Source: a virus. From it: 55,756 bases of DNA. The stretch covers positions 1 through 55,756 of IMG/VR virus record IMGVR_UViG_3300037882_000695; one strand, 5' to 3'. Below, piece after piece: positions 1 to 55,756 of the stretch. The notes under the pieces are model-generated. The model made no database searches and had not been told where the DNA came from. It was given only the letters and a program-made list of their open reading frames with translations. The position numbers and the translations under genes are program-made. Each line of letters opens with the position of its first letter. Position 1 is the stretch's first letter.

Positions 1-10
1 GCTTTTTACC
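1..10. repeat. terminal 10-bp direct repeat, left copy
   Basis: The bases GCTTTTTACC at the left edge recur exactly at 55747-55756. The repeat lies between the tailspike gene and the terminase genes, where a lambda-type phage has its cos site. It could be a 10-nt cohesive end copied at both termini by fill-in, or the overlap left by a circular assembly. Both readings imply that the two window ends are adjacent in the phage DNA. Confidence 0.75.
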
Positions 11-14
11 TGCG

Positions 15-29
15 CCACCCACCCACCCA
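15..29 (-). repeat. G-triplet tract next to genome end
   Basis: On the minus strand this reads TGGGTGGGTGGGTGG: three GGG runs and one GG separated by single T residues, which is close to a G-quadruplex motif. It lies within 30 bp of the window edge, in the short noncoding stretch between the last tail gene and the first packaging gene. It may be part of the packaging (cos/pac) recognition region; this is inference from position only. Confidence 0.45.
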
Positions 30-71
30 TCTCGGAGTACCTTTGATGGGGCCACCCCTAGTCACGACTCG

Positions 72-1181
72 TCACTTCACAAACGGCACCAACGGCCGCG
101 GTATCGGCTGTGGCGTGTAAAACTGATTCCCCTTGATCGTTACCGAGTACATCCCAACGCTTGGACCTGCCGTTGTCGTGATCGAATTAACCGCCGCTTG
201 CAGATCGTAACTCGGCGCAACCCTGACAACCGGAATCGAATTACTCACCAGCCCATTGCAGCCTGTGATCCTGATACACTGCGGCACACCACCGTCGAGC
301 GTGACAATACCCGCCTCTGCATCAGCGTCCCTGCCGCAATTCGTTTGGCAGTCCGTAATAGATACCAATTGCCCACGCCACGGATTGACAAGATTCGGCC
401 CGCTGATGTGTCGCACGATTGGCAGTCCACCGTTTTCGCCGCCGTATCGCGTCGTGTCCGTGACGAATGAGCCAGCGTTGTCCACCCAATAGCATTTGGC
501 GTTGCGTCCGTCGATCTGCGGTGGACGTGGCGTCATCACACTGCCAGTAATATTGAGCATCCCGTTCGGGTACAGGCTTTTCGCCCATTTCGTCCCATCA
601 CAGATTGTCGCCCCACGAAACAACACCACCGAGTTTCTGACTTCCGTGTAATCACATCGCGTCAACAGTCCATGCCCACCATCCCAGATGCAGTGATCCA
701 GAATCAGCGACGCGCTCATATGCAGGTCGCCCGTCGTTCCCTGTGCATAGACCGCCACGTCGGACCAGCCTTGAAACGTGCAATCTTTCACAGAAAGCAT
801 TGTCAGATCGACGTCCCCGTTCGCGAACACCAATTGCCGAGACCCCCCAAGGAAGTTCATTCCACGGATTCGATTGCGATAACACCCGCTCAATACCGTT
901 GGCGATGCCGGCACGAAAGTAAACGCGTCTGCCCCCGCAGTCTCCTGAATGACGACCGAGCCTTCGCCGACGACGCACGCGAACCCATTAAACACAATCG
1001 GCGCGGTGATTCGGTACTTGCCGGATGGAAAATAGACCGTTGGTTGACCACCTTGCATTGACCCGCCGGACGGTTGATTCGCTCGCAGTCCGGTCTTTGC
1101 CATGTCGACGGCGGACTGAATCGCAGCGGTATCGTCCGCAATGCCGTCCCCGATGACGCCGAAGTCTTTTACGTCAATCAC
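72..1181 (-). CDS. tailspike-like beta-helix protein (pectate lyase superfamily)
   Basis: A 369-aa protein. Residues 1-70 carry the signature of pectate-lyase-like right-handed beta-helix domains: DFGVIGDGIADDTAAIQ, then an alpha-helical turn, then a TVYFPSGKYRI strand. Many phage tailspikes and capsular depolymerases begin this way. The rest is consistent with stacked beta turns. No catalytic residues can be assigned by eye, so enzymatic activity is unproven; it may simply bind a surface glycan. Translation starts at GTG, which overlaps the TGA of the upstream fibre gene (GTGA), so the two are coupled. It is the last gene before the genome end. Role: host surface recognition or degradation. 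Confidence 0.8.
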   Translation of the reverse strand: MIDVKDFGVIGDGIADDTAAIQSAVDMAKTGLRANQPSGGSMQGGQPTVYFPSGKYRITAPIVFNGFACVVGEGSVVIQETAGADAFTFVPASPTVLSGCYRNRIRGMNFLGGSRQLVFANGDVDLTMLSVKDCTFQGWSDVAVYAQGTTGDLHMSASLILDHCIWDGGHGLLTRCDYTEVRNSVVLFRGATICDGTKWAKSLYPNGMLNITGSVMTPRPPQIDGRNAKCYWVDNAGSFVTDTTRYGGENGGLPIVRHISGPNLVNPWRGQLVSITDCQTNCGRDADAEAGIVTLDGGVPQCIRITGCNGLVSNSIPVVRVAPSYDLQAAVNSITTTAGPSVGMYSVTIKGNQFYTPQPIPRPLVPFVK

Positions 1182-2770
1182 GACGTTGCCCCCTTGATGA
1201 TGGCGAAGTTGATTACAATCGCGCCTGTTTCCGCCGTCGATGCGTGCTGGTTGTGAACCGTTATATCGAATGACCCAGCCGCAACCGCCGTCACTGCTAC
1301 GGATGTTTCCTTATTCGTCTGGCCAGACTTAATCGTCGGGATTACGGAGTCGTTTGCCCCGACAACCGTATTCGTCACCGTGAACGTGGCGCTCGCACCA
1401 GCTGCAAGGCTTGTCGTGTTTGTGGTGATAGCTCCAGTTGGCCTCGACAATGTGACGCCAGTTGTCCGATTCGTGGCCTGCGTAACCGTCCCGCCTGCTC
1501 CGGTGCCGTAGCCGAGCGTGGCCCCTGAGCGAATCAGCCTTAAATCACCGTTTCCATACACATACACCAGAGACGTTGCCCGGTTGCGAAACTCCGCCAG
1601 TGGAACTGTTGCAGACAGATCGGTATTACCGCCGCCTGTGTTGTGACGACCAAGGAACAAAATCGCCGGATTTGTCGTTGTGTCGACGCCCTTGGTCCCG
1701 AAAAATGAGATCGGGACACCCTCGACACCAGCCTCAATGGTCCCGTTAAACGTCGGGCTGAAAAAGTTCGCGTTTGACGTTCCGTTGTCCAGCGTTAACG
1801 TCGACCCTGAATCTGACACACCAAATGTCAGTAATCTCTCTGCTGTTGATGCCTGAGCGGTGACATTTGCTGTCAATGCGCCGAATCGGTCCACTTTGAA
1901 TACCGACGCAGCAGCAGCAGTCTGAAACTCGAGGAAGTTGCCTGTCGGGCTTGTGTCTGTCGCCCTAGTCGACTTAATCGCTGTGTCACCATTGGCAAGC
2001 TGATTGATAACAGCGTTTCCTGTCAATGCCGCCGAACCGTCGAAGTTATTGCCGTAGATTGCTCGTGCCGTTGCCAGCGATGTCGCTGTTCCCGCATTGC
2101 CAGATACGCTCGTTTGGTCGCCCGTGTTCGTTCCAGAGCTTGCACCAGAACACGTCCCGCCACCGATTACGATAGTCCCGCTGGCGTCCGGTAGCGTGAA
2201 CGTGCGATTTGTTCCAGCCGTGATACTGGCACAACTGAGCGTTGCCGTTTTCGTCGCGTCTGTCCCGTCGCCAATCTTAAGCGTGCCGTAGATGTGAGCG
2301 TTCGTTTGACCGTCCGAACCGATGACGGTTTTATTCGCACCCTCTGGCACAACCGCGTAACCGATCAGGATTTGCCGGTCATGATCGCCTGCCGTGATAT
2401 CCGCACCGACGATGACATTGCTGTCCTTGGTCACGACCCCACTGACGTTGTATCCGGCAACGACGTTCTTATCGCCACTGACAAGATCGGCACAGACCGT
2501 GTTTCCGAAAAGTTGATTGAAGCCGCCGATTGTGATTCCTGTGCCGATGTGCATCCCGACAGCGACGTTGTATGTTCCGCTCGTTGTTGCCGCGAGCCCG
2601 TCGTGAGCGACCGACAAAGAGTCCGTGTCAACAGCCAGTCCGTGCGATACAAGGATTTCCTGCGAGGTCGCATCAACACGTAATGCCGCAACACCACCGA
2701 GCGTGTCCGTTGTCGCGAACTCCGCTGGCTTCCCGTTTGCCCCAGTGCATAACGGTCGTCGAGTCGTCAT
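1178..2770 (-). CDS. tail fibre protein
   Basis: A 530-aa protein rich in Gly, Ser, Thr and Ala with short beta-prone repeats. It contains the TLPDASGTI segment common in phage tail-fibre shafts (about residues 192-200). The N-terminal segment GANGKPAE recurs as GSNGKPAE in the preceding 172-aa protein, suggesting a shared attachment module. Its start overlaps the end of that gene by 4 bp and its own end overlaps the tailspike start, so these are one translational unit. The C-terminal 90 residues form an all-beta domain that may be the receptor-binding tip. The family assignment rests on composition and context, not on a recognised catalytic motif. Confidence 0.7.
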   Translation of the reverse strand: MTTRRPLCTGANGKPAEFATTDTLGGVAALRVDATSQEILVSHGLAVDTDSLSVAHDGLAATTSGTYNVAVGMHIGTGITIGGFNQLFGNTVCADLVSGDKNVVAGYNVSGVVTKDSNVIVGADITAGDHDRQILIGYAVVPEGANKTVIGSDGQTNAHIYGTLKIGDGTDATKTATLSCASITAGTNRTFTLPDASGTIVIGGGTCSGASSGTNTGDQTSVSGNAGTATSLATARAIYGNNFDGSAALTGNAVINQLANGDTAIKSTRATDTSPTGNFLEFQTAAAASVFKVDRFGALTANVTAQASTAERLLTFGVSDSGSTLTLDNGTSNANFFSPTFNGTIEAGVEGVPISFFGTKGVDTTTNPAILFLGRHNTGGGNTDLSATVPLAEFRNRATSLVYVYGNGDLRLIRSGATLGYGTGAGGTVTQATNRTTGVTLSRPTGAITTNTTSLAAGASATFTVTNTVVGANDSVIPTIKSGQTNKETSVAVTAVAAGSFDITVHNQHASTAETGAIVINFAIIKGATS

Positions 2771-3285
2771 GCGGCCCTCGTGATGAGTTCTTCGAATCCG
2801 CCTGTGTTGACGAGTTCGGTTGCTGACTTCGCGATTCCCAATGGCTGGATAATCACATTTGAGCCTGCTGACGGAACAGTAGCAGTCACTCCACCAGACG
2901 TTCCAAGAAAGTATCTCGCCGCGACCGTCAAGCCTGTAACGCCAGAGTTCGCGCCGTCTGTGTACAGCGTGCCTGATGCGCCGTTTGACACCGCCGCCAA
3001 CACGAATCCATCTGCTTGACGACCGTTGCTGTTGTCGGCCTTTCGACCCTTCAGGGTTGTACTGAGATGCAAGTTGACATAATCACCGGCTGACAGATCC
3101 TCTGACGCGGTGAACGTGATCGTTTCCGGTACAATGCCAACTGGCATCATCGTTGCATCAAGGCGACCAGTCGAATCCAGCGCCGGAATGTTACCAGCGT
3201 TGCCAGCACCGGCAGAAGTTTGTACGGCTCGTTGTTCGGCTGGCTTGCCGTTTGAGCCTGTTTTCAAATACGGATCACCAGCCAT
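2767..3285 (-). CDS. fibre/decoration-type structural protein
   Basis: A 172-aa protein starting MAGDPYLKTGSNGKPAE. The middle part (ETITFTASEDLSAGDYVNL and TVAARYFLGTSGGVT) reads like the small beta domains used in phage capsid-decoration and fibre proteins, in which a value is introduced and then modified. No signal peptide or membrane segment is seen. It shares its N-terminal motif with the following tail fibre, with which it overlaps by 4 bp, so it is most likely a fibre accessory or trimeric collar protein. Exact function is unknown. Confidence 0.6.
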   Translation of the reverse strand: MAGDPYLKTGSNGKPAEQRAVQTSAGAGNAGNIPALDSTGRLDATMMPVGIVPETITFTASEDLSAGDYVNLHLSTTLKGRKADNSNGRQADGFVLAAVSNGASGTLYTDGANSGVTGLTVAARYFLGTSGGVTATVPSAGSNVIIQPLGIAKSATELVNTGGFEELITRAA

Positions 3286-3287
3286 GT

Positions 3288-3884
3288 CTAAACCCTTTCG
3301 ATGAGTTCGCCTAATTGAATAAAAATCGTGTCACTTGATTCGACACGCGCAATTGATTGCAGCCAACCGGATGTTGGCGGTGTCTGCGTCAGCACCCCAT
3401 TTCCAACAAATATCCACGGTATAGCCGGATTCCAATTCCACGAATCATCCTGCAATGTTCCGAATGTCTGATTCGTGAACGAGTTGCCTGTAGTCGCTGA
3501 ACTGATTGAGATGCCAGCCAAAAAACCACTGTGATTCGCGTTCGCATTTGAGGCAACGACACCCGCTCCATTCACAACCGCAATCGGCTTTAGCGCCGAT
3601 ATCGTTTCTCCAGCGTCGATAATCTCCGTCGCGTCTGATGTCGCCGATGCCCCTGGTGGACCCTGTGCCGCTGCCGTAACAACCGTGATCGTGGGATTAG
3701 CCGAAACAACAACCGATTCACTCGACTCGCACGTTACATTCGACTGTGTATTCGTGGCTGTAACATCAACCTGTTCATCTGTCACCGCGACAGAAATTTC
3801 CGTAGCCGACGCCACCGCACTCACCGACGTTACTGTCAGCGTTACGGTAATCGGATCTTCGGCGACTTCTACTGTCGTTGTCAT
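3288..3884 (-). CDS. tail-associated structural protein, Thr/Val-rich
   Basis: A 198-aa protein. The first 75 residues are a low-complexity, Thr/Val/Ser-rich beta-forming region, followed by a short collagen-like GPPGAS. The C-terminal 110 residues include WNWNPAIPWIF and end in SIARVESSDTIFIQLGE, which resembles a small beta domain at the ends of other phage virion proteins. The gene fits between two fibre-cluster genes with 2-bp and zero spacing. It probably connects fibres to the tail tip; no enzymatic motif is visible. Confidence 0.6.
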   Translation of the reverse strand: MTTTVEVAEDPITVTLTVTSVSAVASATEISVAVTDEQVDVTATNTQSNVTCESSESVVVSANPTITVVTAAAQGPPGASATSDATEIIDAGETISALKPIAVVNGAGVVASNANANHSGFLAGISISSATTGNSFTNQTFGTLQDDSWNWNPAIPWIFVGNGVLTQTPPTSGWLQSIARVESSDTIFIQLGELIERV

Positions 3885-4262
3885 TTAGACCGCAACCAGA
3901 CCAGGTTCGAGCGTGATTTCGCCACCTATCCAACTTCTTTTATTGCTGGACGTGTCGATCAATTGCAGTTGATGGTAAATCGTCGTATATGCGTTGCCGT
4001 ATGTTGCGGACCCAGGAAGTTTACCAGAGACCGTTGACGTGCTGGCACCTGGCGTGATTGTCAGCAGCGTTGCACCAGATCCGCCGCGTCCCGAATCAAT
4101 CAGCGTTGCCAGTGCCGTACCTGTCAATGAATTGGTTGTGCGGACAATCAACGTGCCGCCCCATCCGGTCATGTCGAACGGAAACGTGAATAGGAACCGG
4201 ATGTCGTCACCGGACACCGCTCGACCATTCAGCGTTCCTTGATTCAGATTGAGAGTTGCCAT
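3885..4262 (-). CDS. small structural protein at the head of the fibre cluster
   Basis: A 125-aa protein (MATLNLNQGTLNG...). The ATG at 4262 is preferred over an in-frame start 13 codons upstream because the family-like beginning is MATLNLN. The sequence alternates beta strands (FDMTGWGGTLIVRTT, YHQLQLIDTSSNKRSWIGGEI), recalling the immunoglobulin-like baseplate/fibre accessory proteins of siphoviruses. It is the first gene of the fibre group; its stop abuts the next start. Function is inferred from position. Confidence 0.55.
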   Translation of the reverse strand: MATLNLNQGTLNGRAVSGDDIRFLFTFPFDMTGWGGTLIVRTTNSLTGTALATLIDSGRGGSGATLLTITPGASTSTVSGKLPGSATYGNAYTTIYHQLQLIDTSSNKRSWIGGEITLEPGLVAV

Positions 4263-4420
4263 GTACCGACACCCTTCGAATATTCCAAAACAGCCGAACA
4301 ATCAGGCGTTAAAGAATGTAGCGAAACACCTTGTCGATTTGAGCCACGCCAGCGAAGTTTTCAGTAGCGTCTCACCTCGATCACCCCCATCCCATGCGAG
4401 CCGCCCCGCTGTTGTGTGGT

Positions 4421-4765
4421 TTATTTGACTCCGCGAGAACACTTCCGAACGAATCGCTGCACCTGCATTTTTCGTAACCGTTCATGCAATTCGATGTGTT
4501 TCGAATCACTCGCAGCAACTTTCATTGCTGATGGCGGGGTGCACCCGAGCAATTCTTGATTCATCCTGACGATTGCAATGTCGGTGTTAATTTCATTCCT
4601 GAGCCTCAATGCCGCGCCGAGGTCCATCGTCAGCATCATGCGAGCCATCGGGTCTGACTCATTCGCAAACGCCGCTTCGATTTCGTCAATTAGAGCTTCA
4701 GCCGCCGCAAGATCCAGAAGGAGCTCCGCCAATTCCGCTTCCAATTCCTCACAACTAACGCTCAT
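4421..4765 (-). CDS. hypothetical coiled-coil protein
   Basis: A 114-aa, strongly acidic and helical protein. The first 35 residues are almost all Glu, Ala and Leu (EELEAELAELLLDLAAAEALI), a likely coiled coil. It overlaps the end of the preceding membrane-protein gene by 11 bp. No known domain is recognised. The position between holin-like genes and tail-fibre genes leaves both a lysis-control and a virion role open. Confidence 0.6.
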   Translation of the reverse strand: MSVSCEELEAELAELLLDLAAAEALIDEIEAAFANESDPMARMMLTMDLGAALRLRNEINTDIAIVRMNQELLGCTPPSAMKVAASDSKHIELHERLRKMQVQRFVRKCSRGVK

Positions 4766-5024
4766 TCTGCTTTTCCCTTATTTCCTCGAACCGACCTTGC
4801 CGCTGATGGAATTGAATACTTTGCGTGATGTTTGCACGAGTCGACCTGAGAGACTCCATTACCTCGCGATGCCGCTCCGCTGCATACTGCCTGTCAGCCC
4901 TGTCTTGCAAAATCATGTACACCAGCGTCATCGCCCACACCAGCAGCATAAACCACTCGATACGCATCATTGCCACGAGAGCACTGACGAGCGATTCACG
5001 TTGGGATGGGATGGGAGTCGTCAT
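4755..5024 (-). CDS. single-pass membrane protein with coiled-coil tail (lysis region)
   Basis: An 89-aa protein with a transmembrane helix at about residues 22-40 (IEWFMLLVWAMTLVYMIL), followed by a charged helical tail rich in Arg, Glu and Gln. This layout (short cytoplasmic N-terminus, one membrane span, long charged helix) resembles spanin- or XhlA-like lysis accessory proteins. It is one of three consecutive small membrane proteins and overlaps both neighbours. The lysis role is an inference from architecture and position. Confidence 0.6.
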   Translation of the reverse strand: MTTPIPSQRESLVSALVAMMRIEWFMLLVWAMTLVYMILQDRADRQYAAERHREVMESLRSTRANITQSIQFHQRQGRFEEIREKQNER

Positions 5025-5331
5025 CGATAAACTTTCCTGTTATCGCCACGGCCAACTTGTCGATCTTTCGATGTGTCCCGCGAACCTCATGCCCTAAGCT
5101 GTCCACCGACTTCGACACGCCATTCAGCCCATCGACTAATCCGTGAGTGACCTCCCGATGCAACTGCCGATCCTTTTCGGATTCCGCTGCTGACGTGTCC
5201 ATCAGTTTCGTGATGTGAGCACTGAAAATCCTCGACAGAAGCCAGAACGTCAGGAAAATCCCGCCCATGCCAAACGCAATAAGCTGCAATTGAGTGTCTG
5301 GCAAATCCGACGCCTTCGGGAGCACTTCCAT
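4996..5331 (-). CDS. membrane protein with coiled coil, holin-like region
   Basis: A 111-aa protein. The ATG at 5331 overlaps the TAA of the upstream gene (TAATG), which decides the start over an in-frame codon 19 residues upstream. One membrane span lies near the N-terminus (LIAFGMGGIFLTFWLLSRIF), followed by an amphipathic helical region (DGLNGVSKSVDSLGHEVRGTHRKIDKL). This resembles haemolysin XhlA-type proteins that assist holins. Translationally coupled to the preceding two-span protein. Confidence 0.6.
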   Translation of the reverse strand: MEVLPKASDLPDTQLQLIAFGMGGIFLTFWLLSRIFSAHITKLMDTSAAESEKDRQLHREVTHGLVDGLNGVSKSVDSLGHEVRGTHRKIDKLAVAITGKFIDDDSHPIPT

Positions 5332-5537
5332 TATTTGGGCTCTCCACCAGGCGGATTCATCTTGATGAGCACAGTGAACGTCGTCCACAGACCGGCGAAC
5401 GTGTATACCGCCTTTTTGACATCAACCTGATTAAACTCGTTCTGGTACGATGTCGCATCCACGAAAAACAGCGCGATAGCAAACACCGCCGCGAGCACGA
5501 CAGCGAGCAGATATTTCAGCAGGTCCATTTTGTCCAT
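5331..5537 (-). CDS. putative holin (two membrane spans)
   Basis: A 68-aa protein starting MDKMDLLKYLL; the ATG at 5537 follows a GGAG 8 bases upstream, so it is preferred over in-frame starts further up. Two hydrophobic segments (about residues 6-26, and a weaker one at 43-58) are separated by a short polar loop, with a polar Pro/Gly C-terminus. Size, topology and neighbouring membrane genes fit a holin that permeabilises the inner membrane at lysis. Its stop overlaps the next start (TAATG). Confidence 0.55.
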   Translation of the reverse strand: MDKMDLLKYLLAVVLAAVFAIALFFVDATSYQNEFNQVDVKKAVYTFAGLWTTFTVLIKMNPPGGEPK

Positions 5538-5550
5538 CAATCGCACTCCG

Positions 5551-5877
5551 TTACCGTGTGTAAACTGGTGGTGACACGTCCGGTGAATTATCATCAAACA
5601 ACTCAGTAATCACCAGTTCGATAGAATCCCGAACACTGACGTTTGATTCCCTTGCCCTATGCAAAATCAATTGCACTTCCGCCGAACGAATCCGCTCCAA
5701 CAGTGCTCTTTTCAACCCATCGAACTCAACTGCGCTTCCGATATCATTTGATCGAAACGAACGACACAACTCAGTCCACTTGCGATATGATGCCATTCGT
5801 TTCTCCGCACCGTAAAACAATCTCTCCGCGATTGTCCGCAGTCGTCGCCAGATGTCAACATTGGTTCGGCTGGTCAC
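5551..5877 (-). CDS. hypothetical protein
   Basis: A 108-aa, mostly helical, Arg-rich protein (KWTELCRSFRSNDIGSAVEF, ALLERIRSAEVQLILHRARES) with an acidic C-terminal part. The start codon is GTG. No domain is recognised. It sits just upstream of the putative holin with 13 bp between them. It is less certain than its neighbours because the region immediately upstream (5920-6153) is itself unusual. Confidence 0.5.
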   Translation of the reverse strand: MTSRTNVDIWRRLRTIAERLFYGAEKRMASYRKWTELCRSFRSNDIGSAVEFDGLKRALLERIRSAEVQLILHRARESNVSVRDSIELVITELFDDNSPDVSPPVYTR

Positions 5878-5919
5878 TCGGTTTTGCTGGATGTTCGCGG
5901 CATAGATGGTTTCGGCGAG

Positions 5920-6153
5920 TTATTCTTCGTCTTCATCTTCCGTGGTAAATAGGTTTTCAACACGACGGATGATGTGTTCAGGAATTGTCTGCTCTCGCAT
6001 CCTCGCGTCCCACCCGTCATCTGGACGGTTCCCACATCCATGCTTTTCTCCAACGGTAAACAATGGAGGATCACTGTAAACCCTGCCATGAGATGTTTCG
6101 ATGAATGGCCATATCTGGAAAGCAGCGCCTCGAAATTTGTCGCGGACGCATTC
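5920..6153 (-). other. in-frame open extension after TGA of the thioredoxin-like gene
   Basis: Directly after the TGA at 6154-6156 the same frame stays open for 77 codons and ends with TAA at 5920-5922. The peptide looks like real coding sequence: ECVRDKFRGAAFQIWPFIE near the start, TIPEHIIRRVENLF and an acidic TTEDEDEE tail at the end. It contains no ATG or GTG start for a separate protein, only a weak internal TTG. The overlapping frame 5874-6191 gives a less protein-like sequence. Possibilities: TGA readthrough, a recent nonsense mutation splitting a longer gene, or a non-standard start. Confidence 0.5.
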
Positions 6154-6849
6154 TCACTCCACCTTTGCCTGAGCCCCAACGAATTCGCCATCGGCCATCT
6201 TGACCACGAAAAACGGGTAAACGAATCGCCCGCTGTTGTTCAGTCGTACCAGTTCGTTCCATGTCGCCACGTCAATTTCACTGTCGGCAGGTCGCGTCTT
6301 GTCCATGTAGCAATAGACGTATTTCAGTTCGGCAGTTCCATCGCCGTGCTTTTGCTTGAACAGGCGGCACGGGTAGCACGTTGTTGAACCGACGACATAC
6401 ACCGTCTTTTGAGAAACCGGCGCTCGAACGACCTGCTGGAGTGAGGCAGCAGGAGAGGTTGTCGAACGAGCGCCGGGCGCGGCGGTTCTGTTGATTACGT
6501 ACTGTTCGCGGCCACACTTCGGGCAGTTGTGACTCACTGGGCCTTTTTGCGGATCGTGCCACCATTCGTGGTTGCAGCGTGGATTTGAGCACAGGTGCGA
6601 ATGCAGGTCTGATTGTTCTGGCTTGGATGATGGCTTCGATGGTGCTGATGGTTCAGAGATCAACGGGGCGCGAGGAATCGGGGCGCGGGGTCGGTCGTCT
6701 GCAAAGCACTGGGCGACACGAATACCGAGTAATACCCCTATCACCGCCAGTGACCACCAAATAGCTTTTGCGAAACGATGGTATCGCTCAAGCGCGGCGA
6801 GTCCGCGACGATCTTCGTCGAGCAATCTATCTCGCAACAGGTCGCTCAT
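6154..6849 (-). CDS. membrane-anchored zinc-ribbon / thioredoxin-like protein
   Basis: A 231-aa protein. The ATG at 6849 overlaps the stop of the upstream protease gene (ATGA). After a charged N-terminus, one membrane span lies at about residues 28-48 (AIWWSLAVIGVLLGIRVAQCF), then a Pro/Ser-rich linker. A zinc ribbon follows: CSNPRCNHEWW and CPKC. The C-terminal ~85 residues look like a glutaredoxin/thioredoxin fold, with strand VYVVGSTT, the redox motif CYPC, and FVYPFFVVKMADG as the cis-Pro region. Residues after the span would face one side of the membrane. Adjacent to a Cys protease and holin-like genes, it may break disulfides during lysis or mature the protease. The frame continues past its TGA (see 5920-6153). 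Confidence 0.65.
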   Translation of the reverse strand: MSDLLRDRLLDEDRRGLAALERYHRFAKAIWWSLAVIGVLLGIRVAQCFADDRPRAPIPRAPLISEPSAPSKPSSKPEQSDLHSHLCSNPRCNHEWWHDPQKGPVSHNCPKCGREQYVINRTAAPGARSTTSPAASLQQVVRAPVSQKTVYVVGSTTCYPCRLFKQKHGDGTAELKYVYCYMDKTRPADSEIDVATWNELVRLNNSGRFVYPFFVVKMADGEFVGAQAKVE

Positions 6850-8771
6850 TTCACCGTTCCTGAGCCATGTTGACCGACAGGAATTGCGTACACCTGATGA
6901 TATTTCATGGTTTCGCGGACATGCTCGTATCCGATCCATCCACAGCCGCGAACTCCGTGCTGTAGCCCCCAGTTCATAATCACCTTGCCCTGAATATCTC
7001 CCCTGCTGTTCAACCGCGAGTCGGACTGAGCGACCGCATGATTTCCCGGCCCCTGGTCAATTCCGAGAACGTCACCGTTCAACCGCTCAAAGTTCCGGCC
7101 GACCTGAACCGCGATGACGGTAAAAAACGGACCAGCCCACGCGGTAATCAGTTCATCCCACGAATGTATCAACAGCGGAGCGTCGACTTTGAACAACGCG
7201 GCTTCAGTGTCAAATCGTCGCGTGTCGTTGCGATAGATCAGATTCCACGGACAGGACACCAGTGACGGCAAACCATATTCCTGACCGACCTGAAACGCCC
7301 GAAACAGTTCGCTGCCCTGGTCTCTTCCGTTGTTCATCAAACTGTAGGCATATGACCCCGACCGCTTCGTGAGCTTCGTGTTCCCTCCAGCATAGGCAGC
7401 GCGCCACGCTGCATTGGCGAGAGCATAGCCATTACAATTATGAACTCCAACTCCCTCCACGACGTAGCTGTGGTCTTCTTCTACCTCAATATTGTAAACG
7501 ACGCCATTGAATGGTTCTGCCTCGATCTTGTCGACACGACGCCACATGACGGACTCGGTTTTCCTTGCTCGTGACTTCGCATCTGGATTTGACGGCCAAG
7601 CAACGATATACCGCAAATGTCGATGCTTTATTTTGTGCTTCGGATTAATCTTTACCTGAAGAGTCTCCACTGTTGGATTTTTTCCGATGGCATTCGCGAT
7701 GTCGTACATGTTCATTGCCAGTGCATGCGATACCGTCACGCCGCCACATCGCTCCGCCTCCCCTAATCCGTCTCCGGCCTGCCATCCGTTCAGCATCGCC
7801 GTCAAGAAATCGCGTGGTCCGCTTGAGATATCTGGATGCAGGCTTTTTATCGCCGACCCAGACCCGAATAGATTTTCGAATAGATGGCACCATCCACTGC
7901 CATAGACCTTCACGTCGCACGTTCGTTTTTTGCCACGATTCACGCAGACATTTGTCTTTACGCCAAACTCATTCATCCACAAATCACACAACTCTGCCAC
8001 CAGCGTGTCGACTTCATTTTCATTGAATGTGAATGTTATTTTTCCACAGGAAATCGAGCCCTCCGCAAGATACAGCCCGCAAATCCTGCCAAAAGATTCG
8101 TTCAATACAATAAGTTCTGGAACCGGAGTTCGACGAACTTCTGTCTGAGGCTTTCCGGGAAGACCACCGACTTTGCTACTTGCAACGTGAGCGTATGTGC
8201 GGCGCTGGATCGTGTGAGTCGTTTGTTCGAGATACTCCGCTGGAACGATTGATTCAACCAGTTCCGGCATATATCGAGGAATCGCTACCCAATCGTCATT
8301 TCGTAGGTCGATTGCCGCAACATATCCGCGATTTTCCGTGAGAAAAGGATGCTCTGCCGTGCATCGAATATGCCGATTGCCCCAGATGCAAACGCGAATC
8401 ACGTCTCCGCGATGGTCTTTTACCATCGTCCTCATGACTCGTTTTGTGCGACCCTCTGCCGTCAAAACACTATCAAGCAACCTGACATGCTCAATTGGTT
8501 TTTGCGACCCATCAGCCATACGGACGAGAGTTCCAGGTGGGAAGCACGAACCGTGTGACCCCTGATTCTCTTCCCCCTCGCCCGGAAACAGCGTCTCAGC
8601 CTTCCATGTTCGAGCAGCAATCGCGGTTCGGCATTGGTCCAACGTCCACACCGGAAACGCTGACGCAAACGCGACGAGTCCGCTATCGGCTGGCGGTTTC
8701 GACGGCATTGACCCGCAGCGACGGATGACGCCGAATTGGTCCTCGATTTCGTCGGGTTGGTAGTCGCTCAT
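6846..8771 (-). CDS. papain-like (C1A) cysteine protease interrupted by an intein
   Basis: The 641-aa precursor starts at ATG 8771, which overlaps the preceding stop (TGATG). Residues 1-75 and 446-641 form the host protein (271 aa after splicing); residues 76-445 are an intein. The joined exteins read NQGSHGS-CNGYALANA, matching the papain active-site block with Q70 (oxyanion) six residues before the nucleophile C446, exactly as Q19-C25 in papain. The active-site His is H578 (GNHAV) and the Asn is N600 (IMNWG). The intein sits immediately before the catalytic Cys, so unspliced precursor cannot be an active protease. No signal peptide is seen. No muramidase or amidase was recognised elsewhere, and the gene neighbours holin-like proteins, so it may act in lysis; a virion maturation role is the alternative. 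Confidence 0.85.
   Translation of the reverse strand: MSDYQPDEIEDQFGVIRRCGSMPSKPPADSGLVAFASAFPVWTLDQCRTAIAARTWKAETLFPGEGEENQGSHGSCFPPGTLVRMADGSQKPIEHVRLLDSVLTAEGRTKRVMRTMVKDHRGDVIRVCIWGNRHIRCTAEHPFLTENRGYVAAIDLRNDDWVAIPRYMPELVESIVPAEYLEQTTHTIQRRTYAHVASSKVGGLPGKPQTEVRRTPVPELIVLNESFGRICGLYLAEGSISCGKITFTFNENEVDTLVAELCDLWMNEFGVKTNVCVNRGKKRTCDVKVYGSGWCHLFENLFGSGSAIKSLHPDISSGPRDFLTAMLNGWQAGDGLGEAERCGGVTVSHALAMNMYDIANAIGKNPTVETLQVKINPKHKIKHRHLRYIVAWPSNPDAKSRARKTESVMWRRVDKIEAEPFNGVVYNIEVEEDHSYVVEGVGVHNCNGYALANAAWRAAYAGGNTKLTKRSGSYAYSLMNNGRDQGSELFRAFQVGQEYGLPSLVSCPWNLIYRNDTRRFDTEAALFKVDAPLLIHSWDELITAWAGPFFTVIAVQVGRNFERLNGDVLGIDQGPGNHAVAQSDSRLNSRGDIQGKVIMNWGLQHGVRGCGWIGYEHVRETMKYHQVYAIPVGQHGSGTVK
7437..8546 (-). 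mobile_element. intein with LAGLIDADG homing endonuclease
   Basis: Encodes residues 76-445 of the protease precursor (370 aa). Block A: CFPPGTLVRMADGSQKPI, beginning with the nucleophile Cys. Block B: TAEHPF with the conserved Thr and His. Two LAGLIDADG helices: GLYLAEGS (about 232-239) and LNGWQAGDG (about 327-335), both keeping an acidic residue, so the homing endonuclease is probably active. Blocks F/G: NGVVYNIEVEEDHSYVVEG and VGVHN, followed by Cys as the +1 residue. All residues needed for class 1 splicing are present. Confidence 0.93.
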
Positions 8772-9190
8772 CAAAGTACCTCGGCGAGATAGAACACGAT
8801 TCCTTGGCAGTACGGTTCACCATCCTCAAGAATCGTAAACGTCGAATGAGGAATGCCAGTTTCATATTCCCACGTCGCTACAGAGTCCTTTCGATCCCAG
8901 TAAATGCGAATCAACTGAGCTTTGTTGAGCAGGTCCTTGAACCCGCAATACTCGCACTCACAATCGCGGTGATTTGGAAGTAACTTACCATTGACGATTG
9001 GAATCGTCCCGCCGCCGTAGCAGCCCCATTCGTCTTCAATTGCCCCTCGAAACTCGCAGAGGTCATCTGAGGCACCATACACGACTACTAGCCCATTTTC
9101 TTTTGCTAGCTTTTCTTCGGCGCGGTCCAGTTCATCACCAATTTCGCGACCGTCAAGAAGCTTCGCGAACTGTTCTCGTGTCATCGCCAT
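8771..9190 (-). CDS. conserved phage protein of unknown function
   Basis: A 139-aa protein beginning MAMTREQFAKLLDGREIGDE. It has a CECEYCGF cysteine cluster in the middle (about residues 75-83) and a conserved-looking C-terminal half (WEYETGIPHSTFTILEDGEPYCQGIVF). Proteins of this design are common in phage genomes and have no assigned role that I know of. The Cys cluster could bind a metal. Its stop overlaps the start of the protease gene, so the two are co-translated. Confidence 0.7.
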   Translation of the reverse strand: MAMTREQFAKLLDGREIGDELDRAEEKLAKENGLVVVYGASDDLCEFRGAIEDEWGCYGGGTIPIVNGKLLPNHRDCECEYCGFKDLLNKAQLIRIYWDRKDSVATWEYETGIPHSTFTILEDGEPYCQGIVFYLAEVL

Positions 9191-9958
9191 CTATCTTCCC
9201 CCCGCTTTCGCAATCACCGCATCAACCGCCTGAACACTCTTCGGCAACGCCACCACGTCCAGCAAGAAACGACCCTTGTCAACCAGCACGATTGCAGGAG
9301 GTGGAATGCCTTTCGCCCGCATCTGTTCGAGCGTCCACTTGCCGAGTTCGTCCGCTGTCGTTGGCAGATACGTGTACGTGGTTACGCCTGATGCGCGTAG
9401 TTTTGTCCAGTAGCCAAGATCGGCGATGACTGACGATTGCTCGGGAGTGACTGTTGACGGTTCCCACACGAGATAGACGCCACCGACCTTGTGCGTCGAG
9501 ATCGGTTTATCGTCAGGCTCAACAGGATCGACAGGCTTCGGTGGTGGACGCGGCCCATTCCCGCACTGCACGATGATCGTCGTCAGATCGCTACCGGTTT
9601 CCGTAACGTGAGCCACAAACAATTTCGCACCGTTCCGTAGCGTGCAAATTAACTGTGTCGGCAATTCCGTCACGTCATAGTCATCGTCCGGCGCGGATGT
9701 CTTGAACGACCATTTACCGGCAGCACTGGCGACGATGCGAAACTGCCGACCGTCCTTCACCTCGGTCAGTGCCACGCCCCTGGAATCGAGCAATTGCAGC
9801 CCGTCACCTGGTGGAATCGGCGTGAGTTTGTCCGGTTCGTCTTTCGGTAGCAGTCGTTCGAGTTTCGACAGCCGCGCGCCGATGTCCGTGACGGCTTTCG
9901 TTAGCGAGTCAACGTCGAGTTGCGCGAACAGGATTAGGATCAATGCGAATGGGTTCAC
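9191..9958 (-). CDS. exported or membrane-anchored protein, thioredoxin-like C-terminus suspected
   Basis: A 255-aa protein. The GTG at 9958 is chosen because AAGGA lies 8 bases upstream and the hydrophobic NPFALILILFA segment then forms a proper N-terminal signal or anchor. A coiled coil follows (LTKAVTDIGARLSKLERLL), then a beta domain, a Pro-rich linker (RPPPKPVDPVEP), and a C-terminal ~95-residue alpha/beta domain whose order of strands and helices recalls thioredoxin folds but lacks the CxxC. It sits upstream of the protease cluster. The function is unknown; a periplasmic or envelope role is inferred. Confidence 0.55.
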   Translation of the reverse strand: MNPFALILILFAQLDVDSLTKAVTDIGARLSKLERLLPKDEPDKLTPIPPGDGLQLLDSRGVALTEVKDGRQFRIVASAAGKWSFKTSAPDDDYDVTELPTQLICTLRNGAKLFVAHVTETGSDLTTIIVQCGNGPRPPPKPVDPVEPDDKPISTHKVGGVYLVWEPSTVTPEQSSVIADLGYWTKLRASGVTTYTYLPTTADELGKWTLEQMRAKGIPPPAIVLVDKGRFLLDVVALPKSVQAVDAVIAKAGGR

Positions 9959-9960
9959 GG

Positions 9961-10242
9961 TTATTCCTTGTGGCAGCATGAATAGCAAACCGAACCGATG
10001 TGCATCGTGGGCTTTCCGCACCGTTCGCACAGCACACACATGTCAGAACCAGATTTTTTCTTTGAATCCGCTTGCCGTGGCTTGCCCCCGAAATGCACAC
10101 CGATCGCGAATTTGTTCGTCAGAAACAGCATCCACATCGTGTACCAGTTGTCGGCGTCAATGTAAAAACGAACCATTCCAAGACCGAACCATGTCCAGCC
10201 AATCCAGACTGAACGATCTACACGCATCACGGAACTACTCAC
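9961..10242 (-). CDS. small membrane-associated protein with C-terminal zinc ribbon
   Basis: A 93-aa protein. GTG at 10242 has GGAGG 9 bases upstream, which makes it a better start than the ATG codons around it. A Trp/Phe-rich hydrophobic part (WIGWTWFGLGMVRF, WYTMWMLFL) is followed by a basic linker and CVLCERCGKP with YSCC, a likely zinc ribbon. No family is recognised. It precedes the exported protein at 9191 with almost no gap, so the two are coupled. Confidence 0.55.
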   Translation of the reverse strand: MSSSVMRVDRSVWIGWTWFGLGMVRFYIDADNWYTMWMLFLTNKFAIGVHFGGKPRQADSKKKSGSDMCVLCERCGKPTMHIGSVCYSCCHKE

Positions 10243-10264
10243 TCGAAATCCCTCCGATACTGCG

Positions 10265-10474
10265 TCATTTCGACGGACCAAACATCATCATTGCATTTAT
10301 TCCATCAACATGAAGAACGGTCGGCTTCAGGTCAACGCTTTCGCCACCAGCTATCGACAACAGAATGCAGGCGAGCTGCTTCACCGCTTCATCAACGCCA
10401 GCCTTTTCCGAAAAATTTGTTGCCGCCACGATCAACGCCAATCTGGCATGCGCAACGTCAGCATCGTCAGACAT
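10265..10474 (-). CDS. hypothetical protein
   Basis: A 69-aa protein starting MSDDADVAHARL; GAGGAG lies 8 bases before the ATG, inside the end of the preceding gene. It is helical in the first half (AVKQLACILLSIAGG). No domain is recognised. It belongs to a run of short genes between 9.9 and 11.3 kb that overlap or nearly touch. Confidence 0.55.
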   Translation of the reverse strand: MSDDADVAHARLALIVAATNFSEKAGVDEAVKQLACILLSIAGGESVDLKPTVLHVDGINAMMMFGPSK

Positions 10475-10478
10475 TGAA

Positions 10479-10700
10479 TCACTCCTCAACGCCCCAGTCG
10501 TACGATTCGTCTTTCAGTGCCGCAATCAATCTTTCAGTCCATTCAATTGCCTGATCGTGAGTCGCGTCGCAGTCAGGGCAGAGTGCATCCCAAAATCCCT
10601 GAAGATATCCGTCGTTCGCTTCGGTTTTCGCTTCGGACAACTTCCGCTCCAAAAATGCAATTTTGCTGTCGCCTACTGCCATCAAATCACTCAAATCCAT
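10479..10700 (-). CDS. hypothetical protein with a Cys pair
   Basis: A 73-aa acidic helical protein with one CPDC motif in its middle and a coiled-coil-like first half (KIAFLERKLSEAKTEAND). The motif pair may bind zinc as a dimer. Its start overlaps the end of the small ORF upstream and its end overlaps the ribosome-binding site of the next gene. Unknown function. Confidence 0.55.
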   Translation of the reverse strand: MDLSDLMAVGDSKIAFLERKLSEAKTEANDGYLQGFWDALCPDCDATHDQAIEWTERLIAALKDESYDWGVEE

Positions 10701-10743
10701 TTCTGTACTGCGTCATCGAATGCCACTCGGTCAGCGTGTCCAT
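10687..10743 (-). CDS. possible 18-aa peptide
   Basis: ATG at 10743 to TGA at 10687 encodes an 18-residue peptide (starts MDTLTEWHSM). It fills the space between the 26-aa membrane peptide and the 73-aa gene, overlapping both. The only support is tight tiling and plausible residue content, so it may also be just leader sequence for the next gene. Confidence 0.3.
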   Translation of the reverse strand: MDTLTEWHSMTQYRNGFE

Positions 10744-10811
10744 CGCCACAGGATCAACCAGATGAACGCCTCTACGAAACAGATCGCTTCGACAACCAGC
10801 AGAACATCCAT
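10731..10811 (-). CDS. 26-aa membrane peptide
   Basis: The ATG at 10811 overlaps the stop of the upstream 50-aa gene (TGATG). The peptide is almost entirely one membrane span (VEAICFVEAFIWLILWRW) ending in positively charged residues. Phage membrane miniproteins of this kind often modulate host membrane enzymes or lysis, but no specific function can be assigned. Confidence 0.5.
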   Translation of the reverse strand: MDVLLVVEAICFVEAFIWLILWRWTR

Positions 10812-10963
10812 CACTCACCCCTCCACAACTCACGCACAACATCCCACGATTTCTTATCGCAGTCCGCCCCAAGGGAATCGCGGCGATACGCATCCTCGAC
10901 AACGCGCTGAACATACCCGCGAACATTACCAGACAGCGCCGCCCACGAAACTTCATCACTCAC
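10811..10963 (-). CDS. small hypothetical protein (50 aa, GTG start)
   Basis: GTG at 10963 overlaps the end of the upstream gene; the frame encodes 50 residues (MSDEVSWAALSGNVRGYV...). The sequence is amphipathic and helical with balanced charge, much more protein-like than the competing frame at 10687-10959. The TGA overlaps the ATG of the next membrane peptide, giving coupling on both sides. Function unknown. Confidence 0.6.
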   Translation of the reverse strand: MSDEVSWAALSGNVRGYVQRVVEDAYRRDSLGADCDKKSWDVVRELWRGE

Positions 10964-11312
10964 TCCCACTCACCATTACCGCCCCAAGACTCGCTCCGTG
11001 CGATTTGCCTTCCTCGAACATCTTGCGAGCGATGATGCCAGCCTCGGTATCATTCAAAGCATCTTGGCCATCGATCCCCTCACGCTGAATTGCATTGGCC
11101 AACCTGCGAACTGCTGCCGGGCGTGGCGTGCCGTCGCGTTTCGTATGTGCCGCAATCCACTGCTCAGGAGTCTGGCCGCCGTCGAGACAGCCGAACAGTT
11201 GCGGAATGATTTTTATCAGCAGTCCGATTATCAGATCCTCGCCGATTCCAGTTGGACCGCTTGCCGCTGCTGCGATACGTTGGATTGATTCGTCGCGGGT
11301 TGTGTTTGGCAT
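10956..11312 (-). CDS. hypothetical protein
   Basis: A 118-aa protein with a hydrophobic helical segment (EDLIIGLLIKIIPQLFGCL) and a basic, helical C-terminal half (RPAAVRRLANAIQRE, AGIIARKMFEEGK). No known domain. It follows a 256-bp stretch (11313-11568) in which I see no convincing gene, only a possible 19-codon ORF on the minus strand, so a promoter for the 11.3-9 kb group could be located there. Confidence 0.55.
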   Translation of the reverse strand: MPNTTRDESIQRIAAAASGPTGIGEDLIIGLLIKIIPQLFGCLDGGQTPEQWIAAHTKRDGTPRPAAVRRLANAIQREGIDGQDALNDTEAGIIARKMFEEGKSHGASLGAVMVSGSE

Positions 11313-11568
11313 ATGCGACCGTCTCGTTAGCGCGGGATTGATGTTTGAAAGGAGGCACGCCGCAATACTTCAGCACTCTTGCGAGCATTGGACGTAATGC
11401 GGACATGCCACATAGCGGATTGGCTTCATGCCTGATCCGCCGTCGAAATCGCTTTATCGCCGTTATTGCTGTTTTTGTGATCTTTCGTGCAAGGGCAGGT
11501 CACGATTCAGCGTGGTTCGATTGCGACAGTCCAACCATACCCGCTCGATCCCAAACGTCGAGATTGGC

Positions 11569-11898
11569 TCAGCGACATTCTGATTGTTCGGTGTGGATTG
11601 GCGGCATAGATGGTTTTGATAAACGCGATGTCATCCAATCTGACGGCGGAAATCTATCACCGGGAATCCAATCCGGCGTCTTCAAGTCACAAAAACGCCA
11701 TTCGTGTAAATCTGGCCAATCCTTCAACACTGCGTCCTCTGCTGCGCTTTCGGATTCCGCGTCGACAACTGCGACTAGCGTGTGGTGGCTGTGCGATGAT
11801 CCAGAGCACCACCACCCGCAAATAGCATCATTCGGGGGAAACGTAAGCGGCCTGTAATCGCTGCCCAGTTGATACCAGCTAACCAAAAAACGAGACAT
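11569..11898 (-). CDS. hypothetical protein
   Basis: A 109-aa protein starting MSRFLVSWYQLGSDYRPL. The ATG at 11898 has GGAGGGGG upstream, which favours it over an in-frame start 18 codons earlier. The layout (SRFLVSWYQ strand, HHTLVAVVDAESESAAEDAV) is typical of small alpha/beta phage proteins. The sequence contains a CGWWC pair. No function is known to me. Confidence 0.55.
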   Translation of the reverse strand: MSRFLVSWYQLGSDYRPLTFPPNDAICGWWCSGSSHSHHTLVAVVDAESESAAEDAVLKDWPDLHEWRFCDLKTPDWIPGDRFPPSDWMTSRLSKPSMPPIHTEQSECR

Positions 11899-11936
11899 AC
11901 TTACCCCCTCCAAAAAAGAACCGGATTCGATTGAAC

Positions 11937-12782
11937 TTAGTAATTCATCCACACACGCTCGATTTTCCGCTCTTTCTCCTTTTTGCTGCTGGCGTTGTTC
12001 GGCAGATCGAAGTCGACGTATCGCCAGTTGTAGATCCTCGCCATGTTGTCGTACATTGGTGAAGGATACCCCGACAACATGAATTTGCCTTCGATTCCTG
12101 TCAGCACATCCAGCAGCGACTGATGATCCTCTCGTGTCATCTCGTGCTGGTAATCACTGGTCGTCACCCTGGTCTCATGCAGGTACGGAGGGTCAAGGTA
12201 AAAGAAACTGTTTACCCCGTCCTGCTGCTTGATGACTTCGAGCGCCGGCCGATTCAGAATCACAACTCGTTTCAATCTGGCGTGAACTTCCGGCAGACCT
12301 TCAATCGCCGTCAGCCACGATGAAACCTGCTCGTTCATTCCGCGCCGAGTTCTGTTGCGTGACAGCGTGGCGAAGTCTTTCATGAGACCTTGACGAGATT
12401 GGCGGGCGCGAACAAAAAACGCCCATGCTCTCCACACCGGTGGAGATTCTGTTCTGTCGTCCGCAGACAACTTGAATTGCACCTCGGAAAACGGTGTCGC
12501 CTCAACGATCCGTTGGAACGCCGCGAATGTCGATTCATTTTTCAAGACGTGCCAGAAGTTCGACAATTCCCCGTGGATGTCGTTCGCCACCTCCGACACG
12601 CCTTCGCCAGATTTTGACAGTAGAACCGAACCGCCGCCGAAATACGGCTCGACGTAGTGGACGTGCGGCGGAAACAGTTCGATCAGCTTTGGGGCGAGGT
12701 AGTGCTTGCCGCCATTACTGTGCCACTTCAAAGGTTGTGATAACTTTGAAGCGGCGATACTCCTTTCATTGGTGGAGTTCAT
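11937..12782 (-). CDS. dam: DNA adenine methylase, D12 class
   Basis: A 281-aa orphan N6-adenine methyltransferase. The AdoMet-binding motif I is VEPYFGGGSV and the catalytic motif IV is DPPY (YLDPPY), in the order of the Dam/D12 family; length matches Dam. The ATG at 12782 follows AAAGG. No cognate endonuclease is present, so a role in protecting phage DNA from host restriction or in regulating replication is likely. Together with the cytosine methyltransferase at 36.7 kb, the phage can carry two base modifications. The target site cannot be read from the sequence. Confidence 0.88.
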   Translation of the reverse strand: MNSTNERSIAASKLSQPLKWHSNGGKHYLAPKLIELFPPHVHYVEPYFGGGSVLLSKSGEGVSEVANDIHGELSNFWHVLKNESTFAAFQRIVEATPFSEVQFKLSADDRTESPPVWRAWAFFVRARQSRQGLMKDFATLSRNRTRRGMNEQVSSWLTAIEGLPEVHARLKRVVILNRPALEVIKQQDGVNSFFYLDPPYLHETRVTTSDYQHEMTREDHQSLLDVLTGIEGKFMLSGYPSPMYDNMARIYNWRYVDFDLPNNASSKKEKERKIERVWMNY

Positions 12783-12823
12783 CGAGAACCTTTCTTGCAA
12801 ATTTGGTGAATACGACTGCCTGT

Positions 12824-13117
12824 CTACGCACAGTGAATTGCCAGCGCCGCCTGAATCGCCATTCGTTCGTGGATGTTTTTCGTCGCACCCAGTCGTTTCA
12901 ACAGAGCCTGCGTTGACTCATTCAGATCGACGTGGAACGACTCGCCGTTTTGGTCGGTGATGTTGACCAATCGACACACTCGCTCTCGGCACTGCTCAAG
13001 AGCAATCTGAAAGATGCCCTCAAACACCTTGATATGTGCATCCGTCACATGGTCCGGGATGCTCAGTAAAAACTTCCATCTTGAGTTACCGTGGATGTAT
13101 TCCCAATTGTCTGCCAT
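12824..13117 (-). CDS. hypothetical protein
   Basis: A 97-aa protein, largely alpha-helical, with FLLSIPDHVTDAHIKVFEGIF near the front and a basic/helical tail. The sequence is well balanced in charge and ends 41 bp before the Dam start. No domain is recognised. Confidence 0.6.
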   Translation of the reverse strand: MADNWEYIHGNSRWKFLLSIPDHVTDAHIKVFEGIFQIALEQCRERVCRLVNITDQNGESFHVDLNESTQALLKRLGATKNIHERMAIQAALAIHCA

Positions 13118-13127
13118 ACCTCACTCC

Positions 13128-13370
13128 TCACTTCGCCGGAACTTCGAACAACTCCAACTGCACCTCATGGGACACGCTCGCAACAACTTCCGCGTGCCCG
13201 CATTGAATCACCCTCACGACAACCTCGCGTGTCTCGAATACCGCGCCACACAGGTCGCATTGACGCTCCCTGCCCATCCTGGATGCGTACGGCGCTGGCG
13301 TTGTTTCTGTGGTGAAAACGTGGCCGACAGTTTCGCATTCAGGACATCTAAACTTTGACGGTTGCGGCAT
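13128..13370 (-). CDS. zinc-ribbon protein, NrdR-like N-terminal pattern
   Basis: An 80-aa protein with CPEC near the start and CDLC about 30 residues later, separated by an Arg-containing linker (ASRMGRERQCDLCGAVFETREVV). This pattern resembles the zinc ribbon of NrdR-type regulators, but the ATP-cone domain is missing, so it is not NrdR itself. Probably a small nucleic-acid-binding protein of the middle operon. Confidence 0.6.
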   Translation of the reverse strand: MPQPSKFRCPECETVGHVFTTETTPAPYASRMGRERQCDLCGAVFETREVVVRVIQCGHAEVVASVSHEVQLELFEVPAK

Positions 13371-13373
13371 TGT

Positions 13374-13613
13374 TCAGCCTCCGTGTCCGTGGTGACGCTT
13401 CCAGTGAAGCCCAATCACCTCGAATGCGTGTGGCCATACTTGACGCATCCACGATACCAACGTCGCGTCCGATGGTTCGGCGGTGAAAACGTCGCCGTCA
13501 GTGATCTGGTTGCAGTAGCGATTGTTGAGGCCGCATGGTTCGTGGAAGTGATGACTGCGAGGCTTGCCGCAATTCCCGCAGATCGGGTCGCTGTCGTGGT
13601 TTTGTGTAGTCAT
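13374..13613 (-). CDS. Cys/His-rich small protein
   Basis: A 79-aa protein with CGNCG, HHFHEPCG and a further Cys, forming a likely zinc-binding N-terminal half, and a His-rich C-terminus (HWKRHHGHGG). The ATG overlaps the end of the next upstream gene by 4 bp. A nucleic-acid-binding role is plausible but unproven. Confidence 0.55.
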   Translation of the reverse strand: MTTQNHDSDPICGNCGKPRSHHFHEPCGLNNRYCNQITDGDVFTAEPSDATLVSWMRQVWPHAFEVIGLHWKRHHGHGG

Positions 13614-14041
13614 TGGCTCGCTTTCCTGAAGTCTTTAATCACGGCTCCGTCATCATCGAGATATGCGATTTCCCATGTTGGATGGCAGTTCAGAACTTGC
13701 CCCGCCCATTTGGTTTCATCGTCGAACAGGACATTCCAGTTTGCACTTTCGTTGTGGCTGACAATCACGCCACCGACTCCATCGACAATGACACGCATTC
13801 CCGCCCGGACAAACGGCACTCCCCGGTATTGCGCAGTTCGCCGGATATCGTCCGTCGTGACGGGTTCGCCGATGCAGCGAGACCGAATCGCGGTGAATGG
13901 AAACCTCGCATCAAGCCGATGGTAAAACTCGGACCTTGCGGAACCAGACGACCTCGCGTGAATCGTCGTTTCGTGGTCGCTTCCAGCGATTCGACAGGCA
14001 TACGCTCGCAGTGGTTTTTGTAGTTTCGTCGCTGTGGACAT
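13610..14041 (-). CDS. hypothetical protein
   Basis: A 143-aa protein. The N-terminal half (AYACRIAGSDHETTIHARSS) looks like a small alpha/beta domain that phages often carry in early operons; the C-terminal half has SH3-like strands (VRAGMRVIVDGVGGVIVS, NWNVLFDDE). Start and stop overlap or touch neighbours. Function unknown. Confidence 0.55.
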   Translation of the reverse strand: MSTATKLQKPLRAYACRIAGSDHETTIHARSSGSARSEFYHRLDARFPFTAIRSRCIGEPVTTDDIRRTAQYRGVPFVRAGMRVIVDGVGGVIVSHNESANWNVLFDDETKWAGQVLNCHPTWEIAYLDDDGAVIKDFRKASQ

Positions 14042-14042
14042 A

Positions 14043-14432
14043 TCACCCCTCCCATCCGTAAATGAACCCGGTAAACTCCGGTTGTTTGTCGCTCGTCAGG
14101 TAATCGACCATCGCCCACGTTCCGCAGAATCCATCGGCGACTGCCATCTTTTCAACGACGTTGGCAAGTTGCTTTTCGTCGTCAATGAACACACCTCGCG
14201 TCTGGCGATTGACGCGAATCCTCCTCGCGCTCGTCACCGTGACCTTGCGAAGATCCTCAACAGTCGACCCGCTGCCGTACGGCTTACCAATCCATTTTCG
14301 CAGCACGATCGTATCGCCGACTTTTGGGTCACGCTTGTCTTTTCGCGGCGCTCGAATCGTCGTGGTTTTAGTGCCGTCGATGATCTTCGCTGCGTGACAT
14401 GGCATGCAGAACAGGTAGTGGTCACGGGTCAT
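14043..14432 (-). CDS. ASCH-domain-like protein
   Basis: A 129-aa protein with the ASCH/PUA-like pattern: LFCMPCHAAKIIDGTKTTTI at the front, then KVGDTIVLRKW, and a strand VTVTSARRI. ASCH domains bind RNA or nucleotides and are found in phage and toxin loci. The start overlaps the TGA of a 31-aa basic peptide gene (ATGA). The binding partner is unknown. Confidence 0.6.
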   Translation of the reverse strand: MTRDHYLFCMPCHAAKIIDGTKTTTIRAPRKDKRDPKVGDTIVLRKWIGKPYGSGSTVEDLRKVTVTSARRIRVNRQTRGVFIDDEKQLANVVEKMAVADGFCGTWAMVDYLTSDKQPEFTGFIYGWEG

Positions 14433-14524
14433 GTTGCCTCCTTTCGAATTCTCGCCAGATACCGCTTAACACGCCTCAGTTTTTTTCTGACCATCTTTCG
14501 ACGGCGGGATGATAGACTGGTCAC
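14429..14524 (-). CDS. 31-aa very basic peptide
   Basis: GTG at 14524, preceded by AAGGCGG, encodes a 31-residue peptide with 15 Arg/Lys residues (RRRKMVRKKLRRVKRYLARI). The TGA overlaps the ATG of the ASCH gene. Such Arg-rich peptides usually bind nucleic acid or act as leader peptides; either is possible here. Confidence 0.5.
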   Translation of the reverse strand: MTSLSSRRRKMVRKKLRRVKRYLARIRKEAT

Positions 14525-14537
14525 CTTGCACCGCCTT

Positions 14538-15179
14538 TCAGTTCTTCGCCTTAACCGCACATGCCTCGCACATCGGCAACCCATCAGGAATGCACACAAC
14601 CGGCGCGCCGCAGTTCATACAACACGAGATATCCAGCCCGCCGCGAGTGATTGCCGCGTGGAGTTCTGTCAGGGCTGCTTGCGACTTGTCTCGCTGGATC
14701 TCCGCGTCGACAAGTTTGTTGACAGTCTCCAAGTCGCAGAGTTCCGACCCCATCACGTACATCAGGTACGGATCTTTGCCGGACTCTTTCATCGTTCCAA
14801 CCGTCAGCCCGCGAGACTTGAGGAAGTCGAGTTTCCGTGTTGCTTCATCCCGCTCGTTGACGAGCCTCGTAATCAGTTCTCGCGGCGATTCAGACCATAC
14901 TGGCACCTCGTTCGGCCATGCTGGCGATATCGCTTCGACGACCTCATCCCACACATTGTCTACCCCAGACGCGACCAGTGCCTTGATGTCGACAGACTTC
15001 GTTTCTTCAATCAGTTGATGCCATGCGTCGATGCGTAGGACTCGCCACGTTAAGCTCCGATAATGCACCCACGTTTGACAATCCGCGACTTGAATAAGTT
15101 CAACTCGTCGCCATGTTTCTGTATCTTCGGGATTGCCCCATACGCTGCCGACTGCTGGTATGTTTTGCTCGCTGCTCAT
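14538..15179 (-). CDS. hypothetical protein with C-terminal zinc ribbon
   Basis: A 213-aa protein. The first ~60 residues (GSVWGNPEDTETWRRVELIQV) resemble small SH3-like modules seen several times in this operon; the middle is a long charged helix (ITRLVNERDEATRKLDFLK); the C-terminus has CCMNCG and CEAC, a likely zinc ribbon. This combination suggests a nucleic-acid-binding adaptor. No family name can be given. Confidence 0.55.
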   Translation of the reverse strand: MSSEQNIPAVGSVWGNPEDTETWRRVELIQVADCQTWVHYRSLTWRVLRIDAWHQLIEETKSVDIKALVASGVDNVWDEVVEAISPAWPNEVPVWSESPRELITRLVNERDEATRKLDFLKSRGLTVGTMKESGKDPYLMYVMGSELCDLETVNKLVDAEIQRDKSQAALTELHAAITRGGLDISCCMNCGAPVVCIPDGLPMCEACAVKAKN

Positions 15180-15400
15180 GCCGTCTCCTTGCTTAGTCTT
15201 TCGCGAATGGCTGAAATTATTGAATTGATTTCCGTGATGATCTCTCGTTCGTGTGCAATGTGATCCTCAATTAGACACATGACTCCGTTGCAGACTCGCA
15301 CACACTCAAGGCTCGTTGTTGCCTCATCCTTGATCGCGTCCGCAACGACTGGACGAAGAAATGCAGACGCTGTGATTCTTCTGTCGAGTTCATCGCTCAT
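15176..15400 (-). CDS. hypothetical helical protein
   Basis: A 74-aa, all-helical acidic protein (MSDELDRRITASAFLRPVVADAI...). The ATG at 15400 overlaps the upstream stop and has GGGCGAG before it, favouring it over an in-frame start 21 codons earlier. Unknown function. Confidence 0.55.
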   Translation of the reverse strand: MSDELDRRITASAFLRPVVADAIKDEATTSLECVRVCNGVMCLIEDHIAHEREIITEINSIISAIRERLSKETA

Positions 15401-15645
15401 GTCGTCTCGCCCAGTGCTTTGGCAATCGCGGCACGAGCCTGTTCGCGAATCGCATCCAAGCAATCCAATTCCGTGATGCCATCGCAGGCTGCTGGATCAT
15501 GATTGGCGATGTTCTTCAACGCCCGGAACATCTCCTGCGCTGCGATAATCCGGTCTGAATTCTTAACGTCGAGCACAATAGCAATGACACGACCAGAGTC
15601 ATCGATGATCTCATTGCGATCGCCATCCGCAGGCAGCCATTCCAT
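15397..15645 (-). CDS. hypothetical protein
   Basis: An 82-aa protein. The N-terminal segment (DSGRVIAIVLDVKNSDRIIAAQEMFRAL) reads as two strands and a helix. It overlaps the upstream gene by about 130 bp in another frame, an unusually long overlap, and of the two frames in the shared segment this one looks more protein-like. It also contains two Cys residues in its second half. Confidence 0.55.
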   Translation of the reverse strand: MEWLPADGDRNEIIDDSGRVIAIVLDVKNSDRIIAAQEMFRALKNIANHDPAACDGITELDCLDAIREQARAAIAKALGETT

Positions 15646-15905
15646 TCGCTGACGAGTTGATCTTCTGATTTATCGGTGAGCCGGTTTTTCGTGTCCACCA
15701 GCGTCAACGACTCCCAGTTGTGATATCCGGGACCATACCCAACTTTCACGTATCTCGTGCCGCTCAAATCGGTCACAGATCCCGACAGTCCGTTTGGAAG
15801 TTGTACGGTGTCACCAATTCGAAACTGGTGTTCCATCGCGTATGAAATACCGCCAATTACAATCGAATCGTACTCACTCCGCATCACCGTCCTGCGTTCA
15901 CTCAC
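15516..15905 (-). CDS. SH3-like small protein, possibly frameshifted at its end
   Basis: A 129-aa frame from GTG 15905 (AAGGGG upstream). Residues 20-75 (HQFRIGDTVQLPNGLSGSV, RYVKVGYGPGYHNWESL) form a convincing KOW/SH3-like module for binding nucleic acid or protein. After about residue 85 the sequence runs through the next gene in a different frame and looks less natural (MAIAMRSSMTLVVSLLL). Either the genes truly overlap or a frameshift has replaced the original C-terminus. Confidence 0.5.
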   Translation of the reverse strand: MSERRTVMRSEYDSIVIGGISYAMEHQFRIGDTVQLPNGLSGSVTDLSGTRYVKVGYGPGYHNWESLTLVDTKNRLTDKSEDQLVSEWNGCLRMAIAMRSSMTLVVSLLLCSTLRIQTGLSQRRRCSGR

Positions 15906-15925
15906 GTTTCGCCCCTTCAAAAAAT

Positions 15926-16216
15926 CTACACAACAATCTCGCCGCGTTTATTCGCCCGGTCGCTGCCGACGAGAACGCACATGCGGCTTACGACCTCCAC
16001 GCCCTTGCTGTCGAACTTTGTTCCGCCGTCATCATCTGCCACGCCACACGAGAGAATCCCCATTCCATGGACATCAAGAATGCAGACGCCATCGGACTCG
16101 CGATTGTCGCTGAATGATTCCTTGTCGACAGCCACATATCGCCGTCCTTCACCTTGCTCGATCAATCGTCCGAGTCGCTTATGAAGCTGATTAACAGTGA
16201 ACCCTCGTGCTGACAT
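15926..16216 (-). CDS. hypothetical protein
   Basis: A 96-aa protein with an N-terminal helix (FTVNQLHKRLGRLIEQGEG) and a beta-rich remainder (YVAVDKESFSDN, DGVCILDVHGMGI). This arrangement is common among phage early proteins. The upstream gene ends 10 bp away. No function recognised. Confidence 0.55.
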   Translation of the reverse strand: MSARGFTVNQLHKRLGRLIEQGEGRRYVAVDKESFSDNRESDGVCILDVHGMGILSCGVADDDGGTKFDSKGVEVVSRMCVLVGSDRANKRGEIVV

Positions 16217-16226
16217 ATCGCCCCCT

Positions 16227-16469
16227 TCAAAAAAGTTCCCGTTGCGTTTCCGTCACTGGTTCAATCCGCTTGCTCAACCCCGCCTCTTCGCGGCCCTCAT
16301 CAGTCAGCCACAACCAGCCGATTAACGCTGATGCAATCTCCGCATCTGGTTCGAACAACCACCCAACATCGATATATCCTTGAACCTTGTCGATCAACTT
16401 TCGGTTGCTCAAATAGCCCTTGATAGTTCCTGGACATAGGCCGTTTTCGAAGTCGCGGAGCTCGATCAT
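16227..16469 (-). CDS. hypothetical protein
   Basis: An 80-aa protein starting MIELRDFENGLCPGTI; the ATG at 16469 overlaps the TGA of the pyrophosphohydrolase-like gene. The sequence includes a hydrophobic Trp-rich helix (ASALIGWLWLTDEGREEAGL), a layout reminiscent of small winged-helix domains. Function unknown. Confidence 0.55.
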   Translation of the reverse strand: MIELRDFENGLCPGTIKGYLSNRKLIDKVQGYIDVGWLFEPDAEIASALIGWLWLTDEGREEAGLSKRIEPVTETQRELF

Positions 16470-17020
16470 GGATTCACTCGCCCGGTACGCTGCAACACTT
16501 CCATCTGACCGATGAAATTCAGGTCGCACTTACTCACGCTGTTGGTGACTGAATCTCGAATTCGTGCATGATCTGGACCGACCCAACCGGGCGGTTTTTG
16601 GAACTTGCCGTAATCGTTCAACGTCGCCACGCCATTCGGGAACTTGCTGTCGTTCGCGCGGTTTACCTCGATGATGTGTGGCCGGTCTGGCACGCCGTAA
16701 GCCGCGAGAGTTCCTGTGCAGACGTAGATCGTGTCCACGCAGCCGTCGATGACCTGCTCAACTGCGGTATCCCAATCGTTCTGGATGTAGTCTGGTAGCG
16801 ACGTAAATACTGGCTTACCTCCGACTATGTAAAACTGGAAGCCGAGTCCGCTGATTGCCTCGGTTGCTTCCTCAAGAATTAACCTTGCTCGCAGGAATCG
16901 AACTTCCTCGGAAGGCGCGGTGTACGGCACACTTGGCAACGCCAGATTCGGCCTGACCTGCGCCGTGCATGTCATCGTGTACAAGTTGCTGACCATCGCA
17001 TTCGAAAAAAGCATGTTCAT
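16466..17020 (-). CDS. MazG-like nucleotide pyrophosphohydrolase
   Basis: A 184-aa protein. It has the metal-binding helices of the all-alpha NTP pyrophosphatase superfamily: EEVRFLRARLILEEATE (E-x-x-E-E pattern) and DGCVDTIYV, followed by the ANDSKF...YGKFQKPPGW tail typical of phage MazG/HisE-like enzymes. It probably hydrolyses (d)NTPs or alarmones to their monophosphates, adjusting nucleotide pools or ppGpp during infection. The ATG at 17020 overlaps the upstream stop and has GAGGCGAG before it. Confidence 0.75.
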   Translation of the reverse strand: MNMLFSNAMVSNLYTMTCTAQVRPNLALPSVPYTAPSEEVRFLRARLILEEATEAISGLGFQFYIVGGKPVFTSLPDYIQNDWDTAVEQVIDGCVDTIYVCTGTLAAYGVPDRPHIIEVNRANDSKFPNGVATLNDYGKFQKPPGWVGPDHARIRDSVTNSVSKCDLNFIGQMEVLQRTGRVNP

Positions 17021-17409
17021 TCGCTCGCCTCGCTGTTCTGTAGTAGTGCCAAACCCAAAAGATCCATCCGACCAAGGTTTCGTACTGGTTGCTGCTCCTG
17101 CCATTTACGCGGCGTCCCATCGAGATATGTTGCAGACGATGTTCCCACGACCTCGCACCAGTATTTTCGATCCGAGGACACTCGCACAGACACGCCAAAT
17201 TTCCCGACAGGCGTCACCGTGCATCGACGATTGCAAACCCCGCGACGGTTGTAACTGTCAAACAGGCGGAGCGAATTCAGATACTTTGTGGTCACAACAT
17301 CACCTTTGATGTCAGTGATTACAGATACCATGCGGCCCTCTGGAGCTTCGATGTCGTTAATGATGACGCAGTGACCGATTGCGATTTCACTGGCTGGCAA
17401 TGTGTTCAT
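17017..17409 (-). CDS. hypothetical protein
   Basis: A 130-aa protein with an SH3/KOW-like N-terminal half (IAIGHCVIINDIEAPEGRMVSVITDI) and further strands (RKYWCEVVGTS). Its start and stop overlap both neighbours (ATGA). It is the third small beta-barrel-like protein in this operon. Function unknown. Confidence 0.55.
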   Translation of the reverse strand: MNTLPASEIAIGHCVIINDIEAPEGRMVSVITDIKGDVVTTKYLNSLRLFDSYNRRGVCNRRCTVTPVGKFGVSVRVSSDRKYWCEVVGTSSATYLDGTPRKWQEQQPVRNLGRMDLLGLALLQNSEASE

Positions 17410-17780
17410 TCTCCCGCCCCCGTTCGTTCTAGATCTGCCCGAAACAACTCAGTCTCGCGGCATTCCCATCGTTTGTTTTTTGCCTGCTTCCAGCCGTGGA
17501 CGATGATTCGACAACCAGCATCAAGCCACTGCTTCGCACGCGGTTCGCTTTTGATCTTCGTAATTCGCGCCGCCATGTTTGTTGCCGATGTAGACTGAAT
17601 TCCCATCAGCGAACCGTTGCCCATTGCCACCAGGTCGATGAACCCGAACAGGTCTTGCCGCACTTTCGCGAACTGGTTCCACCGCTCGACAACTTGCACT
17701 GTCAGCCCCTGTTTTCGGCACAAGTCCATCGTGCGTTTCGTCGGACTGGTCGATGATTTCTTTTTCGGCTTTTCGGTCAT
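17406..17780 (-). CDS. PD-(D/E)XK-type nuclease (Holliday-junction-resolvase-like)
   Basis: A 124-aa protein. After a basic N-terminus come DLFGFIDLVAMG and, one strand later, MGIQSTSATN, then AARITKIKSEPRAKQWL, IIVHGWKQ and a final WECRETEL strand. This is the layout of small phage PD-(D/E)XK nucleases, with the Asp in FIDL and the Gln in place of the usual Glu before the hydrophobic strand. It may resolve recombination intermediates for the RecT/YqaJ system or trim DNA before packaging. Confidence 0.65.
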   Translation of the reverse strand: MTEKPKKKSSTSPTKRTMDLCRKQGLTVQVVERWNQFAKVRQDLFGFIDLVAMGNGSLMGIQSTSATNMAARITKIKSEPRAKQWLDAGCRIIVHGWKQAKNKRWECRETELFRADLERTGAGE

Positions 17781-17905
17781 TTACTCCCCTTCACCAGATA
17801 CAGCCTCGACGTTTTGCCAGTCTGCGAACAATGCGACGGAATCCAGGCTTTCGACGATTGACGTTTGACGATCTTGCGGCACTTGTTGCAGCGGTAGTCG
17901 TTCAT
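17777..17905 (-). CDS. 42-aa zinc-knuckle-like protein
   Basis: ATG at 17905 to TGA at 17777, whose TGA overlaps the ATG of the nuclease gene. The peptide has CNKC near its start, a later HC, and many Lys/Arg, suggesting a single nucleic-acid-binding zinc site. It overlaps the upstream gene by 4 bp. The tight coupling on both sides supports it as a real gene. Confidence 0.6.
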   Translation of the reverse strand: MNDYRCNKCRKIVKRQSSKAWIPSHCSQTGKTSRLYLVKGSK

Positions 17906-18219
17906 GGTTTCTCATCCAGAATCGCGACGATGCGACGCAGTTGGTCTGCTGTCAGCGTTGCCATCGATTTTGATCTTCGCTGAATAGTCTCCAGCATGTC
18001 CGCTCTGTCAGATGCTTCACGGATTTCTGCCGTCACCCGTGTCGCCTCGTACGGCCCCCATTTTTGCGGTCCGCGAATCCTCAAGTTCGGATCAAGCGTG
18101 TACAAATCACCGCACTTGATTCTGCCAGATGGTGTAATCGCTGTGACCTTGCAAATGTGCCAGTCGCGACTGTATCCACCACGGAATGCCAGTTCGTCGC
18201 CAACCTTGATTTCGCTCAT
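17902..18219 (-). CDS. hypothetical protein
   Basis: A 105-aa protein starting MSEIKVGDELAFRGG; the ATG at 18219 overlaps the preceding TGA. It has SH3-like strands (KVGDELAFRGGYSRDWHICKVTAI), a second strand pair, and a C-terminal amphipathic helix (TLTADQLRRIVAIL). Probably binds nucleic acid or a protein partner. Function unknown. Confidence 0.55.
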   Translation of the reverse strand: MSEIKVGDELAFRGGYSRDWHICKVTAITPSGRIKCGDLYTLDPNLRIRGPQKWGPYEATRVTAEIREASDRADMLETIQRRSKSMATLTADQLRRIVAILDEKP

Positions 18220-18548
18220 CGTGCCGCCCCCGTTTCCGTCATCGCATGCCAGCACTCGTTGAAATGTTCCTGCAAGTCGTTGCGAATACCACGCTCGGTG
18301 TCTGATTCGAATCTTGCATGGCACTCACCGATGACGTAGCCGACATATTGACGTTCGCGTTTTTTCGGGAAGTGGTATCGATACTCGCCGAGAACGGTTT
18401 GGCATGTTTGAACGCCGAATTCATCGCTGTTGTCGAATTCCAATTCCTTCGGCCTCGGAACCGCAGCACGCAATTCAGCAAACATCGATTTCACTCGCTC
18501 GCTTCCGCTATCAACGAGTTGCTCTAGTTGGTCGATTAGGTCGTTCAT
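18216..18548 (-). CDS. hypothetical protein
   Basis: A 110-aa acidic protein, helical at both ends (MNDLIDQLEQLVDSGSERV and DLQEHFNECWHAM) with a short beta region between. Overlaps both neighbours by 4 bp. No known domain. Confidence 0.55.
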   Translation of the reverse strand: MNDLIDQLEQLVDSGSERVKSMFAELRAAVPRPKELEFDNSDEFGVQTCQTVLGEYRYHFPKKRERQYVGYVIGECHARFESDTERGIRNDLQEHFNECWHAMTETGAAR

Positions 18549-18862
18549 GATTCACCTTCAACTTCCGCTTCACCAAGTTGCATCGATTCGTCAGCCTCGT
18601 CTTCTGCGATCAAGTCTTCGGCTCGCAGATCTGCCATTTCGAAATCAAGTTTCTGGCCGACGCGACACATCAACGAGCCTTCGAAGATGTTCACGAATGT
18701 CTCAAGCCAGACTTCTGTTTCATGGTCGTATTGTTGTTGGTCGCGATTTGCCGCGTCCACGATGTCGACGCCGATTTCGTGGTATGTCCGTTCGTTGCTA
18801 TGGACGATTTTGTCCATCAGTTGAAAAAACCGCGTCCATTCCGCCTTCGTCAATTGGCTCAT
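18545..18862 (-). CDS. hypothetical acidic protein
   Basis: A 105-aa protein starting MSQLTKAEWTRFF; the ATG at 18862 has AAAGGGGAG upstream. It is helical, with a strongly acidic C-terminal quarter (EDLIAEDEADESMQLGEAE). Such acidic small proteins in phage early operons often mimic DNA, but this is only composition-based. Confidence 0.5.
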   Translation of the reverse strand: MSQLTKAEWTRFFQLMDKIVHSNERTYHEIGVDIVDAANRDQQQYDHETEVWLETFVNIFEGSLMCRVGQKLDFEMADLRAEDLIAEDEADESMQLGEAEVEGES

Positions 18863-18872
18863 CACTCCCCTT

Positions 18873-18932
18873 TCACTTAACACGATCTTTCAGCCCGATT
18901 TTCCGCTGGTCCGCGCCAGCTTGTTGAATCAC
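18873..18932 (-). CDS. possible 19-aa peptide
   Basis: GTG at 18932 overlaps the stop of the helicase-loader gene and is followed by 19 codons (IQQAGADQRKIGLKDRVK after the start). The frame looks coding and ends just before the ribosome-binding site of the next gene. It may be a real peptide or a leftover of a longer helicase-loader tail. Confidence 0.3.
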   Translation of the reverse strand: MIQQAGADQRKIGLKDRVK

Positions 18933-19633
18933 TTCACTATTCCGGTTGGCTGCCTGTGGGATTTCCATCCTGCTGTTGAGACAACGAGAGCATCTGAAAC
19001 GAGGCGATCTACTAGCTGTGCACCCATCTTTGAGCACAAATCAGCCTCGCTTGTGGCGTTTGCTGTAATCATCGTCGTTTGCATCCGGCGATACCTGGAG
19101 TCGATGATCTGCCACAAAATTCCTTGCTGGTAGTCGCTTAGCTTTCCGTCCTGCGGCGATGGGTCAGACACAAGCAGAATTGACGGAGAAATCAACTGCC
19201 GAATGCGATGCCCCTCCGACTCATCGTTTCCGATTCGATCACGGAATTCCGAAAACAACGATTGACCGTCAACCCAATCAATAGTCGTTGTCAGTGTTTT
19301 CAGGCACTGGCGAATTGTCGCAATCGCAAGATGGTCTTTTCCGGTTCCGCGCGGACCGATGAACATGACGCCCTTCCCGGACTCCTTTTGAAACGATGCT
19401 CCAAACTCACGCAACGCTTCGACTATCGCCAACTGCTTTTGGTCAACAGCCGTGAAGTTTTCGAATGAGCATGCCTCATAGCGTTTTCCGATTTTTTGAG
19501 CGAACCGGTTCCATGTTTCGGATTTTCGCCGAGACTCCATTTCCGCTTCATTTGGCTTTCGCGCGGTTCCGTCAGAGTTTTGAATCTTCATGTTCGCGAT
19601 CAACGCATCGATCGGTAGCGGTTGAACATTCAC
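18929..19633 (-). CDS. dnaC: DnaC-like helicase loader (AAA+ ATPase)
   Basis: A 234-aa protein starting at GTG 19633 with AAAGGTGG upstream. Walker A is GPRGTGKD (about residues 93-100), where the usual Ser/Thr after Lys is Asp; Walker B is ILLVSDP. The C-terminal RLVSDALVVSTAGWKSHR carries the Arg residues of DnaC/IstB-type loaders. It should load the host replicative helicase at the phage origin, together with the DUF1376 protein encoded just upstream. The Asp in Walker A is odd but the rest of the motif is intact. Confidence 0.8.
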   Translation of the reverse strand: MNVQPLPIDALIANMKIQNSDGTARKPNEAEMESRRKSETWNRFAQKIGKRYEACSFENFTAVDQKQLAIVEALREFGASFQKESGKGVMFIGPRGTGKDHLAIATIRQCLKTLTTTIDWVDGQSLFSEFRDRIGNDESEGHRIRQLISPSILLVSDPSPQDGKLSDYQQGILWQIIDSRYRRMQTTMITANATSEADLCSKMGAQLVDRLVSDALVVSTAGWKSHRQPTGIVK

Positions 19634-19646
19634 GATTTACCACCTT

Positions 19647-20528
19647 TCAGAATCTGTTGTCATCACCCGCTGTAACTTGTCCAGCACCAACTGAAATTCG
19701 CTTGCTGTCACCGTTCGATTTCATCCACGCGACAGGATCATCGTCGTATCTTCCAGACTTGAGCCATTTCGCTGGTGCTGGCCTGAAGTCAGATCCACCA
19801 ACCGGAACGCCACCCGCTGGCGAGTCGCGATAATCTCCAGTTCGCTGTAGTAGCCACGCCGTCGCTTTTGGCTCATCCCATCCGCGAGCCGCCTGAATCG
19901 CCATGATTGCCGCCTGCCATGCCTCCCATGCGTCGTTCTTTCCCGTCCTGACTGGATACGTCGCCCACCACGCTTCGAATTCCTTTGATGGTCCTGGTAG
20001 CCACGATCCCCCAAATGTTGGATCAAATGGGATATCAGAAGGATTTATCTCTTTCTCCGAAGGTGAAGATGAAGTTGAAAACGAAGAAGAAGAAGAAGGG
20101 TTGAATTCCGTTGGCGTGTTCGTTGCAACGGAATCGCAACGAGAATCCAACGGTCGTTGAACGGTCGTTGAACGGTCGTTGGAATTCCGTTGACGTTTCG
20201 TTGCCGAAATTCGACCGGCTTCAGATGCCTGATGTCGCCTTTCTAGCTGCTTTTCGCGTTCTTTTTCTAATCGAGGGTTTAAAAGTTGAGTCGCGTCATT
20301 TGATGGCACAAAAAACGTCTTCAAAACATCCGCCACGTCTTTTAGTTTTGCGTCCCTCTTGCAACTGAGCAGAGCTTGCTTTGGATCTGATGGAACCGAT
20401 CCTTCTCGCCAGCAATAACAGAGCAAACGAATGTAGATTCCTTCCTGTGCCGACGTGAGGAATTGCACCTTTGCGTCGGCCAGATAATCCGCTGGATAGA
20501 ACTGGAATGCGGGCGACTTTTCAGCCAT
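19647..20528 (-). CDS. DUF1376-type replication protein
   Basis: A 293-aa protein. The first 60 residues (AFQFYPADYLADAKV, EGIYIRLLCYCWREGSVP) match the DUF1376 domain found at the start of phage replication initiators and primosome proteins; a winged-helix fold is expected. A basic Arg/Ser/Thr-rich linker with an Asn/Arg stretch and a poly-Ser tract follows, then a C-terminal domain (WWATYPVRTGKNDAWEAW). Together with the downstream DnaC-like loader it forms the replication module. Confidence 0.75.
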   Translation of the reverse strand: MAEKSPAFQFYPADYLADAKVQFLTSAQEGIYIRLLCYCWREGSVPSDPKQALLSCKRDAKLKDVADVLKTFFVPSNDATQLLNPRLEKEREKQLERRHQASEAGRISATKRQRNSNDRSTTVQRPLDSRCDSVATNTPTEFNPSSSSSFSTSSSPSEKEINPSDIPFDPTFGGSWLPGPSKEFEAWWATYPVRTGKNDAWEAWQAAIMAIQAARGWDEPKATAWLLQRTGDYRDSPAGGVPVGGSDFRPAPAKWLKSGRYDDDPVAWMKSNGDSKRISVGAGQVTAGDDNRF

Positions 20529-21147
20529 TGAACGCGACCCCGCTCACGAGATGTCGAGTCAACCTTGCCGATGCCTTTTTATGGCATGGCACACATAGCG
20601 TCCTGTAGTTGTCCAGTCCACACATACCGCCACCAAGCACAACGGGAACGATATGATCTGCTTCCCACAGCTTTTCGTTGCGGTTCCATCTGCGAGCAAC
20701 AAGGTGATCCCACAGTAACTCGCGACTGGAATAAGGAATCGATGCCAGCAATCTTTTCAGGCGGGCGCAATCGACGCGACAATCGGCACACACCTCGCGG
20801 TCACGATTCTCAATCGCTTTCAGCGGGTTGATTCGCAGACTGTATTCTTCAAAGCATGACTTGCTGCACCACGATGACCTGCGTGGCGGGCATTTCGTAC
20901 CGCACCAGGTGCAATATCCGTGTTCTCGACCGAGAACGCGAAACAACTCCATTGAGAACACAAACCGCTTCTTTGGCTTGTTGGCCGCAATCCATTCGGC
21001 AGCGTGCATGAAATAGCCCCAGTGAAGGTGCGTGCGGTTGATTACTCCGCTTGTCCATGTGCGTGATTCGAGAAACGCGCAAAGGACGCTTGCACCCACA
21101 CTGGGGCCACTCGAATCATTACGGGTAATCACTCCCGATGCAACCAT
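20521..21147 (-). CDS. HNH endonuclease
   Basis: A 208-aa protein. The ATG at 21147 has GAGGTG upstream, better than the ATG 15 codons earlier. Two Cys pairs (CTWCGTKCPP, CSKSC) precede the HNH motif: WEADHIVPVVLGGG, then LDNYRTLCVPCHKK. Free-standing HNH enzymes of this type either act as homing nucleases or assist packaging; here the gene lies inside the replication operon, so a mobile homing origin is plausible. It overlaps the next gene by 8 bp. Confidence 0.75.
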   Translation of the reverse strand: MVASGVITRNDSSGPSVGASVLCAFLESRTWTSGVINRTHLHWGYFMHAAEWIAANKPKKRFVFSMELFRVLGREHGYCTWCGTKCPPRRSSWCSKSCFEEYSLRINPLKAIENRDREVCADCRVDCARLKRLLASIPYSSRELLWDHLVARRWNRNEKLWEADHIVPVVLGGGMCGLDNYRTLCVPCHKKASARLTRHLVSGVAFNG

Positions 21148-21248
21148 TATCACCTCGCCACCCGCAAAAGGGAATGCTAAATATCGCGCCACTTTCGGAA
21201 CATTTTCGGACTAGTCGCAAGTTGTTCTGCGAGGCTTAGTTGTGCGAA

Positions 21249-22598
21249 CTAAAACAATTCTCCGCGAGCGTCCGCCTCTCGTTTATCTGCGTTCCACTCT
21301 GGTCGTTGTCGCCGTTTTTCCATCAACTTCAGGTATCGCTCATACGATCCTGTTTTGTGCTGAGAGAACCCGATTGTCTTGCACCAATAATCGTTACGCA
21401 AAATGCACTTGCACATACGCCGCCACGATGGCGCTAGCTCTTTCGATTCCAGTGCTGGATCAACAAAATCCGGGATGCCTTTTTCGTACCCGCGATCCAT
21501 CCACCATTTGCGGTAAACGTCGAACTTCGCCTGGAAATGCTCCGACATCTTTTTCGGGAGAGTCTTGAGCAGCATTTCTGTGAATGATCTCCATGTATGA
21601 TTCGGCGGAAGCGATATGCTTTGGTATCCGGTCATGTTTCCGGTTTCTTGCACATACATTGCGCCGGAATTCGCACCTTGGACGCGAGCCACAACACGCC
21701 CCCACGTCATCGGCTCAATGAGCTGATACAGCCACAGGCCGCGACGCTGATCGTCTCCGTACGGCTCGCAGATTCGCATCTGGTGAATCGTAAGACCTGC
21801 CTTGTGCATCATGTCGTAAAGCTTGTTGTACGGCAGGTGCGGATTCTTGGCCTGATACACCCAATCGTCGGACGTGGCCCAATCGTAAATTGGATAAAAG
21901 TTGTAAACCTCATCGACGATCAGTGTCGTGTATTGCCAGTTGTTCAATCGCGTCTTGTTTTTGTAGGCAATTGTGCGGAAACGATTTAGGCTTTCGTCAC
22001 ATCGAATCCCTACGAAACACGCGCATCGCTTGCCCTGTGCGTACCATGCTCCGAATTCTGGTACGAAATCCTCGAACTCCATTCCATCGACGTACCAATC
22101 CCAAGTTTTCGTGTCGGTAATTGCCCACGATGGAGGCTGGCGAACCCACATTTTCTTTTTGTCGGGAGACCAGCATTCCCACTTTGGCTCAAACACAGAG
22201 ACTGCGTTTCTCAGTCCGATTGGCAGGCAAACCCAATACCATTCAGTGATGTCCAGGTACATTTCACGCATTCGCGTTGCGTGCTCTATAGTGAGCGTGT
22301 ATTGAGCCTCCAAATCGATCAACAACACGCCAAATTTGCGGCCACGCTTGCGAGCCTCCTGCGCCACAAGGTGTAGCATGACGGTTGAGTCTTTCCCCGC
22401 TGAAAAGCTCAGGTAAACCCGCTCGCACGAATCAAATGCGTTCGCAATTCTCTGTCTTGCCGCGTCTAAAACAGAAATCCCGATGGGACGCTTTTTGGCA
22501 GATAGTTCCCGCCCCTCAAATTCAAAATTGCCTTCCGCCGTGCGATGTCGGCTATCTTGTTCGCTTCCGCCTGCTGCAATATCGTTAGTTGATTCCAT
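21249..22598 (-). CDS. PAPS-reductase-like (IbrA/DUF3440) ATP-pyrophosphatase
   Basis: A 449-aa protein. The PP-loop SFSAGKDS lies at about residues 64-71, with the conserved strand LLIDLEAQY behind it and a long C-terminal region (GIRCDESLNR, PIYDWATSDDWVY, HLPYNKLYDMMHKAGL). This is the pattern of IbrA/YbdN-type relatives of phosphoadenosine phosphosulfate reductase and of DndC. The only ATG lies inside the upstream gene, giving a 133-bp overlap. With the ParB-like gene at 22.9-23.6 kb it forms an IbrA/IbrB-like pair. Suspected role: adding or removing sulfur on a nucleic acid or another ATP-dependent modification. Confidence 0.75.
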   Translation of the reverse strand: MESTNDIAAGGSEQDSRHRTAEGNFEFEGRELSAKKRPIGISVLDAARQRIANAFDSCERVYLSFSAGKDSTVMLHLVAQEARKRGRKFGVLLIDLEAQYTLTIEHATRMREMYLDITEWYWVCLPIGLRNAVSVFEPKWECWSPDKKKMWVRQPPSWAITDTKTWDWYVDGMEFEDFVPEFGAWYAQGKRCACFVGIRCDESLNRFRTIAYKNKTRLNNWQYTTLIVDEVYNFYPIYDWATSDDWVYQAKNPHLPYNKLYDMMHKAGLTIHQMRICEPYGDDQRRGLWLYQLIEPMTWGRVVARVQGANSGAMYVQETGNMTGYQSISLPPNHTWRSFTEMLLKTLPKKMSEHFQAKFDVYRKWWMDRGYEKGIPDFVDPALESKELAPSWRRMCKCILRNDYWCKTIGFSQHKTGSYERYLKLMEKRRQRPEWNADKREADARGELF

Positions 22599-22879
22599 GC
22601 CTCTGTCGTCTCCCGCTCATTGGCCCCGCAATCCAGGCAACACGCTGCTCGCCCGAAATACGATTGATGGTTCTTTTGTTGGTTTGTGATACTGATGGCC
22701 ACTGATACTCGCCATGTGTCGATCACAGCGTCACACAGTTGCGCGAACAGCAATTGGTTTCCGAGTATCATCGCCGCTCTGCTCACCTTGGATTCGTCTC
22801 GCTCATTCGCATACATCCCCGCCGAATTGCACTCCCACAAATCGTGGTGTGCAAACGCCTGATCATTTCTCCACACCAT
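22466..22879 (-). CDS. hypothetical protein between the ParB-like and PAPS-reductase-like genes
   Basis: A 137-aa protein (start about 22879). It contains CCLDCG and many helical residues (AWNQLTILQQAEANKIADIARRKAIL). It overlaps the end of the ParB-like gene by 17 bp and runs 133 bp into the PAPS-reductase-like gene in another frame. Both overlapping frames look like genuine protein. It is probably a third component of the same module; function unknown. Confidence 0.55.
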   Translation of the reverse strand: MVWRNDQAFAHHDLWECNSAGMYANERDESKVSRAAMILGNQLLFAQLCDAVIDTWRVSVAISITNQQKNHQSYFGRAACCLDCGANERETTEAWNQLTILQQAEANKIADIARRKAILNLRGGNYLPKSVPSGFLF

Positions 22880-23618
22880 CAGTGCCGTCATCCTCGACAA
22901 CCTCCCATGCTTCTGTGAATTCAGTGTTCTGGAACGCTTCCATAAGCCCGGAAATCTGCGACAGTCGCAGAACCTCATCCGGGTCCATCCCGAGTTCCTT
23001 GCCGATCTTTTTGTCAGACCAGTTGCGCCGCTTTAGTTCGATTACGATCTCGGACATTGACGAGACCGCGTGTTTTCCCCTCGCTCGGTTGTGCCTGATC
23101 GTCGATGCGATTCGATCATTTCGACCCTCTCTATCCGGCTTGATGACGGCCAGTGGAAGGTATCCATGAATGCGTGAAGCGACCTCCGGGCATTCCCTGC
23201 CAACTCTGTTGCGGTGGAATCCGTCAACGACTTCGTGAATTCCGTCATGCGACCACGCAACAATTGGTTGCGTATAACCGTCGCTCGCAATGGAATGCTG
23301 GAGCAGCGCCATCTCAGGAGGTGCAACGCTGTTCGGGTTGTAGTCGTTCGCCTCGACTTCGCTGATTGGAACCCACTGGATGCAGTCCACTGGTTCCGCA
23401 GCGAATGGGCTTACCGCGTGCAACATGCGGCGAACCTCATTCAGTGAATCAACCTTTTTCGCCAGTGGCATCTTCTCGATTTCAGCCACGACAGCAGCGA
23501 CCATCGCCTTTAGCTTTTTCTGCATTTCGCACGCATCCTCAGTTAGACCACGGAACAAACCCCGGTCTATTGCTGCGCCTCGCGTTTCTTCTGTCAACAC
23601 AATTGCACCCCAGTTCAT
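22863..23618 (-). CDS. ParB/sulfiredoxin-like protein (IbrB-like)
   Basis: A 251-aa protein; ATG at 23618 follows AAGAGGTA. A helical N-terminal part is followed by the ParB-like nuclease/CTPase core: QWVPISEVEANDYNPN, IASDGYTQPIVAW, HEVVDGFHRNRVG. A helix-turn-helix region (NWSDKKIGKELGMDPDEVLRL) completes the ParB layout. Pairing of such proteins with PAPS-reductase-like enzymes is known as the IbrAB arrangement in enterobacterial prophages; the biochemical reaction is unsettled. Confidence 0.75.
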   Translation of the reverse strand: MNWGAIVLTEETRGAAIDRGLFRGLTEDACEMQKKLKAMVAAVVAEIEKMPLAKKVDSLNEVRRMLHAVSPFAAEPVDCIQWVPISEVEANDYNPNSVAPPEMALLQHSIASDGYTQPIVAWSHDGIHEVVDGFHRNRVGRECPEVASRIHGYLPLAVIKPDREGRNDRIASTIRHNRARGKHAVSSMSEIVIELKRRNWSDKKIGKELGMDPDEVLRLSQISGLMEAFQNTEFTEAWEVVEDDGTDGVEK

Positions 23619-23763
23619 TACCTCTTGTGGTTTTTCCGACTCACAACCGGAATAACCGCGACACTCAAAACATCAAGCATTCCTGCCGTCCGTGGATCGG
23701 GACCAACCGGCAGCATTGGCAAGATAAGCGTCAATGAAGAACCGCCCCCATCGCTCTCACGGT

Positions 23764-23841
23764 TTACGAGCGGATTCGGCTACGTCGGATACTTTGCAGA
23801 GTCACCGATTTTGCCGGGCGACCGCGCGCCTGTTTAGTCAT
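23764..23841 (-). CDS. 25-aa basic peptide, possibly truncated gene
   Basis: The ATG at 23841 overlaps the stop of the upstream gene (ATGA) and encodes 25 residues beginning MTKQARGRPAKS, with an AT-hook-like RGRP core. After its TAA, another frame between 23619 and 23770 (ending in VVSRKNHKR) looks protein-like, so the peptide may be the start of a frameshifted longer gene. Nothing else is seen in 23619-23763. Confidence 0.35.
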   Translation of the reverse strand: MTKQARGRPAKSVTLQSIRRSRIRS

Positions 23842-24161
23842 TTCTGAATTTGATCTTTTGCGAACGCCCACGAAAACTCTACATAGGCGCGAATTGCCGC
23901 CACACGAACAGAATACGGAACGCCACCATCATCGAGTTCGATATCTTCAACTCGTGTGCGTGAACTTAATCGCGAAAGGTCAGAGAATGAATACGCTTCA
24001 CCCTCCACTTGGAATCGCGGCTCGTACGCGCAAAACGTCAGCGATGCCATTGACTCTGAATTGCAAATGACTGGCCCGTTTTTGTGTGCCGCCAGCACGA
24101 ACCCTTCGCCAATATCCTTGATGACTGGAAGTTCCATTCCAAGTGCCGTAATCGTGTTCAC
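23838..24161 (-). CDS. hypothetical protein
   Basis: A 107-aa protein with GTG start at 24161 overlapping the RecT stop. The sequence is alpha/beta (ELPVIKDIGEGFVLAAHKNGPVI, VEDIELDDGGVPYSVRVAAI). It has the neutral, compact look of accessory recombination-operon proteins. No domain recognised. Confidence 0.55.
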   Translation of the reverse strand: MNTITALGMELPVIKDIGEGFVLAAHKNGPVICNSESMASLTFCAYEPRFQVEGEAYSFSDLSRLSSRTRVEDIELDDGGVPYSVRVAAIRAYVEFSWAFAKDQIQK

Positions 24162-25120
24162 GCCATCTCCTTCGCAAGAGTTTCCGTCAGTTCGTCGGCC
24201 TGGTCCTGAGTTAGTTCGCCGCCGTTTACCGCCGCGATGATTTCTTCCTTCAGTGCAGCACCTTGCGCACTGTTCGGCTTGTTCATGATTCGCCGCTCGA
24301 TTGACGAGTAGGCTTCGTTCTGTGCGTTCAGTTCGATGGCGTCTGGCTTCGTTCCGATCAGCTTGTCTGCAAGCCTGTCTGCCTTGGGTCTGTCATCAAC
24401 AAGGTCTGCCGTTCGCGACAAATCAATCGTGTCATCGTCCGCGTCAACGGCGTCTCGAAATTCCGCCGATATGCTGATCCACTTTGACAACCGGCGGAAT
24501 ACCGTCTTTTTCGCCATCTCGTTCCAGTCGGTACACCACGGACCAGAATTACCAGCGCGTGACCGTTTGCGAATTGCCTCGATATCTTGTCGCGTCATCA
24601 CTTCGCATTTTGTTGCACCGTCCTTGAACTTGACCAACGCATAGACCGCATAACACTCGCCGCGATCCTTACGCAGGTCGATTCGGTGTTTGGTGATTTC
24701 ACCACGGTCGTATTCGAACTCGTCATTCTCACAGACAGTATCAGCGTGGATCGTACTGACGAGACCTGACCGCATCGCCAGTTCTACGAGCCCCTTGTAA
24801 TCGATAATCAACTGGCACTCGGTGATATTGAGCTTGTTATTCCTGAATGGAATCAGGTGTGCGTTGCGTCCGTCTGGTTCCAGACCGTATTGACTGAGTG
24901 TCAACAACGCATTAAAAAACGATGTCTGGTCACATTCCGCCAGTTTCGGAACTCTCCGTACGCTGTTTGCGACGACCCTCAAAAATCTGTCTGCCGTGCA
25001 GTGCTTCGGCAACGCCTGTGCGATCTGGTGCTTAACACCGTCCAGTCGCAGCATCTCCTGAATCGTCTGCGGTTTCTTCGCCAGTTCAGTTTGTGGCTTC
25101 TCGACAATCGCTGTACTCAT
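24158..25120 (-). CDS. recT: RecT-family single-strand annealing protein
   Basis: A 320-aa protein; the ATG at 25120 overlaps the stop of the upstream exonuclease gene (TGATG). The RecT core is clear: SFFNALLTLSQYGLEPDGRNAHL, then QLIIDYKGLVELAMRSG, and WNEMAKKTVFRRLSKW near the end of the core, followed by an acidic C-terminal tail. It anneals complementary single strands produced by the adjacent YqaJ exonuclease, giving the phage its own recombination. Confidence 0.9.
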   Translation of the reverse strand: MSTAIVEKPQTELAKKPQTIQEMLRLDGVKHQIAQALPKHCTADRFLRVVANSVRRVPKLAECDQTSFFNALLTLSQYGLEPDGRNAHLIPFRNNKLNITECQLIIDYKGLVELAMRSGLVSTIHADTVCENDEFEYDRGEITKHRIDLRKDRGECYAVYALVKFKDGATKCEVMTRQDIEAIRKRSRAGNSGPWCTDWNEMAKKTVFRRLSKWISISAEFRDAVDADDDTIDLSRTADLVDDRPKADRLADKLIGTKPDAIELNAQNEAYSSIERRIMNKPNSAQGAALKEEIIAAVNGGELTQDQADELTETLAKEMA

Positions 25121-25983
25121 CACGCCCCCTTCTTGAAACGTAGAACTCGAAACGTCGTCTCACTCGCTGGCTTCGCCTTGTAGTGCGTCGTCTGCTCGTA
25201 ATATGTCATCAACCCGCCGTTGCACTCGACCGCTTCAGCATCGCCGAACATCGCCAATAATCGTGCCTGGATCTGTTCAACGTGCGTTGTCGATTCCTTT
25301 GCCGTCGCCTTAGCTTCCTCCAGTTGCAACCGCAGTTCCTCGAACTCCTCAGAACGTGGCGAAACCTTTTTTGGTTGCCGTCGCAGTCGCTTCAGCGTCT
25401 CCAGTTGCGGCGGATTTGCTGGCTCATCGTCCAATGACAGAGACGCAATGAATTCCGTCGACTTCTGCCGAATCGCGTACTGTAGCCCTGCGTGCGACTT
25501 GATCTCGAACATGCAGAACCCGCGCCCGCCGATCAGTGCTGCCAGGTATGCCAGCTCCGCACCAGTGACCAACATTTGGGCCTGCACTTGCAGCAGGTAG
25601 TTTTCCGGGACTTCATCCGAGCCGTCGTCGCCCCATGAATCGTCCGCTCGCCACAACACACCAGATGTTTTTGCTTCTACGACCGGACCGTCGTTGATAA
25701 CTCGCCCGTCGAGTGTCGCGCCGTTGCAGTCGACCATTACCCATTTTTGGCGGTCAACAATTGGCAGTCCGATGCGTTCCTGAGCCCACTCCAAAACGAC
25801 TGGCTCCAGCTTCGTGCCTAGGTTCGTCGATGCGTTGCCGGTCCCGCCGCGAATTGTGCCGAATTTCTTTTCGTACCACAGGTCCGATACTGTCCGCCCG
25901 CCAAATGCTGGAAGGCCGAACAATAGCCCGACTTCTGACGCGCCAACTACCGGCCTGCGTCGTTCTAATTCTTGCTCGTTCAT
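25120..25983 (-). CDS. YqaJ-type viral recombinase (exonuclease)
   Basis: A 287-aa protein. Motifs of the lambda-exonuclease/YqaJ family appear in order: VVGASEVGLLFG, NLGTKLEPVVLEW, ATLDGRVINDGPVVEAKT (catalytic Asp, Glu and Lys), and YLLQVQAQMLVTGA. A long coiled coil near the C-terminus (EEFEELRLQLEEAKATAKE) is a common extension. It should resect double-strand ends 5' to 3' and hand the single strand to RecT, whose gene it overlaps. Confidence 0.88.
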   Translation of the reverse strand: MNEQELERRRPVVGASEVGLLFGLPAFGGRTVSDLWYEKKFGTIRGGTGNASTNLGTKLEPVVLEWAQERIGLPIVDRQKWVMVDCNGATLDGRVINDGPVVEAKTSGVLWRADDSWGDDGSDEVPENYLLQVQAQMLVTGAELAYLAALIGGRGFCMFEIKSHAGLQYAIRQKSTEFIASLSLDDEPANPPQLETLKRLRRQPKKVSPRSEEFEELRLQLEEAKATAKESTTHVEQIQARLLAMFGDAEAVECNGGLMTYYEQTTHYKAKPASETTFRVLRFKKGA

Positions 25984-26267
25984 TCCCGCTCCCCCATAAC
26001 AAGCCGCGTCACGAACTGTTCAGCGGCGGTGATTGCTTCGGCGCGAGATTCTTTGAGCCCATAACCGAGCGTCATGGAATCCCCCAGTTGCACATTCCAG
26101 AACCATTGATTGGAGCCATCCCATGCCATCCGCACGTGCATCGACAACTTGCCAACCATGGCTTGGTCTTTGTCGAGAACGCCAACCCACTCAAACGGCC
26201 CGACATTTACACTCGCCATCGCTCGCAGATCGTGGTCGGACTGGCATGCGGATTGAGCGACTTCCAT
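25980..26267 (-). CDS. hypothetical protein
   Basis: A 95-aa protein (possible later start MASVNVGPFEW at 26219). The sequence is beta-rich (FEWVGVLDKDQAM, SMHVRMAWDGSNQWFWNVQLG) with a C-terminal helix. Its stop overlaps the YqaJ start by 4 bp. Unknown function. Confidence 0.55.
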   Translation of the reverse strand: MEVAQSACQSDHDLRAMASVNVGPFEWVGVLDKDQAMVGKLSMHVRMAWDGSNQWFWNVQLGDSMTLGYGLKESRAEAITAAEQFVTRLVMGERE

Positions 26268-26301
26268 CGTCTCTTCGTGGCCCTGATGAATTGACAGGTC
26301 G

Positions 26302-26436
26302 TCAACTCAAATCCCACTTGTACAGACCGGAATCTGTGATGTAGACGTGGTATCGCCCGAACTGGCATTGAGCTTCGGCATAACGCTGCCCATCGAACAC
26401 CCACACCAGCCTATTGCCACGGATTAGACCGCTCAT
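26302..26436 (-). CDS. 44-aa protein
   Basis: ATG at 26436 overlaps the upstream TGA (ATGA). The peptide (LIRGNRLVWVFDGQRYAEA...) is a compact set of beta strands with one Cys, clearly coding in character. It ends 34 bp before the next start. No family recognised. Confidence 0.6.
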   Translation of the reverse strand: MSGLIRGNRLVWVFDGQRYAEAQCQFGRYHVYITDSGLYKWDLS

Positions 26437-26714
26437 TGCTGCCTCGCTTTCAGTATCTCGTCGGCGGCGCGGACTCGCTCGAATATGTCATCCACCCACT
26501 CATCATCCTCGCCCACACAATCGTGAGCATCAAGAAGATTTCCAAGAACTTCCATAATTTCGGCGTTTACTCGAATCGCATCGTGCGGCCTGCCGATCAC
26601 CTGAAATGTGCGCGACATCGCCTTAATGTTTTCCGCGAGCTTATCGACCACCCGAATGGAATCATCAGCTAGTTGCGACAACGCTGGCCCGCCGTCGTTG
26701 ATTGGTTCGCTCAT
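26433..26714 (-). CDS. hypothetical helical protein
   Basis: A 93-aa acidic helical protein starting MSEPINDGGPALSQL; GGAG lies 7 bases before the ATG at 26714, so this start is preferred to one two codons earlier. Its last third (DDEWVDDIFERVRAADEIL) is strongly acidic. Overlaps both neighbours by 4 bp. Confidence 0.55.
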   Translation of the reverse strand: MSEPINDGGPALSQLADDSIRVVDKLAENIKAMSRTFQVIGRPHDAIRVNAEIMEVLGNLLDAHDCVGEDDEWVDDIFERVRAADEILKARQQ

Positions 26715-26926
26715 CGCCATCTCCGTGAAAGTTTTTCTTTTCGCATCCTTCGCCGCAGTGTCATTTTCTGTGCCGTGCTTTGGCAGAAGTCTTCATCGCT
26801 AACGAACGTGTGCCAGATGTATCCGTGCCACTCCATCGGAAACCAATCAATCTCGTTGGCTCGTGGAGTAACTGGCGTCCGTGGTTCGTAACTGTAGTTG
26901 ACTGGCTCCAGAACTGTTCGGATCAT
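26711..26926 (-). CDS. hypothetical protein
   Basis: A 71-aa protein. The front (RTVLEPVNYSYEPRTPVT) is proline-rich, the middle contains FPMEWHGYIWH, and the C-terminus is a very basic helix (MTLRRRMRKEKLSRRWR). The basic tail may bind nucleic acid. Overlaps the following gene start. Confidence 0.55.
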   Translation of the reverse strand: MIRTVLEPVNYSYEPRTPVTPRANEIDWFPMEWHGYIWHTFVSDEDFCQSTAQKMTLRRRMRKEKLSRRWR

Positions 26927-26927
26927 C

Positions 26928-27215
26928 TCACCCCTGCCAATCTGGTTTAGTTGCCGCTGGTCGTTCCGGTCGTGCGATGACCATCAGGAAGCGAGCCAGC
27001 ATGTCGTCAAAATCTTCATCGCGCCCCGATATCAGATGTCCGTCGATTCGCACAAAGTTCAGCCCGACACGTTGCCGAGTGTGGTCGCGCATCCAGTCCA
27101 ATCGCTGATCCAGGTTCATCGAACGCAATTGCTCGTGCTCGCTGATTGGCCGCATATGTGCAACGCGCATCCGAATCACCTCCAGCGGTTCGCCGTTGTC
27201 GTTCCTATGGTTCAC
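26928..27215 (-). CDS. hypothetical protein
   Basis: A 95-aa basic protein (MRVAHMRPISEHEQLRSMNLDQRLDWMRDH...). A strand VGLNFVRIDGHLIS is followed by a helix DFDDMLARFLMVIA. It ends 1 bp before the next start. Unknown function. Confidence 0.55.
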   Translation of the reverse strand: MNHRNDNGEPLEVIRMRVAHMRPISEHEQLRSMNLDQRLDWMRDHTRQRVGLNFVRIDGHLISGRDEDFDDMLARFLMVIARPERPAATKPDWQG

Positions 27216-27236
27216 TTGGTTCCCCGCTGGATGTGA

Positions 27237-27662
27237 TTACGGTGCCGGTTTGCTGCATGGTCGCCAGTCTTCGCCGGGGCGCTTGATTTGCACGCCAGCG
27301 CTCATCAATCCGGCATAGTCATACAAGGATGATCCGAACTCCACTTTCTCGTTGGTGACCCCTGTAACCAAGAACCATCCACTCGGACGACATGCCCACC
27401 GGAACACGCTTCCCGGCGGCACATCTTCCGGCCCGAGCGGAACCAGTCGCGGGGTTGTGCTGCGGAGTCGATATTGCAATGAAGAGTCCATTACATATGC
27501 GCGTCCGTTCGCATATACGGACGGTTCCCAATCTTTGCCGTAGTTTGACCATTCCAAATTAAACCCATCAGGCACATTCCCGCCGTTCGCCTCGATTCGT
27601 TCGAGTGCGTCCAATGTCTGCCGCGTCAGTTCGATTCGTTCTTTCAGGTCCATGTTCGTCAA
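27237..27662 (-). CDS. hypothetical protein
   Basis: A 141-aa protein with a helical N-terminus (DLKERIELTRQTLDALERI) and a beta-rich remainder (SVFRWACRPSGWFLVTGVTNEKVEF). Its ATG overlaps the stop of csrA, so it is translated directly after CsrA. Function unknown; possibly a partner of the CsrA-like protein. Confidence 0.55.
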   Translation of the reverse strand: MTNMDLKERIELTRQTLDALERIEANGGNVPDGFNLEWSNYGKDWEPSVYANGRAYVMDSSLQYRLRSTTPRLVPLGPEDVPPGSVFRWACRPSGWFLVTGVTNEKVEFGSSLYDYAGLMSAGVQIKRPGEDWRPCSKPAP

Positions 27663-28027
27663 TCCTCAAACGTGTGGTTTTTCGGTTTGCTGTCGAGTCC
27701 GCGCGAGTAGTAATCCACCTTTTGCATTGGCGTCATGAATCGCGGCAATGGTTCGCCGTCGTCGTCAACAACGATTGCATCACGAATCGCGCTCACAAGT
27801 CCGTTCGGTGAGATATGACCGATGCTCGTTGTTGGCTTCTCGACAACAGGCAGCAAAGGCTTGATCTCGGTGCGGCGAATATTCACCTGTTTCTTATCTG
27901 CGTCGATTGCGATTCGTACCTGCGCCGGTTCCATGTGGACAATGAAAACTTCAATTCTTGTCACTTGGTCCGATGGCTGAATCTCACAAACGATCGATTC
28001 GCCTGGTTTTCGCGTTAATGCGAGCAT
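27659..28027 (-). CDS. csrA: CsrA-family carbon storage regulator with C-terminal extension
   Basis: A 122-aa protein. Residues 1-56 match CsrA: MLALTRKPGESIVC at the start, then RIEVFIVHMEPAQVRIAIDADKKQVNIRRTEI, with the conserved RIAID core and the RRTEI end strand. Normal CsrA is about 60-65 aa; here 65 extra residues (SIGHISPNGLVSAIRDAIVVDDDG...) are fused, with no known domain. AAAGGA lies 9 bases before the ATG. CsrA dimers bind GGA sequences in mRNA leaders to block or stabilise translation, so this phage can rewire host or phage mRNAs. Confidence 0.85.
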   Translation of the reverse strand: MLALTRKPGESIVCEIQPSDQVTRIEVFIVHMEPAQVRIAIDADKKQVNIRRTEIKPLLPVVEKPTTSIGHISPNGLVSAIRDAIVVDDDGEPLPRFMTPMQKVDYYSRGLDSKPKNHTFED

Positions 28028-28047
28028 TGTTCGAGTCCTTTCGAGTT

Positions 28048-28161
28048 AGTTAAACCCACTCAGCCCATACGACGTTGATTGGAATATCAAAAACGCTTAT
28101 TGCGTAGTTGTCGTCTCCACCGGCAACACACCGGCGAAGTCTGGGCTGAGTGGGGTTAGTT
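28048..28161. repeat. 20-bp inverted repeat pair upstream of csrA
   Basis: CCCACTCAGCCC at 28055-28066 and its exact reverse complement at 28143-28154; with flanks, 17 of 20 bases match. The arms lie 76 bp apart. One arm lies in the csrA upstream region and the other inside the 3' end of the HTH gene. It may be a paired operator for that HTH protein, or the arms of a large stem in the shared transcript. No other copy was noticed in the window. Confidence 0.55.
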
Positions 28162-28372
28162 CGAGTTTGTATCCAAAGTGCTTTGCAATTCGTGCGACAT
28201 GCGGCATTGAGCATCCGTATTTATTCGACCGTTCTTCGCGCCCAAGAATCCGATTGAGCGTTTGATCTGCAATGTCTAAGTCGCGAGCTAGGTGCGCAAT
28301 TCTGCGGTTAGACGCGATGATCCAATCACCAAGTTGTTTCACGATTGCGTCAACATTTTCTTGAGGTGTCAT
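28097..28372 (-). CDS. helix-turn-helix DNA-binding protein
   Basis: A 91-aa protein with an HTH in the first two thirds: NRRIAHLARDLDIADQTLNRIL, preceded by a scaffold helix and followed by MPHVARIAKHFGYKLEL. This resembles XRE/Cro-type regulators, though it is shorter than CI. It lies immediately upstream of csrA, and an inverted repeat partly within it may be its operator. A Cro-like role in early expression is possible. Confidence 0.65.
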   Translation of the reverse strand: MTPQENVDAIVKQLGDWIIASNRRIAHLARDLDIADQTLNRILGREERSNKYGCSMPHVARIAKHFGYKLELTPLSPDFAGVLPVETTTTQ

Positions 28373-28554
28373 CAGTAATCCTTTGGCGTCAACATACCAA
28401 CGGTTTGGTCAATCCATCGCTCTGTCGTGCCGCGTTTCATTCGTGCATCGGCGCGGCAATCCCGGCACATCTTTTTCAGTTTTCGGCTATCCATGCTCTC
28501 GAAGTGGTCGATTGGTTTCTGTCGCTTGCAGCAGGTACAACCTCGAACATCCAT
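28372..28554 (-). CDS. 60-aa zinc-finger protein
   Basis: CTCCKRQKP near the N-terminus and CRDCRADAR about 30 residues later give a four-Cys zinc finger followed by a basic stretch. Such proteins are common in phage operons and probably bind nucleic acid. The start lies 16 bp after the end of the preceding membrane peptide gene; the stop touches the HTH gene start. Confidence 0.65.
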   Translation of the reverse strand: MDVRGCTCCKRQKPIDHFESMDSRKLKKMCRDCRADARMKRGTTERWIDQTVGMLTPKDY

Positions 28555-28570
28555 GATTCACGTCCCTGAG

Positions 28571-28639
28571 CTATTCAAACCACTCCGAGTAGATCCACGC
28601 GGCAACACCGCACGCAGCGACGATTGAAAACAGCGTCAT
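28571..28639 (-). CDS. 22-aa membrane peptide
   Basis: ATG at 28639 overlaps the stop of the 40-aa membrane protein upstream. The peptide is a single hydrophobic helix (TLFSIVAACGVAAWIYSEW). Tight coupling supports it; function unknown. Confidence 0.45.
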   Translation of the reverse strand: MTLFSIVAACGVAAWIYSEWFE

Positions 28640-28758
28640 CGCGACTCCCGGCAAATCAGCACCAGCCACGCCCAACATCCCGCGATGCCACCGAAATATG
28701 CTGACCACAACAGCCAGCCTGCGATTGTGTCGATTAGCAAACGTGCTTCATGTGTCAT
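28636..28758 (-). CDS. 40-aa membrane protein
   Basis: ATG at 28758, 4 bp after the end of the repeat-protein gene. One long hydrophobic segment (TIAGWLLWSAYFGGIAGCW and onward) makes a membrane span or hairpin, ending in ICRESR. The same frame continues upstream inside the repeat tract only because of the repeat composition. Unknown function. Confidence 0.55.
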   Translation of the reverse strand: MTHEARLLIDTIAGWLLWSAYFGGIAGCWAWLVLICRESR

Positions 28759-28762
28759 GCTT

Positions 28763-30313
28763 CTACTCCTGCCAATTTCGCCAGATGACGCCGTGTTCGA
28801 CGAGCACAGTTTCTCCGTCTTCGCAGTGCCAATCGTCCGCACGCAGTAGATATGCCCCTTTGCTCGTTCTCTGGGCCAGAGCTGCACCGCTACGCATCGT
28901 CCAATAAACGATGTCGGCACATGCCGCACACATGCCGGTTGGGCCACATTCAACGCGACAATCGTCATTCGTAACCGCCGCGATTCCACTCCAACCGGTC
29001 GCGGATGCTGCTCCCCTCGAACCAGTCGCGGACGCTGCTCCCCTCTCACCGGTCGCGGACGCTGCTCCACTCTCACCGGTCGCGGATGCTGCTCCCCTCG
29101 AACCGGTCGCGGATGCTGCACCACTCGAACCAGTCGCGGATGCTGCTCCCCTCGAACCAGTCGCGGACGCTGCTCCACTCGAACCGGTCGCGGACGCTGC
29201 TCCACTCGAACCAGTCGCGGACGCTGCTCCACTCTCACCTGTCGCGGACGCTGCTCCACTCTCACCGGTCGCGGACGCTGCTCCACTCGAACCAGTCGCG
29301 GATGCTGCTCCCCTCAAACCAGTCGCGGACGCTGCTCCCCTCTCACCGGTCGCGGATGCTGCTCCCCTCGAACCGGTCGCGGATGCTGCACCACTTGAAC
29401 CAGTCGCGGACGCTGCTCCCCTCGAACCGGTCGCGGATGCTGCACCACTCTCACCAGTCGCGGACGCTGCTCCACTCCAACCGGTCGCGGACGCTGCTCC
29501 ACTCTCACCGGTCGCGGACGCTGCTCCACTCTCACCGGTCGCGAATGCTGCTCCACTCTCACCGGTCGCGGATGCTGCACCACTTGATGCGTGCTGAGTC
29601 CATGCGATTTGCCCCTTGAGAATCATCAGGTGACATTCGAGATATGTACCACTCGCTACGATGGTTGCTCGTTTTGTTTTTGCTTTTCCGCCAAGGTCGA
29701 TGACTTCAGCAGGGTCAGCAGCAAACACCAGCCAATGGGCGGAGTAATCTGGAGTTTTCCCATCACCAACCGCCAATCCCCACGGCCAACCATGAAGACC
29801 TCCGCCGCATTCTAGTGCCGGATTCCAATCAGGTGCCTCGACAGATTCGCCGACAGTGAGCGGCCACTTGAATCCGCCGTAGCTGGTGCCGTCTTTATTG
29901 ACGCACTTCAACAACAGGACTTTGTCGCCGTCGTGAGTCCATTCGTGCGGTTTTTTAATTTGCTGTTCACTCATCGGCGCGGACCTTCGGCTATAGGTGT
30001 GTGTTGGTTGCTTCAAAAGAGCGGGCGATTCCGTTCGCCCTGTCGTGCCGGTTCCTGGTTCGTCCGTGATTCGATGTTTCATCAGGTCGTCGAGTCGCTG
30101 GGGCCACTGCACTGAATACGATGTTGGGTTCTCAGTCAGCATCGATGTGCCAAGCTCAATTCGCGACAACTGACACGTCACAGGCCCAATCGCTGTGGCA
30201 ATGTCGACGAAAAACACGGCATTCCCCTCGATTGGATACAACTCTCCGTCAACGTAAAGTGCTTCGTTGCCGTCGATGTCAATAACACCAACGGCTTTTC
30301 GTGGGTCAATCAT
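28763..30313 (-). CDS. repeat protein with 22 x 9-residue GAASATG units
   Basis: A 516-aa reading frame. The ATG at 30313 has GAAAGG upstream and overlaps the preceding stop. An internal ATG at 29974 (MSEQQIKKPHEW) is where the known phage family of this type normally begins: a ~95-residue domain (GGFKWPLTVGESVEAPDW, HGWPWGLAVGDGKT), then tandem GAASATGxx repeats, then a C-terminal domain with CGPTGMCAACAD. The 113 residues before that ATG look like an unrelated small domain fused in frame. Repeats vary only at the last two positions (ES, SS, SR, ER, WS, LR), so they should stack as a regular left- or right-handed coil. Function unknown. Confidence 0.7.
   Translation of the reverse strand: MIDPRKAVGVIDIDGNEALYVDGELYPIEGNAVFFVDIATAIGPVTCQLSRIELGTSMLTENPTSYSVQWPQRLDDLMKHRITDEPGTGTTGRTESPALLKQPTHTYSRRSAPMSEQQIKKPHEWTHDGDKVLLLKCVNKDGTSYGGFKWPLTVGESVEAPDWNPALECGGGLHGWPWGLAVGDGKTPDYSAHWLVFAADPAEVIDLGGKAKTKRATIVASGTYLECHLMILKGQIAWTQHASSGAASATGESGAAFATGESGAASATGESGAASATGWSGAASATGESGAASATGSRGAASATGSSGAASATGSRGAASATGERGAASATGLRGAASATGSSGAASATGESGAASATGESGAASATGSSGAASATGSSGAASATGSRGAASATGSSGAASATGSRGAASATGESGAASATGERGAASATGSRGAASATGWSGIAAVTNDDCRVECGPTGMCAACADIVYWTMRSGAALAQRTSKGAYLLRADDWHCEDGETVLVEHGVIWRNWQE
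28988..29581 (-). repeat. 27-bp tandem repeat array, 22 copies
   Basis: About 22 head-to-tail copies of a 27-bp unit encoding GAASATG plus two variable residues. The 21-bp core is nearly invariant, with silent changes mostly at one or two sites. This permits slippage and copy-number change without loss of frame. The complementary strand is also open in this stretch, a by-product of the repeat. Confidence 0.92.
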
Positions 30314-30627
30314 TTCGAAACCTTTCGATAAACCGTCGCACTGCTTCCCGTCACCGTGCATGTGCGTGCGGGTAATTCTTCGATCAGACCGTCACGAACA
30401 AGCTCGTGAAACCGTTTTCGATATGACTCCGCCAACTTGCCGTAGTAGTCGCTGCACAACGTCGCCACTTCCATCGCAGTCAGTTGTTTGTCCGCCAGCA
30501 TGAACATGCACCGTTGCTGCAACATGCCGAGCTTGACCCGCGTTGAATCGGCTGACTCGTGCGAGGTCGCTTTGTCCGTGCGGCGTGATAGGGTTGGCTG
30601 TGGCGTGAAAAGGTCTAATTGAACCAT
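30310..30627 (-). CDS. small winged-helix-like protein
   Basis: A 105-aa protein. MVQLDLFTPQP at the start is followed by a C-terminal winged-helix-like domain: KLGMLQQRCMFMLADKQLTAMEVATLC, then SYRKRFHELVRDGLIEEL, and a wing (TCTVTGSSATVYRKV). GGAGG lies 11 bases before the ATG. Its stop overlaps the start of the repeat-protein gene. Probably a DNA-binding protein. Confidence 0.65.
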   Translation of the reverse strand: MVQLDLFTPQPTLSRRTDKATSHESADSTRVKLGMLQQRCMFMLADKQLTAMEVATLCSDYYGKLAESYRKRFHELVRDGLIEELPARTCTVTGSSATVYRKVSK

Positions 30628-30628
30628 G

Positions 30629-30901
30629 CTATTCCTCCAGGCTTTGGGCGAACTCTTGAACTGACCGCTTGCAGAACGCCCGTACGTTGCTTGGAAACCT
30701 GCCCTTGCGGATCTTCCGAGCGACCGCTAACCGGTCGAGTGTCCTGCCTGAGACAGAAAGGAACTTCGCGGCCTCATCGACACTGAGAAGTCCATCAACC
30801 CCGAACTTGTAACCCCATGCGTCGTCCGCAGCGGATCCGAAGATTTTGGGTTTTGTTGCCATAGTTCCTGCCATGTGTGACCCTGTGTTTGAGTTGGTCA
30901 T
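30629..30901 (-). CDS. xis: excisionase-like helix-turn-helix protein
   Basis: A 90-aa protein (a start at 30874, with AGGG 6 bases upstream, is also possible). The C-terminal half is an AlpA/excisionase-type HTH: LLSVDEAAKFLSVSGRTLDRL, then ARKIRKGRFPSNVRAF and a recognition-helix tail. It lies on the far side of attP from the integrase, a usual position for xis, and is the first gene of the long leftward operon. It should bind attP and favour excision; it may also regulate the operon. Confidence 0.65.
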   Translation of the reverse strand: MTNSNTGSHMAGTMATKPKIFGSAADDAWGYKFGVDGLLSVDEAAKFLSVSGRTLDRLAVARKIRKGRFPSNVRAFCKRSVQEFAQSLEE

Positions 30902-31063
30902 CGTTGTCGTGGCGGGATTCTACTGACGGTTTTTTGGGTGATCCGAGTTTCCGAAACTTACCCGACAACTACCGTAGATTTCCCAAAAGTTCCCCGATGG
31001 AATCGACGATTTTCAGGGTTGACAGGGGTTCTTTGAAAACTGGTCTGTGTCGTGTTGGCGAAC

Positions 31064-31328
31064 TCGGGAAGGGTTCGGGAAGGGTTGTGCCAGCAGGTGT
31101 AAACGCGGGTGACTACGGCGCGTCGTGGGTTGTCTGGTGTTGTCAACCGGATAGTCTAACTACACCTAGACTTGCGGCGTTTTTATGGCATTGTTGCCAA
31201 CCGTGCATAAGTCCTGTCGTGGTGGTCTTTTGCTTGACTGGGGGTCAAGAGGTCGCAGGTTCAAATCCTGTCAGCCCGATTAGAGTTACGACGATTTGGA
31301 GTAGTGGTCAGGTGTAAACCTGGTGACT
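31064..31328. promoter_or_regulatory. attP: attP region with arm-type repeats
   Basis: A noncoding stretch between the excisionase-like gene and the integrase. CAGGTGTAAAC plus GGTGACT occurs at 31094-31114 and again at 31309-31328, one on each side of the tRNA-derived core, as expected for integrase arm-binding sites. An 11-bp tandem repeat (TCGGGAAGGGT) lies at 31064-31085. The left arm is about 120 bp and the right arm about 30 bp from the core. Confidence 0.75.
31233..31279 (+). other. attP core: 3' half of tRNA-Pro(GGG)
   Basis: Starts with the anticodon stem-loop: CTTGA, loop CTGGGGG (anticodon GGG), TCAAG. The variable loop AGGTC, T-arm GCAGG-TTCAAAT-CCTGT, acceptor strand CAGCCCG and discriminator A follow. 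The 5' half (D arm and 5' acceptor strand) is absent, so this is not a working tRNA but the identity block that restores the host gene after integration. Confidence 0.9.
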
Positions 31329-31332
31329 GTGA

Positions 31333-32445
31333 TTACCCGAGAAGCCGCGACATGATCGATGTTGCGGCCACCTGATGACACTCCAACACATGAGAGTAGA
31401 TATCCATCGTGGTGGAAACCTTGGCGTGTCCAAGCTGTTTCGACACGACTGTTGGTGGAATTCCCGCACCGAGAGCCAGCGTCGCGTAGGTGTGGCGAGT
31501 GTGATGGAATCCACGATGTTCAATGGCGAGTTGAACCAAAAGAGGATCCCACGTCTTCACGCGAAATGTGCCGCGACTCTGGACGCCCTTGCCGCGTTCT
31601 CCCGGATAAACCAGTTTCGAACTGGCGTTTCCTTCGGCCATCAGGATCCCGCGATGTTGCCGTAATGCGTCAATCGTGCTGGCCGTCAGATCGATGGTTC
31701 TGATCGAGGCTTTAGTCTTGGGTTTCGCCAGTGTGCTTCTGCCCGAAATTTCAACGGCTTGCTGATCGATTCGTATCTGCGACGCCTTCCAGTCAATCCG
31801 ATCCCATTCCAGACCAAATATTTCTCCCTGCCGCATTCCCGCTGCGATTCCTAACTGGATGGCAATGTGATGACGCTGACCGACTGTCTCACTCAGAAGC
31901 AATTTCGATTCAGCCAGCGTGAACGGGAATATCGGTTCCGTTTCGTGCGTCGGCTTCGCGGCGTGCTCGAAAGGATCCGTAGAAATCATTCTCAGCCTGA
32001 ACGCGTGACCGACTGCTGCGCGGAGAACGGTGAAAGCATTCTGGCGAGTTCTGGATCCAACCTCATCGCGAGCCATACCCGCCGTCAGGTGTTGAATGTG
32101 AATCGGTTCAAATGTCTTGAGAAGAATGGATCCCACTCGCGGGATGATGTGCTTTTCGCACGCAATCCGATAGCTTTCCTTGGTGTTGTCGGACATTTCC
32201 GAAACAACATCCCGAAGCCATGTTTGCAAAAACGCTGCGATGGTAAATCGCTGTGGAGAGCGTATGAGGGCGACTTCCGATTCAGCCCTCAGCGTTTGAA
32301 GAATTGCGACCGCATCGGCGTGCTTCCATGCCGTGCGGGTTATTCGCTTCAGCTCAGATCCGATCTTGACCGTCACTGAAATTCGGTAGCGACCTGATTT
32401 CTCCTTTGAAATCGATCCCTCACCGTTCGCCCGTTTCTTCGCCAT
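31333..32445 (-). CDS. int: tyrosine-family site-specific integrase
   Basis: A 370-aa protein; ATG at 32445 (MAKKRANGEGSI) has AAGGA upstream, better than an in-frame codon 12 residues earlier. N-terminal arm-binding strands (SGRYRISVTVKI) and a SAM-like core-binding domain precede the catalytic domain with GMRQGEIFGLEWDRI (Arg), FHHTRHTYATLAL (His-x-x-Arg), KQLGHAKVSTTMDIYSH (His and the Tyr nucleophile). It recombines attP (56 bp downstream of its stop) with the host tRNA-Pro gene. It overlaps the upstream small gene by 26 bp. Confidence 0.93.
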   Translation of the reverse strand: MAKKRANGEGSISKEKSGRYRISVTVKIGSELKRITRTAWKHADAVAILQTLRAESEVALIRSPQRFTIAAFLQTWLRDVVSEMSDNTKESYRIACEKHIIPRVGSILLKTFEPIHIQHLTAGMARDEVGSRTRQNAFTVLRAAVGHAFRLRMISTDPFEHAAKPTHETEPIFPFTLAESKLLLSETVGQRHHIAIQLGIAAGMRQGEIFGLEWDRIDWKASQIRIDQQAVEISGRSTLAKPKTKASIRTIDLTASTIDALRQHRGILMAEGNASSKLVYPGERGKGVQSRGTFRVKTWDPLLVQLAIEHRGFHHTRHTYATLALGAGIPPTVVSKQLGHAKVSTTMDIYSHVLECHQVAATSIMSRLLG

Positions 32446-32623
32446 GCCCCATATCCTTCGCAACTGTAGCCATTGCGACAACGGAAAGATTCCGGGCGGC
32501 TTCGTAAAGTTCCGGGAACAGGTCGCGGCGTTCCTTGATCTGCTCTGCCAGGATGTTCGCCGCTCGCATCTGACGTGTCAGCCAATCCCTATGGCTTTCT
32601 CTTGGCTGGCCGTTTGTCTCCAT
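32420..32623 (-). CDS. 67-aa hypothetical protein
   Basis: A helical protein (METNGQPRESHRDWLTRQMRA...) that overlaps the integrase start by 26 bp and the upstream HTH-like gene by 35 bp. No domain is seen. Its position suggests a regulator or co-factor of integration, translated before the integrase. Confidence 0.45.
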   Translation of the reverse strand: METNGQPRESHRDWLTRQMRAANILAEQIKERRDLFPELYEAARNLSVVAMATVAKDMGHGEETGER

Positions 32624-32858
32624 TGTCTACCCCTCTCGCAATATCCTGCCACCACCACGCGGCGTCTACAACCATGAGATTGCCTGCCCTCAGCGTGCGA
32701 ATCCCGAACCCTTTGACGTATTCCTTGACCGTTTCTTCGGTCATTCCGAGAACTTCAGCCCAATCTGCAACGAGAAACTTGCCGTTTTCCGGCAAAAACC
32801 GTTGACGAGGATCTGATCGGAGCGTACCATCCATTGCGTCACCTGCCCATTCTCTCAA
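32589..32858 (-). CDS. excisionase-like HTH protein of the integrase operon
   Basis: An 89-aa protein (an alternative start MDGTLRSDPRQ lies at 32834). The central part LVADWAEVLGMTEETVKEYVKGFGIRT is a helix-turn-helix, followed by a strand LRAGNLMVVDAAWWW, the pattern of small MerR/excisionase-like proteins. It is first in the three-gene integrase operon. Either this or the protein at 30.6-30.9 kb may be the true excisionase. Confidence 0.6.
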   Translation of the reverse strand: MREWAGDAMDGTLRSDPRQRFLPENGKFLVADWAEVLGMTEETVKEYVKGFGIRTLRAGNLMVVDAAWWWQDIARGVDNGDKRPAKRKP

Positions 32859-32889
32859 AAATTGTGGGTGAACGAATTGAAATCACCGA

Positions 32890-32918
32890 AAGCTCACGAT
32901 TCGCAGTCGTGAGCTTTT
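32890..32918. terminator. hairpin terminator upstream of the integrase operon
   Basis: An 11-bp perfect stem (AAAGCTCACGA / TCGTGAGCTTT) with a 7-nt loop, followed on the plus strand by one more T. It sits between the integrase operon start and the plus-strand regulator, so it could stop leftward transcription coming from further right before it enters the int operon. The T tract is short. Confidence 0.6.
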
Positions 32919-32984
32919 GTGGCTCTTTGAGGTCAAACCGCGATCACTTCATTTGATTGCCTCCCCTCAATTTTGAATTCTGCG

Positions 32985-33335
32985 TTAATCCGTCGATCTC
33001 TCTTGCAAGTCCGCGCAGGACTGTGCGATATTCTTGACGCCGGGTAGCGTCGTGCAGGTCGCTTGTTGATTAGTAGTCTCCGAGCTTGATCTGCTGCTTT
33101 GCAAGGGTCCAATCTTGCGTAGCCGCTGCCCGGTTTGTTTTTTGTAGCCGAAACCACCACAGTTCGGCAACTCCATTCGGCGAATAATTTGCCAACCGGA
33201 TTGCAATTGTGCAAGTGTCTTTTGATGGATGGAATGTCTATCTTCAGCGTTTTTGTCTGACGTGATCCACTCAAGTCGCCCGTTTCGCGTTGCCGATACG
33301 CTGCAAGGAATATTGCCACTTTTCGGAAAACACCC
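32985..33335 (-). pseudogene. possible decayed coding region
   Basis: A minus-strand frame is open for about 117 codons without a good start (internal RLEWITSDKNAEDRHSIHQ and QSGWQIIRRMELPNCGGFGY look genuine). A second frame just below, ending at 32943, also looks coding. This suggests an inactivated gene. Between 32919 and 33358 nothing else is seen except a short inverted repeat TTGCA-ATTG-TGCAA at 33201-33214, which might be an operator for the plus-strand regulator. Confidence 0.35.
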
Positions 33336-33358
33336 CTAAAACACGCAAGGATTATTGC

Positions 33359-33865
33359 ATGAATCGGCAGTATGTGGCCGCAACCGGCAATATACATGGC
33401 ATGTTCACTGCGGTGAATCGACCGTCCAGAGCGGCAATTTCGGCAGGAATCACCCGTGAAAATATTTTGGGAAAAACTATCTGGGACTTCGGTGACGACG
33501 TTCTCGAGCAGGAGATTCGGGACAATTTCGCGCGGTGCCTGATGGACGGTTCCGAGGTGCACTACAAGACCAGCAGCCACATTCAGGGCGTTACCGAGCA
33601 CTGGGACTGTCGGATTATGCCAGCGCCGGAAACTGCCGTGCTGATCGTCGCCGAGGAGTTTTTTGACGACACTCCCGACATGACCGCCGAGGATGTCCAG
33701 ATCATTTCCTATCTCGACCAGGATCTCACTGTCCACCAGATCGGGCTGGCGATGCACATTTGCGACACGACCGCCGCAAGCAAGCTGTACCGCCTGCGCA
33801 CAAAATGCGGCGTGCAGACGAATCACGGCCTGCTGTCGTGGGCCGCTAGACGTGGTGTGATCTGA
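33359..33865 (+). CDS. PAS-like / LuxR-type HTH regulator
   Basis: A 168-aa protein on the plus strand; the ATG at 33359 has AAGGA 7 bases upstream, better than the in-frame start 23 codons earlier. Residues 1-100 fit a PAS fold: FTAVNRPSRAAISAGIT, ENILGKTIWDFGDDVLEQEI, then HWDCRIMPAPETAVLIVAEEF. Residues 110-168 form a LuxR-type HTH: MTAEDVQIISYLDQDLTVHQI, DTTAASKLYRLRTKCGV, and NHGLLSWAARRGVI. It lies in the lysogeny region facing away from int. It may sense a small molecule or redox signal and act instead of a CI repressor. Confidence 0.7.
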   Translation: MNRQYVAATGNIHGMFTAVNRPSRAAISAGITRENILGKTIWDFGDDVLEQEIRDNFARCLMDGSEVHYKTSSHIQGVTEHWDCRIMPAPETAVLIVAEEFFDDTPDMTAEDVQIISYLDQDLTVHQIGLAMHICDTTAASKLYRLRTKCGVQTNHGLLSWAARRGVI

Positions 33866-34045
33866 CATTGCGCCCGGCTCATTCCGGCAGTGACCACGAT
33901 CAATGGCAGGCTGGATTCCTCTACAGCCCGGCGAGTCACCTGTTGATTGTCGCGAATCCATGGCGACGGACGAGACAATACCGCCGTCACGAGTCGCGGT
34001 CAACGGAATGTTTGCCGAAAATGTTTTGTGTTAGCGCGAATGCGT

Positions 34046-34075
34046 TTGAAATATTCCGGTGAGCGGCGGTATGAT
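34046..34075 (+). promoter_or_regulatory. sigma-70-type promoter of the structured RNA
   Basis: -35 TTGAAA at 34046-34051 and -10 TATGAT at 34070-34075, separated by 18 bp. The expected transcription start at about 34082 coincides with the first base pair of the first long helix of the structured RNA (34083). No reading frame starts there. Confidence 0.6.
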
Positions 34076-34082
34076 TTCGCTT

Positions 34083-34526
34083 GTCCCGACCAAGACGCAT
34101 TGCTAAATTTTGGATCTCCGCTCGTCATGAGCATTTGAACCTCGCAGTATTCTCCTGGTCGGGACGCTGCGGGGTTCTTCTTTTGGATAACACGCGGTTC
34201 GGTGGCTGACACGGTTGGAGCAATCCCCACCAGTCACCGACCGCGTTTCTAAAGTAGAACCCCGCGATTGGATGCTCCGTGTTGGACGGATTCAGCGGGT
34301 TCGACTCCCGCACCATTCAATCCTGTGGGTGTGGGGCTGTGCGGGCCTCGAGGTGAGCAGGTTTCAAAGTCACCGAGAATCGCACCGAGCGCCGGGACGT
34401 TCCTGTCTGGATCTCGAGATAATCCCTCAGATCAGCCTTCATGGTTAAACTCATGAGGGGGTCTGGGTGTGTGCCTCGAGCACCGAACTTTCCTGTCTGT
34501 TTGCAATACATTGCCAAAGGCAATGT
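34083..34526 (+). ncRNA. large structured RNA with T-loop arm (unknown class)
   Basis: Helix A: GTCCCGACCA (34083-34092) with TGGTCGGGAC (34156-34165). Helix B: GCGGGGTTCT (34169-34178) with AGAACCCCGC (34256-34265), extended by four more pairs past one mismatch. Inside B, helix C pairs 34192-34208 with 34231-34246, 16 bp with one bulge, and is topped by a GGA-GCAA-TCC GNRA hairpin. Helix D, 9 bp (34266-34274 with 34314-34322), encloses a small hairpin and a T-arm. A last 8-bp hairpin with loop AAA lies at 34508-34526. Two wobbles are G-U only if transcribed on the plus strand. No long frame is coding here. Could be a phage ncRNA or a long structured leader of the gene at 34538. The 3' end is uncertain. 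Confidence 0.6.
34266..34322 (+). ncRNA. tRNA-like three-way domain within the structured RNA
   Basis: A 9-bp closing stem, a 5-bp hairpin (TCCGT/ACGGA), and a perfect T-arm: GCGGG-TTCGACT-CCCGC, with the canonical T-loop. It lacks a D arm and a 7-nt anticodon loop, and the closing stem is separated from the T-stem by two bases, so it is not a tRNA. It may mimic the elbow of tRNA or tmRNA. Confidence 0.55.
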
Positions 34527-34537
34527 GAGCAGTCCTT

Positions 34538-34804
34538 GTGTACTGGATTCGCCGCCAGAAAGCACCAGAAATCAGATACCACGTTCTCGACATCAACCCG
34601 ATGAAGGAAGTGCTGCGGACTGAAGGAAATATCGATGCGAATGGACTTAAGAAAGCGTTGCATATCTGCCGTGGTCACTTCGCGCATTACGAGAATGGAC
34701 TGTTCGGACGTGGTGAAGCATGCACCGTTTGGAAGCCGTCGCACGTTCGCGGTTCCGTTGAGCATGGCATCGTTGACAAGGATTACCGGATTAAGATGGG
34801 ATAG
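34538..34804 (+). pseudogene. truncated conserved phage protein
   Basis: An 88-aa plus-strand frame from GTG 34538. RYHVLDINPMKEVLRTEG, then GLKKALHICRGHFAHYENGL, FGR, and WKPSHVRGSVEHGIVDKDY match the C-terminal part of a conserved phage protein family whose members are much longer. No ribosome-binding site or upstream coding is seen. Most likely the remaining 3' end of a gene whose front was lost during rearrangement next to the structured RNA; it may still be translated from GTG. Confidence 0.5.
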
Positions 34805-34862
34805 TCGGAACCAATCGCCTGAGTCGATGTCCAGCCCCTTTCTGAGTCGCGCACAAGATTTT

Positions 34863-34887
34863 TTGTACAGTACAACGGTTTTTGTAC
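34863..34887 (+). promoter_or_regulatory. operator-like TTGTAC sites
   Basis: TTGTAC-A-GTACAA (34863-34875) is a perfect palindrome around one base, and a further TTGTAC occurs at 34882-34887, exactly 19 bp from the first. The sites lie 14-38 bp upstream of the ATG at 34901, overlapping the likely promoter. This spacing suggests cooperative binding of a dimeric repressor to two faces two helical turns apart. Confidence 0.55.
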
Positions 34888-34900
34888 TCGAAAGGACGCC

Positions 34901-35152
34901 ATGAAACTTCAATGGAACACGCCAATGCCGAACGCCAGCCTTTTGAAAGCTGCTGGCACATCGCTCAACTCGCATCCATGGCGCGGTTTTTCCGCTGAGT
35001 CTGTGCGGATTCGGTTGTCTGCGATCAAGCATGGCAACGAATGGACGATCACTGCAGAAACGATTGACACTACCGAGCCAATTCCAGGATTTCGCGCATA
35101 CGACAGAATCGACCTGAATGACGTTGTTCCATCATCCGCCGTCGAGGTGTAG
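34901..35152 (+). CDS. small plus-strand protein under operator control
   Basis: An 83-aa protein with AAAGGA 5 bases before the ATG. It is beta-rich (KLQWNTPMPNASLLKAAGTS, ESVRIRLSAIKHGNEWTITAE). No domain is recognised. It has its own operator-like sites and is oriented opposite to the surrounding operons, so it may be expressed in the lysogen or act as an antirepressor-type switch protein. Confidence 0.6.
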   Translation: MKLQWNTPMPNASLLKAAGTSLNSHPWRGFSAESVRIRLSAIKHGNEWTITAETIDTTEPIPGFRAYDRIDLNDVVPSSAVEV

Positions 35153-35161
35153 AAACGACAG

Positions 35162-35184
35162 CACCCCGACGATTTGCCGGGGTG
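35162..35184. terminator. hairpin between convergent genes
   Basis: CACCCCG (35162-35168) pairs with CGGGGTG (35178-35184) around a 9-nt loop. It lies between the end of the plus-strand gene (35152) and the end of the minus-strand gene (35203), where a two-way terminator is expected. There is no T-run on either side, so it may need Rho or act as a stabiliser. Confidence 0.4.
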
Positions 35185-35202
35185 GTCGTATGCACTGGCA
35201 GT

Positions 35203-35430
35203 CTACGATGCTCGTTGTGGTCTCGGCGGTATCTTCACCATCGACCGCAGTTCTACCGCCCGTTGAAACAGATTGCGAATCCGAATGCCGTCAGTTGGAC
35301 ATGCCGACAGCGCCCACGCTTTGACCGCTTGTGAATCGCGGTTCGAGTATCGCCGCTTGTCGGACAACTGAGCCGTCCAGATGCCGCCCGGACATTCGAC
35401 GAAGCTGATTGTTGCGGTGGTCATTGTCAT
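35203..35430 (-). CDS. hypothetical protein
   Basis: A 75-aa protein starting MTMTTATISFVECPGG; GGAG lies 7 bases before the ATG at 35430. The front is beta-rich, the end basic and helical (NLFQRAVELRSMVKI). It is the last gene of the leftward 37.5-35.2 kb operon. Unknown function. Confidence 0.5.
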   Translation of the reverse strand: MTMTTATISFVECPGGIWTAQLSDKRRYSNRDSQAVKAWALSACPTDGIRIRNLFQRAVELRSMVKIPPRPQRAS

Positions 35431-35431
35431 A

Positions 35432-35614
35432 TCACGTCTCCAGAGGCTTCTTCTTGCATCGCCCAACCAATGGCCACCACTGGTATCCTACAACTCGTTG
35501 CCATTTTTGCACCGCCTCGCGAGTCTGCTCTGCTCCACATGCGGCACATTTGCGCTTACCATGATTTGCGATCCCCTCCGTCCCCTGTCGCACATGCTGC
35601 CAATCATGCTTCAC
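35432..35614 (-). CDS. 60-aa zinc-finger protein
   Basis: GTG start at 35614 with GGAG 7 bases upstream. CAACG and GRCKKK with a further His (KHDWQH) may bind a metal; the middle (KWQRVVGYQWWPLVG) is aromatic. The 16-bp stretch around its upstream ribosome-binding site is repeated exactly at its own 3' end (35432-35447 and 35616-35631). Confidence 0.5.
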   Translation of the reverse strand: MKHDWQHVRQGTEGIANHGKRKCAACGAEQTREAVQKWQRVVGYQWWPLVGRCKKKPLET

Positions 35615-35643
35615 GTCACGTCTCCAGAGGCGAGCGTTTCAGG

Positions 35644-35754
35644 TCACTTCCAGCCCGTCGCCAACTTTGCCCAATAGCCGTCGTCATCGTGAGAAATGTC
35701 AGTAACGCGATTTCGCAGAGACTTGGGTAGCTTGTCAGTCAGTGATTTGACCAT
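35644..35754 (-). CDS. 36-aa protein
   Basis: ATG at 35754 to TGA at 35644. The peptide (VKSLTDKLPKSLRNRVTDIS and on, ending YWAKLATGWK) has the short acidic-plus-Trp tail seen in many small phage proteins. It overlaps the end of the upstream gene by 20 bp. Function unknown. Confidence 0.55.
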   Translation of the reverse strand: MVKSLTDKLPKSLRNRVTDISHDDDGYWAKLATGWK

Positions 35755-35947
35755 TTCTCATCGTCCTTCGTTTGAGATACTTCCGCAAATGACGCTCAAC
35801 TTCTTCCATTTTCCGTTCAGTCAAAATCTCTGAATATGTATCTGGCAGATCGTCCGTGATAAGTTCTTCCATGCGACCGGAAATGGCGTCAAGAATCATG
35901 CCTTTGGCGATTTTCTTTGGAGTTCGCGTTTTGCCGGTCGTCATCAC
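35735..35947 (-). CDS. 70-aa basic helical protein
   Basis: A Lys/Arg-rich helical protein (TPKKIAKGMILDAISGRMEEL, ERHLRKYLKRRTMR). ATG codons at 35947 and 35944 are both possible. The charge pattern suggests nucleic-acid binding. It follows a terminator-like hairpin, so it may have its own promoter between 35948 and 35983. Confidence 0.5.
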   Translation of the reverse strand: MMTTGKTRTPKKIAKGMILDAISGRMEELITDDLPDTYSEILTERKMEEVERHLRKYLKRRTMRNGQITD

Positions 35948-35983
35948 TCATCTCCCCGTTGCGTTTGTCGTGCGGTAAAACTT

Positions 35984-36002
35984 GCCGGGGAAATTCCCCG
36001 GC
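35984..36002 (-). terminator. Rho-independent terminator
   Basis: GCCGGGGAA-A-TTCCCCGGC is a perfect inverted repeat; on the minus strand it is followed by AAGTTTTACC. It lies 15 bp after the stop of the gene at 36018, so leftward transcripts probably end or attenuate here. Confidence 0.6.
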
Positions 36003-36017
36003 ACTGCGAAGCGAACA

Positions 36018-36227
36018 TCACATCGACGCGAATACGGCCGATCCAAATTCTGGGAATGCTGTTCCCATGCCGTATTTATGGCGATAGCGAGACATTGTGC
36101 GGTACACGTTGACTCCCGTGTCTTTCAGGATTCGCTCTACCACCCACAGCGCGGCCGTTGCGTCAATCGCCAGAATTCCAGCACCATAGACGCTTGATGA
36201 AACTTCGTTGATCTTCTGAACTGTCAT
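36018..36227 (-). CDS. hypothetical protein
   Basis: A 69-aa protein starting MTVQKINEVSSSVYG, with AAGGG before the ATG at 36227. It is helical with one hydrophobic stretch (GILAIDATAALWVVERIL) and basic C-terminal half. It overlaps the end of the upstream ribbon-helix-helix gene by 65 bp. Confidence 0.5.
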   Translation of the reverse strand: MTVQKINEVSSSVYGAGILAIDATAALWVVERILKDTGVNVYRTMSRYRHKYGMGTAFPEFGSAVFASM

Positions 36228-36453
36228 GGCTGGCCCTTTTGTCACTGGCGTTTGTCGTTCGTCGCGTTTGCGATGCGGAATTGGCCATCACCCACATGCG
36301 GAACTCTGGACTGTTACGGATGGCCTCCTCAATCGCTGGTGATGCCTGTTTCGCGCCGAGGGACTTCAGGTAGTCGTTGAGTTCTGGGTGAATGCGAATC
36401 ACGCGATTTACCTTCGGGTTCGCTGCTGGTGGTCGTCCGCGTTTTTTCGTCAT
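36163..36453 (-). CDS. ribbon-helix-helix-like DNA-binding protein
   Basis: A 96-aa protein starting MTKKRGRPPAANPKV; AGGA lies 5 bases before the ATG at 36453. RGRPP is an AT-hook-like element; NRVIRIHPELNDYLKSLG has the strand-plus-helix look of an Arc/MetJ repressor, followed by SPAIEEAIRNSPEFR. The C-terminal 40 residues are polar and basic. Probably a transcription factor for this operon. Confidence 0.6.
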   Translation of the reverse strand: MTKKRGRPPAANPKVNRVIRIHPELNDYLKSLGAKQASPAIEEAIRNSPEFRMWVMANSASQTRRTTNASDKRASHDSSEDQRSFIKRLWCWNSGD

Positions 36454-36460
36454 TCGTTCC

Positions 36461-36646
36461 TCACGAGTTTCGTTCATTGTCGTCGATCTCTTCCATTGTC
36501 GCATTGCGTTCGTCCTCTGCAATGTCATGGTTGATTGATCTGGCGTGTGCCGCCATTTCGTCATACGGACCTACCGTGTCCACCGTGCCGCCGAGAATCA
36601 ATTCTGCCATGCCGCATTTTAAATCTCTCACGATTGCGTATACCAT
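36461..36646 (-). CDS. hypothetical protein
   Basis: A 61-aa acidic protein starting MVYAIVRDLKCGMAEL; the ATG at 36646 lies just after the methyltransferase stop, whose last codons supply GGAG. The front reads as a strand and helix, the end is very acidic (EDERNATMEEIDDNERN). Unknown function. Confidence 0.5.
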   Translation of the reverse strand: MVYAIVRDLKCGMAELILGGTVDTVGPYDEMAAHARSINHDIAEDERNATMEEIDDNERNS

Positions 36647-36651
36647 TTTGA

Positions 36652-37290
36652 TTACCACTCCAGTTCTAATTGGTGATTCCACCCGAACTCAATTGCATCG
36701 GACCATTGTCGCGCCATCGCCGTTGCAATTCCAGGAAATGTTGTTGCCGCGATTTTTGCTCTCTGCTCTTTTTTAGTGCCAGAACATTTATGGGACCATG
36801 CCGACATTCTTGCCCCATTGCGTTTCACGTAAAACCTACCTTTATCAACAATTTGTGTTGGCGCGAGCAACGGCAAATTCGATAACCAAAGGCATGTCGG
36901 TTTTGTTGCCTCGTCACCAAACTGCCACGGGTTTATTACCTGCTGCGGCCTTCCGATTTTTCGTGACAAGATCCCCACCGGGTTTTCAATCGCTTTATGC
37001 TTGATGTTTGCGTCAAACAATCGTCTCGCGAATTCGATTGCGTCAGATGTCATCGCCCATCGTTCCGGTCGTTTATGGTTCCACCAGACACCCATGTTGC
37101 ACAAATATGTGCATGGCGGATGCGCAATCATCAGATCCCACCCGTCATTGAGCACGGATAACACATCGCATTGCAGATGATTCCCTGGAGCGTCTGATGG
37201 CTGCACATCACAAGACCACGCATCGTGCCCGAGCTCCGCAAAGGCATCTCTGACTCGCCCCGAACATTCGCACGCAACAAGCACCCGCAT
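36652..37290 (-). CDS. DNA cytosine-5 methyltransferase-like protein
   Basis: A 212-aa protein. Motif I is VLVACECSGRVRDAFAELGH; the next strand WSCDVQPSD ends in an acidic residue; motif IV is IAHPPCTYLC with the catalytic Cys; motif VI is AIENP. It is shorter than typical C5 enzymes and lacks an obvious target-recognition domain, as in a known family of small phage members. No restriction partner is present. Likely protects phage DNA or regulates expression. Confidence 0.75.
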   Translation of the reverse strand: MRVLVACECSGRVRDAFAELGHDAWSCDVQPSDAPGNHLQCDVLSVLNDGWDLMIAHPPCTYLCNMGVWWNHKRPERWAMTSDAIEFARRLFDANIKHKAIENPVGILSRKIGRPQQVINPWQFGDEATKPTCLWLSNLPLLAPTQIVDKGRFYVKRNGARMSAWSHKCSGTKKEQRAKIAATTFPGIATAMARQWSDAIEFGWNHQLELEW

Positions 37291-37292
37291 GA

Positions 37293-37472
37293 TTACACAA
37301 CCCCCAATCGTGATTCGTGGAACTGTTCCTGCACACCATTAAGCTCAACGGTATAAATCCCGCGAGTTCCGTTGATTGTTTGTGGGCCACTGACGATTGT
37401 TGCAACCGAACCAGCCTTGATTGCAGATCCAACTGATTTACCAACCCTGACTGATTGTCCGATCTGAAACAT
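37293..37472 (-). CDS. 59-aa SH3/KOW-like protein
   Basis: ATG at 37472 with AAAGGA upstream, TAA at 37293. The peptide (FQIGQSVRVGKSVGSAI, then VATIVSGPQ and GIYTVELNGVQEQFHES) is a small beta-barrel of KOW type. It is the first clear gene of the leftward operon, directly before the methyltransferase. Confidence 0.65.
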   Translation of the reverse strand: MFQIGQSVRVGKSVGSAIKAGSVATIVSGPQTINGTRGIYTVELNGVQEQFHESRLGVV

Positions 37473-37494
37473 TTGTCGTTTCCTTTGTTCGTTG

Positions 37495-37677
37495 TCATCG
37501 TTGCGTCACGTCAGGTATTTTATCGACAGCCGCATTTGTTGCAATGCGTAAATCATCGGGAAACGAAATAATTTCAGAAATATTTTGCAATGCGACAATC
37601 CGCGCGACGTAACCCGCGAACGTCAATAGCCTTGCCACGCGCGACGAATTTACGCTATTTTGATCCGCGCGGTACAT
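37495..37677 (-). CDS. possible small protein in the divergent control region
   Basis: A 60-aa frame from ATG 37677 (RADQNSVNSSRVARLLTFAG, then VALQNISEIISFP). It has no ribosome-binding site and spans the region that should hold promoters for both directions, so it may be spurious. The stretch also holds a short palindrome GAAAT-A-ATTTC at 37565-37575, a possible operator. Confidence 0.3.
   Translation of the reverse strand: MYRADQNSVNSSRVARLLTFAGYVARIVALQNISEIISFPDDLRIATNAAVDKIPDVTQR
37632..37661 (+). promoter_or_regulatory. rightward promoter of the secreted-protein gene
   Basis: -35 TTGCCA at 37632-37637 and -10 TATTTT at 37656-37661, 18 bp apart, about 60 bp upstream of the plus-strand gene at 37731. 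This is the best match in the 258-bp gap between the divergent genes. Confidence 0.4.
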
Positions 37678-37730
37678 TCTGCCGTTGTTGAGTACCGGGG
37701 TTGGTTCTTGTCGCGGAAATGGGGTGAATC

Positions 37731-38093
37731 ATGCGCGGTTTACTGCTGGCGTCTGTTGTGTTGTTGATGGGTGGTGTGGCGAGTGCTGATGTGACGATTT
37801 CAGCCAGCGGATTCCCGCAGAATCATCCTGGCAACGGCACGTTCACGTTGACTCAGATCAAAAATCCGACTACCGGAAAACTGATCGACTGCTGGGCACA
37901 GAATGGCGACAACAACGGATGGGTTGCTTCGTACTCGGCGAGCGGCGAGATCCTGACTGTGACTTACTGCCGAAACGGATTCCCGAACGCAGTCTATCGA
38001 GTCACAGGAACTACATTGTCGGCGCAGAACATTGGACTGAGTACATCTACTGTTGGCCGGGAGGTTCCTCAGTCGGTTTCGTTTCAGCCGTAG
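37731..38093 (+). CDS. secreted protein with signal peptide (moron-type gene)
   Basis: A 120-aa protein. Residues 1-19 form a signal peptide with cleavage after VASA (positive start, LLLASVVLLMGG core). The mature part is a beta-rich domain of about 100 residues with two Cys (DCWAQNGDNNG, VTYCRNGFPNAVYR). GGGG lies 9 bases before the ATG. It is a single gene in the opposite direction between the late and early operons with its own promoter, the usual setting of a moron expressed from the prophage. It may alter the host surface or exclude other phages; function unknown. Confidence 0.7.
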   Translation: MRGLLLASVVLLMGGVASADVTISASGFPQNHPGNGTFTLTQIKNPTTGKLIDCWAQNGDNNGWVASYSASGEILTVTYCRNGFPNAVYRVTGTTLSAQNIGLSTSTVGREVPQSVSFQP

Positions 38094-38168
38094 GCCCGTC
38101 CGTGTCGGTGTTGTAGCAGTCTTCGAAGTTGAAAATGTCGCCGATTATGTACCAGAGAACGTCTAGAT

Positions 38169-39488
38169 TCATTGCCGCGCCCTTTTGATTGCCTCATCGA
38201 GAATCGATTCCGTTGTCAGGTATCCGTGACCGGCCACGCGGATGATCTCCAGCCAACTTGCGTGTGACGCCTCGTGGTTTAGCCGTGCAACGATTGCCGG
38301 TCGTTTTTCCGTATCGCAAATATCCGCGCCCCATTGGTTCATTTTCCGACGCCACTCAATACATGCTTGGCATGTTGTCTCTGGAATGCCGCATTCCTTG
38401 AGGATCTCCGCGAGTTTGTCGCCAACCGTGCTTGAGCTGAATTCCCGCCGAGTCTGAATGAACGTCTGGGCGAATAGTTTTTCGGTCATGCCTGATTCCA
38501 AGAAATGCCGTTTGCACGAGTCGAACCACTGAGAATCCCCATTGCCAGTGTCGAGCCACGTTATCAGGTGACCGCGTAATCGTTCTTCTGGTGCGAGCCC
38601 TGGTGGACGTGTGCCGTCAGGATTGCCGAACCGATGACACCATTTGAGAAACGGCAGGCAAAAGACCTTTCCGCCGTTCCGTCGAATCCGCTGGTGGATG
38701 TGCCACTCCTCCGGCCCGAAACCGCGTAGTAGCGGATGAAATCCCGGCCATTGGTCTCTTTTACAAGCGAAAAGTCCGCAGCCGTGCATCTGGATTTCGA
38801 ATGGTTCGAGCGATTCGTGAACCCGCTGGTCTGTGTGCCATTGACCGTACATGAGCGACCCCCAGCCCGGGCGCATCTCGGTTCCGATAATGTCGTCAAG
38901 ACCGCCGTCACCAATCAATGGTCCGTGAATCAGGTCTTTGCAGTCATTCGGCTGTTGGCGAATCCACCCAAGAAACAAATCGAGAACCATCATCGGTAGC
39001 AAAACGTGGCAATCGAGCACGAGCACCCATTGTCCGGTAGCTACGTCAAATATGCGACCCTTTGCCGCTGCCGTTCCAGCGACCGCCGTAAAGTGGTCGT
39101 ACGTTGCTCCGATTCTATTGCAAAGCCGCTTTGCCTTACCTGAATGGCTATCTTCGCTTGGGTCGTCTGGGTTGCCAGCAGGATCGTTGTCTATCACGAC
39201 GATCTCAACGTATTCCATCGCCGCCTGATGATGCACGCGCAAACTTTGAATCGTCGCCCACAGTCCCGGCCAATCGCGATAGTACGCCATGCCGATCGTT
39301 AGCAGGGTTTGTTTTTGTCCAGTTCGTTCCGTGTGAAACTCGCACGTATCGCAGACCGGCATGAGCGACCCGTCGAGCATCTTTCGGCCCGCGTCGTGTT
39401 CCGTGCAAATGCCGCGTTTCTGGCAGTTCCAAACTACGAGACTTCCACCGATTGTCGCATTCTCGCCACGTCGATTACCGCATGTCAT
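38169..39488 (-). CDS. family 2 (GT-A) glycosyltransferase
   Basis: A 439-aa protein. An N-terminal Cys cluster (CDTCEFH) precedes the GT-A core: LLTIGMAYYRDWPGL, YVEIVVIDNDPAG, then WVLVLDCHVLL (metal site in the DxH form) and CGLFACKRDQWPGF, GFGPEEWHIHQRIRRNGG typical of polypeptide-GalNAc-transferase-like enzymes. A C-terminal ~120 residues has CxxC (ETTCQAC). It overlaps the stop of a tail gene by 4 bp. Inference: it may glycosylate the Thr-rich tract of that tail protein. Confidence 0.75.
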   Translation of the reverse strand: MTCGNRRGENATIGGSLVVWNCQKRGICTEHDAGRKMLDGSLMPVCDTCEFHTERTGQKQTLLTIGMAYYRDWPGLWATIQSLRVHHQAAMEYVEIVVIDNDPAGNPDDPSEDSHSGKAKRLCNRIGATYDHFTAVAGTAAAKGRIFDVATGQWVLVLDCHVLLPMMVLDLFLGWIRQQPNDCKDLIHGPLIGDGGLDDIIGTEMRPGWGSLMYGQWHTDQRVHESLEPFEIQMHGCGLFACKRDQWPGFHPLLRGFGPEEWHIHQRIRRNGGKVFCLPFLKWCHRFGNPDGTRPPGLAPEERLRGHLITWLDTGNGDSQWFDSCKRHFLESGMTEKLFAQTFIQTRREFSSSTVGDKLAEILKECGIPETTCQACIEWRRKMNQWGADICDTEKRPAIVARLNHEASHASWLEIIRVAGHGYLTTESILDEAIKRARQ

Positions 39489-41011
39489 ATCGAGACCTCG
39501 CAGTTCGTGGTTGCGGTTTCGCCGTCAAATGATCCTGAGAATCCCGGAGGAGTGACACACGCCGCGCACGGCACGACACACGTTGATGCGGTGTTCATCC
39601 ACACTCCTGATGTCCATGTCCATGTGCATCCGTTAGGAACGCACCCTGCTGTTGTCGTAGATTCAGTTGTTGTTGAGGAAGCGGTGGTTGTTGATCCTGT
39701 CGTTGTACTGGCGGTCGTTGTCGACGCCGTTGTAGTGCTGCCAGTCGTGCTCGCCGTGGTAGTCGACCCTGTTGTCGTGCTGGTCGTTGTCGGCGTGTCT
39801 GTGTCCGGTTCGAGCGTCTTCCCGCAAACTCGCCGACCGCACCACACCGAACCACCAGAGAACGGCATGGCGTCAGAAAACAGGTAGTCATCACCGAGAG
39901 CAAGTGGTGTCGGCGGATAAAAAAAGTATGCCGCCGATAGATCGGTCGTACTTCGCAGTCGCGTAAGGAATTCTGTTTTTGTGCCGACTCGATCACTGAG
40001 CACCATCAGCGATTCCGCTGATGTGATTTTTTGAGTGTAGTTTCCCGTGCCGTTGATCGTGTACTTTCGAATTTCGGTTCCGTTGCTGCATATCAGTTGG
40101 TCTCCCAGCGTTCGCAATCTCAGCGGTTGAAAACCGTCGCGAATTATCGGGACGTTCAAAAACGTGCCGTCTGCGGACCAACTTGCAACCTTGTCGCCAT
40201 CTGGAGTTGTGCCGGATCTTAGGATTCCGTATTGGATATCATCATCATCAATCCACACTGGTTCAGCGTTGTTTGTTTGCTCGCCCCACACAAAGTTTCC
40301 GTCATGATCCAGCACGATTATTGGATAGTGCGTCGTGGCCTCGCCGTATCCCGTGAACAACAATCGCGTCGGTCCAGCACCAACAAATACCCCAACGTCT
40401 CCGTAGTCCGTGTTGATCGCAGTGATGTCCAGATCCCAAATCGGCGTTCCGTCTGTTGGCGAATGCCGTCTGGCATAGCAATGATCGTCGACCATTCCAT
40501 ATTGCGTAAACACGTTCGCACCGCCACAGCGAACTTTTGTTGTGCCATAATCCGTGTCTCGAACACTTCCAGACACAAACCCGTCTGGGTACTTCGCCCA
40601 TGACCACTGAAGATTTCCAGTCGAGTCATACGACCGCAACGAATACATTTTTCGCTGCGGCTTACTTAGGCTGGTCTCGAGCTTGGCCGAACGAAACGCG
40701 CATTGATAGACGTTGCCAGCGGAATCTGCGTCACATGCGTTTACTAGCGGCCACGGACCAGCAGTTGAGTACCAATCGTCAAGTTGTTTTTCTGGAACGC
40801 CTTCATAAAAATCCGCAGTCCAGATAATTTCGTCGCCGACAACGTACCAGAGCGTGCCGCAACAGGGGGGGCAGCAATCGCATGATCCAGCGTCATCCGG
40901 CCAATTGATGCGACGGCTAACATTCCTCAACGCTGGATCATTCTCGGTCTTGCGAATTGACCGAGACGCACGATTCAGAAAGTCTTTCGATACAAGGAAT
41001 CCATCAGACAT
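39485..41011 (-). CDS. beta-propeller tail protein with Thr-rich tract
   Basis: A 508-aa protein. The N-terminus has CDCCPPCC; residues 60-390 contain repeated strand-turn units (SYDSTGNLQWSWAKYPDG, HSPTDGTPIWDLDITAI, VLDHDGNFVWGEQT) of PQQ/WD-type propellers. Residues 405-455 are almost only Thr, Ser, Ala and Gly. The last 53 residues form a Cys-rich domain (CTWTWTSGVWM, CVVPCAACVTPPG). Probably a tail-tip or fibre protein exposed on the virion. Cotranslated with the glycosyltransferase. Confidence 0.65.
   Translation of the reverse strand: MSDGFLVSKDFLNRASRSIRKTENDPALRNVSRRINWPDDAGSCDCCPPCCGTLWYVVGDEIIWTADFYEGVPEKQLDDWYSTAGPWPLVNACDADSAGNVYQCAFRSAKLETSLSKPQRKMYSLRSYDSTGNLQWSWAKYPDGFVSGSVRDTDYGTTKVRCGGANVFTQYGMVDDHCYARRHSPTDGTPIWDLDITAINTDYGDVGVFVGAGPTRLLFTGYGEATTHYPIIVLDHDGNFVWGEQTNNAEPVWIDDDDIQYGILRSGTTPDGDKVASWSADGTFLNVPIIRDGFQPLRLRTLGDQLICSNGTEIRKYTINGTGNYTQKITSAESLMVLSDRVGTKTEFLTRLRSTTDLSAAYFFYPPTPLALGDDYLFSDAMPFSGGSVWCGRRVCGKTLEPDTDTPTTTSTTTGSTTTASTTGSTTTASTTTASTTTGSTTTASSTTTESTTTAGCVPNGCTWTWTSGVWMNTASTCVVPCAACVTPPGFSGSFDGETATTNCEVSI
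39647..39799 (-). repeat. Thr/Ser-rich low-complexity repeat
   Basis: Encodes residues 405-455 of the tail protein, built of STTT/ASTTT units with occasional Gly. At the DNA level it is a run of degenerate 12-15-bp units, able to expand or shrink. It resembles mucin-type O-glycosylation tracts. Confidence 0.8.
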
Positions 41012-41934
41012 TAGACCCCCAGACCGAACAGACTAAAGTCATATTCCTCGTAGTAGTCGACATCCACGAACTTGCACCCATCGGGACGATCCGAATACGG
41101 AACGACCTTCCCGTTCGTTTTCGTTGCGTCGGCCGCTTCAGACGCCGCATTGTATAGCGGTTCCGGCTCCTGAACTGGTGTCGTATCAGTGCTCCCTGTC
41201 TGTAGGTCTGCAACCGTAATTCTTTTGAGTGTCCCACCAGTGATCTTGCGGAAAAACCCAGCGTTAACCGGCTTCGGCTGATGCCCATCCTTGCGATACT
41301 GAAACGTGTACGTCACATCCCAGAACGCAAACGCCCCTTCGTATTTTTGCTCTGCGTCAATGTCGACTTGAACAGTTCCACGAGCGCCGCCGAGGTATGG
41401 ATAGAGATTTACTCGCCCGCTCAGTCCGAGTACGGTCGATTTGTCAAAGTCCGCATCGGCCACGCAACGTCTGGCGATTGCCGTGCCGAATCGCACATCA
41501 ACCGGAACGCCACCCTCAAACGGTTGCCCGATGGAATTGACGATCAGCTTGTCAAGACGATCCTTGATGACGTACGTTGACTGAATGTTCGGCCGCAATG
41601 ACCACAGAATCCGCCGCGTCGTCGGATCCGTCGAATTCTCCGCTGGCAATGGTGCATTCGTTGCCCATGTGATCTGGACGTGATAGCACAGATACGGAGG
41701 CCGCGTCATTTCTGGACCGGGACCGATACGCACCTTTGACGCTGTTGCGTTCGGATCGTTGTCGTATGGAGATCCAGGAACAATCCCGATGTCCGCGATG
41801 ATGTCCGATTCTGTCGGTCGCGTCATCGAGTTTGTTTTGTACTGGTACGTTCGCGAATAGGTGTTGACGATCCGGCCATTACTTTCGACGGACGAATCAG
41901 CTTCCTCAGCGATTGGGTTAATCCAGACCGTCAT
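41011..41934 (-). CDS. tail-tip structural protein
   Basis: A 307-aa protein, beta-rich, with YTFQYRKDGHQPKPVNAGFF and a C-terminal acidic/aromatic tail (DVDYYEEYDFSLFG). No enzymatic motif. Overlaps both neighbours by 1-4 bp. Position between the tape measure and the propeller protein suggests a distal tail or baseplate component. Confidence 0.6.
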   Translation of the reverse strand: MTVWINPIAEEADSSVESNGRIVNTYSRTYQYKTNSMTRPTESDIIADIGIVPGSPYDNDPNATASKVRIGPGPEMTRPPYLCYHVQITWATNAPLPAENSTDPTTRRILWSLRPNIQSTYVIKDRLDKLIVNSIGQPFEGGVPVDVRFGTAIARRCVADADFDKSTVLGLSGRVNLYPYLGGARGTVQVDIDAEQKYEGAFAFWDVTYTFQYRKDGHQPKPVNAGFFRKITGGTLKRITVADLQTGSTDTTPVQEPEPLYNAASEAADATKTNGKVVPYSDRPDGCKFVDVDYYEEYDFSLFGLGV

Positions 41935-42224
41935 CGCGGCACCTCATCTGGTCGCTCAATATTCATCAGCACTTGACCGCGCGGATTGATATGAACTTTC
42001 GCAGTGCCGTTGTCGACGTATTCAGCCGCAGTGTCGTCCGGCAGATCGACGATGGAACCGACAGGAAAATAATGACCGGTCGGAACTTGAACCGCGTGAA
42101 CTTCGACAGCATCCGCTTCGAATGATGGCATTCGCGGGACAGTGCGTATCTGTAGCCGACCCCATGCCGCTTTCGGAATGGCTTTGATGTCAACGTCGCA
42201 CGGTTTGACGAATTCGATTCGCAT
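41931..42224 (-). CDS. small tail protein
   Basis: A 97-aa protein starting MRIEFVKPCDVDIKAIPKA; the ATG at 42224 overlaps the preceding stop (TGATG), which decides it over an in-frame start 100 codons upstream. It ends with a strand pair (VPTGHYFPVGSIVDLPDDTA). Likely a minor tail or head-tail component. Confidence 0.6.
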   Translation of the reverse strand: MRIEFVKPCDVDIKAIPKAAWGRLQIRTVPRMPSFEADAVEVHAVQVPTGHYFPVGSIVDLPDDTAAEYVDNGTAKVHINPRGQVLMNIERPDEVPR

Positions 42225-42682
42225 CAGACTGGAGCACTCGTTTCTTGAATCGTGGCGTAAGCGAATGGACCGACCATGCCGGTTGATGACGATACCGTCA
42301 GCACGACAGTCAACCTGTCGCCAGCAACTAACGATGGAACGCCTGATAACGTCGCGTCCTGCACCTGCGCATCGGTCGTTGCATTCGTGATTGTGATGAC
42401 CGACGAAAGCACTGTCGTGCCATTTTTCTTTAGGTCGAACGTGACGCTGGCGGATGATCCAGTATCGATACACATCGCGTGGAAGCCCTTGACGACTCCC
42501 GTACCTGTCGCGACGTAGATACACTCCTCACGCGTTGTTGGAGTGGCACCCACCGCAAACCCAAGATTCGTTCCGGGCTTGAAACAGTGCCGCATTGATT
42601 CGGCGAGAATGTCTGCCGTCGTTGAAATGTCAGAACCGATAACGGTTCCTGGTTTGAGTCTGCCGCCAGTCATGTCGCCCAT
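42224..42682 (-). CDS. beta-rich structural protein
   Basis: A 152-aa protein with Ig-like strands (SASVTFDLKKNGTTVLSS, AGDRLTVVLTVSSSTGM), typical of small virion domains. It directly follows the tape-measure gene by 10 bp. Probably a distal tail component. Confidence 0.6.
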   Translation of the reverse strand: MGDMTGGRLKPGTVIGSDISTTADILAESMRHCFKPGTNLGFAVGATPTTREECIYVATGTGVVKGFHAMCIDTGSSASVTFDLKKNGTTVLSSVITITNATTDAQVQDATLSGVPSLVAGDRLTVVLTVSSSTGMVGPFAYATIQETSAPV

Positions 42683-42692
42683 GTGATATCCC

Positions 42693-44384
42693 TTAAACGA
42701 CGCCGCTCACTTCGAGCTTAGTTGGTTGTTTCGAAAGGTTTTGGTTCACCTTTTTGAGTTCCTTGACAACATCTTTTTGACCATCTCCAGCTACTGCCGT
42801 TCCGGTGACACCACGTAGCACAAGCTCCGCGCCCTTCTTCGATCCTTCGAGCGTGGCTTCGTTGTCTTTTTGCTTTCCGGCCTTGTCCGCTGTTCCACCC
42901 TTGCTTTCGTCCTGCAACTTGTTCAACTCGTCAGTGAGTTTTCCAATTTCTGCAATTTGCGTCTCGTCGTATCCTTGTCGCGATAGTTCCCTCATCGCGA
43001 TTTCGCCCTTGGATGCCGCGCCGGTCATCATGTCAATCTGGTCCCGCAGCGAGTTAATTTTGCTCGCTCCGGTTTCTGATCGACGGTTTGATTCTTCCGC
43101 AGCCTGCTGCTGTGCTCGCTCAGCGTCCTGTTGCAGCTTCTGCTGTTCAGTCAGATCCCTGCGAGCTTCGAGAATTCGGCGAAGTTCGTTGACTTGCTCC
43201 GCACCGGCCCCCATCCCGACAGCTTGGTCAATCTGCGCCTGAATTGGGTCTTTCTGCTGATTGAGTTGCTTGTTCGCATCGTCAATCATCTTCTGCACAG
43301 GATCGTCTTTTGGCTTCAGCGTTCCGCCCTGAATCGCTGCCCGTTGCTTCTCGATGGCTCCAGTAATTGCCGCAATTTCGGCCTGCCATTCCTTCGACTT
43401 TTGCGTGTTGGCGTCGACGTTTGCTGCACGCTGTTTCAGTGCGACCATTTCAGCATCGAGAGCCTCGACGGACGAAATACCGCCGAGGCGCGTAACTTCC
43501 GCCTGAGTCTTCTGAGATGCTGCTGCACGCTCTGACGCAGCGACAATGTCCTTGAGGACAGACCGCTGCTGTTCCTGCTTAGAGATGACGTTGGCGGTCT
43601 CCGCAGCTAGTGCGTTTAGCGCCTGACCTTCCTCATAAAACGCTGCCGCCTGATTCGAGTCAGCGCCGTGCCATATTGCCAGAGCGGTACCAAATACCAG
43701 ACCGGCTTCACGCGCGGCACCCGTGGCAGATGTTAGCGCTGAACTCGTAGAACTCGCCCAACTGGTGACTGTAGACGCACCGTAATCAACGACCTCGGAA
43801 AGGCTTGAAAATCCAGTCGTGAACTGCAACACCGACTCTGCCGATGCGCGGATTCCTCCGAAAAACTCACCGCTGATGGTGCTGACGAGTTGTGAGAATG
43901 AACTACCGACGCTGCCGAGAGATTGCATCATTGCCGAGTTCACCGACAGATGCTTTTGAACGGTCCCAATGGCCTCATCGCCAGCGAGTTTGTAGGCAAC
44001 GTATGCTGTCGGTAGTTGCCCCAGAATCATTTGTGCCAGACTGCCCATCGCTGATGATTGGCCCGTCGCGGCTTGCGTTAGTTGCTGGGTTGCTGGCACT
44101 GCGTTCTTGTTTTCGTCTCGCAGAGTTTTAACGGCCAGTCCAGCAAGTTCCGTGTACCGTGCTCGCCCCTCGTTTCCGTATGGGTTGAACAGAACTTGGT
44201 TCCACAACAACCCAACTTCTTTCAGTGACGACTTCGCATCATTGAGAGATCCGATTGAATCGCGAACCTTGGAAACGCTTTGTTGAGCAGCACCGGCGAA
44301 CCCGTCAAGATGTGCTTTCGCCTCGCTAATTGGTGCGACCCAATCGGCGATATCCATCACAAGACGCTTTACAATGTCGCCCAT
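42693..44384 (-). CDS. tape measure protein
   Basis: A 563-aa protein with long helical and coiled-coil stretches (DAERAQQQAAEESNRRS, LTDELNKLQDESKGGTAD) and a hydrophobic central segment (AEFFG-like, AREAGLVFGTALAIWHGAD). It directly follows the G/GT chaperone genes, as tape measures do. It sets tail length and is ejected with the DNA. The tail should be short for a siphovirus because the protein is short. Confidence 0.75.
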   Translation of the reverse strand: MGDIVKRLVMDIADWVAPISEAKAHLDGFAGAAQQSVSKVRDSIGSLNDAKSSLKEVGLLWNQVLFNPYGNEGRARYTELAGLAVKTLRDENKNAVPATQQLTQAATGQSSAMGSLAQMILGQLPTAYVAYKLAGDEAIGTVQKHLSVNSAMMQSLGSVGSSFSQLVSTISGEFFGGIRASAESVLQFTTGFSSLSEVVDYGASTVTSWASSTSSALTSATGAAREAGLVFGTALAIWHGADSNQAAAFYEEGQALNALAAETANVISKQEQQRSVLKDIVAASERAAASQKTQAEVTRLGGISSVEALDAEMVALKQRAANVDANTQKSKEWQAEIAAITGAIEKQRAAIQGGTLKPKDDPVQKMIDDANKQLNQQKDPIQAQIDQAVGMGAGAEQVNELRRILEARRDLTEQQKLQQDAERAQQQAAEESNRRSETGASKINSLRDQIDMMTGAASKGEIAMRELSRQGYDETQIAEIGKLTDELNKLQDESKGGTADKAGKQKDNEATLEGSKKGAELVLRGVTGTAVAGDGQKDVVKELKKVNQNLSKQPTKLEVSGVV

Positions 44385-44728
44385 TACTTACCCCGTTGTT
44401 TTTTGATCTCAGCAGCTTGCTCTGGGGTCAAAACAGGCTCTTCTTTTGGCTGGTTGATCCTCAGATAGTTCCTGACGTTATCGCCGACCTGCTGATACAG
44501 CTCGTCTCGCTCACCTGGTGCAATCAGCCTCGCCAACTGTGAAGCCAATGCCGCCGCTCGCATGTCTCCGCGTTCTTCTCCAATCGGGTCAAGAATCTGG
44601 CAAATTTGCTGAACAGCCCATTCATACGGCGTGTGTGAATCACGAAGCTTTGCCCAATCGAGCGGATGGTATTTCCCGACAGCGAACGCCAGCCGACGAG
44701 CTAGCAAAAGCTCGCTGTCCTCGGCTAG
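44384..44728 (-). CDS. tail assembly chaperone, T part of a frameshifted G-T protein
   Basis: The T frame is entered by -1 frameshifting at 44728-44734 and continues as LAEDSELLLARRLAFAVGK and on for 114 codons to a stop 1 bp inside the tape-measure start. It has no proper start of its own: the first cand0idate is TTG 44707. As in lambda, the G-T fusion is made at low frequency and binds the tape measure during tail assembly. The residues are helical with charged ends. Confidence 0.75.
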   Translation of the reverse strand, partial: LAEDSELLLARRLAFAVGKYHPLDWAKLRDSHTPYEWAVQQICQILDPIGEERGDMRAAALASQLARLIAPGERDELYQQVGDNVRNYLRINQPKEEPVLTPEQAAEIKKQRGK

Positions 44729-45054
44729 TTTTTTTCAAGTTCCTCGACGATGTATCCGCTGACCTTACGGACAGCCGCGTAAATTTCCTTTTTGGTGATA
44801 TGCGGAACGTCGACGGTTTCGGCCGCAACACGTTCTGCGAATGCCCTATCTGATTCACCTTCATTCGGCGCGAATGCTGGATTGCCTACGTCATCCAACA
44901 GCACGAGCCCCAAAATGAACTCGTCTGGCGCGTCAGTCAGATCGGAGAGCCGCTTGATATCCGCTTTCGACATGGCGCGAATGGAAACAGTTTCATCCCC
45001 GATTGTCACCGGAAACGCACGCCGTTTTTTGATCTTATCGAGCGTCGACAGTGC
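44725..45054 (-). CDS. tail assembly chaperone G
   Basis: A 109-aa protein; ATG at 45054 overlaps the preceding stop (TGATG). VTIGDETVSIRAMSKADIKR and the acidic middle (DAPDEFILGLVLLDDVGN) resemble G-type chaperones of HK97/lambda siphoviruses. It ends in VEELEKN with the slippery heptamer in its last codons. Its position between tail tube and tape measure is diagnostic. Confidence 0.75.
   Translation of the reverse strand, partial: ALSTLDKIKKRRAFPVTIGDETVSIRAMSKADIKRLSDLTDAPDEFILGLVLLDDVGNPAFAPNEGESDRAFAERVAAETVDVPHITKKEIYAAVRKVSGYIVEELEKN
44728..44734 (-). promoter_or_regulatory. -1 ribosomal frameshift site (A AAA AAC)
   Basis: The last G codons are GAA AAA AAC TAG. The heptamer A AAA AAC is in the correct frame for tandem slippage, immediately before the G stop. 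Slippage by -1 gives the T frame, which is open to 44384. This is the standard signal for siphovirus tail chaperones. Confidence 0.85.
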
Positions 45055-45056
45055 CA

Positions 45057-45500
45057 TCAGATTTCGCTTTCCATATTTGCTTTCAATGACTCTTGCTTTG
45101 CCTTCCACGCTTCCCAATTTGGACCTGGAAGGTAAGCAATCTTGCCGTCGCCCAATCCTTCGTATCCGGCAATCACGCCGTCGAAGAATAGTTTTCGGTC
45201 TTCAGGATCGTGAATGCCGAGCGAATCGGCCTTGTATGACAGCTCCAGTTTCGCGCGGTCTTCTGGCGTCATTGGCTTACACCTTGCCTCGCATTCGGCG
45301 TCTGCTGGTTTCGCCATTCCGAATTCCACGAGTCTCCAGCATTCTGGATGCTCATGAATCGTTCCTGCCGGGAAATACGCCTCTTCGCGCATTTCCCCTG
45401 TGCTCGCATTGCGAGACATCCGAGTTTTCGTTTTTGCAGCCTCTTCTGGAGTCAGCATTGACCGCTCAGTGTCGGCATCGACGAGGAATTCACATTTCAT
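45057..45500 (-). CDS. hypothetical tail-module protein
   Basis: A 147-aa protein with a middle Cys/His-containing region (HEHPECWRLVEFGMAKPAD, CEARC) and a helical C-terminus (NWEAWKAKQESLKANMESE). It lies between the tail tube gene and chaperone G. No family recognised; possibly a second chaperone or tail completion factor. Confidence 0.55.
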   Translation of the reverse strand: MKCEFLVDADTERSMLTPEEAAKTKTRMSRNASTGEMREEAYFPAGTIHEHPECWRLVEFGMAKPADAECEARCKPMTPEDRAKLELSYKADSLGIHDPEDRKLFFDGVIAGYEGLGDGKIAYLPGPNWEAWKAKQESLKANMESEI

Positions 45501-45515
45501 CGTGGATCAGCCTTG

Positions 45516-45920
45516 TCAGGATGGTGCGCCGCTGGTCGTGTACTCAACGTCAGCCATGATTGGCTTTCCAGGGTCGACCTTTTTGCCGATCGAGATACCG
45601 ACAACCGAATACACCGCGCTTGTCGGTCCTGCGTCGGTATACGTCACCTTGAAATTGTTTGGATTGGTGCGACTGGCAAGATTTGTGTACGTCGCATGGC
45701 TTGGATCATAAAAACCGCTGGTCTTTATCGTTGGCGGTTCCGTGTATCCAGTCCAGTCTTTTGTCTTGAATTGGCCGCCATCAAGAGTCACGGTATCAAC
45801 GACTTCATCCTTTTCGCCGCTGATATCGATAGAGGTAAGACCGGCCTGTGCGACATAGGCAGACGTGACGTATTGCGCGAACACGACACCCTTGCTTTTG
45901 CATTTGACGAGTGCTGGCAT
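45516..45920 (-). CDS. major tail (tube) protein
   Basis: A 134-aa beta-rich protein (KSKGVVFAQYVTSAYVAQ, GEKDEVVDTVTLDGGQFK, then TKDWTGYTEPPTIKTSGF). Size, position upstream of the G/GT genes and small polymeric tube-like fold all fit a siphovirus tube protein. It should hexamerise around the tape measure. Confidence 0.65.
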   Translation of the reverse strand: MPALVKCKSKGVVFAQYVTSAYVAQAGLTSIDISGEKDEVVDTVTLDGGQFKTKDWTGYTEPPTIKTSGFYDPSHATYTNLASRTNPNNFKVTYTDAGPTSAVYSVVGISIGKKVDPGKPIMADVEYTTSGAPS

Positions 45921-45922
45921 CG

Positions 45923-46321
45923 CTATTTTCCTTTACGAAGAATTGAATTGATTTTTTTTTGAGCAGCACGTTCCGCCGCGTTCAGTGCAATCGCCAACGC
46001 TGCTTCCATCGCCATCGAGATCGTGTGCCGCGCCACGATGTATTTCGTTCCAAGTTCCAAAAACACGCCGTGTGGACCTCGCCGACCTCGCACTGGCATA
46101 GCCAGCAGCCCAACTCTCGATATCAGTTGCTCGCCCTGCGTTTTGACGTATCCGCCGATTTCTTTTTTGATATTTCCGAGAGCGACATTTACCGCCGCTC
46201 GTTTCAACACCCCAACAAACGCCCACGATGCAGACCGCGCGATGTCAGATCCCGAACCTGCAACATCGTTCAAATCTTCCTGTATGGCGCTGATGTCCCG
46301 CAAAAATGTGTCATCGGCCAT
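45923..46321 (-). CDS. HK97 gp10-like / tail completion protein
   Basis: A 132-aa protein starting MADDTFLRDISAIQEDL; the ATG at 46321 overlaps the upstream TAA (TAATG). A helical N-terminal part is followed by RGRRGPHGVFLELGTKYIVARH and a final helix, the pattern of HK97-gp10-type head-tail connectors. Confidence 0.6.
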   Translation of the reverse strand: MADDTFLRDISAIQEDLNDVAGSGSDIARSASWAFVGVLKRAAVNVALGNIKKEIGGYVKTQGEQLISRVGLLAMPVRGRRGPHGVFLELGTKYIVARHTISMAMEAALAIALNAAERAAQKKINSILRKGK

Positions 46322-46776
46322 TAACTCGCTCCGACTTCGACTCGCAGGATGATTGACGCCAGAAACACGCCACGATCCCTCAGCGCGTCCTTGTCTGGTT
46401 TCTGCTTCGCATCCTGGTCGCATTCCCAGACCCTCACCCGCTTATCTGTCGTGTCGTAGTTATTGCATCTGTCAAACACCTGCCGCGTGAACAACTTCAA
46501 ATCGTCAATCGCTCGCGGTTCGATGTTCGTCAGCTTGGATCTAACGTAGATTCGTATCTCGTGGCTCGTAACATCCGTCACAGCGAGCGTTTCAACTCGC
46601 TGCTCTTCCGTCACTGGAACCACAGTCACCATGACGTGACTCGTCACATTTTCGAGCGGGTCGATTATCTCTTCCATGTACTCAGCATCGCTGAACGCAA
46701 TGCCATAATTCCCGCTGTTAATTCGTGCGATCAACGCTTGGCAGGCTTCGATGGACGGATCGATTGTGATCGTCAT
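46321..46776 (-). CDS. tail terminator-like protein
   Basis: A 151-aa protein of mixed alpha/beta type (EACQALIARINSGNYGI, VMVTVVPVTEEQRV, THEIRIYVRSK-like strands) resembling the gpU/tail-terminator fold. It follows connector genes and precedes the gp10-like gene. Probably stops tail tube growth at the head end. Confidence 0.55.
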   Translation of the reverse strand: MTITIDPSIEACQALIARINSGNYGIAFSDAEYMEEIIDPLENVTSHVMVTVVPVTEEQRVETLAVTDVTSHEIRIYVRSKLTNIEPRAIDDLKLFTRQVFDRCNNYDTTDKRVRVWECDQDAKQKPDKDALRDRGVFLASIILRVEVGAS

Positions 46777-47108
46777 TTCACGTCACTCGCTGTTGCATCG
46801 CCTGCGTAAAATGTGCACTCAACCTTCACTGCCTCTTTCATCTTAAAATGGATTTTCAATTCCATAACGCCAGATGGCTGTGGAATAGCACCCCAGATTC
46901 GTGTCAGAAGATCCTGGAATACTGGCTCCACCCACAATTCCTTTCCTGTCATGCCTGAGGAATATGTAACATCATTCCTGATCACCACCACACTTTCCGG
47001 GTGAACAACAATCGACAACGACGTAGCTGCATCACGCTGCACCTTCAGTAACTCACAAACTGCAACCAGCTCTGGCCATGCCCACATTTTTTTAGACGAT
47101 ACTTTCAC
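46773..47108 (-). CDS. minor head-tail connector protein
   Basis: A 111-aa protein with a helical front (MWAWPELVAVCELLKVQRD), strands in the middle and KVECTFYAGD at the end. Overlaps both neighbours by 4 bp. Assignment by position only. Confidence 0.5.
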   Translation of the reverse strand: MKVSSKKMWAWPELVAVCELLKVQRDAATSLSIVVHPESVVVIRNDVTYSSGMTGKELWVEPVFQDLLTRIWGAIPQPSGVMELKIHFKMKEAVKVECTFYAGDATASDVK

Positions 47109-47449
47109 GAATGCACCTGTTTCGCGTGGATGTGGATCATTCCACTACTCACATAAAAGCACTTGTCGCTCACCGGCTGAACCTCAAATGTACCTGTCAC
47201 ATTGGTCAGTCGATCAAACTTTTGCGGATCTCCAAATGACCCCATAGAAGCGTACTCACCGACAAATTCAACAAGCGATATTTCCGTGACCAGACCACTC
47301 CCGTTATCCGAGATAGCCGCAGAGTCGTCTCGAATAAACGTCATCGTCGTTGATGTCGCTCCGCGTGAGTATGTAAACGACTCGGCGAAGTGATCCGTCT
47401 GCAGAAACACCGTGCTGACGTGTTCTTCAATTTGCTGCGTCAGGCTCAT
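47105..47449 (-). CDS. head-tail connector protein
   Basis: A 114-aa protein: TQQIEEHVSTVFLQTDHFAE at the start is a helix typical of gpFII-like joiners, followed by beta strands (TYSRGATSTTMTFIRDD, FDRLTNVTGTFEVQPV). Its ATG lies 22 bp inside the preceding gene. Completes the head for tail attachment. Confidence 0.5.
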   Translation of the reverse strand: MSLTQQIEEHVSTVFLQTDHFAESFTYSRGATSTTMTFIRDDSAAISDNGSGLVTEISLVEFVGEYASMGSFGDPQKFDRLTNVTGTFEVQPVSDKCFYVSSGMIHIHAKQVHS

Positions 47450-47690
47450 TGGATTCCGATTCCGATTGCCGGTCGATCAGTTCAATCTTCCCGTTTTCTC
47501 TTACCTTGCAAAACCTCAGCGCCTGCCCGATGTCCTTTTCAATAAGTCTCGCGGTTCTTGGGTCGATCTCGACAGGTTCACCAGGGCTGAACACTAACTG
47601 CGACGGAACTTTGCCAATGATTACCGTGCGTCGAAACTGTCCCGGCCAGTTCTCGCGGAGAACTACCAGCGACCTTCCTTTATCTGCCAT
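47427..47690 (-). CDS. small virion-module protein
   Basis: An 87-aa protein with a beta-rich middle (RRTVIIGKVPSQLVFSPGEP) and a helical segment (RTARLIEKDIGQALRF). It directly follows a terminator-like hairpin after the capsid gene. Function unknown; probably a connector accessory. Confidence 0.5.
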   Translation of the reverse strand: MADKGRSLVVLRENWPGQFRRTVIIGKVPSQLVFSPGEPVEIDPRTARLIEKDIGQALRFCKVRENGKIELIDRQSESESNEPDAAN

Positions 47691-47714
47691 GTGACAATTC
47701 TCCTCAGGAGACTC

Positions 47715-47745
47715 AAAAGCAGGGGCGGGCCGAAGCCTACCCCTG
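47715..47745 (-). terminator. Rho-independent terminator after the capsid gene
   Basis: On the minus strand: CAGGGG-TA-GGC-TTCG-GCC-CG-CCCCTG followed by CTTTT. The TTCG tetraloop and the strong GC stem make it stable. It lies 22 bp after the capsid stop, so capsid mRNA can be made in excess over downstream connector genes. Confidence 0.65.
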
Positions 47746-47766
47746 TGAACATTCCATCGCCATCGA

Positions 47767-48693
47767 TCACGTAAATGTGGTCTGAACAGCGGTCCACCAA
47801 GCGAGATACCCGATGTTGTAGCGAGCCTCGGTCATGAATTTCACGTCCTTGACTTCAATATCATCCAGGCCCTTCATCTGCCGCGTCAGCGGTTCGCGCT
47901 TCTGGAACACCATCGGCTTAAGAATGGCGTTAGTGTTGAACAGGTAGAATACCGCTGCGTCAGTCAATTGTGGTGCAACAACAATCTTTGGAGCATCAAT
48001 AACGATGTTGGTGTTCCCGCCGCCGAACAGCGCAGACGTCAACCCTTCGTACGCTGCCAGTTCCATGTCTGGCGGAACCAAGCACACCAAGTCCGACATC
48101 TTCTTGATGGATGGCCGATTCAGGAACTTGCCTTGGTCGTTCTTGAACTTAATCATCGCGGTCCGCGCCGCATGAAACGCCGTGCGGAACTCGGCGGATG
48201 TTGGCGCTGTACCTGTCGCAGCGGTTGCCGTCAACGCGTTGCTTTGCGATCCACTATCACCCCACGAGTGATCTGAATCGAAGAAATACTGCCCATCGAA
48301 GCAGACACCGGAAGCCCCAGCCCCGTTTGTCAGCGCCGTAAAAAACAGCTCATCTGGGTGGAACGCGGCTTCCTCCCCGAGCGTTTCCATCAGCGGTCCG
48401 TACATCGCCATGCGATCATCGGCAATATCGGTTTTCTTGATGGCGAGGGACGATTCCCACAGCTTGTTTTCAATCGTGAACTTTCCGGCGCGGAGCTCCT
48501 TAAACTGACGGTCTCCGAGCCATTCACGAATGCCAGGCATATTGCCAAGCAGACCATATTCTTCGTTGAGTCCGTCGCTTGGTACTTCCGTGCAGAACAT
48601 CGGCCATAACGGATCTGCCGTCATGACGCGATTGTCGAATTTCTTGGTCAGAGACCGTAGCGTGACTACAGCCTTGGCGGTGTCGATTGCCAT
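47767..48693 (-). CDS. major capsid protein, Mu gpT-like
   Basis: A 308-aa protein. The pattern GLLGNMPGIREWLGDRQFKEL, then FTIENKLWESSLAIKKTDI and AAFHPDELFFTALTNGAG, then CFDGQYFFDSDHSW matches the gpT major head family of Mu-like phages. The rest continues with conserved beta segments to the end. It pairs with the decoration protein just upstream. The surrounding packaging genes are lambda-like, so the head module is a mosaic. Confidence 0.8.
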   Translation of the reverse strand: MAIDTAKAVVTLRSLTKKFDNRVMTADPLWPMFCTEVPSDGLNEEYGLLGNMPGIREWLGDRQFKELRAGKFTIENKLWESSLAIKKTDIADDRMAMYGPLMETLGEEAAFHPDELFFTALTNGAGASGVCFDGQYFFDSDHSWGDSGSQSNALTATAATGTAPTSAEFRTAFHAARTAMIKFKNDQGKFLNRPSIKKMSDLVCLVPPDMELAAYEGLTSALFGGGNTNIVIDAPKIVVAPQLTDAAVFYLFNTNAILKPMVFQKREPLTRQMKGLDDIEVKDVKFMTEARYNIGYLAWWTAVQTTFT

Positions 48694-48747
48694 GTGGGTT
48701 CCCTTTATGAACCCGTGTCAGGTAATAAATCTCAAACAAAACTCTGC

Positions 48748-48792
48748 GTCAGGTAAGCCGGGGCGATGCCTCGCTGGTCCGGCTCTCCTGAC
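48748..48792. other. long hairpin before the capsid gene
   Basis: GTCAGG-TA-AGCCGG (48748-48761) pairs with CCGGCT-CT-CCTGAC (48779-48792) around a 17-nt loop. It lies between the decoration and capsid genes (48694-48804), 55 bp upstream of the capsid ATG. It may stabilise capsid mRNA at its 5' end, act as an RNase processing site, or terminate some transcripts. Confidence 0.55.
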
Positions 48793-48804
48793 ACGGAGAC
48801 AGAA

Positions 48805-49404
48805 TTACTTCAAGCGGGCCTCGAGGTCGAGGACTCGCTGTTGCAGGTTTTTGATGACGTAGAGCAGGGTGATTGCTTCGGCTTGTGTTGCTAGTCCGTA
48901 CGGTGATGATGTGGTGAGCGCCTGAAGCGCGTAGTCTGGCGTCCCCGCCGCGTCCGCAATGGTGATTGTGGTGAGTGGCGCGACTTCCAGAGCCCCGACC
49001 CCACTCGGCTTGATAGCCACGATGTGTTTCGTGGAGCTAACGTACCGCACCACGGTACCGATGCGAACGCTGGTTGCGCCGAGTGCAACAACGCATGCGT
49101 AGTTGTCGTCTGCGTAAATCGGCATACCGACATCTGTTTGCGCGAATCCGGTGCCGACGAGTTCGAAGTTACCCTCGCGGTACACCTCAACTTCAATAGC
49201 GCCGTCTGCGCCGCTGGTGTTGTCTGCTTCGGCAACCGCAATGCCCACAAATGCGTTTACGCCAGTCGCTGTGACGTCACAGGCGTAGCCCGCTGCGTTC
49301 ACAAACACCAGTGTGCCCTGATAGATTCGCGTCGACTCTTCCACGGGGTAGGATGCTCGGACCCCATCCTGTCGCTTGATCATTTGATTGGCAGTGACTG
49401 CCAT
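48805..49404 (-). CDS. capsid decoration protein (DUF2190-like)
   Basis: A 199-aa protein. The first 120 residues (VEESTRIYQGTLVFVNAAGYACD, AFVGIAVAEADNTS, then VGMPIYADDNYACV) match the DUF2190/gpD-like decoration pattern, followed by a C-terminal helical coiled coil (TLLYVIKNLQQRVLDLEARL). It should stabilise the mature head. The coiled coil may trimerise it. Confidence 0.65.
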   Translation of the reverse strand: MAVTANQMIKRQDGVRASYPVEESTRIYQGTLVFVNAAGYACDVTATGVNAFVGIAVAEADNTSGADGAIEVEVYREGNFELVGTGFAQTDVGMPIYADDNYACVVALGATSVRIGTVVRYVSSTKHIVAIKPSGVGALEVAPLTTITIADAAGTPDYALQALTTSSPYGLATQAEAITLLYVIKNLQQRVLDLEARLK

Positions 49405-49459
49405 AATTCACGCTCCTTTGATGATTGAAAAACGAATGTGATTGCTCTTGTGGAGCGTG

Positions 49460-50635
49460 TTACGTGGCCTTCGTGAACTGCAGCGAGTCAAGACCATCGT
49501 CAATGCGTCGCATCTGGACATACTCATCTTCGGTGAAATCCTTGGCGTAGGCCGGAGTGTTCTTAAACTCCTGCCGATACTTGTCGTTACCGTCGTCCTT
49601 TTTCTTTTCGTCGCCAGCAGCTCCGCCTTCATCGCCGATTGGCTTTGAGTCAGCACAAAGCGCGGCGAACAGTTTCTGCTGCGCCAGTTCGATGGTCATT
49701 GCTTCGTCTTCGCACAACTTTGCGGCCATTCCTGGACGCTTGGCCTGCGCACAGAGAGCGGCAATTTTCGTTTGACGTTCACGCTCCTGCTTAACTCCCT
49801 GCGCTTTCATCTCTGCAGAGTCCACCTCTGTTTCGCCGCCTTTCTGTTCCGCAAGCAACGCCATCGCCGCCTCAAGATCAGACTTCAGTGACGCCAATTG
49901 AGATTCCAGGGAAGCGACTTGCGTTTTCAGGGTTTCGACATCCGGGCTAGCGCTCGTGGTGTCTGTCGTGCCTGCGCCACTCGTGGTGTCGGCCATTGTG
50001 ATGGTTCCTTTGAACTGAAAAGATTGCAGCCGCTGCTGAACCCACTCGGGAGCCTTCGCAAACTGCTTTAACTCGAAACTTGCCGAAAGAGCTTTGTTCG
50101 GCGAGATTGCGTCGATGAATCCCGCTTTTTTCGCGTCTTCAGCGGAATACCAGGTTTCCTGTTTCATCGCCGAGCGGATATCACTCTCCGACATTCGCGA
50201 CCGTGCGGCATAGATGCCAACGGAACTAGTTGTGACCGTTTCCAGCAACGCTGCCGTCGCCAGCATGTCGTCAGCAGTTCCAACGCTCACGCAGGACGGT
50301 TCATGAATCATAAAGATGGCATTTTCAGCCATCGTGATCACATCTCCCGCCATTGCAATTACTGTCGCAATCGAGGCCGCGATTCCATCAATGAACACGT
50401 TAATTTTCGCACCGTGGTTCTTCAGTGCGTTGTAGATCGTCAACCCTGCAAACACGTCTCCACCATTCGAGCTAATGCGAACATCAATGCTGTCTACTGG
50501 GCCAAGGCTGGCAAGTGATGTTGCAAAGCTGTTGGCTGACACTCCTCCACACACCCACCCCTCTCCAATGTCTTCGTAGATGACAATTTCCGCCGCTCTA
50601 TCGGCTTTCATCTGAATTCGGTTTAGTCCGCTCAT
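49460..50635 (-). CDS. ClpP-type head maturation protease with scaffold region
   Basis: A 391-aa protein. The S14/S49-type fold is clear: SIDVRISSNGGDVFAGLTIYN, then GIAASIATVIAMAGD with the nucleophile Ser (about residue 88) and FMIHEP with the His (about 111). After about residue 215 a coiled coil (VETLKTQVASLESQLASLKS) and an acidic tail form a probable scaffold, cut off after assembly. It is placed between portal and decoration genes as in lambda gpC. Confidence 0.8.
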   Translation of the reverse strand: MSGLNRIQMKADRAAEIVIYEDIGEGWVCGGVSANSFATSLASLGPVDSIDVRISSNGGDVFAGLTIYNALKNHGAKINVFIDGIAASIATVIAMAGDVITMAENAIFMIHEPSCVSVGTADDMLATAALLETVTTSSVGIYAARSRMSESDIRSAMKQETWYSAEDAKKAGFIDAISPNKALSASFELKQFAKAPEWVQQRLQSFQFKGTITMADTTSGAGTTDTTSASPDVETLKTQVASLESQLASLKSDLEAAMALLAEQKGGETEVDSAEMKAQGVKQERERQTKIAALCAQAKRPGMAAKLCEDEAMTIELAQQKLFAALCADSKPIGDEGGAAGDEKKKDDGNDKYRQEFKNTPAYAKDFTEDEYVQMRRIDDGLDSLQFTKAT

Positions 50636-52293
50636 GCCACAAGCTCCGTTTGCAGTTGGGATTGCTGGGCATTGACTGACTGTGCGTCTGCAATTGCCAT
50701 TTGGCTCGGGACAATTTTTCCATCACGTTCCATCGCGCGCTCTTTTGTTCGCTGCTTAAACACAACCTCAAGATCCTGTTGATCTTCGGCGAGCGTGTCC
50801 GCGACTGTCGCGAGGTTATTGTCAATTGCCGTCACCTTGGCGTTGATTTCTTCACCAGGCGTCAGCGCGTACGACCATCGCTGACCAGTCCATGTGTGCT
50901 GGTTGAACCAGAATCGATGGTCGCGATACGCCCGTGGGTCGATATTCACAGCGCCGACGATCACCGCTTCCTCAACCATCCGATTCCACCAGGGACACAG
51001 CAGCCCTTCGGCAATCAGCTTCTGGAAACTTCTCACGCTGAGTTTTGCGGAATTCAGAACGATGCGACCGCCAGCGAATGAGACGCCGCGCCAGTCCTTC
51101 ATGAGCATTTCGTACGGCCAGTTCAGCGCCGCCGCGATGGTTCGGTTGTTGTATTCGGCAAGTGATCCCACTGAGTTTGTTTTCGTGGGATTCGCAAAGA
51201 CGATTTCCTCGTTTTCGCCGATGTACTGAATGCGACCGGGGCTAAGATCCTGAATTCGCTGACCACTCGCATTTGTTGACGATGCGTTGCCGACAGCGCG
51301 GTCAAGGGGGTTCGTCTTCGTCTTCACGAACGCGCTGAAACACGCCTCAACCTGAGCGGCGATAATCCCGGCTTCCGACAGATCCTTGCCGTCTTTCGCA
51401 CGGTTAAGAGCGCGTGTCATCCACGGCAAACCGCGAGACTGCCCAGCGAACCACTCGACGAAGATGTGACAGACACGACTGGCGGGAACCAGTTCGTACT
51501 GCAGGTCAGTATCCTTGGTGTCGTACGGATGCGTTTTGCGAATCCAGTAGCCGACGATTTCTTTTCGCGCGTTGAACTGTACGCCCATTCGACACAACGT
51601 CCACGCGCGATCGAGTGGAACGCCAGACGTGATGAGATACGCTCGTGCTTCCGGCACGTTACTCGCAGATTCAAACGAAGATGGCGTTTCCAACCGATCA
51701 ACGTCAATCACCTCTACCACGAGAGGGACCGGTGCCTCAGCATGGGCGGTATCGCTGAACACAACCAATGCTTCGCCATCCGTATCGATGTTTCGGCAGA
51801 CAAGACAGGTCTTTGCCCACAGGCTTCGCTTGCGTCCACGGCAGGCGATTGGAGCCACCTGCGCGTAAACTCGTTCCAGTTGATTATTGATTTCCTCGGC
51901 CTGTGCGTCGTTAATCACGCCCGGAATGGCCGAGACGCGAGCCTGCACAGTGAACCCCGTTCCGACGACATGTTCAACGCGAGAGTCAATGGCACCGCCA
52001 ATAAAATCATTGCGGTACAGTTCGCGGCTGTTTCGGCGGGTTGTGTCGAGATCGATTTCCAGCGTAGAGTCTGCCGACAATCGCGAACCAATCCATCGAC
52101 CGGCGCGAAGCCGATCAGCTTCCGCAGACTCAAACGCGGATGACTGACGCGGTCGCTGACGGCGGAATTGTGAATCAGCATCTTGAGACGCCTCAAACAT
52201 CTTGCGGACAGCCATTCGTCGCGCACCCCACTCTGGAGCGATGGCATAAGCCATTGCGTCAAGAGCGTTATTGATGCTGCTGCGAATGTTCAT
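50632..52293 (-). CDS. portal protein, lambda gpB type
   Basis: A 553-aa protein. The lambda portal signature is visible: LDTTRRNSRELYRNDFIGGAI, then VARAQ-like and NEEIVFANPTKTNSVGSLAEY, WPYEMLMKDWRGVSFAGGR, and the C-terminal region VYKQRTKERA-like. It forms the 12-mer ring through which DNA enters and leaves the head. Start overlaps the joiner gene by 4 bp. Confidence 0.82.
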   Translation of the reverse strand: MNIRSSINNALDAMAYAIAPEWGARRMAVRKMFEASQDADSQFRRQRPRQSSAFESAEADRLRAGRWIGSRLSADSTLEIDLDTTRRNSRELYRNDFIGGAIDSRVEHVVGTGFTVQARVSAIPGVINDAQAEEINNQLERVYAQVAPIACRGRKRSLWAKTCLVCRNIDTDGEALVVFSDTAHAEAPVPLVVEVIDVDRLETPSSFESASNVPEARAYLITSGVPLDRAWTLCRMGVQFNARKEIVGYWIRKTHPYDTKDTDLQYELVPASRVCHIFVEWFAGQSRGLPWMTRALNRAKDGKDLSEAGIIAAQVEACFSAFVKTKTNPLDRAVGNASSTNASGQRIQDLSPGRIQYIGENEEIVFANPTKTNSVGSLAEYNNRTIAAALNWPYEMLMKDWRGVSFAGGRIVLNSAKLSVRSFQKLIAEGLLCPWWNRMVEEAVIVGAVNIDPRAYRDHRFWFNQHTWTGQRWSYALTPGEEINAKVTAIDNNLATVADTLAEDQQDLEVVFKQRTKERAMERDGKIVPSQMAIADAQSVNAQQSQLQTELVA

Positions 52294-52520
52294 CGGCGCG
52301 AGAACCCGGCAAGGTTATATGTGTCGCCACTGCTTGCGGCCCCGACTTCTTGCTGGAGATCACTTCGCATTTGTCGAAGTTTGTCCAGATCCGCTGCCGT
52401 GTAAGAGCGACCCGCAATCGTGTACGCCTGCGAGCCTGCAATGAGTGCCGCGATGGCCGAGTTCGTCAGAGACAGTAACTCAGCTGCAGAGTACTCGTAG
52501 GTAGCGGTGAGCTTGGCCAT
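52290..52520 (-). CDS. head-tail joining protein, gpW-like
   Basis: A 76-aa protein with two helices around a strand (ELLSLTNSAIAALIAGSQAY, TIAGRSYTAADLDKLRQMRSD), the size and layout of lambda gpW. It fills the portal after packaging and is located between terL and portal as in lambda. Confidence 0.75.
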   Translation of the reverse strand: MAKLTATYEYSAAELLSLTNSAIAALIAGSQAYTIAGRSYTAADLDKLRQMRSDLQQEVGAASSGDTYNLAGFSRR

Positions 52521-52577
52521 GTCGCCACTGTACGCGCATGGCCCCCCGCGAGAGAAGATGCGGTTTGATGGTCTGTA

Positions 52578-52811
52578 CTAGGTGTTGGTACGGCAGCCAT
52601 CGTCAATTATGCTGACGGGCCATTTGTTGTTGCCAGGCTTTCCGTGGCACTTTGCACACTCCAAGTACCGGATAACGTGCGAGTCGCTTTTTTTGTTGCA
52701 GTAGACTCGCATGCACCCCGTACATCCCTCGCAGTGACATCGATCACCGGGGAGTGGCCCGCCGTCGTCCCGCTTTTGAATCAACCGACTAAGCTGCAAT
52801 CGCGAAACCAT
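52578..52811 (-). CDS. 77-aa Cys-rich protein
   Basis: A small protein with CHCEGCTGCMRVYC and, later, ECAKCHGKPG, enough Cys for one or two zinc sites, plus a basic region. It lies between the large terminase and the joiner. Its role is unknown; a packaging accessory or HNH-like remnant is possible. Confidence 0.55.
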   Translation of the reverse strand: MVSRLQLSRLIQKRDDGGPLPGDRCHCEGCTGCMRVYCNKKSDSHVIRYLECAKCHGKPGNNKWPVSIIDDGCRTNT

Positions 52812-52814
52812 TTC

Positions 52815-54749
52815 TCACCTCCTGATCCAACTGGATGACGTTTGACGCACGAACCCCTGCGATGATGGCTGATTACTTACTGGATTTGATGGCAATTCTC
52901 CCCTTGATGGCAGTCCATTTGATTCAATCCACAGACGACCCAGGCAGATTCCGTACTTGACAGCATCGCGCCAGTCGTTCGGCTGCGACTCTTCTTTTTT
53001 GACCCACAACAAGCGAGGGTTGCCGCGCGAGTCAACCTTGTCAGCCAGCACGGCATTGCACAACTGCGCCATGAATTCAGTGTCGTTGCCAGAGCCGACC
53101 GCCAGAGTGAGCGACCCCGGCTCATTGGCGAGGCGTTCGTCCAGCATCGTCTGCAAGGCGGTTTCCCAAAAGTCCGTATTGACCATCAAAAGTGATTGCC
53201 CGTCCGATTCCGTGCGAGACTTGTCGTCAAGGACAGATAGTCGATACGGAAGGTTCCCCAAGTCACCGGACGATCCTTTGCAGGCCAGCACCCCGGTATG
53301 CGCATTACAAAAATCGTACGTTTGCTTCGTCGCCCAACCTGAATCAATTGCATTGATAGTCGGCGTCATGTTGAGACCACCATCAGCGTGCTTGTACTGG
53401 CGGCGAATGACCTTTTCCCAGACCTCGACTAACGATTCCGCGATTCCGTGCTCAATTTCCCAGACACGATCGTCAGCACCATGCGCCAGCACCACCCATG
53501 GACAGAACCCGCCATCTGCCTGCTGACGGTCGACCGTCACCGTGAGGAACCTGCCGCCAACCGGAACGACGCCCCTTGCTGTCGCCCCTTGAATTCGCTC
53601 GGCAATTCGTTCTGGCGTCGTCTTCGTGCGGACAATTTCCCACGTTTCCGCCATGTAAGAATTTACAACGTCCTGCAAATCCCCTGGACGTCTCTTTGCC
53701 CGAATGAACGCCCGCGCGAAACTGCCCCATGTCTCCGTCAATGCGTACCAGCTTGGAAGCGGACCAAATCCGACCACATCCGACCCCGCGCGAGTTGCGG
53801 TACCGACGATCTCACCGAAGTTGTTGACCGTACAGCCATCTGGACACCAGACGCCCTTGCGTAGCATTGGAACACGATGATAATTCTCAATTCTGCCGAG
53901 ACACTTTTCACACTCATACCACGCCGTCCGATAGGAAATGTCAGGATCGCTCTGCCCAGACTCGTCGCGATCCCATCGAAAACCTCCCGGAGTATCAGCG
54001 TCACCCTTCCGTAACACTTGGAACTCGCCGCAATGTGGACACGGAACATACCGCTTGTGGCGATTGGACCGTCCCATCCAATGCTCTACGCGAGACTTCC
54101 CCTTAATCGTCGGCGTCGACTCCAGAATAACTTTGTGGTCCGTGAATCCCTTGAACCGATTCAGGAACAAAGCCAGCGGGTCAGCCTCGTCGGAACTGTT
54201 CGTAGTCCATTTGTCGATCTCTATTCCATCACCAACGCGAGCCCCAACGTCTGCCAGTGACGAATCGGAGCCTGACCACGCCACGAAGATTTGGCATGCG
54301 TTCATTTTTACGTGGAATTTGTTGCGGCGGTGTTCCGGCAACAACTGGTTCTTGACGCCTTCAGTCGCGCCGAACAGAGGGTAGAGGCGAGAGTCAACAA
54401 CCCGCCCGATAGCGTCCTTGGTCGGACCAGCAATCATCATGTTTCGCGGATTGACTGCTGCGGTTTCTGCCAAGAGGGACAACCCGCTCGTGGTTTTTCC
54501 GAGTCGCGTACCCCACTGCAGGACGATAATTCTCACTGACGGATCGTCGAACGCCGCCAACACCCCGTCAACGTGCGGGAATGCTGCGAGGCTGAACGGT
54601 TGCCCGCTCGTTTCTGTCCCTGCTGGCATGACGACGTGCGACTGCAGCCACTCTGCCGAACTGACGCGCGGCGGCGGCGTGATGTACCTGGTCGCCTCCA
54701 ATCGCAGGCGAGTTTGTCCCGGCCTCGGCAGCGTGAGTGGTCGTCTCAT
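52815..54749 (-). CDS. terminase large subunit, lambda GpA type
   Basis: A 644-aa protein. The ATPase motif QWGTRLGKTT (about residues 78-87) and a Walker B-like DGIEIDKW (about 174-181) match GpA; ESTPTIKGKSRVEHWMGRS and the zinc-like CPHCGEFQVL follow. The C-terminal nuclease half carries conserved acidic residues (VTVDRQQADGGF, INAIDSGW). It packages DNA and cuts cos, so cohesive ends are expected. Confidence 0.9.
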   Translation of the reverse strand: MRRPLTLPRPGQTRLRLEATRYITPPPRVSSAEWLQSHVVMPAGTETSGQPFSLAAFPHVDGVLAAFDDPSVRIIVLQWGTRLGKTTSGLSLLAETAAVNPRNMMIAGPTKDAIGRVVDSRLYPLFGATEGVKNQLLPEHRRNKFHVKMNACQIFVAWSGSDSSLADVGARVGDGIEIDKWTTNSSDEADPLALFLNRFKGFTDHKVILESTPTIKGKSRVEHWMGRSNRHKRYVPCPHCGEFQVLRKGDADTPGGFRWDRDESGQSDPDISYRTAWYECEKCLGRIENYHRVPMLRKGVWCPDGCTVNNFGEIVGTATRAGSDVVGFGPLPSWYALTETWGSFARAFIRAKRRPGDLQDVVNSYMAETWEIVRTKTTPERIAERIQGATARGVVPVGGRFLTVTVDRQQADGGFCPWVVLAHGADDRVWEIEHGIAESLVEVWEKVIRRQYKHADGGLNMTPTINAIDSGWATKQTYDFCNAHTGVLACKGSSGDLGNLPYRLSVLDDKSRTESDGQSLLMVNTDFWETALQTMLDERLANEPGSLTLAVGSGNDTEFMAQLCNAVLADKVDSRGNPRLLWVKKEESQPNDWRDAVKYGICLGRLWIESNGLPSRGELPSNPVSNQPSSQGFVRQTSSSWIRR

Positions 54750-55315
54750 TTGCCTTCTGGTTCATCCTCCACAATGTCAGACTCCATGCGCCTTTGAAAC
54801 GTCAGCAACACTGCCCGGCAAGTTCTATCAGTCTCTTCCCTCGCGAACTCTCGAATCTCTGGCGGTGCCGAACTGGCAATCATTCCCGGTAAAGCCATAA
54901 TTGTTTCGCGCGCCTCAATCAGTGCCGTCGATGCCCACAACTCCACGTCCTGCCGGTAGAACAACTCTCCCTTGTCCTTGGCCAGATCCAGTCTCTTTTG
55001 CTCAATCGCGATTTGCATCAACTCAGCTTCTGCTTGCTGTTTCGCGGTCTTTGCGTCCGACTGCGACAACTTCGCGTGCCGCCACTTCACGATTTCCGGC
55101 AGCGGGTATTTGCCGTCACCGCCCGGCATTGGAGGTGATTCGAGCCGCCACTGCTTCACAGTCTGAACCGACAAACCGAAGAATTCCGCAACTTCGGATA
55201 GCGTTGATGCCACCCATTTTGATGAGTCAGCCGACGCAGGTTTCAGTAACGCCGCCAAAGACTCCAATTCTTCTGGGGTTTTCGCCGCGTCAATCTGTTC
55301 CAGCAGTGTTGGCAA
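54746..55315 (-). CDS. terminase small subunit, Nu1-like
   Basis: A 189-aa protein. A winged HTH for cos binding lies at about residues 38-55 (STLSEVAEFFGLSVQTVKQW) with a wing (GGDGKYPLPEIVKW). A long dimerisation coiled coil (AEAELMQIAIEQKRLDLAKDK) and a C-terminal TerL-binding part follow. Its stop overlaps the TerL start by 4 bp. Confidence 0.8.
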   Translation of the reverse strand: MPTLLEQIDAAKTPEELESLAALLKPASADSSKWVASTLSEVAEFFGLSVQTVKQWRLESPPMPGGDGKYPLPEIVKWRHAKLSQSDAKTAKQQAEAELMQIAIEQKRLDLAKDKGELFYRQDVELWASTALIEARETIMALPGMIASSAPPEIREFAREETDRTCRAVLLTFQRRMESDIVEDEPEGK

Positions 55316-55700
55316 TCACCATCTCCCTCAGTTGCCGCCGCCGTTCTTCCATGTTCGCGACTGTGATCGGGCCAAGTTCGTGAGTGTGCTCGACATGGCG
55401 CGTGACTGGTTCTTCCTTTTGGTTTTGGCCGACCATCGCTACCAAGGTTCTAGCCGCAGCAATCGCATTCGCGTCCGCTGGTCCTTCGAGTTTCATCGGT
55501 CCAATCTTGGTGGCAACCGTGACTTCTGTCTTCTCGACAATATCCATCAGGCGGTCAATAATTACATTTCTACGTGCGGCGGGTATTGGCCACTGTTCGC
55601 GAATCGCTCGATTCAGGAGACCGCAATCCTTGACGATCTCGGTTGGAGCAGTCAACAAAATGCTCCTCTCGGATTCTGCGTCCAAGGTAGTGTCGCTCAT
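55290..55700 (-). CDS. hypothetical protein upstream of terminase
   Basis: A 136-aa helical protein (RREQW-like start, NVIIDRLMDIVEKTEVTVATK, NEERRRQLREMVIANTAG). GGAGGT lies 12 bases before the ATG. It overlaps TerS by 26 bp and is the first gene after the genome end. Many cos phages have a small gene here with a role in packaging or terminase regulation; the family is not recognised. Confidence 0.55.
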   Translation of the reverse strand: MSDTTLDAESERSILLTAPTEIVKDCGLLNRAIREQWPIPAARRNVIIDRLMDIVEKTEVTVATKIGPMKLEGPADANAIAAARTLVAMVGQNQKEEPVTRHVEHTHELGPITVANMEERRRQLREMVIANTAGTD

Positions 55701-55756
55701 GTAGTATTACGACCTCCAAAAGTTTCCGACAGACTGAAACGTCGTGGCTTTTTACC
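55701..55756. promoter_or_regulatory. cos: probable cos/packaging region and right terminal repeat
   Basis: Noncoding 56 bp ending in GCTTTTTACC (55747-55756), identical to positions 1-10. Together with the first 71 bases of the window it makes a ~117-bp noncoding stretch between the tailspike and terminase genes, just before the small terminase subunit as cos is in lambda. No other site in the genome fits better. Confidence 0.55.

Follow-up and report, generated by a model that had tools for sequence, protein, structure and literature searches.

A class 1 intein directly before the predicted catalytic cysteine of a phage papain-like peptidase

Introduction

Why would an intein sit directly before the one cysteine that a phage peptidase should need for catalysis? 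This question is raised by a stretch of viral DNA of 55,756 nucleotides (IMG/VR record IMGVR_UViG_3300037882_000695; hereafter, the window). An original prediction made from the letters alone described a papain-like protease interrupted by an intein, in which the active-site cysteine doubles as the splicing acceptor and splicing serves as a built-in timer for protease activity. The inteins of mycobacteriophages are placed beside conserved motifs and active sites, in host proteins that comprise terminase, RecB-like nuclease, RDF, primase, N-methyltransferases, ThyX, and portal (PMC5050341). We determined what the interrupted protein is, where exactly the intein lies, and whether the arrangement is better read as a regulatory device or as the result of insertion by a mobile element.

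Results

The precursor is encoded by one unbroken minus-strand frame of 641 codons (window 6849-8771), with an ATG at 8771, the last sense codon at 6849, and a stop at 6846-6848. Residues 76-445 form a 370-aa intein (8546..7437) and the joined flanks form a 271-aa extein, exactly as the original prediction had placed and measured them. The parts of the gene are as follows.

8547..8771, minus strand: N-extein, 75 aa, ending ...ENQGSHGS, which holds the predicted oxyanion-hole Gln70
8562-8564, minus strand: codon of extein Gln70, invariant in 73/73 aligned sequences
7437..8546, minus strand: intein, 370 aa, class 1 type with LAGLIDADG homing endonuclease (Pfam PF14890, alignment, Foldseek)
8508..8546, minus strand: intein block A, CFPPGTLVRMADG (Cys1); C1 invariant in 17 inteins
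8349..8360, minus strand: intein block B, TAEH; T63 and H66 invariant
8058..8084, minus strand: LAGLIDADG motif 1, ICGLYLAEG, acid at intein Glu162 (intein alignment)
7767..7799, minus strand: LAGLIDADG motif 2, AMLNGWQAGDG, acid at intein Asp259 (intein alignment)
7437..7502, minus strand: intein blocks F and G, VYNIEVEEDHSYVVEGVGVHN, with the block F Asp, penultimate His, and terminal Asn (alignment and NCBIfam)
6849..7436, minus strand: C-extein, 196 aa, papain-like catalytic domain (33% identity to locus L047; precursor model matches)
7434..7436, minus strand: codon of extein Cys76, the +1 residue, which is the splice acceptor and the presumed nucleophile of the protease; the only invariant Cys in 73 sequences
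7038..7040, minus strand: codon of extein His208, predicted catalytic His, invariant in 73/73
6972..6974, minus strand: codon of extein Asn230 (in M-N-W-G), a candidate catalytic Asn that is shifted by one column from the Asn of the family

Several lines of evidence identify the insert. Pfam Intein_splicing (PF14890) matched it above the cut-off (E 1.4e-14), as did NCBIfam intein_Nterm and intein_Cterm, each at the cut-off in at least one of two scans, and Foldseek matched the precursor model to the TliVMA intein (7qsu, E 1.3e-8). When the intein was aligned with 16 related inteins from viral contigs, C1, T63, H66, D358, and N370 were invariant throughout, and both LAGLIDADG motifs (LAEG, AGDG) kept their acidic residues. 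The features that define class 1 (Cys1, TxxH, block F Asp, block G His-Asn, and Cys at +1) are all present. The anatomy first described, with block A, TAEH, two LAGLIDADG helices, and VHN before Cys, was thus borne out by comparison with related inteins. Judged from these residues, a complete class 1 intein here is far beyond chance; homing activity is predicted solely from the intact LAGLIDADG acids. The GC content of the intein (0.50, versus 0.60 and 0.55 for the exteins) is consistent with separate ancestry, but the difference is small and other window genes are equally low. A family search found no second intein in the 55.7-kb record.

Placing the extein required intermediates, as direct searches of Pfam, PHROGs, PDB, viral contigs, and genome contigs with the joined extein returned no match. 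The first relative was a weak tblastn match in an uncultured huge phage (L044); this intein-free protein resembles xylellain and cathepsins and aligns with the joined extein at a pairwise BLASTP E of 6e-11. Further homologue scans returned 27, 12, and 72 loci on partly overlapping contigs, which with L044, L045, and L046 make 114 loci. Removing duplicates and one short fragment left 72 unique proteins, and the alignment with the window extein has 73 rows. The Pfam Peptidase_C1 cut-off is passed by L053, L064, L069, L067, L070, and L047, the last of which shares 33% identity with the window extein. A profile of 19 sequences that included the window extein matched xylellain (3ois) in the PDB with an E of 7.3e-24 and cathepsin K with an E of 1.6e-16.

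Structure prediction gave the same answer. The AlphaFold2 model, built on the unaltered precursor with homologues, has a mean pLDDT of 70; most of the C-extein lies at about 80 to 95, while residues 366-443, the C-terminal third of the intein, are of low confidence. Foldseek matched this model to 3ois, cathepsins, and papain-type structures in the PDB (probability 1.00), with TM scores by target of 0.42-0.64 among the listed papain-type matches. In a viral structure library, a phage "Peptidase C1A" matched at 35% identity over 188 columns with an rmsd of 1.9. Profile and model thus support the extein as a homologue of C1 (papain-like) peptidases, and a homologue search that could have placed it outside this family instead put it inside, with 72 unique relatives. 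Extein and homologues share the fold, the Q-x5-C spacing, and the order of the His with xylellain and with papain and the cathepsins, which differ in having no intein and an Asn in the standard place; xylellain is also a cellular protein.

The alignment locates the insertion to the residue. Gln70, Cys76, and His208 occur in this order, with Q-x5-C spacing, and are invariant in all 73 sequences. Only 7 of the 271 columns are invariant, and Cys76 alone among the window extein's five cysteines is one of them. Since the intein directly precedes this sole invariant cysteine, the splice acceptor is also the predicted protease nucleophile, which agrees with the dual role first proposed for it. None of the 72 unique aligned homologues carries an intein at this site, and the exact site is closed in each. 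The Q-x5-C spacing, originally taken as a mark of the joined exteins, is indeed present there but is not diagnostic, because the unspliced precursor also reads Q-G-S-H-G-S-C, with intein Cys1 in that place. The diagnostic feature is instead how the residues beyond the intein align: CNGYALANAAW... matches the helix that follows the catalytic Cys in all homologues.

The fourth catalytic residue is less regular. In the column of the papain Asn, the window has Met, and its Asn comes one residue later (M-N-W-G versus N-S-W-G); this column is Asn in 59 of 72 homologues and Gln, Ser, Gly, or a gap in the others. Twelve homologues have Gln, Ser, or Gly in this column and retain Gln, Cys, and His (L051, L052, L055, L056, L074, L137, L147, L155-L157, L169, and L193). 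With a one-residue gap or deletion in the alignment, Asn230 could be the same Asn as the family's. The Gln-Cys-His-Asn tetrad that had been predicted therefore holds for three members, while the Asn is displaced or missing.

We examined the surroundings of the gene. The record is a viral contig whose genes include a terminase, a lambda-type portal, a ClpP-type protease, an integrase, a Mu-like head gene, and RecE/RecT-like genes. The best terminase matches (55-63% identity) identify kin phages that are fragments of at most 33 kb; these contain no match to the peptidase gene, a result that carries no weight. The host may be a planctomycete. Upstream of the peptidase lies a second conserved gene.

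9191..10039, minus strand: partner gene, with an N-terminal region and a C-terminal thioredoxin-fold domain lacking CxxC (profile E 9.3e-11; model; Foldseek)

Of 59 unique viral loci, 49 have a homologue of the partner gene upstream of the peptidase gene, mostly at most 60 bases away; the window copy is separated from the peptidase by one gene. The C-terminal domain, of roughly 100 aa, was modeled with a thioredoxin-type fold at a pLDDT mostly above 90, and its top Foldseek matches were thioredoxin-like with modest E-values (best 1.8e-3). No Pfam or PHROG name was obtained for the partners tested. The pair of peptidase and partner is conserved, for example in L047, L053, L049, and L055.

Other neighbors were noted. 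The gene between partner and peptidase (window 8771-9190, minus strand) matches phrog_25176 (E 2.4e-32), whose function is not annotated. The next gene downstream (window 6154-6939, minus strand) encodes a CYPC thioredoxin-like stretch and CSNPRCNHEWW; a downstream gene in L053 (4189-4656) has a similar thioredoxin-like stretch with CEPC, and the CSNPRCNHEWW of the window gene is reminiscent of Cys-rich secreted proteins that L055 and L056 encode downstream of their peptidases. An 88-aa protein with a strong transmembrane segment (window 5331-5597, minus strand) is holin-like by eye and has no family match. Further away, window 21249-22598 (minus strand) encodes a phosphoadenosine phosphosulfate reductase-like protein (phrog_2302, E 7e-82).

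The role of the peptidase was considered from this context. By eye, a terminase-like gene immediately follows the peptidase-partner module of L055; in several loci, small membrane proteins are encoded close to the module. The precursor model also matches, over about 208 columns, two phage proteins whose names refer to peptidoglycan binding and N-acetylmuramidase, presumably in a papain-like part. Because of the module context, the lack of an endolysin family among the window genes scanned, and the names of these two matches, lysis or envelope digestion is our leading guess for the role of the peptidase, albeit one that is somewhat more apt to be wrong than right.

We compared the intein with its relatives. 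The two nearest by identity (33 and 31% in the alignment) interrupt homologues of a phage head-maturation protease (phrog_18299; L002 6022-7146 and L010 6004-7245), and their C-exteins start CNGD. They resemble the window intein in having a likely phage protease as host and CNG at +1 to +3, but the host protease is of the head-maturation type rather than C1. A tree of 17 inteins did not place the window intein with support and contained no supported grouping with these two, so that transfer from head-protease genes, to which the shared CNG could point, is just a hint. Four other related inteins lie in C5 DNA methyltransferases (L008, L009, L013, and L033), whose C-exteins open with the C-Q-x-F-S that contains the catalytic Cys, corresponding to position 71 of Pfam DNA_methylase. 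Here too, the host contributes its catalytic Cys as the +1 residue, although the host enzyme is a methyltransferase. Given these two groups, the arrangement recurs. A search with a DNA pattern for the C-terminal junction (VHN|CNG.A) did not find a second C1 case.

Discussion

We consider it highly probable that a mobile class 1 LAGLIDADG intein has inserted between Ser75 and catalytic Cys76 of a phage C1 peptidase and that the dependence of the protease on splicing is a by-product. The anatomy, family, and insertion point come from the sequence, and splicing, homing activity, and proteolysis are predicted from them. In the proposed route, the Hint domain of the precursor would fold first and intein Cys1 would form the N-terminal thioester. 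Peptidase Cys76, as the +1 residue, would then accept the N-extein, and cyclization of the terminal Asn would release the intein. An S-to-N shift would leave ...QGSHGS-CNGYA..., with Cys76 freed as the protease nucleophile and a contiguous active site. By homology, an active protease should require splicing, since the oxyanion Gln and the Cys and His would otherwise be separated by 370 residues and a folded Hint domain. This requirement would be a consequence of where the intein landed. An intein at this site would also be retained, because no homing target is more constant than the codons of an active site and because the enzyme would not survive an imprecise loss of the intein.

Other explanations predict different fates for the protein. 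The extein might be a C1-fold protein without proteolysis, such as a pseudoenzyme or binding protein, in which splicing merely restores the fold. The Met in the window's Asn column and the substitutions in 12 of 72 homologues fit this idea; however, papain lacking its Asn retains reduced activity, and invariance of Gln, Cys, and His in 73/73 sequences is not expected without catalysis, making a noncatalytic extein unlikely. Least likely of all is that the intein is splicing-dead and the gene effectively broken in this phage, as the frame stays open across 641 codons and the residues for class 1 splicing, together with the two LAGLIDADG acids, are all kept.

The remaining alternatives are regulatory. 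Splicing that responds to redox, temperature, or host state could serve as a post-translational switch and set the moment at which the protease acts, for instance at lysis. Activity should need splicing, reduced thiols are needed for both steps, the partner gene has a thioredoxin fold, the next downstream gene has a thioredoxin-like CYPC stretch by eye, and conditional splicing has been described for other inteins (PMC6195587, PMC8557812). Against such a switch, the class 1 splicing residues are all canonical, the homologues have no intein and thus no conserved regulatory role for one, and thioredoxin-fold partners accompany intein-free peptidases as well. We regard conditional splicing as quite improbable. 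Its more specific form, in which a thiol-sensitive intein is the release switch of a papain-like lysis protease and the nucleophile stays tied up until the thioredoxin-fold neighbors change the thiol state, is very improbable: the thiol-related neighbors are suggestive at most, because their homologues accompany intein-free peptidases. With all splicing residues canonical, no intein in any examined homologue, and no sign of conditional splicing, the built-in timer of the original prediction found no support. Instead, the absence of the intein from every homologue examined points to sporadic insertion without conserved control, and the best reading is a homing intein that has settled at an active-site codon under strong conservation.

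The intein resembles those of mycobacteriophages (PMC5050341) in its blocks A, B, F, and G, embedded endonuclease, phage host gene, insertion at an active center, and sporadic occurrence, but its host is a papain-like peptidase, and no cysteine protease is among the hosts in that paper. Inteins in proteases have precedents. Besides the head-maturation protease homologues described above, an intein in ClpP of Chlamydomonas eugametos was reportedly described by Wang and Liu in 1997 (cited in PMC5050341); it likewise lies in a protease, yet one of serine type in the chloroplast. The view that few such systems are known thus needs narrowing: the open-licence PMC texts searched held no earlier intein in a C1 peptidase, but protease inteins exist and inteins at the catalytic Cys of methyltransferases recur. 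None of the four elements (intein, endonuclease, C1 peptidase, and insertion at an active site) is new by itself, and it is their combination that was not found in those texts. The locus appears to be an unusually tidy instance of a habit already known from inteins.

These findings bring into view a phage module, consisting of a papain-like peptidase and a thioredoxin-fold partner, that is present in dozens of environmental phages and has no family name in the libraries tried. In the window's copy, a single cysteine should take part in protein splicing before it serves in proteolysis, so that protease activity would be a ready read-out of splicing.

Follow-up and report, generated by a model that had tools for sequence, protein, structure and literature searches.

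A candidate structured noncoding RNA with a tRNA-like module near the integration genes of a temperate phage

Described RNAs used for comparison

The noncoding RNA YrlA, a bacterial Y RNA, harbors, within a larger transcript, a domain that resembles tRNA in its acceptor, D and T arms but has no anticodon arm (PMC8394870; PMC7790460), and this module is acted on by the tRNA enzymes DusA and TruB (PMC8394870). The acceptor, D and T plan is common, at the level of the predicted fold, to YrlA and to a module within a ~440 nt stretch of the IMG/VR record IMGVR_UViG_3300037882_000695, which was examined over its full length of 55,756 bases (the window). YrlA RNAs are, however, 90–150 nt in size and possess a basal stem for the Rsr protein that is encoded nearby, whereas the RNA predicted here is considerably longer and lacks an Rfam match. 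No Rsr/TROVE gene could be identified in the phage record, while genomes of the host genus yielded only weak TROVE matches of 40–70 residues, and in the predicted folds no helix encloses the module as an Rsr-binding basal stem would. As the phage lacks a TROVE gene and the module a basal stem, the RNA is not considered to be a Y RNA.

A relationship to tmRNA (RF00023) was likewise rejected. The D-like piece and T-arm align to this model (E-value: 9e-6 in a 1-kb search), but with only 19.7 bits over 28 nt against a cut-off of 47; the acceptor is unaligned, neither a tag ORF nor pseudoknots are present and ARAGORN calls no tmRNA. A whole tRNA was also rejected, as a cloverleaf with an anticodon arm is absent.

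The original prediction likened the stretch to the ornate RNAs that are often found near tRNAs. The RNAs GOLLD, of which the linker can hold tRNAs (PMC12286853), ROOL and OLE are likewise large structured phage or bacterial RNAs of unknown function. The RNA considered here is, however, shorter, no tRNA island occurs near it, and GOLLD, ROOL and OLE remained unmatched in Rfam even at E-values up to 10. The wider covariance-model comparison that had been proposed was run, with GOLLD, ROOL, OLE, HEARO and tmRNA all unmatched at their thresholds. Rfam 15 gave no match to the stretch at curated thresholds, raiA falling below its threshold, and relaxed thresholds returned nothing past the T-arm.

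Small structured immunity RNAs are also derived from phage lysogeny regions, as exemplified by the P4 CI and P1 C4 RNAs. The candidate RNA described here is similarly structured in its predicted fold and located in a lysogeny region, but shares no sequence or Rfam match with them.

The phage, its probable host and the promoter region

The window encodes integrase, terminase, portal, protease, capsid and RecT proteins, by which it is assigned to a tailed temperate phage. Adjoining the tyrosine integrase gene (31333–32481, minus strand) is a 47-nt sequence (31233–31279, plus strand) identical to the 3′ part of tRNA-Pro(GGG) genes in several Schlesneria MAGs, which also occurs in actinobacterial and other planctomycete genomes. 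This identity places the attP core here and not at the RNA stretch and, together with the gene content, points to a Schlesneria-like planctomycete as the likely host. The stretch as an attachment-site relic was rejected, given the location of attP; when the tRNA-like module was compared with the host tRNA 3′ end, as for a tRNA fragment left at an attachment site, the T-arm alone matched.

The RNA stretch lies ~2 kb from the integrase gene and in the same region, between a regulator gene and a small ORF. The upstream gene (33290–33865, plus strand) encodes a protein with a PAS domain and a C-terminal sigma/LuxR-like HTH. Downstream, an ORF of 88 aa with good coding signal (34538–34804, plus strand) matches only phrog_20769, in its C-terminal part (residues 232–315 of 318), and appears to be what is left of a truncated gene, immediately 3′ of the RNA; the N-terminal part of this gene was not found upstream, nor is the remainder present in the window. 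The RNA stretch as a protein-coding remnant of phrog_20769 was rejected, as the gene piece begins 3′ of the RNA. A further ORF of 83 aa (34901–35152, plus strand) has a good Shine-Dalgarno sequence, with two direct repeats (ACAA..TTTTTGTAC) ahead of it.

Several additional elements can be observed elsewhere in the window. A second noncoding structured element of the same region as the RNA stretch (33038–33137, plus strand), for which no Rfam match was found, comprises a three-way junction with an 11-bp closing helix (-50.1 kcal/mol, z -5.76, against -32.7 kcal/mol on the minus strand) followed by TTTGTTTTTTG, and by its predicted fold could represent a small RNA or an attenuator, located 5′ of the PAS regulator gene. 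A perfect 15-bp hairpin (AAAGCTCACGA..TCGTGAGCTTTT, 32888–32922), a likely terminator, is located between an excisionase-like ORF and the PAS gene. The most extreme fold of the genome in a 120-nt scan (28041–28160, minus strand; z -7.3) contains a perfect 13-bp helix across the terminal part of an HTH gene and the intergenic space that precedes a CsrA-like gene, and might form a translational switch for the CsrA homolog. Among the proteins, one of 642 aa (6846–8774, minus strand) shows intein splicing/Hint domain matches, while another (28763–30361, minus strand) carries ~20 GAASATGxS repeats related to tail-fibre repeats and has a relative with ATAGDGG repeats in contig L002.

A sigma-70-like promoter, TTGAAA-18-TATGAT, had been predicted immediately upstream of the stretch and is present at 34046–34075 (plus strand) as a consensus match only, at 10/12 positions. 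The start point, placed 7–8 nt past it at 34082–34083, does coincide with the opening bases of the first helix, GTCCCGACCA (34083) pairing with TGGTCGGGAC (34165). The -10 element is covered by a 16-nt box, CGGCGGTATGATTTCG (34064–34079, plus strand), of which the only other exact copy in the window, the inverted CGGCGGTATTGTCTCG (33971–33986, minus strand), lies 93 bases upstream over an opposed promoter, TTGACC-17-TATTGT. The recurrence of the box in inverted orientation suggests that the two constitute a co-regulated divergent promoter pair.

An unusually stable, noncoding stretch with a rare tRNA-like module

All six frames of the stretch lack coding signal (-0.06 to -0.41 bits/codon; genes score +0.04 to +0.33), unlike the two downstream ORFs (34538 and 34901), in agreement with the earlier observation that it contains no convincing coding frame. 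The plus-strand fold of 34082–34530 (449 nt) has a free energy of -190.1 kcal/mol (z -5.28), with none of 100 shuffles as good. The minus strand reaches -173.1 kcal/mol (z -4.45), so that the plus-strand specificity originally proposed is real as a preference, but mild. In the 120-nt scan of the whole genome only one of 2782 windows is more extreme than 34161–34280 (plus strand), while at the 440-nt scale the lowest plus-strand mean is held jointly by 34081 and 32801, both on the plus strand. The z-score alone is nevertheless no proof of a structured RNA, as coding genes of this phage also yield windows down to ~z -5.7; strongly folding windows were furthermore found within genes of a related phage.

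The nested helices, GNRA-capped hairpin, T-arm and final 8-bp hairpin of the original prediction were all located where it had placed them, and are here grouped into five domains on the plus strand. Domain I (34083–34165; -30.9 kcal/mol, z -3.97) is a hairpin closed by the perfect 10-bp helix at the predicted start point. Domain II (34169–34265; -55.8 kcal/mol, z -7.04, 0/200 shuffles) is a long hairpin of 10+4+7+9 bp, of which the outer 10+4 bp helix pairs 34169–34183 with 34251–34265 and encloses the 7+9 bp helix, interrupted by one bulge, and a GNRA hairpin with a GCAA tetraloop at the tip (GGA-GCAA-TCC, 34217–34226). Domains IV and V are less certain. The former (34323–34507; z -3.73) contains a hairpin (34413–34480) closed by CTCGAG/CTCGAG and three CTCGAG palindromes (34347, 34413 and 34475), while the latter (34508–34526) is the 8-bp hairpin ACATTGCC-AAA-GGCAATGT, which has no U-run and is as such not a classical terminator.

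Domain III (34266–34322) is, in the predicted fold, a tRNA-like module of 57 nt without an anticodon arm, 5′-GATTGGATG-C-TCCGT-GTTGG-ACGGA-TTCA-GCGGG-TTCGACT-CCCGC-AC-CATTCAATC-3′. Its acceptor-like helix of 9 bp (34266–34274/34314–34322) encloses a D-like arm with UUGG in the loop (34276–34290) and the T-arm GCGGG-TTCGACT-CCCGC (34295–34311), the loop of which has every consensus base. The perfect T-arm noted previously is thus present, but is more aptly viewed as one arm of a mini-tRNA module with acceptor, D and T parts. No unpaired bases separate domains II and III, the latter starting at the base right after the former, so that their helices can stack. The module has a two-base bulge between T-stem and acceptor and lacks a 3′ CCA. 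Chance alone would produce a T-arm ~1.5 times per window. The whole 57-nt motif of closing helix, D-like arm and T-arm, which occurs once in the real window, was found nine times in 6000 whole-window shuffles, i.e. 0.0015 expected per window of such composition, a value that is a guide and not a formal p-value since the motif was defined post hoc. The minimum free energy (MFE) fold of the full-length transcript does not include the module, but forcing it costs only 0.8 kcal/mol (2.7 in ensemble energy) in a calculation that leaves out tertiary elbow contacts, and most shorter, 3′-truncated folds do contain it. The module may form an elbow.

Interpretation, alternatives and related phage elements

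Taken together, the stretch is probably a transcribed structured RNA. In its fuller form, to which we give about equal weight for and against, the proposal is that the lysogeny region of this temperate planctomycete phage expresses, from a dedicated promoter, a trans-acting plus-strand RNA of ~440 nt with two 5′ hairpins and a tRNA-like module. Transcription would start at ~34082, and the 5′ half would fold into a pair of stable hairpins, of which the second stacks coaxially on the module. By analogy with YrlA, domain III may then serve as a tRNA mimic that engages tRNA-binding factors of the host, while the hairpins would carry out the regulation of the phage. This reading is supported by the z-scores of the 449-nt fold and of domain II and the lack of coding signal, by the coincidence of the promoter start with the first helix and the 16-nt box shared by the divergent promoters, and by the rarity of the module, its YrlA-like topology and the occurrence of anticodon-less elements in unrelated phage contigs (see below). 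It is weakened by the single sequence available, the omission of the module from the full-transcript MFE, the strong folding of coding genes, the lack of a terminator, the two-base bulge and the missing 3′ CCA.

Homologs were sought by DNA comparison against phages, plasmids, nine planctomycete genomes (Schlesneria-type), 170 family genomes and 34 related phage records, which gave only tRNA T-arms or chance-length matches. A single-sequence covariance model of domains II–III (R1) recovered the window alone from 392 phylum, 170 order and 15 genus planctomycete genomes and 37 other virus records, in multi-genome runs with strict filters that can miss weak relatives. With the integrase as bait three distant phages were retrieved, and with the terminase 34, but none of the neighbor proteins led to a homologous locus. 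The closest phages have just ~60% of the terminase in common with this one, which makes turnover of the lysogeny region probable. Antisense targets were limited to 12–14-nt matches, at chance level. The proposal of a lysogeny-region noncoding RNA, possibly new, therefore stands as regards its noncoding nature, promoter, proximity to the integrase gene and lack of an Rfam family, but no homologue was found, with 38 whole virus records and several hundred planctomycete genomes among the sequences covered.

Such an orphan sequence, with a gene fragment immediately downstream and strong local folds elsewhere in the phage, might also have no function and fold well by chance, as the remains of a tRNA gene in decay or of recombination. 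We consider this somewhat unlikely: the 21-nt T-arm stretch also occurs in a planctomycete tRNA-Phe, but in searches of planctomycete genome DNA host tRNA matches stop at the T-arm, and decay would not keep helices of 10, 10+4, 7+9, 9 and 5 bp intact, nor the promoter in register with them.

The absence of a terminator between 34526 and the next ORF, which starts at 34538, 12 nt past the last hairpin, would suit a long structured cis-regulatory 5′ leader, the folding or processing of which sets the expression of the ORFs at 34538 and 34901, the second of these with its good Shine-Dalgarno sequence. This arrangement appears unlikely, as the 34538 ORF resembles a truncated gene piece without a Shine-Dalgarno sequence, the 34901 ORF has operator-like repeats of its own, and 440 nt with a tRNA-like module would be unusual for a leader.

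RNase P matures the small immunity RNAs of some phages, including the P4 CI RNA, and minihelices of acceptor and T-arm are its minimal substrates. Cleavage of the module by host RNase P at 34265/34266, freeing the 5′ hairpins as a variant of the trans-acting RNA, would accord with this minihelix plan and with a +1 G paired to C, but is improbable, as domain II abuts the cut site, leaving the leader base-paired rather than single-stranded, no RCCA follows the acceptor, and the 2-nt bulge separates it from the T-stem.

Viral contigs were scanned by D-loop/T-loop spacing pattern and then by model and structural scan. In the resulting 119 loci, a sample selected on the motif itself, 20 elements of acceptor and T-arm without an anticodon arm and without an ARAGORN call were found besides that of the window, against none in twice as much shuffled sequence, while 425 kb of viral DNA not selected on the motif held no element outside a true tRNA. 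Rfam gave no call at these loci. The elements occur in unrelated phage contigs, mostly outside long ORFs and several in noncoding gaps of at least 0.6 kb; true minihelices of 12–15 bp are found in L144, L120/L129/L187, L118/L142 and L106, and arrayed elements in L213 and L135. Unannotated T-arm-bearing elements or arrays without an anticodon arm can be observed at L213:2160–2540, L135:1440–1645, L144:98–162, L120:605–670, L118:1305–1375 and L215:5490–5660. Some may be degenerate tRNAs, and as no alignment ties them to the RNA of the window they are a lead and not a family. A ~640-nt noncoding stretch in the related phage G177 (L236 ~985–1620, minus strand; terminase ~60% identical), upstream of a small ORF and adjoining a primase-like gene, also carries a perfect T-arm (TGCGG-TTCGAAT-CCGCA) and has no Rfam match; its fold is no better than shuffles (z 0.2).

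We tentatively raise, as a rather unlikely idea, that noncoding phage transcripts of an uncatalogued kind incorporate a tRNA mimic of acceptor, D-like loop and T-arm that lacks the anticodon arm. The RNA of the window would be an ornate case, with simpler or arrayed forms lying unannotated between the genes of other phages (L144, L120/L129/L187, L118/L142, L135, L198 and L213). If real, the RNA would be a structured phage RNA outside all Rfam families, from planctomycete phages, in which regulatory RNAs have hardly been studied, and would indicate that phages employ a tRNA mimic that does not decode. Recurrence of the mini-tRNA in other phages would make the use of such mimics directly testable; they could, for instance, offer host RNA enzymes a handle or act as decoys against tRNA-cutting defences.
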